Below the pieces are notes generated by a model. The model saw nothing but the letters and a program-made list of their open reading frames with translations. It did no database searches and was not told the DNA's origin. A stretch of DNA of 18,033 nucleotides from Candidatus Hydrogenedentes bacterium CG07_land_8_20_14_0_80_42_17 (lineage in GTDB: Bacteria; UBA8481): contig PEWQ01000179.1 in the NCBI GenBank assembly GCA_002780065.1, positions 7,802-25,834 of the forward strand, written 5' to 3'. A program made the translations under genes and the position numbers. Positions within the stretch are counted from its first letter, which is position 1; each line of letters starts with the position of its first letter. Shown piece after piece: positions 1 through 18,033 of this stretch.

Positions 1-1971
1 CCTTCTTCTTCTAGTTGGATGTCTGAGTTTTTTAAGTGCTTTCGCTTCGATCTGCCTAATTCGCTCTCTTGTCACATTGAAGATCGCTCCGACTTCCTCT
101 AACGTTCTTGGATATCCGTCATCCAGACCAAATCTATATCTGAGCACTTTCTCTTCTCTTGGCGTGAGCGATTGTAGAACTACTTCGAGTTCGTCTCGAA
201 GCATTAAATAAGTCGTAGCTTCTACAGGCTGCTCAACATCTTTATCCTCGATAAAATCTCCAAGATGCGAGTCTTCATCTTCACCGATCGGAGTCTCGAG
301 TGATAAAGGTTCCATTGCAATCTTCATAACAGCTCGGACTTTTCCGATAGGCCAGCCGAGTCTCTCAGCAATTTCTTCGGGCGAAGGCTCTCTGCCGTAT
401 CTTTGAATTAATTGTCTTGATTCTCTGACTACTTTGTTAATCTGCTCGACCATGTGTACAGGTATTCTGATTGTTCTTGCTTGATCCGCAATTGCGCGAG
501 TAATGGCTTGCCGAATCCACCAAGTTGCATAGGTCGAGAACTTGTATCCTCTTCGCCATTCGAATTTCTCTACAGCTTTTATCAGTCCCATGTTTCCTTC
601 CTGAATTAAATCAAGAAAGGTGAGTCCGCGATTAGTATATCTTTTTGCAATGGAGACAACGAGCCGCAGATTTGCGTTTATCATCTCTTCTTTTGCGGCT
701 TCAACCTCCCTTTCACCTTCTTCTATCGCTTTTGCGTCAGAGATAAGATCATTACTTGGAGTTTTATACATTTTTTCTATTTCGCGAATTTTTATTTTTT
801 CTTTTCGGATATTGTCAGCTGCCTCAATTATTTCTTCTCGAGTTATGTTTTTTGGAAGTTTAGCGCGAGATGATTTTGCTTTTCTCAAAAGTTCTTTTTC
901 TTCCATGTTGAGCTGTCTTAAGCGAGAATTAATTGTGTCGATATGAGCTCTCAGAGACCATCCGCATTCTTTAATTCTTTCTGTGAGAAAATCGAGTTGA
1001 TTTGTAAGGAAACCTATCGAGTCTATCGCTTTCTTGATGCCAAGTTCCGCTATCTTAACCTTTTCTTTGAGCCCGTGTTCACTGCTATTTTTTTCCAGCT
1101 TCTTTTTCAGATGTTCCAATTCGTGTCCTGCTACCTTCAGCTTGTCGAATAACTTTATGTAGCGTTTTAATGCCCCTGCTCCTTCTTTTTCAAGTTCGGT
1201 AGGTGTTAAAATTATTACGTCTTTAATTCTCAACTCATTTTTGAAAATCCTTTTTCGAATTTCGTTCATTTCATAAAGAGCTACAGCCGATGTGGCAAGT
1301 GTTTCTTTAACTTTAATGTCGCCTGCTTCCATTCTTTGCGCAATTGAAACCTCTTTGTCGGCTGTCAGCAAATCGACTCTTCCGATCTCTTTGAGATATA
1401 ATCTTACAGGGTCGTCGGTCATATAGATCGGACGCTTCAGAGAAGTCTGAGCAATTTTCTTTTCAGCGGCAAATCGCTCTGCAATTTTTTTCTGTTTTAT
1501 CTCTTCAATGTCTTCTACAACTTCGATGCCGTGTTGAGCAAACAATGCCAAGATGTTGTCGATACGGTCGCCGGTAGTTACTTCTTCAGGCAACATGTCG
1601 TTGACTTGATCCCATGTCAAAAAACCTGTTTTTTCTCCAGCCCTGACTAGCTTAGATATCTCCGGAGTTTCTGACAATGCCTGAAGTTCTGCCTGCTGTT
1701 CCGCAGTCAGTTCGTGGGGAAGTTCTTCAATTGGTTCCGCAACATGCGGCACGCCGGCATCATCGACTACTTCATCGACGATTTCGTCTTCTAAAATATC
1801 GACGACAGGTTCTTCAACTTCCGCTACCGGAAATGCTTCCTCTTCTGTCGGAATGAGTTCTTCAGTTCCATTGAGCACTAATATCTCATTTGACTCAAGG
1901 CCCTTTTTCTTACGTATTTTACTTTCAACTTTTCCATGTTTTGCATTATGCTTCTTAATTTTCTTCTTCAT
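1..1971 (-). CDS. rpoD: RNA polymerase primary sigma factor RpoD (sigma-70), 3' end outside window
   Basis: Reading the minus strand from ATG 1971 gives 657 codons open to the window edge. The protein is a group 1 sigma factor that directs core RNA polymerase to housekeeping promoters. Seen: a lysine-rich N-terminus, a region 1.1-like segment at about 110-155 ([13 protein letters not shown]), region 1.2 at 184 ([14 protein letters not shown]), a charged, helical non-conserved insert of about 200 residues, region 2 from 430 ([12 protein letters not shown], then [12 protein letters not shown]), region 2.4 near 480-500 ([14 protein letters not shown]), region 3, and the region 4.2 helix-turn-helix ending [18 protein letters not shown]. 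By family comparison only a handful of C-terminal residues are missing. The start overlaps the dnaG stop as ATGA, which suggests translational coupling; there is no strong separate Shine-Dalgarno sequence. The large insert separates it from the short Firmicutes-type SigA. Confidence 0.97.
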
Positions 1972-3728
1972 ACCGGATGTTCACCAACCTTTTTTGAATT
2001 TACGACCAGACTTTTTTCTTTTAACAATCCGGTGAGCTGCTTTGTCAGCATCACCTTTTCATTTATTGTAAGCGATTCCTTTTGGAGATTCACAGTGCAG
2101 TCATTTATTTCAGCATCGATTTTTTGAAGTTTTACAATTTTAGTAAAATCTGAAAATAATTTTTTTGTATCGCCGGTAGGAAGTTCCGAATTGGAAATAT
2201 GAGCAAGCAGATCAATGCCTATTCCCTGAACCCGCCCACCTAGATCACCTATCATCGATTCTCCATTTCGGCCTGCCTCAATAATTGCTGAGAAAACATT
2301 TCTTCTGACCTCTTTAGAGAAGTCTTCGGGCCGCAGTTCCCTGGCGCCAACTTCTCTCAATTCGGGATCTTCCAGCATTAACTTGAGAAGAGAAAGTTCT
2401 GTATCCATTCCTCGAACTATTTTCTGTATTTCTGCTTTCTCAATAATCGGACGGCTATCGAGATTAGATGCGGTTATTAGAGCATCTTCTGAAACTCCGA
2501 ATCTTTCCGCAATTCGTTTAATCAACGAAGATCTTAAAATTGAATCAGTAATTGAGGACAGAGACGAAAGCAGATTTTTTGCGGCGACTGCGCGTTCCTG
2601 AGGATTTTTTGCTGATTCGAGCAATCGATTAATTCTATGCTCGATGAATTCCTCCGCTTTGTCCAGAGACGCAACGAATCGAGATTCGTCTCCTGATAAA
2701 AGAAGATCCGCCGGATCCTTTTCTTCAAATAATGCAACTCGAACATCAAGACCACGCATAAGAGCAATATCGATTCCGCGCTCGGCCGCCGCCTGCCCAG
2801 CTGAATCTGCGTCATACGCCAATATAACTTTTGATGCCAAACGCGATATCAATGCGACTTGATCAGAGGTTAGAGCTGTTCCAAGAGAAGCGACAACTTG
2901 CGAAAAACCGTATTTATGACATAGAATTACGTCTGTGTAGCCTTCAACCAGCACGGCGCATGACAGCCTTTTGATCTTTTCTTTTGCGAGATTCATTGCG
3001 TATAATGTTTTTCCTTTTGTGTAAACCGGGGTTTCGGGGGAATTTATATACTTCGGGCCCTTCTCTTCTAGATATTCTCTTCCGCCAAACGCAATGATGT
3101 TTCCATGAATGTCTTGAATTGGAAAAATAATTCTGTCTCTGAAGAGGTCATACCAACCGCCGCCTTCGCGCTCACGGAATAGTCCTGAAACTTTTAAATT
3201 TTCAGGTGCCATGCTTTTTCCTGCTTTGCGATAAAATACATCCCAACCGGTTGGAGCCAATCCGAGCCCGAATTTTTCGATCATTTCGGCATTGATGCCG
3301 CGCTTTCCAAGATATGCTCGAGCTTCATTTCCGTTCTTGGAAAGAAGATTGTCTGAGAAAAATTTTTGGGCTGATTCATTCAATGCCAGAATCGCTTCTC
3401 TCTTTCCTCCGTCTGATGATTTCCAACTTGGTAAAGAAACTCCGGCAAGTTTTGCAAGTTCGCGCAAAGCCTCGACAAAGGTCATTCCTTGAGTCTCTTC
3501 GAGGAATGAGAAGATATCTCCGCTCTTGCCGCATCCAAAACATTTGTAAAGACCGCGCTCTCTGTTGACGTTGAAGGATGGAGTCTTTTCTGAATGAAAC
3601 GGACAAAGCCCTTTGTAGCTCGAACCGGCTTTTTTTAAAGAAACTGTTTCGCTTATCAATTCTACTATGTCGATACGGTTTCGAATTTCATCAATAATCT
3701 GCCGGTTATCGAAATTTTGCTGGCTCAC
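1968..3728 (-). CDS. dnaG: DNA primase DnaG
   Basis: Synthesises RNA primers at the replication fork and works with the replicative helicase. Seen (586-aa numbering): a CHC2 zinc finger with C42, H45, C63 and C66; a primase catalytic core; a TOPRIM domain with glutamate in VEGYTDVI (E262) and metal-binding DAD at 306-308; and a C-terminal helical region of the helicase-binding type. Length is normal for the family. I chose GTG 3728: it overlaps the upstream stop as GTGA and has GAGGT about 9 bases upstream. The N-terminus [16 protein letters not shown] then fits the family. The longest frame would begin at GTG 3746 but has no ribosome binding site there. The stop overlaps rpoD as ATGA. The ftsA-like/dnaG/rpoD order is a variant of the macromolecular synthesis operon. 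Confidence 0.96.
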
Positions 3729-5602
3729 GCTAAATTGACCTCGCACTCGGCATTAATTTCTGAAGATAAGTTGCCTTCGTTATCGTTTATCTTGATCTTC
3801 TTTGGAAGCTCCTTTATTTCATCGAGCGCTTCGTAGACGCGCCATGAATCTCTTTCAGTGATGATTTGCGATCCCCATGAAATTCTATTCACTTTTTTTT
3901 CTCTTTTGCCGTTTACTACGGCACTTATTGTCTTTTCGGTCACCTCTTTTTCGACACCGTTGAGATGAACCTTTATTGACCTCTTCTGAGGAAGACCTAT
4001 GATCTCTTCAAGCTTTAAAGGCGGAAGTTCCTCTGTATAATATTTTCCTTTTTCTTTTTCTATTATTTTGAACCTCTCGCCGACTTGAATTTCTTTTCCG
4101 TCGACAATGTAGGTTCCAACAGTATTGATTTTGGATTTCAAAAAGTTAATTATTTTATCAGGAGAGTATGAATCTAAGTTGTCGGTTGTAAGTGAATATT
4201 CTTTTCCGTCTAACATTACTGAAAGTTCTTCTTCTGATTTTGCGTCTCGGCCTTTTTCACCTTTTTCTATTTTGATATCTGCGCCTTGAAAAATCGAATC
4301 ATCGAGCGATACGGGTTTATTGTTCATTTTGATCTCGGGTTCGCCGCCCGGTCCGCCGGCTATTATTTTTCCGTCAACAATTATTGCTCTGCCTGGCTCT
4401 CCAAATTCATCTAGCGGGTCGCGGCTGTCGGAAAGCAAAGTCTCAGCAACGGTTATGTTTTTTCCTGGCATTTCGACCGAAAAATGAGCGACTCCATCAA
4501 GACTGTAATAAATGGGAACGAAAGAATCGAACCGCGAAAGAAGAATTCCTATAGCGGTCAGATATACAGGGCCTTTCAGTTGACCTGAAGTATCTTCGAT
4601 TTCCGTTATGCTTTCTGCTACTCTAATACGTACGCGTTCTTTAGATAGATCGCATGAATACGCGAGCCTTTCGGGAAGGTCGCGCCATAATGATCCGCCG
4701 CCGACAAGAACGATTCCGTCAAGTTTGTTTTTTTCTATGAGATTAGTCAGCTTATCGCTGATTGCTGATACTAATTTTTTCAATCCGTCTTCTGCCGCAC
4801 TATTCACTTCGAGAAGAGAAAATTTCTTTTTTTCGCCCCAAATGTCAACGATCTCTTCTTCGTAATTTCTTTTAATCTTTTCCGCTGAAAGATAATCTAG
4901 CCCAAGATTTTTTGATATCGATTCCGTTATTGTGTCTCCGGCTAAAGGTATGCTCGCGACTCCGTGAAGCCCTGAAGAAGAAACAACAGCTATGTCTGAT
5001 GTGCCTGCTCCGATATCTATTAGAGCAAAAGGAGAAGGCGGCAGATTCTTTCCAAATATCGCTCTCTCTACAGCAAGGGGCTCGACTGCAATTGAGATAG
5101 GTTTGAAACCGGCCTTTTCTATTACCCCTAATTTTGTTTTAATGTTTTCGATCGGCAAAAAAGTCATTATTGATTGATACTCGGCCTTCTTCCCAAAAAG
5201 CCCTGCAACCGAGCCTACTTGTTTGCCGTCAACTTTGAATGCAGTTCTTTGAACTCCAAGCAGAATTTTTTTTGATCTCTTTCCTGATTGAATTTTTTTT
5301 ATCAGATTTTTTTCTGCATTTTCTATATCAGATTCGCTCCACGGACCATTACCTGAAAGGCTCACAGATATTTTTCTTGTGGTAAGCTGGCCTCCGGCAA
5401 TAGCTACGGCAACTTCAGTGCCTTCCGGCAATGCCATATCTTTTCGGACCGCTGAGATGCTTTCGAGTGCCTTTGTCAGATCGTAGACATTGCCTTCCTT
5501 CATGCAAGGAAACGCGTGCTCACGGTATAATACTCTCGTTACTTTATTACCTTCATGCTCGATGCAAATTATTGATCTCGTTCCAACATCCAGAACTATC
5601 AT
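3725..5602 (-). CDS. FtsA/PilM-like actin-fold ATPase with long beta-rich C-terminal extension
   Basis: 625 residues, an actin/Hsp70-fold ATPase. Seen: phosphate-1 motif at 2-10 (IVLDVGTRS), phosphate-2 at 193-207 (ALIDIGAGTSDIAVV), and adenosine motif at 297-310 (IVLVGGGSLWRDLP). The first about 360 residues resemble FtsA/PilM proteins, which link cytoskeletal polymers or pilus machinery to the membrane. The remaining about 260 residues are not part of classical FtsA (about 420 aa). They look like repeated beta-strand modules with VDGK/LDGKEY and VHLNGVEKEV segments, possibly beta-grasp. From memory, long 'FtsA domain-containing' proteins with such tails occur in Firmicutes and relatives. 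No C-terminal amphipathic membrane helix of the classical FtsA type is evident. The start overlaps the smr stop (ATGA) and the stop overlaps dnaG (GTGA), so it is co-translated with primase and sigma factor. A role in division or in pilus assembly cannot be decided from sequence. Confidence 0.85.
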   Translation of the reverse strand: MIVLDVGTRSIICIEHEGNKVTRVLYREHAFPCMKEGNVYDLTKALESISAVRKDMALPEGTEVAVAIAGGQLTTRKISVSLSGNGPWSESDIENAEKNLIKKIQSGKRSKKILLGVQRTAFKVDGKQVGSVAGLFGKKAEYQSIMTFLPIENIKTKLGVIEKAGFKPISIAVEPLAVERAIFGKNLPPSPFALIDIGAGTSDIAVVSSSGLHGVASIPLAGDTITESISKNLGLDYLSAEKIKRNYEEEIVDIWGEKKKFSLLEVNSAAEDGLKKLVSAISDKLTNLIEKNKLDGIVLVGGGSLWRDLPERLAYSCDLSKERVRIRVAESITEIEDTSGQLKGPVYLTAIGILLSRFDSFVPIYYSLDGVAHFSVEMPGKNITVAETLLSDSRDPLDEFGEPGRAIIVDGKIIAGGPGGEPEIKMNNKPVSLDDSIFQGADIKIEKGEKGRDAKSEEELSVMLDGKEYSLTTDNLDSYSPDKIINFLKSKINTVGTYIVDGKEIQVGERFKIIEKEKGKYYTEELPPLKLEEIIGLPQKRSIKVHLNGVEKEVTEKTISAVVNGKREKKVNRISWGSQIITERDSWRVYEALDEIKELPKKIKINDNEGNLSSEINAECEVNLA

Positions 5603-5892
5603 TTTAATATCACCACTGTGGCTCCATAAGAACCTTCTCTTGTACCGGCAAATTCATAACTCGAAACTGCAGGATTAGATTCAAGATAACGCCAGACTTC
5701 TCTCTGAACTCTTCCTGAACCTTTTCCGTGTATGACAACTAATCTTTCGAGATCATTGATTATCGCTCTGTCGATGAATTTAGATAATAACTCTTCGACC
5801 TCATGTACTCTTTTCTCATGGAGATCCAATCGCGTTTCAGTCTTCACATCTTGCATTTCGAGCGTATAAGTTTCTCTTTTAATTTTTACCAT
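5599..5892 (-). CDS. Stand-alone Smr-domain protein
   Basis: A 97-residue protein that is essentially a single Smr domain, the fold found at the C-terminus of MutS2 and in small MutS-related proteins. Smr domains are nucleases or nucleic-acid-binding modules acting on branched DNA or on collided ribosomes/mRNA. Seen: the LDLHEKRVHEVEELL motif (usual LDLHG.R), the VVIHGKGSGRVQREV motif (usual IIHGKGTG) and a C-terminal EGSYGATVVIL end (usual GG.GAT.V). Both conserved histidines are present. No MutS ATPase domain is attached. AGGA lies about 10 bases upstream of the ATG. The gene sits 35 bp after the HIT gene and overlaps the FtsA-like gene by ATGA. The G-to-E change in LDLHE is a small departure from the consensus. 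Confidence 0.88.
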   Translation of the reverse strand: MVKIKRETYTLEMQDVKTETRLDLHEKRVHEVEELLSKFIDRAIINDLERLVVIHGKGSGRVQREVWRYLESNPAVSSYEFAGTREGSYGATVVILK

Positions 5893-5927
5893 TTCTTTTC
5901 ATTCCTATTTTATCAGGATATTTTGAA

Positions 5928-6269
5928 TCAACCCGGAGGCCAGAGAAGTTTTCTGCCGCCGAGAATATGAAAATGAATATGTTCGATCTCCTGTCCGGCG
6001 TCTTGCCCCTGATTCATAACAACTCTGAATCCTGTAGAGTTTATGCCGGCGACTTCGGATACTTTTGCTATGGCTTCGAATAAATCTTTGCCTAAAATCG
6101 ATATTCCTTTAAGGTCAGCGACATGCTCCTTCGGAATCGCAAGGAGATGAACAGGCGCTTTTGAACTGATGTCTTTGAAGACCAGAATCTTTTCTGTTTC
6201 TAAAACTTTTTCTGCTGGAATTGAACCTTTGACTATTTTGCAAAATATGCAGTTTTCAATTTCAGGCAT
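5928..6269 (-). CDS. HIT family protein (HinT-like nucleotide hydrolase)
   Basis: A 113-residue histidine-triad protein. HinT-type members hydrolyse purine nucleoside phosphoramidates in the cytoplasm. Seen: N-terminal CIFCKIVKGSIPAEKV, a KDISSKAPVHLLAIPKEH strand-helix segment, and the catalytic triad motif in EHIHFHILGG (HxHxH) near the C-terminus, followed by W-PPG. Length is typical. The N-terminal C-x-x-C is intact, while the second metal-binding pair found in some members was not checked. The ATG is preceded by AAGGA at about 9 bases. It is the first gene of the leftward group HIT-smr-ftsA-like-dnaG-rpoD, with a promoter candidate about 100 bp upstream. Confidence 0.94.
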   Translation of the reverse strand: MPEIENCIFCKIVKGSIPAEKVLETEKILVFKDISSKAPVHLLAIPKEHVADLKGISILGKDLFEAIAKVSEVAGINSTGFRVVMNQGQDAGQEIEHIHFHILGGRKLLWPPG

Positions 6270-6341
6270 TTAAAAATTTCCTTTTCAATTCTTAAAAATT
6301 CCGCTTTCGAACTTTGCAACTGAAATGTCCGAAGTGGGCAT

Positions 6342-6392
6342 AATTAATGATTAATTTTGATTAACCCTATAATTTTATTGCATATAACCCTA
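6342..6392. promoter_or_regulatory. Direct repeats and dyad around the -10 element (possible operator)
   Basis: TAACCCTA occurs at 6362-6369 and again at 6385-6392, 23 bp apart, on both sides of the proposed -10 element. Just downstream is a perfect dyad, AATTAA-TGA-TTAATT, at 6342-6356. Either could bind a regulator of the operon, but the region is AT-rich, so the dyad may be chance. No regulator is identifiable. Confidence 0.25.
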
Positions 6393-6401
6393 CTTTTTCA
6401 A
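6372..6401 (-). promoter_or_regulatory. Candidate sigma-70 promoter for the HIT-smr-ftsA-like-dnaG-rpoD group
   Basis: On the minus strand TTGAAA (6401-6396) and TAAAAT (6377-6372) are separated by 18 bases, matching the -35 and -10 hexamers at 5 of 6 each. Predicted start is near 6365, giving a leader of about 95 bases to the HIT ATG. It lies in the only sizeable gap (178 bp) between rsmE and the HIT gene. Prediction from sequence only. Confidence 0.5.
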
Positions 6402-6447
6402 GTGGTTGAGCAAAAAAAGTTCTTATTTTAACTAATTGAGGATAATT

Positions 6448-7203
6448 TTATTGAATTGAAAGGTATAATTTCGAGCAAAAACAGGCTATTATTGCCGCCG
6501 TTTCGGTTCTGAATGTCGAAGCTCCAATTGAAATTCCATTACTTCTGCCGGATAAAAAGTTAATCTCCGTATCAGACCATCCGCCTTCGGGGCCGATGAG
6601 AATCAGAAGCTCTTTGCAATTCGGCTCGGTCTGTGTATCTCCTAAAATCTTTTTGAAATCACATCCTTCGGGATCGAGATGCCATATATTCGAATAAATT
6701 TCATTTTCTTCAAAGATAGACGGAAGATTATTTTTTACTTTGGAAATTTCGGCAGGCCGGCACGCGCCTGATTGAAGCGCCGCCGAGATTGCAATGCGTT
6801 GCCATCTTTCATGGCGGTTTTGCGAGACTGATTTAATTTTAGAGCGGTCTGCAATAAACGGTATTATTTTTTTTATTCCGAATTCGCAGATCTTTTCTAT
6901 TGCCATATCCATGCGCTCATTTTTTATTAAAGCCAGACCTAAAGATATTGGAAGAATGGCAGAATGTTTAGCGATCAGATTTGCAGGTTCGAGCAGAACA
7001 TGATCAGAAGAAAACTCTACGATTCGGCATGCAAACTCATTTCCGTCTCTGTCTGTCACGCTGATGTAATCACCTGCAACGAGCCGCAGCACGTTTTTAA
7101 TTTTATGGTAACTATCTGTTCGAAATTCGAAATTATCTTTTTCAATATTTCCGTCAAAGTAAAACCTTCGCGCCGAAGGTAATTTATCTTTAATTTTGCT
7201 CAT
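6448..7203 (-). CDS. rsmE: 16S rRNA (uracil-1498-N3)-methyltransferase RsmE
   Basis: 251 residues, SPOUT-class methyltransferase that methylates U1498 of 16S rRNA with S-adenosylmethionine. Seen: an N-terminal PUA-like barrel (RRFYFDGNI, then HKIKNVLRLVAGD), the ERMDMAIEKICEFGIKKIIPF helix, RWQRIAISAALQSGA, and the trefoil-knot motifs LIGPEGGWSDTEI at 202-214 and FRTETAAIIA at 231-240. Length is normal. The last motif reads IGASTFRTETAA, where many homologues have LG.RILR.ETA. The ATG lies 14 bases inside the prmA 3' end, so the two are probably co-translated. The prmA-rsmE pairing is common in bacteria, often after dnaJ. Confidence 0.95.
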   Translation of the reverse strand: MSKIKDKLPSARRFYFDGNIEKDNFEFRTDSYHKIKNVLRLVAGDYISVTDRDGNEFACRIVEFSSDHVLLEPANLIAKHSAILPISLGLALIKNERMDMAIEKICEFGIKKIIPFIADRSKIKSVSQNRHERWQRIAISAALQSGACRPAEISKVKNNLPSIFEENEIYSNIWHLDPEGCDFKKILGDTQTEPNCKELLILIGPEGGWSDTEINFLSGRSNGISIGASTFRTETAAIIACFCSKLYLSIQ

Positions 7204-7957
7204 TGGATATCTCTAGAGTCAGCCACGGAGTTTCATTGATATAGGCTTTTACGTTGTTCATTGGAAAAGGTTCATCATCGAGGATGCCGGAGATTATTAA
7301 AATCCCTTGAGTAGTGAGACGCTTTTTTAGTTCGGGAAGAATTGGGATAATGACAGAAGATTGGATATTTGCCGCAATCAAATCAAACTTTTGATTGGCA
7401 GACGGGAGTTGATTCGAAGATAAAAAATCTATTTCGACATTATTTATTTTTGCGTTCAATCGCGCATTATTTATTGCATCAGGATCCTGCTCGATTGCGA
7501 AGACTTTTTGAGTTCCAAGCTTTTTTGCCGCAATCGCCAGAATTCCGCTGCCGGAACCAAAATCAAGGAAAGAAGATTCACGAGAAATATTTTTCTGAAT
7601 CAACGCCAAACAGCCTCGAGTAGTGGGATGCTCACCCGTTCCGAAACCCATTCCGGGATCGATCACGATTGTAATTGAATTTTCGGAAACGCTTTCTTTT
7701 GCCAGCCACGGAGGCAAAACTGTTATAGTTCCAATACTAGTCGGCTTGATCTTTTTTTTCCATTCTTTACTCCAGTCGCATTCTTCAATTATTTCTGAAG
7801 ATGAGCCGGCAATGCCTGTAAGCCGCGAGACATCCTGAGTCATTGAAAAGAATACTTCGATTCGATCGTCTAATTCATATATTCCTAAAAACTGCTCATC
7901 ATATATTTTCTGAAGGTTTGAATCAGAAAGCGGCATAGATAATTTTTTGTATTTCAT
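7190..7957 (-). CDS. prmA: Ribosomal protein L11 methyltransferase PrmA
   Basis: 255 residues. Trimethylates ribosomal protein L11 using S-adenosylmethionine. Seen: the linker motif DWSKEWKKKIKP at 61-72, the family signature DPGMGFGTGEHPTTRGC at 100-116, SAM motif I FLDFGSGSGILAIAA at 130-144, IEQDPDAINNAR as motif II, and ANIQSS as motif IV. It is shorter than typical PrmA (about 290-310), mostly through a reduced N-terminal substrate-binding domain. The frame could begin one codon earlier at TTG 7960, but ATG 7957 is adjacent and more likely. No strong ribosome binding site is seen. It starts 12 bases after dnaJ and overlaps rsmE. Confidence 0.93.
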   Translation of the reverse strand: MKYKKLSMPLSDSNLQKIYDEQFLGIYELDDRIEVFFSMTQDVSRLTGIAGSSSEIIEECDWSKEWKKKIKPTSIGTITVLPPWLAKESVSENSITIVIDPGMGFGTGEHPTTRGCLALIQKNISRESSFLDFGSGSGILAIAAKKLGTQKVFAIEQDPDAINNARLNAKINNVEIDFLSSNQLPSANQKFDLIAANIQSSVIIPILPELKKRLTTQGILIISGILDDEPFPMNNVKAYINETPWLTLEISNEQN

Positions 7958-7969
7958 CAAGTTATTCTA

Positions 7970-9142
7970 TTAAGAGCCGAATAAATCCGACACTTTTTGA
8001 AAGAACCCTTTAACTTTAACGTTACTCTCGCTCTTTAGAGCTTGAAGTTCTACGAGCAACTCTTTTTCTCTTTTAGAAATCCTTGAAGGTATTTCTATTT
8101 CGACCCGGACAAGCAAATCTCCAATTCTTTTTGGATTGTGAAGATCGGGAAGCCCGTATCCTTTGACTCGAAATATTGTGTTAGTATCCGTGCCGGCAGG
8201 AATTTTTATCTTGGACTTAAGTGTTTTTCCGCCAGCGCCTTTTTTTAGTGTAGGCACTTCTATTTCACTTCCAAGCACTAACTGCGAATAAGTTACCGGT
8301 ACTTTGCAGATGAGATTCAAACCCTCTCGTTCAAAGATTGAATGAGGTCTAACTCTAATTACAACGTGCAGATCACCTGGCGTGCCGTTACGCGGGCCAA
8401 CATCGCCTTCGCCTCGAAGCCGTAAAATACTTTCGTCTTCAATTCCTGCAGGAATTTTTACATCAAGATTTCGTTTAACCTCTTCGCGGCCTTCGCCTTT
8501 GCAATCAGGGCACGGTTCTTTTAAAACCTGTCCTCTGCCTTGACATTTCGAACATGTTTCGACCGTTGAAAAATGTCCGAAAAATGTTTGCTGAGTTTGC
8601 CTTACCTGGCCGTGTCCGTCGCATGTAGAACATTTGACGGAAGAAGTTCCGGGTTTAGCTCCGGAGCCTGAGCATGTACCGCAGGTTTCTAATCGCGTTA
8701 TCTTAAGATTTACTTCTGCTCCGCGCGCCGCCGCATCGAAATCGAGCGTGACGCTGGTCCTTAAGTCATCGCCTCTGATGCTTTCCGATCTTCTAAAGCC
8801 GCCACCCATTCCACCTAAAAAGTCGTCGAATACTGAGCCTCCGAATCCGCCGCCGCCGAAAATGCTTTTGAACAGATCAAACGGGTCAACCTGAGTGTAA
8901 GCTCCGCCAGCCGAACGCTGTTCAAAAGCGGAATGCCCGAATCTGTCATATTGAGCGCGCTTTTCCGGATCCGAGAGAATTGCGTATGCTGTTGAAATTT
9001 CTTTAAATTTTTCTTCCGCCTCTTTGTTGCCGGGATTTTTGTCCGGATGATAACGCATGGCTAACCGTCGATATTCTTTTTTTATCTCGTCAATACTTGC
9101 GTCTTTGTTGACTCCTAGTATTTCATAATAATCGCGAGGCAT
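7970..9142 (-). CDS. dnaJ: Chaperone protein DnaJ (type I Hsp40)
   Basis: 390 residues. Co-chaperone that delivers unfolded proteins to DnaK and stimulates its ATPase. Seen: a J domain with the HPD tripeptide ([10 protein letters not shown], about 31-40), a glycine/phenylalanine-rich linker with FGGGGFGG, four zinc-finger repeats of CxxCxGxG type ([32 protein letters not shown]), then two beta-barrel substrate-binding domains and a C-terminal dimerisation segment. All four zinc repeats are complete. AGGAAAT precedes the ATG, and only 2 bases separate it from the grpE stop. dnaK, which normally lies between grpE and dnaJ, is absent here. Confidence 0.97.
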
Positions 9143-9144
9143 TT

Positions 9145-9702
9145 TTATTTCCTTTCTTGAATGGGCGCACTTTCATTGTTGGCCGGTGCAGAAGCTATAA
9201 TCACTTGAGCAGGCCTCAGCAATCTGCCCTTTAGTTTGTATCCTTTTCTAATGGAGCGAATTATGGTGTCGGATTTAAATTCATTTGACGGCTCTTTTGC
9301 CAGAGCTTCATGTTCATTGTGGTCAAACTTTTCACCTGCATTTGGAGTTATCTCACTCAGACCGTTTAATTTGAGTATCTCGCTCAATTGTTTTGCAATT
9401 ATGTCTATGCCTTTCGACCAATTGGGGTCGCTTCGGTCATGAGAGCTGTCAAGCGCAATATCGAAATGATCGAGAACTGTAAGAACCTCGCAAATGATTC
9501 TGCTCGATGCGTAATCTCTGATTTCATCCGCCTCTTTAGCTTTTCTCTTTCTGAAATTTTCAAATTCCGCTTGGAGTCGAATATGTTTGTCCTTGAGGTC
9601 ATCGAGTTCTTTAATAATGTTTTCATTTTCAGATTCCAATTCTTCAATCTTCTTCTCGAATGAATTTTTATCTTCATCTATTATTGGCGCAGATTCCAAC
9701 AT
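9145..9702 (-). CDS. grpE: Nucleotide exchange factor GrpE
   Basis: 185 residues. Releases ADP from DnaK. Seen: an acidic N-terminus, a long coiled coil at about 10-60 ([19 protein letters not shown]), the [21 protein letters not shown] signature, then [12 protein letters not shown], a small beta domain with FDHNEHEAL, and [20 protein letters not shown] 9702 is chosen because AAGGAG lies 8 bases upstream. The frame extends to GTG 9711, which would overlap that Shine-Dalgarno sequence. No CIRCE operator (TTAGCACTC-N9-GAGTGCTAA) and no hrcA gene are found upstream, so HrcA control is not supported here. Confidence 0.95.
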
Positions 9703-9766
9703 ATACATCACTCCTTAAATTTTTTCGACGAACTATTATATCTATAGCTGTAAAATTGTGAATATG

Positions 9767-10576
9767 CTAATGGATTTTTATTTCCGCTGCACCGCCGCCG
9801 ACTAATCCGAAGTCGTTGATTTCAGGAAGCATATTCTTGGGTTTATTTTCGATATGAGTTCTAATGAATTGACCGGTCAGCCGCGCTTGGGCATTTAGGC
9901 CGGTTGATTTGAATGCAGCGAACCCTTTTATTTTTGCCCTGTTGCCTTCGATATCCTCTAACATCGCAACATAATAAACCTTTTCTTCTTTGAAACTCAT
10001 AAGTGAATCCATCGGCGATAGAGAAGCTTTATCGTTAACTTTCAAAATTGAAGGCTCAGTAATTTTCCATGCTTTAATTGCATAACTTGGAACATCAGAG
10101 TCTCCTGAACTCCAGATTATAACATTTTGCCCGGGCTTAAAATCTGAATAGGCTTTCAACGCAAAGGATACATCTTTAAGATTTAGTTGGTCTACCGGCC
10201 CTCCGCCTTTAATTGATACTTCGGCTGTAGAACTCGCTTCAAATTTCATAGACCTACTGCCGAATATCCATGCCACGTAAGCAGTGACTTCGGATATGAC
10301 AGAGACCTTCATTGATTTGCCGTCAGGGCTGAGAGAAATATATTCAGGTTTCGGAGTTAGACCGCGGCTTTTCAAAACCGTCAGCGCGGCATCACGGGCA
10401 TCTTTGAGCTTATACGGGAGAAATTTTGCTCCGGCTTCTGCCGCAATTTTCACATCGCGTTCGAGCGAAACTCTTGCTGAATACGACTGCCAAACATCCC
10501 AAAAGAGTCCGAGCAGAAAGAAAAGCCCAACTACTCCGCCAATTAGCCATGACACTCTCATATTTTTAGAAGCCAT
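9767..10576 (-). CDS. Membrane-anchored protein, possibly TadE/TadG-like
   Basis: 269 residues. One N-terminal membrane segment at about 8-27 (VSWLIGGVVGLFFLLGLFW) is followed by SARVSLERDVKIAAEAGAKFL. A short N-terminal anchor followed by an alanine-rich AAEAGAKFLP helix resembles TadE/TadG pilus-assembly proteins, where it precedes an exported beta-rich domain. Here the rest (about 90-269) is predicted beta-rich, with VSVISEVTAYVAWIFGSRSMKFEASSTAEV matching the TadG style. The assignment is tentative; no other pilus gene is present. Start ATG 10576 has GGAG about 9 bases upstream. A GTG at 10591 in the same frame is less likely. A promoter candidate lies just upstream, and grpE follows 64 bases after the stop, so it may head the grpE-dnaJ-prmA-rsmE group. 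Confidence 0.6.
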   Translation of the reverse strand: MASKNMRVSWLIGGVVGLFFLLGLFWDVWQSYSARVSLERDVKIAAEAGAKFLPYKLKDARDAALTVLKSRGLTPKPEYISLSPDGKSMKVSVISEVTAYVAWIFGSRSMKFEASSTAEVSIKGGGPVDQLNLKDVSFALKAYSDFKPGQNVIIWSSGDSDVPSYAIKAWKITEPSILKVNDKASLSPMDSLMSFKEEKVYYVAMLEDIEGNRAKIKGFAAFKSTGLNAQARLTGQFIRTHIENKPKNMLPEINDFGLVGGGAAEIKIH

Positions 10577-10602
10577 AAATTTACTCTCCACATGTCTACT
10601 AG

Positions 10603-10630
10603 ATTCTATTTATTTTAAGTGTGATGTCAT
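10603..10630 (-). promoter_or_regulatory. Candidate sigma-70 promoter for the TadG-like/grpE group
   Basis: ATGACA (10630-10625) and TAGAAT (10608-10603) on the minus strand match the -35 and -10 hexamers at 5 of 6 each, with a 16-base spacer. It would give a short leader of about 20 bases before the GGAG site of the TadG-like gene. It sits just downstream of repeat R1. Sequence prediction only. Confidence 0.45.
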
Positions 10631-10640
10631 GCAGTTTGTT

Positions 10641-10706
10641 TATAGAAAAATCGAAAAGATAAAATTTTCAATTTGCACTTTCAATTTGCACTTTCAAATA
10701 TACTGC
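10641..10706. repeat. AT-rich dispersed repeat, copy R1
   Basis: It shares the core AAAATTTTCAATTTGCACTTT with copies at 13591 and 17982. Here the 13-bp unit CAATTTGCACTTT is present twice in tandem (10669-10681, 10682-10694), followed by CAAATATA as in R2. The left arm GAAAAATCGAAAAGAT is a shortened form of the arm in R2 and R3. No coding potential beyond spurious frames. It lies between the phospholipase D-family gene and the TadG-like gene, in a 192-bp gap. Confidence 0.8.
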
Positions 10707-10768
10707 AAAAAGACAACACAGTTACATAGCTAAACCGAAATTAGGTATGAAGCAACATACTCTTCTTG

Positions 10769-11980
10769 TCAATGAATCGTAATGAGATCTTCCACTCGAC
10801 ATTTTCGGGTTGTATCTGATTGAGCAATTGGTGTTAGATTCTCCAAAGTTTTTAAGTATCGAGTTAATACTGTTCCCATTTCATGACTCTTTCCTAAAAA
10901 TGAAACCTCTTTATTGAATCTAATAGAGGCAACTGTCCAGTTATGACTTCCAGTCAAAAAAACTTCTGAATCTCCTACAACGCATTTTACGTGGTGAGTC
11001 TGATCACTTCTATCGAATGATGAGTTTATTCCCATGCGTAAGAGAACTCTCATGCTTTCCTGATTTTCATGAAACGCTTCACCTTCTTGATTGATATTCA
11101 TTTGATCCATGATAACTGTCATCAACATTCCTGAATCGATTTTACTTTGAATATGCGTCATGATGGGATCCAAAAGATTTCCTTTTCCGATAGCGCGAGG
11201 CGAAACGTAATACATGCCTGCATTGATGCTATGTGCAGATGCTAAAACCAAGGTATTAAACGCGTCAAAATAATCTCCATCCATGACTATTCTTCCTCGA
11301 CAGGAAATATAATGAATTTTGCTCAATTGATTATTATCTACAGTCATAGCTATTGGTACAATTATCTCCGGTATTGTCGTATCGATTTTAAATGGCTGAG
11401 CTTGCAAAAATAAAACATCAAAACGTTTCGACCATTCTATAAAGGCCGAAGGCTTACTTTTAAGAATAAGCGATAATTCTTTATTCTTATCTAACGCTGC
11501 ATTGCTCCAGTTATGACTTCCCATAATGAGTAGTGAGTCGTCAATCATAATTGCTTTATCATGAAGCTTAGTGTTTTGGTCATCGAGATGAGCATCTCCA
11601 CCGCAATTATTGATCGCGCTTACCCAAATGAAATTATCAGTCACGCAATCTTCGAAGAGTGCTCTGATTCTTACTCCACGTCTAGACGCATTCATCAAAG
11701 CGGTTAGCAGAAGCGCACTCGAACCCTTCGGTTCTTGAGCCATAAACATTGATACATCAATTGTGCGTTGCGCTGAATTAATCAACGAAATAACGGCATC
11801 CATGTATTCACTATCTCTCAGTGCCGCAACTTGAAACTCAAACGGAAAAGGATTTTTTTCAGCCGGTTCTAAATATCGTTTAGAGATGCGTCGAGAGCTG
11901 TCTTGTGCAATCGACCAGCGCCAGATTAACAGAATAGCCAGAAATATGAGAAATAAGATGGCGTGTCTTTTGGCGTTCAC
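10769..11980 (-). CDS. Membrane-anchored phospholipase D-family protein with two HKD motifs
   Basis: 403 residues. The N-terminus has a signal-anchor (AILFLIFLAILLIWRW, about 7-22), so the catalytic part is probably outside the cytoplasmic membrane. Two complete HxKx4D motifs are present: H140-K142-D147 (HDKAIMID) and H330-K332-D337 (HVKCVVGD). Each is followed by GSHNW and an NKE segment, the internal duplication of the PLD superfamily, which includes phospholipases, cardiolipin synthases and Nuc-type endonucleases. Substrate cannot be told from sequence. Start GTG 11980 is the only reasonable codon before the anchor, and its ribosome binding site is weak. It follows the coiled-coil gene by 25 bases and probably shares a transcript with it. 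It is the last gene of a three-gene block of secreted or anchored proteins. Confidence 0.85.
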   Translation of the reverse strand: MNAKRHAILFLIFLAILLIWRWSIAQDSSRRISKRYLEPAEKNPFPFEFQVAALRDSEYMDAVISLINSAQRTIDVSMFMAQEPKGSSALLLTALMNASRRGVRIRALFEDCVTDNFIWVSAINNCGGDAHLDDQNTKLHDKAIMIDDSLLIMGSHNWSNAALDKNKELSLILKSKPSAFIEWSKRFDVLFLQAQPFKIDTTIPEIIVPIAMTVDNNQLSKIHYISCRGRIVMDGDYFDAFNTLVLASAHSINAGMYYVSPRAIGKGNLLDPIMTHIQSKIDSGMLMTVIMDQMNINQEGEAFHENQESMRVLLRMGINSSFDRSDQTHHVKCVVGDSEVFLTGSHNWTVASIRFNKEVSFLGKSHEMGTVLTRYLKTLENLTPIAQSDTTRKCRVEDLITIH

Positions 11981-12005
11981 TCTATAAGTTTCAGGAGGCG
12001 GTTGC

Positions 12006-12869
12006 CTAATTCATGGAAGCTTCGTTCATGGCTTTTAGTCTTTGCTTTAATGCGGCCATCTCTGTGTCGCCTTCATGATGGATTGATTGAACAACCTCGC
12101 TCAACTCGCGCATCTGTGTGAAGAGCTCCGCTCTCTCTATACTCAATTGTTTGCTTCGTTCTTCAAGCCGCTTTCGTCGCTCATCCCCGCGTGGATAACG
12201 ATTCATCTCGGCTCGTATTGATTTTGCTTCTTGACCAAGAATTTTCTCTTTATCCATTAAGTAATGCCACTCTGCCATCACCTCATCTATACGCTTTTTT
12301 CTTTCCTGAAAAACTACCTTTCTGGCGAGCAACTGTTTCGCATTGTTGATGCTATTCTCGATAAGTTTAAGTGTTGTAGGCTCTATACCGGGAACACTAC
12401 GAAGTCGTTCGAATCTTGCAATCCCCGTCTCGTCATTCGTCCCAGCTATCATCACCAGTGCAACTGCTGTTGGATATTTATTTGCACCTTCTGTAAAAAG
12501 AGCACGGCTCTTGGTTTCTCGTTCCTCAGAATCACCATAATTATCAGATGCCAAGAGCATAAGTTCTCCAGCCATAAAATAAATTCCAGCGTCAGCCGAC
12601 CCTTCATGAATTTTTCTGAGAAATACAGGCAAAGCAGAATCTGGGTTCCGTTGGCTAATCAATAGAGCATTGGTCACTTCAGTATCGTACGCATCGGAGA
12701 ACGGATTGGCGCATGCAGTTAGCATTCCATTGCTTTGCATTTTCGTACCAATGCGAACTAAATTTACAAGTGGATTGTTTCGAATATATTTATAGTACAC
12801 ACTGTATCCTACGCTTCCTATCAAACATACCAAAATTGCAATAATCCAAATACGCTTACGATTCATCAT
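12006..12869 (-). CDS. Membrane-anchored coiled-coil protein, unknown function
   Basis: I do not recognise this 287-residue protein. Seen: a membrane segment at about 7-25 (IWIIAILVCLIGSVGYSVYY); a middle helical part at 60-180 with alternating short helices, such as SALPVFLRKIHEG, that could be TPR- or Sel1-like but lacks clear repeat consensus; and a strongly charged coiled coil at about 185-285 (KRLEERSKQLSIERAELF). C15 in the membrane segment does not sit in a convincing lipobox, so a lipoprotein is unlikely. Its ATG overlaps the stop of the upstream secreted protein as ATGA, so the two are probably made together. ATG 12866 directly after 12869 is an equally possible start. It may be an envelope scaffold, but that is inference from topology. 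Confidence 0.75.
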   Translation of the reverse strand: MMNRKRIWIIAILVCLIGSVGYSVYYKYIRNNPLVNLVRIGTKMQSNGMLTACANPFSDAYDTEVTNALLISQRNPDSALPVFLRKIHEGSADAGIYFMAGELMLLASDNYGDSEERETKSRALFTEGANKYPTAVALVMIAGTNDETGIARFERLRSVPGIEPTTLKLIENSINNAKQLLARKVVFQERKKRIDEVMAEWHYLMDKEKILGQEAKSIRAEMNRYPRGDERRKRLEERSKQLSIERAELFTQMRELSEVVQSIHHEGDTEMAALKQRLKAMNEASMN

Positions 12870-13474
12870 AACGACTCACAATAAGCGAGATCATCTTGTG
12901 CGACAGCTAGTTCGCTTTCTTTATCATCCAACATGTTAAGTGCATCATACATAGCGCTTTGTGCCTCCTCAGTTGCATTTTCAGCAGCTTCTAATTCATT
13001 AGCCGCAATGACGAGCTCCGATTGAGCATTTGCAACCTCACCAGCATAATAATGCTCAATGTTTCTCGCAACGGATGCTGCTATCAATAACGCCGTTGCA
13101 ATCGCACTTGCACTTTTACAAGCCGCAGGGACATAGTAACATGTCACACCTGCGGCCAATTGAGCATCTTCCGCCGCCTGTTCAGCGAGATCAGCCTCAT
13201 TATCGGCCTGATCATGTGCAATAACCGCCGCAAAATAATCATTAGTCTTCTGATCATAGTTGAGCTGAAATACCTCTTGCGCTTGCAGTGCATTGAATAA
13301 TGCGGCATTAGCCACTTGCACAGCTTCTTCAGCAACTGCAACTGCGGCTTCAGCATCATTGACTGCATCTTCTTCTGCAGAACAGTCGGCGGCAACAATT
13401 GGTTGAGTTATTCCTGCCAAACTAAAAACAATCGTAGTAGCAATCCACAATACACATATGATTCTATCACTCAT
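12866..13474 (-). CDS. Secreted alanine-rich helical hairpin protein with four symmetric cysteines
   Basis: 202 residues, unrecognised. A signal peptide (about 1-29, ending PIVAA-D) precedes a highly acidic, alanine-rich helical protein. The mature part contains only four cysteines: C31, C112, C119 and C199. Their positions are mirror-symmetric about residue 115, as expected for an antiparallel helix pair closed by one disulfide at the open end (C31-C199) and one at the turn (C112-C119, in CYYVPAAC). Heptad-like spacing of A, V and L in both arms supports a coiled-coil hairpin. This is inference from sequence. The start ATG has no recognisable Shine-Dalgarno sequence; TTGACA at 13505-13500 lies too close to it for standard promoter spacing. 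It is the first gene of the three-gene block and overlaps the next gene by ATGA. Confidence 0.72.
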   Translation of the reverse strand: MSDRIICVLWIATTIVFSLAGITQPIVAADCSAEEDAVNDAEAAVAVAEEAVQVANAALFNALQAQEVFQLNYDQKTNDYFAAVIAHDQADNEADLAEQAAEDAQLAAGVTCYYVPAACKSASAIATALLIAASVARNIEHYYAGEVANAQSELVIAANELEAAENATEEAQSAMYDALNMLDDKESELAVAQDDLAYCESL

Positions 13475-13590
13475 GTTTAAGGAATACTGTTTGTTTGTTT
13501 GTCAATATATTTTTTCTGCTGAAGTTTTTTGGAAAGTCGAGAGTCGTTCCTTCATGTCCTCATCCCTGCCCCTCTTCCAAAAAGCATATA

Positions 13591-13667
13591 AAATAATTGA
13601 AAAATGAAAATTGGAAAAATCAAATTTTCAATATGCACTTTACAATTTGCAATTTCAAATATAACTG
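13591..13667. repeat. AT-rich dispersed repeat, copy R2
   Basis: AAATAATTGAAAAATGAAAA is followed by TTGGAAAAATCAAATTTTCA and two divergent copies of the CAATTTGCACTTT unit (CAATATGCACTTT, CAATTTGCAATTT), then CAAATATA. The first 30 bases (13591-13620) are identical to copy R3 at 17982 onward. Ends are approximate. Confidence 0.85.
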
Positions 13668-13676
13668 GAGACGTTA

Positions 13677-13770
13677 TGGAGGCACAGGCGCGATCGCGTC
13701 AATGGACGCCTCGCGTCAATGGACGCCTCGCCTGTGCTAGCTACGCATACTTAACCAGCACGTGCCTCCA
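13677..13770. repeat. GC-rich 94-bp element with inverted ends and 17-bp tandem repeats
   Basis: Ends are a perfect 9-bp inverted pair, TGGAGGCAC (13677-13685) and GTGCCTCCA (13762-13770). A second, nested perfect 9-bp pair is GCACAGGCG (13682-13690) with CGCCTGTGC (13729-13737). Between them the 17-bp unit CGCGTCAATGGACGCCT is repeated twice exactly (13695-13711, 13712-13728). Each unit itself contains a GCGTC-AATG-GACGC hairpin. The sequence GACGTTATGGAGGCACAG at its left edge recurs, with one change, at 17923. A structured RNA or a small non-autonomous mobile repeat is possible. It lies directly after the membrane-protein stop, so it might also act in transcript 3' processing. Confidence 0.8.
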
Positions 13771-13785
13771 GCTAGCCACAACGGG

Positions 13786-15447
13786 TTATTGATCTGAATA
13801 GGATTTTTCTTTTGGAAAAATAGTAGGAGTGAAGGTGCCGACTGCTCTAATAAAAATTGTGACAGTAACTCCTGCATACAATGCCGCTAGAATTCGCACT
13901 AATGCTCCGTATCCGCTGCCGAACGGAAGAGCAATCCCCGCGGATATTAGCAGAGCCGAAACGGGTTCGATAAAGATAGGACTATTGATTTTGTAAACCG
14001 CAATTATTCCGGCTACGGGCAGTAACCACAACAGAATCGAAAAGAAGTCGGCGGGCAGGATAGATAAAAGAATCGCGCCTGCGACAAGAAGAGGATTGAG
14101 ACTTTCTTTGTTTCTAAAATCGATAATTATAAATAGAAAAATTGCCAGCATAGCAATCGAAACATATTCGGCGTATTTCCATAAATCAGGAAGAAGATTA
14201 GCCGCTGCAAATATAAATAATGAAATCGCTATCCACTTCAAGATTGTTTCTTCAATTCTCTCGGCTTTTTTTGTAGAGAGAACAAGAAATACGATTCCGG
14301 AAAACAATGCGGAGGCGGCTTCATATCTGCTGTAAGGCAATGCAACTATGCACAATGCTGTTGAAATTACCGCAAGTAATATTTTTTTTGAGATGGGAAA
14401 AAATTCCGATAAAAAAGAAAACAAAGCGAAACTGCCGGCTCCAAGAGCGATCAGTTTTAGTAGAAAAAAATGTAATTTTGAAATCCAAAGATTTTTGTTG
14501 CTGCTCTGAACACTTAAATTTGGAACGGACGAGATATTCAATCCTTTTTGTTTGAGTTTTTCTATAGCTTGAGAGACTTCGTCAGGAGAAAATATTAGCG
14601 CTCTGCCTGAATTTAGTTCAGGTTCTTCTGTCGAACCGATTACTCTAACAGTTTTCAGCCAACCTGGATTGGATACGCCTTTTCCCAGAAAAATTCGGTT
14701 TGCGGTTTTTGACGAAAATACAGTTTTAGCCGCTTCTGAACTTGTGATATAAATTCCGGCGGCATGCTCTGACAGCTCTTCCGCTTCAACGGATGAGGAA
14801 ACCTCGAATACCGGCAGTAATCCGAATTTCATCAGCGTGTCTTGATAAGTTCTGTCAAGACCGGTAACGATCGATAACAATTCGTTTTTAGAAACTTTGG
14901 CTTCGATAATATAATTTTCTGCGATACCGCCTCCGAAATTGTGTTCGCCGTCATTGTAAGACTTGACTTTATCTGCTCCTAATTTTTGAGTCAGAGAATG
15001 GAGAATATTTTCAAAGACGAGTAGCTTATTGGTAAAGATATAAGTAGCTTCGGGAAGAATGGGCTTGTCTTTTATCTGCTCCCACATCCATATATTGACT
15101 ATTCCTTCCATGTGGAAAAGCCGCAGAATTTCGGAGCCTGATGCCAATGCTACATCGCGCGCATTCTGAGAATTTCCTAAAGCGGAAGATGTAATAACTA
15201 CTCCTTCAACTCCGATTCTGTGAAGAAAGTCTAGCGCTGTGGAATCTTCAACCAATCCGGAAATCGACGAGGGCTTGACCAGAACGGAGATTTTGCCCTT
15301 TTCTTGTGGTGGCGAGGAGGAGAAGGAACTCAGCCAAATGGCAAATAATGTTGTTGCAATGAAGAGAGCATACAAAATTCTCGCAATATTTTTTTGAGTG
15401 TAATCATCGTTAGAATTATTTGGAGAAGAATATTTTACCGATCTCAT
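13786..15447 (-). CDS. Polytopic membrane protein with extracytoplasmic domain (DUF5693-like)
   Basis: 553 residues. One membrane segment at about 21-40 is followed by a large domain of nearly 290 residues containing VEGVVITSSALG, then a cluster of roughly eight or more hydrophobic helices from about 330 to 540. The layout, with a predicted exported domain between an N-terminal anchor and a C-terminal helix bundle, fits the DUF5693 family as I remember it; the match is not verified. Function of that family is not established, and an envelope polysaccharide role is only a guess. The frame extends to TTG 15495 inside prfB, but ATG 15447, 4 bases after the prfB stop, is the likely start. It is probably co-transcribed with prfB. 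Confidence 0.72.
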   Translation of the reverse strand: MRSVKYSSPNNSNDDYTQKNIARILYALFIATTLFAIWLSSFSSSPPQEKGKISVLVKPSSISGLVEDSTALDFLHRIGVEGVVITSSALGNSQNARDVALASGSEILRLFHMEGIVNIWMWEQIKDKPILPEATYIFTNKLLVFENILHSLTQKLGADKVKSYNDGEHNFGGGIAENYIIEAKVSKNELLSIVTGLDRTYQDTLMKFGLLPVFEVSSSVEAEELSEHAAGIYITSSEAAKTVFSSKTANRIFLGKGVSNPGWLKTVRVIGSTEEPELNSGRALIFSPDEVSQAIEKLKQKGLNISSVPNLSVQSSNKNLWISKLHFFLLKLIALGAGSFALFSFLSEFFPISKKILLAVISTALCIVALPYSRYEAASALFSGIVFLVLSTKKAERIEETILKWIAISLFIFAAANLLPDLWKYAEYVSIAMLAIFLFIIIDFRNKESLNPLLVAGAILLSILPADFFSILLWLLPVAGIIAVYKINSPIFIEPVSALLISAGIALPFGSGYGALVRILAALYAGVTVTIFIRAVGTFTPTIFPKEKSYSDQ

Positions 15448-15451
15448 CTTA

Positions 15452-16562
15452 TTATTTTTTATTTCTCGACACGTTCCATTTAACAAACGCGTCAATAAAC
15501 GGATCTAGAGCTCCGTCGAGCACACCCTGCGCATTTCCTACCTCTGCGCTTGTTCTCAAATCTTTTACAAGAGTGTAAGGCTGAAGCACATAAGAGCGTA
15601 TCTGACTGCCCCACGCTATCTCCTTCTTTTCACCTCTTATCTTGTTTAACTCATTTTCATGTTCAACCAGCATTCTCTCATACAATCGAGCGCGAAGAAT
15701 CTTCATAGCTGAAGAACGATTCTTTAATTGCGAGCGTTCGTTCTGACAAGTTACCACTAATCCTGTCGGAAGGTGAGTTATACGAACGGCAGAGTCAGTC
15801 ACGTTTACGTGCTGACCTCCTGCTCCTGAAGAACGATATGTATCGATCTTAAGATCTGTTTCATTGATAACTACCTCTACATCATCGTCCGCCTCGGGCA
15901 TTACTTCAACCGATGCAAACGAAGTATGTCTTCTTGCGTTTGAGTCGAATGGCGATATTCTAACCAGCCTGTGGACTCCTTTTTCACTTGAGAGTTTTCC
16001 GTAGGCATAAGGACCCTCCACTGAAAAAGTGATGGACTTAATACCGGCTTCTTCGCCAGGGAGTCTATCGAGTTCTTTCCATGTGTAACCTGAAGCATCA
16101 GCCCAGCGAGTATACATTCGGTAAAGCATCGACGCAAAATCACATGACTCTGTTCCGCCGGCTCCGGGATGAATAGAAATTATTGCATTCAATGCATCAT
16201 GCTTTTCTTTGAATGACGCTTCAAGAATTGTTTTTTCTATTGTCGAACGAAGGGTATCGGACTCTTTCAAGCACTCATTAAAAGTTTGAGCATCATTCTC
16301 TTCTAAAGCCATCTCTGCAAGTAAAATAAGTTCTTCGGTATTTTTTTCAATACGCCTAAAACTTTCAAGTCTATCCCTGACAAATGTCAACTGTTTCATA
16401 ACACGATTTGTCTTCTCCTGATCTTTCCATAACTCCGGATTTTCAGATTGGACAGTCAGTTCCTTCTCTTCATTTTCAAGTCTCGCGTAGTCAAAGACGA
16501 TCACTCAAATCTTTTGTGAGTTCCGAGAGACTTTTGATTCTATTTAGTTCAACAGAATCCAT
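15452..16562 (-). CDS. prfB: Peptide chain release factor 2, made by programmed +1 frameshift
   Basis: Terminates translation at UGA and UAA. The gene is two overlapping frames: 23 codons from ATG 16562 (MDSVELNRIKSLSELTKD...) end CTT-TGA at 16496-16491, and a +1 shift continues as GAC TAC GCG (DYARLENEEKEL). The joined product is 369 residues, normal for RF2. In joined numbering the stop-recognition SPF is at 203-205 and the catalytic GGQ at 248-250, almost exactly as in E. coli RF2 (205-207, 250-252). Both motifs are intact. A GGGGTG sequence lies about 9 bases before ATG 16562. A longer single frame begins at GTG 16504, but that start is an artefact of the recoding site. The membrane-protein gene follows 4 bases after the stop. 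Confidence 0.95.
16491..16496 (-). promoter_or_regulatory. prfB +1 programmed frameshift site (CTT TGA, followed by C)
   Basis: The slippery CTT codon, the in-frame TGA and the following C are identical to the canonical RF2 autoregulation site. Low RF2 lets ribosomes pause at UGA and slip forward into the main frame. The AGGGGG stimulator of E. coli is absent; AGTGAT lies in its place, 3 bases before CTT. Confidence 0.93.
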
Positions 16563-16675
16563 CGCTTAGAACACCCCATTTCTTTTTTAGATTTCCGAAT
16601 AGTCGGTTGAATTGAGTAAGTTTATTCAGTTTCTAGCTCAAGAGCAAAGAGAATAAGCCGATAATTTTGAAAAGA

Positions 16676-17818
16676 ATGAAAATGACAAGAAAAATAAGTT
16701 TATTTCGAATCGGCATTATCTTCGCACTATTCATTTCAGTTCTGACTCTTGCGGGTTCTAGCGGAGCGGAGACCGAGAGAGAACTAACGCGGAAACGACT
16801 CCAGAACGAATCAGAGATGCGCAGTGCCAGGTCTGAGCTGGAGAGAATTGACGCTGAATTAGCCAGACTAAGACGCGCTTCTAGAACTACTCAGACTCGG
16901 CTTAGAGAAGCAGAACTTGAGTTGAAGAAAGCGATAGAGGAATTGAATGTTCAGCAGGGCAGAGTCAAAAGTGTAAAGAATGAAGTGACTGCTCTTTCAA
17001 ATAAAATTGTAGTTACATCAGAGATGATTCAGAGAAGCAGAGAGATGCTTGCGAAACGGGCTAGGAGTCTGCTAAAGCTTTCGAGAATCTCGCGCATGGA
17101 GTTTTTAATTAAGTCTGATGATGCTGTTGAGATGGAACTTCGCAGTCGTCTGCTCATGAATGTTTCCGGCGCTGACGTGGTACTGATCGACAATACTGTA
17201 GAAGCAAAAAGAAATTTGGAGGCGAGAAAAGCAGAGCGTGACAGAACTCTGTTACTCCTTGTTGATGAAGAGCGTAAATTGACTGCGGCAAAGAATAACG
17301 TTGCGGCGCGCAGATTGGCATTACAAAGAACTAAAGATGAATTACAGAGGCAAACGGCAAGCACCGAAGATACTCGACGAAAAACCTTGTCGATGATTAA
17401 CAGAATTAAAACTCAGTTGGCCGCGATTCAAGAAAAACTTAGAATTATTTCGGCGCGGCATTCTACTCCGACTCGCTTCACTGCTCCAACATCAGGACCG
17501 TATTTCAGGCCGGACGGAGTAAGCCTTCCGGGTGTTTATGTAAAGGCAAGTCCTGGCACAAATGTAAAGGCGATTGCTGAAGGCGAGGTTGTATCGATTC
17601 AGAGTATGCACGGATTAGGGCAAACTTTAATTCTTGGTCACGGCGGCAATTTGACAAGCGTTTATGCAAATCTTTCGAGTGTAAATGTTTCGATAGGTGA
17701 TGATGTATCCAGAGGAACAATGATTGCAAAGTCGGGTATTTCACCCTACGGCAACGCCTACTATTTTGCCGTTTACAAAAATGGAGTTGCTCAAAATCCA
17801 ATGACCTTTTTGAGGTAA
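16676..17818 (+). CDS. EnvC-like secreted coiled-coil protein with degenerate LytM (M23) domain
   Basis: 380 residues, plus strand. Signal peptide about 1-31 (ISLFRIGIIFALFISVLTLA, cleavage near SSGA-E). A long coiled coil at about 32-260 precedes a C-terminal LytM/M23 fold (about 280-380; VKASPGTNVKAIAEGEVV, LGQTLILGHGGNLTSVYANL). Active M23 peptidases need H and D of an HxGxD motif and a terminal HxH. Here these positions read PGVYVK and YYFAV, and YAHL is YANL. It should therefore not cleave, and fits EnvC-type activators of cell-separation amidases. ATG 16676 was chosen over TTG 16667 in the same frame; ATG 16682 is also possible. It is divergent from prfB. From memory, envC-like genes often sit beside ftsEX, which is not in view. 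It is followed by repeats, with no clear terminator. Confidence 0.85.
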   Translation: MKMTRKISLFRIGIIFALFISVLTLAGSSGAETERELTRKRLQNESEMRSARSELERIDAELARLRRASRTTQTRLREAELELKKAIEELNVQQGRVKSVKNEVTALSNKIVVTSEMIQRSREMLAKRARSLLKLSRISRMEFLIKSDDAVEMELRSRLLMNVSGADVVLIDNTVEAKRNLEARKAERDRTLLLLVDEERKLTAAKNNVAARRLALQRTKDELQRQTASTEDTRRKTLSMINRIKTQLAAIQEKLRIISARHSTPTRFTAPTSGPYFRPDGVSLPGVYVKASPGTNVKAIAEGEVVSIQSMHGLGQTLILGHGGNLTSVYANLSSVNVSIGDDVSRGTMIAKSGISPYGNAYYFAVYKNGVAQNPMTFLR

Positions 17819-17879
17819 GAAGAATTACTGGAGTCTCCCGAAAAAATAAAGCTCTTTTCTTTCATGCCGATACAGAAGT

Positions 17880-17904
17880 GTAGGGGCGAACCTATGTGTT
17901 CTAC
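17880..17904. repeat. GTAGGGGCGAACC-type intergenic repeat, partial
   Basis: The sequence starts GTAGGGGCGAACCTATGTGT and carries GTAG/CTAC at its ends and an inner TAGG/CCTA pair. It resembles palindromic GTAGGGGCGAACC repeats I recall from many bacterial intergenic regions, but only a portion is present. The 215 bp after the EnvC-like gene otherwise holds only repeats. Confidence 0.45.
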
Positions 17905-17922
17905 CAAATATAATAACATTGC

Positions 17923-17970
17923 GACGTCATGGAGGCACAGACGCCACGCGTCAATGGACGCCACGCGTCA
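17923..17970. repeat. GC-rich repeat, second copy
   Basis: GACGTCATGGAGGCACAG (17923-17940) matches the left edge of the 94-bp element except one base (GACGTTATGGAGGCACAG). It is followed by the 17-bp unit CGCGTCAATGGACGCCA (17947-17963) and a partial second unit CGCGTCA. The unit differs from the 13695 copy by a terminal T to A. The right inverted arm is missing, so this copy is truncated or of another subtype. Confidence 0.8.
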
Positions 17971-17981
17971 AAGAACATGTG

Positions 17982-18033
17982 AAATAATTGAAAAATGAAA
18001 ATTGGAAAAATAAAATTTTCAATTTGCACTTTC
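17982..18033. repeat. AT-rich dispersed repeat, copy R3 (runs off the window)
   Basis: AAATAATTGAAAAATGAAAA then TTGGAAAAAT is identical to R2 over 30 bases, then AAAATTTTCAATTTGCACTTT as in R1. It continues past the window end. Here the AT-rich part follows the GC-rich part, the opposite order from R2, so the two modules are shuffled. Confidence 0.85.

Follow-up and report, generated by a model that had tools for sequence, protein, structure and literature searches.

What do three adjacent genes for exported proteins do, one of them encoding a PLD-superfamily enzyme, and do they form a system at all? The question is raised by the stretch of DNA analysed here (the window; 18,033 nucleotides, G000:C190:7802-25834), which belongs to a genome assembly (G000) of 2.39 Mb in 207 contigs that is 87% complete. 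A preliminary description had suggested that these genes could be either an undescribed envelope or DNA/lipid-processing system or an acquired defence or competition module. The trio, entirely on the minus strand, sits between the genes for prfB and a 569-aa membrane protein on one side and a TadG-like gene followed by grpE-dnaJ on the other, with flanking gaps of 311 and 177 bases. The order of transcription is P3 (202 aa), P2 (287 aa) and PLD (403 aa):

12866-13474, minus strand: open reading frame of P3, 202 aa
12866-12869, minus strand: ATGA overlap of the P3 stop and the P2 start (gap of -4), read from the sequence
12006-12869, minus strand: open reading frame of P2, 287 aa
10769-11980, minus strand: open reading frame of PLD, 403 aa, with a GTG start and two PLDc_2 domains (PF13091)

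The spacing between P2 and PLD is 25 bases. When all six frames of each gene were compared, the annotated one gave the best codon log-odds score (0.25, 0.13 and 0.16 bits per codon for the three genes), and it alone could be read without stops, the other five being interrupted. Each protein has one strong hydrophobic segment, located within residues 5-25 (Kyte-Doolittle 2.2-2.4 over 19 residues). Reading frames and coding scores agree with the earlier account of three export-type genes at 10769-13474, linked by an ATGA overlap and a 25-base gap, and the hydrophobic segments confirmed that all three proteins begin with an export or anchor segment. In GC and GC3 content the trio lies within the values spanned by 30 other genes; its least typical codons are those of P2. 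A scan of the operon for promoters and terminators found promoter-like sites to be no more frequent than in shuffled sequences, and a search of Rfam gave no match. Gene order, overlap and export segments support the view that the trio is an operon of exported or anchored proteins in an undescribed combination; the three genes are probably co-transcribed.

The last gene of the operon encodes PLD, in which three features were located:

11906-11962, minus strand: N-terminal membrane anchor or uncleaved signal segment, residues 7-25 (Kyte-Doolittle 2.39)
11510-11563, minus strand: HKD motif 1, HDKAIMIDDSLLIMGSHN, residues 140-157, followed by WS (motif search)
10940-10993, minus strand: HKD motif 2, HVKCVVGDSEVFLTGSHN, residues 330-347, followed by WT (motif search)

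Both motifs are complete (HxK(x)4D(x)6GSxN, each then followed by W[S/T]), and the double-HKD enzyme of the preliminary description was thus borne out. The PF13091 profile matched PLD in two stretches with 103.8 bits (cut-off 27, E=8e-30); each half of the protein passed the cut-off alone, and the two halves aligned to each other with E=1e-9. No lipobox cysteine was found past the hydrophobic segment, the first cysteine being residue 112. Judged by its sequence, PLD is an intact two-HKD enzyme of the PLD superfamily, and its two domains, complete HKD motifs and N-terminal hydrophobic segment predict an active phosphodiesterase located outside the cytoplasm. In enzymes of this superfamily, the histidine of one HKD attacks the phosphodiester and the other HKD contributes a histidine as general acid, and PLD would be expected to use the same two-histidine chemistry.

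Comparison with curated models placed PLD below every functional-subfamily cut-off, in the order NucT equivalog of NCBIfam (56.6 bits, cut-off 211), DrmC (NF038319; 53.0 bits, cut-off 133) and cardiolipin synthase (TIGR04265; 39.6 bits over residues 56-372, cut-off 290). A sequence search of the PDB returned MitoPLD/Zucchini and the Nuc endonuclease first. Each HKD of PLD is followed by GSHNW[S/T]..A...NKE, and the matched stretch of MitoPLD reads GSLNWT..AI..N.E, so that the GSxN then W and S/T style of Nuc and Zucchini is also that of PLD. In its motifs and best partial matches, PLD is of the Nuc/NucT/Zucchini nuclease type and not of the cardiolipin synthase type, and a nucleic acid appears somewhat likelier as its substrate than a lipid. 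The PLD nuclease NucT of Helicobacter pylori is found in the periplasm in association with the membrane and is linked to purine salvage (PMC5714352). PLD shares HKD chemistry and an N-terminal export or anchor segment with NucT, Salmonella Nuc, Zucchini/MitoPLD and PLD3; unlike PLD, NucT, Nuc and Zucchini have a single HKD and dimerise, and their similarity to it is weak and confined to single domains.

The strongest alternative starts from this last difference. In it, PLD would act on phospholipids of the envelope, as a phospholipase D or in the manner of a cardiolipin synthase, and remodel membrane lipids on the periplasmic side, with the two helical proteins serving as membrane or envelope spacers. 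Two HKDs per chain are commoner among lipid-acting PLDs, and PLD nucleases usually dimerise (PMC10783504); as PLD carries two in one chain rather than the single HKD of such nucleases, there is room for a lipid substrate. The membrane anchor and the match to the cardiolipin synthase profile point the same way, and a precedent exists in ClsO, a surface-exposed outer-membrane lipoprotein cardiolipin synthase, that is, an exported two-HKD enzyme which makes lipid (PMC12846801). Cardiolipin synthases ClsA/B/C and ClsO thus share two HKD domains per chain with PLD, and ClsO is extracytoplasmic as well. However, PLD scores far under the cut-off of that family, lacks the lipobox cysteine expected of a lipoprotein such as ClsO, and has other residues after its HKDs, namely the GSxNW[ST] motifs of the Nuc/Zucchini group. 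Moreover, PLD3/PLD4 are a known exception to the dimeric nucleases with one HKD per chain, PLD3 being a type II transmembrane 5' exonuclease with two HKD-type motifs (PMC10783504). PLD resembles PLD3 in combining a putative type II anchor with two HKD-type motifs in a single chain. The lipid reading is placed second, as a possible but less probable account.

The best full-length relative of PLD was found in an unrelated genome, G312, as an anchored protein of 401 aa (L071:6254-7459). The identity was 23% over 391 aa (E=2e-26), the alignment ran through the N-terminal hydrophobic stretch, and the two proteins were collinear along 391 alignment columns, the full length of PLD being 403 residues. 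Further relatives occurred in G094/G362, G135, G030 and G051. The G312 protein and the pair G000:C124/G001:C111 are uncharacterised anchored two-HKD proteins with the same architecture as PLD; unlike PLD, they have no P2 or P3 adjoining, and the C124/C111 pair has a lipoprotein-like look and neighbours that differ from those of PLD. Indeed, the neighbours of PLD relatives elsewhere are unrelated, and a local tblastn search beside these relatives and at the G001 loci detected neither P2 nor P3 at E<=1. In a tree of single HKD domains, both halves of PLD grouped with the C124/C111/G094/G135/G312/G030 set (99/98); since the second half was flagged as a long branch, finer placement was not used.

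The organism itself is rich in such enzymes. The PLDc_2 profile gave 14 matches in eight frames of G000 (on C15, C173, C124, C3, C129, C163, C53 and C190) and six matches in three frames of the same-order genome G001. An export-type N-terminus was present in at least five of the eight G000 frames (that of the window and those on C124, C173, C3 and C129), a count that excludes C163 and C53, while the C15 frame begins at a contig end. Because several of these frames carry export signals, an exported HKD enzyme is not special to the trio locus, but a general habit of the organism. The C15 frame (L022:2864-5998) is at least 1,044 aa long, open at the contig end, and has two PLDc_2 domains separated by a helix-hairpin-helix-like stretch; by eye, its N-terminal part resembles an N-acetylmuramoyl-L-alanine amidase and its middle part a lamin-tail domain. 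Another arrangement was noted in two genera of one family, G312 (L071:4715-7459) and G030 (L073, about 5681-8390), in which an anchored two-HKD gene is divergent to a gene for an exported HKD protein of 504-511 aa; the anchored two-HKD gene of G030 is seemingly split into two frames.

The other two proteins of the operon have the following N-terminal features:

13388-13474, minus strand: P3 signal-peptide-like segment, residues 1-29 (Kyte-Doolittle maximum 2.27 at residue 5)
12795-12851, minus strand: P2 membrane-anchor segment, residues 7-25 (Kyte-Doolittle 2.16)

The P3 segment ends in what appears by eye to be a cleavage-like site, VAA/DC. Alanine makes up 27% of the mature chain, P3 has 34 D/E against 4 K/R (pI about 4), and an AF2 model made with no alignment gave two helices (32-114 and 116-201) with a mean pLDDT of 72; P3 is therefore best described as a predicted secreted, acidic, Ala-rich helical hairpin. 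Its four mature cysteines lie symmetrically about the predicted turn at residue 115 (31+199=230, 112+119=231), an arrangement expected in about 3% of cases for random positions, and this symmetry suggests that the modelled hairpin may be stapled by Cys31-Cys199 and Cys112-Cys119. The P2 model, also made with no alignment, showed short helical repeats at about 63-156 and a long coiled-coil hairpin (164-222/230-286). Its pLDDT was about 96 for much of this hairpin but less than 50 for residues 1-60. Structure searches gave generic matches only, which were rejected as indications of kinship: for P2, the best Foldseek hit to coiled coils had E 0.07, and VIA-align Z values up to 11.3 (rmsd 11 A over 157 residues) reflected only a common arrangement of long helices; for P3, the coiled-coil arms of SMC, chemoreceptor and colicin proteins came up at E>=0.01.

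In 386 genomes, sequence searches revealed no homologue of P2 or P3 at E<=1e-4; comparisons of both with Pfam, NCBIfam, PHROGs, PADLOC and PDB sequences produced sub-threshold noise only. Neither matched in plasmids, P2 had no match in phages or in a GTDB pattern scan that reaches close relatives only, and no relative of P3 or PLD was found in viral contigs. One IMG/VR stretch was reported, without a locus, as encoding a P2 relative, and is perhaps a record of the same genome. Within the searched collections, P2 and P3 are thus single-copy orphans. The co-occurrence of the three genes at other loci, by which a system might have been recognised, was not found in any other genome (386 genomes, the GTDB scan, viral, plasmid and phage sets, one same-order genome), so the trio looks lineage-specific. 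Since the lineage is poorly sampled, with one same-order genome, this absence is weak evidence; a lineage-specific operon is nevertheless most likely, rather than a recurring system. Of the undescribed system proposed earlier, the exported three-gene operon and its novel combination stand, and recurrence, with no second copy of P2 or P3, does not.

The trio is flanked by repeats, which had been taken as a possible mark of a module:

10641-10705, no strand assigned: AT-rich repeat, downstream copy, AT-rich part only, not judged to be part of the operon
13590-13775, no strand assigned: upstream composite repeat, AT-rich part and GC-rich element

The AT-rich part of the upstream copy spans 13590-13665, so copies do lie on either side. 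A third AT-rich copy (17986-18033, within a composite repeat region at 17930-18033) ends the contig, and the window holds seven AT-rich repeats against 0.39 expected. Across the 2.39 Mb of G000, the motif has 383 matches against one for a reversed control; the AT-rich part is often tandem, in 14-base units (TTTCAATTTGCACT), and often lies at contig ends. The GC-rich element consists of two tandem 17-mers, TCGCGTCAATGGACGCC, between the inverted arms GGAGGCAC and GTGCCTCC; at least 86 matches to it were counted in G000, its RNA fold is stronger than that of shuffled sequences (z -3.5), and the two parts are often found together across the genome. These elements are dispersed intergenic repeats of a genome-wide family, and because they occur genome-wide, their presence around the trio adds little to a cassette reading or to mobility.

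The only same-order genome compared was G001 ('Ca. Hydrogenedentota bacterium isolate J006', RFFU01000078.1). By gene names assigned by eye, one of its contigs carries prfB and the membrane protein, after which come another membrane protein, trpC and ABC/FtsX genes; grpE-dnaJ are found on a different contig, preceded by rpsB-tsf-pyrH-frr-uppS-cdsA. The repeats coincide with this synteny break at the trio, and on account of the break the insertion or history of the trio is not legible from G001. The TadG-like anchored protein (274 aa, window 9767-10591), encoded between grpE and the trio, stayed below the cut-off of every Pfam, NCBIfam and PHROG family, and its gene is absent between cdsA and grpE in G001. 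A third account, in which an exported PLD and two unrelated lineage-specific exported genes share a transcript as chance neighbours with no joint function, draws on the break between repeats, on the PLD relatives that occur without P2 or P3, and on the single-copy orphan state of these two. The ATGA overlap, the 25-base gap, the common strand and the export of all three proteins speak against it, and we regard it as rather doubtful, ranking it behind the lipid reading.

If the genes formed an acquired module for competition or toxin immunity, PLD would be the exported antibacterial effector, with P3 or P2 as its periplasmic immunity protein. Two-HKD PLDs do occur as interbacterial effectors (Tle5 family), a nuclease could be inhibited by an acidic helical partner, and no counterpart was seen at the matching place in G001. 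However, PLD brings a Sec-type anchor of its own and lacks any domain for toxin delivery or for a secretion system, the window contains no ORF for an integrase or a transposase, and in composition and codon usage the trio stays inside the genome's range (P2 lowest). The flanking repeats are genome-wide, and searches of plasmid, phage and viral sets gave no usable P2 homologue and partial matches only for PLD. On this evidence, the reading of PLD as a T6SS effector was rejected, and a competition module, which found no positive support, is improbable. The suggestion of an acquired defence module fared worse: a DISARM-related anti-phage part is highly improbable, since the DrmC PADLOC models, which top the PADLOC matches of PLD (E down to 7e-16), reflect a fold and superfamily signal common to DrmC and most other PLDs, whereas PLD stays at 53 of the 133 bits of the curated cut-off, is exported, and has as neighbours prfB, grpE, dnaJ and similar genes plus orphans, with no DrmA/DrmB-like or other defence-like gene and no PADLOC model for P2 or P3.

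The reading that comes first, ahead of the envelope lipid enzyme and the chance neighbours, is that a lineage-specific operon supplies the envelope with a nuclease-like phosphodiesterase and two helical partner proteins; its probability is roughly 0.4. The N-terminal membrane helix of PLD would tether the two-HKD domain to the inner membrane on its outer side, in a type II topology. The likeliest substrate would be nucleic acid, periplasmic or from outside, and the role one of salvage or clearance, as for NucT of H. pylori. P2 and P3 may act as envelope scaffold, adaptor or regulator: P2 would be anchored beside PLD via its membrane segment, with the coiled-coil hairpin outside, and P3 would be a soluble hairpin, probably stapled by its two cysteine pairs. 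A more specific version, an envelope nuclease system in which the anchored two-HKD nuclease is held by P2 and controlled by P3, with P3, secreted, strongly acidic and stapled by disulfides, as a helical hairpin that mimics nucleic acid, is quite improbable as a whole.

For G000, these results mean that AT-rich repeats around a group of genes are no evidence of a mobile cassette, as they occur everywhere in the genome. The lineage that carries the PLD trio is deeply branching and almost unsampled. If the nuclease-like reading is confirmed, a bacterial two-HKD enzyme with a type II anchor and dedicated partners would join the few exported PLD nucleases, such as NucT and the PLD3-like enzymes.
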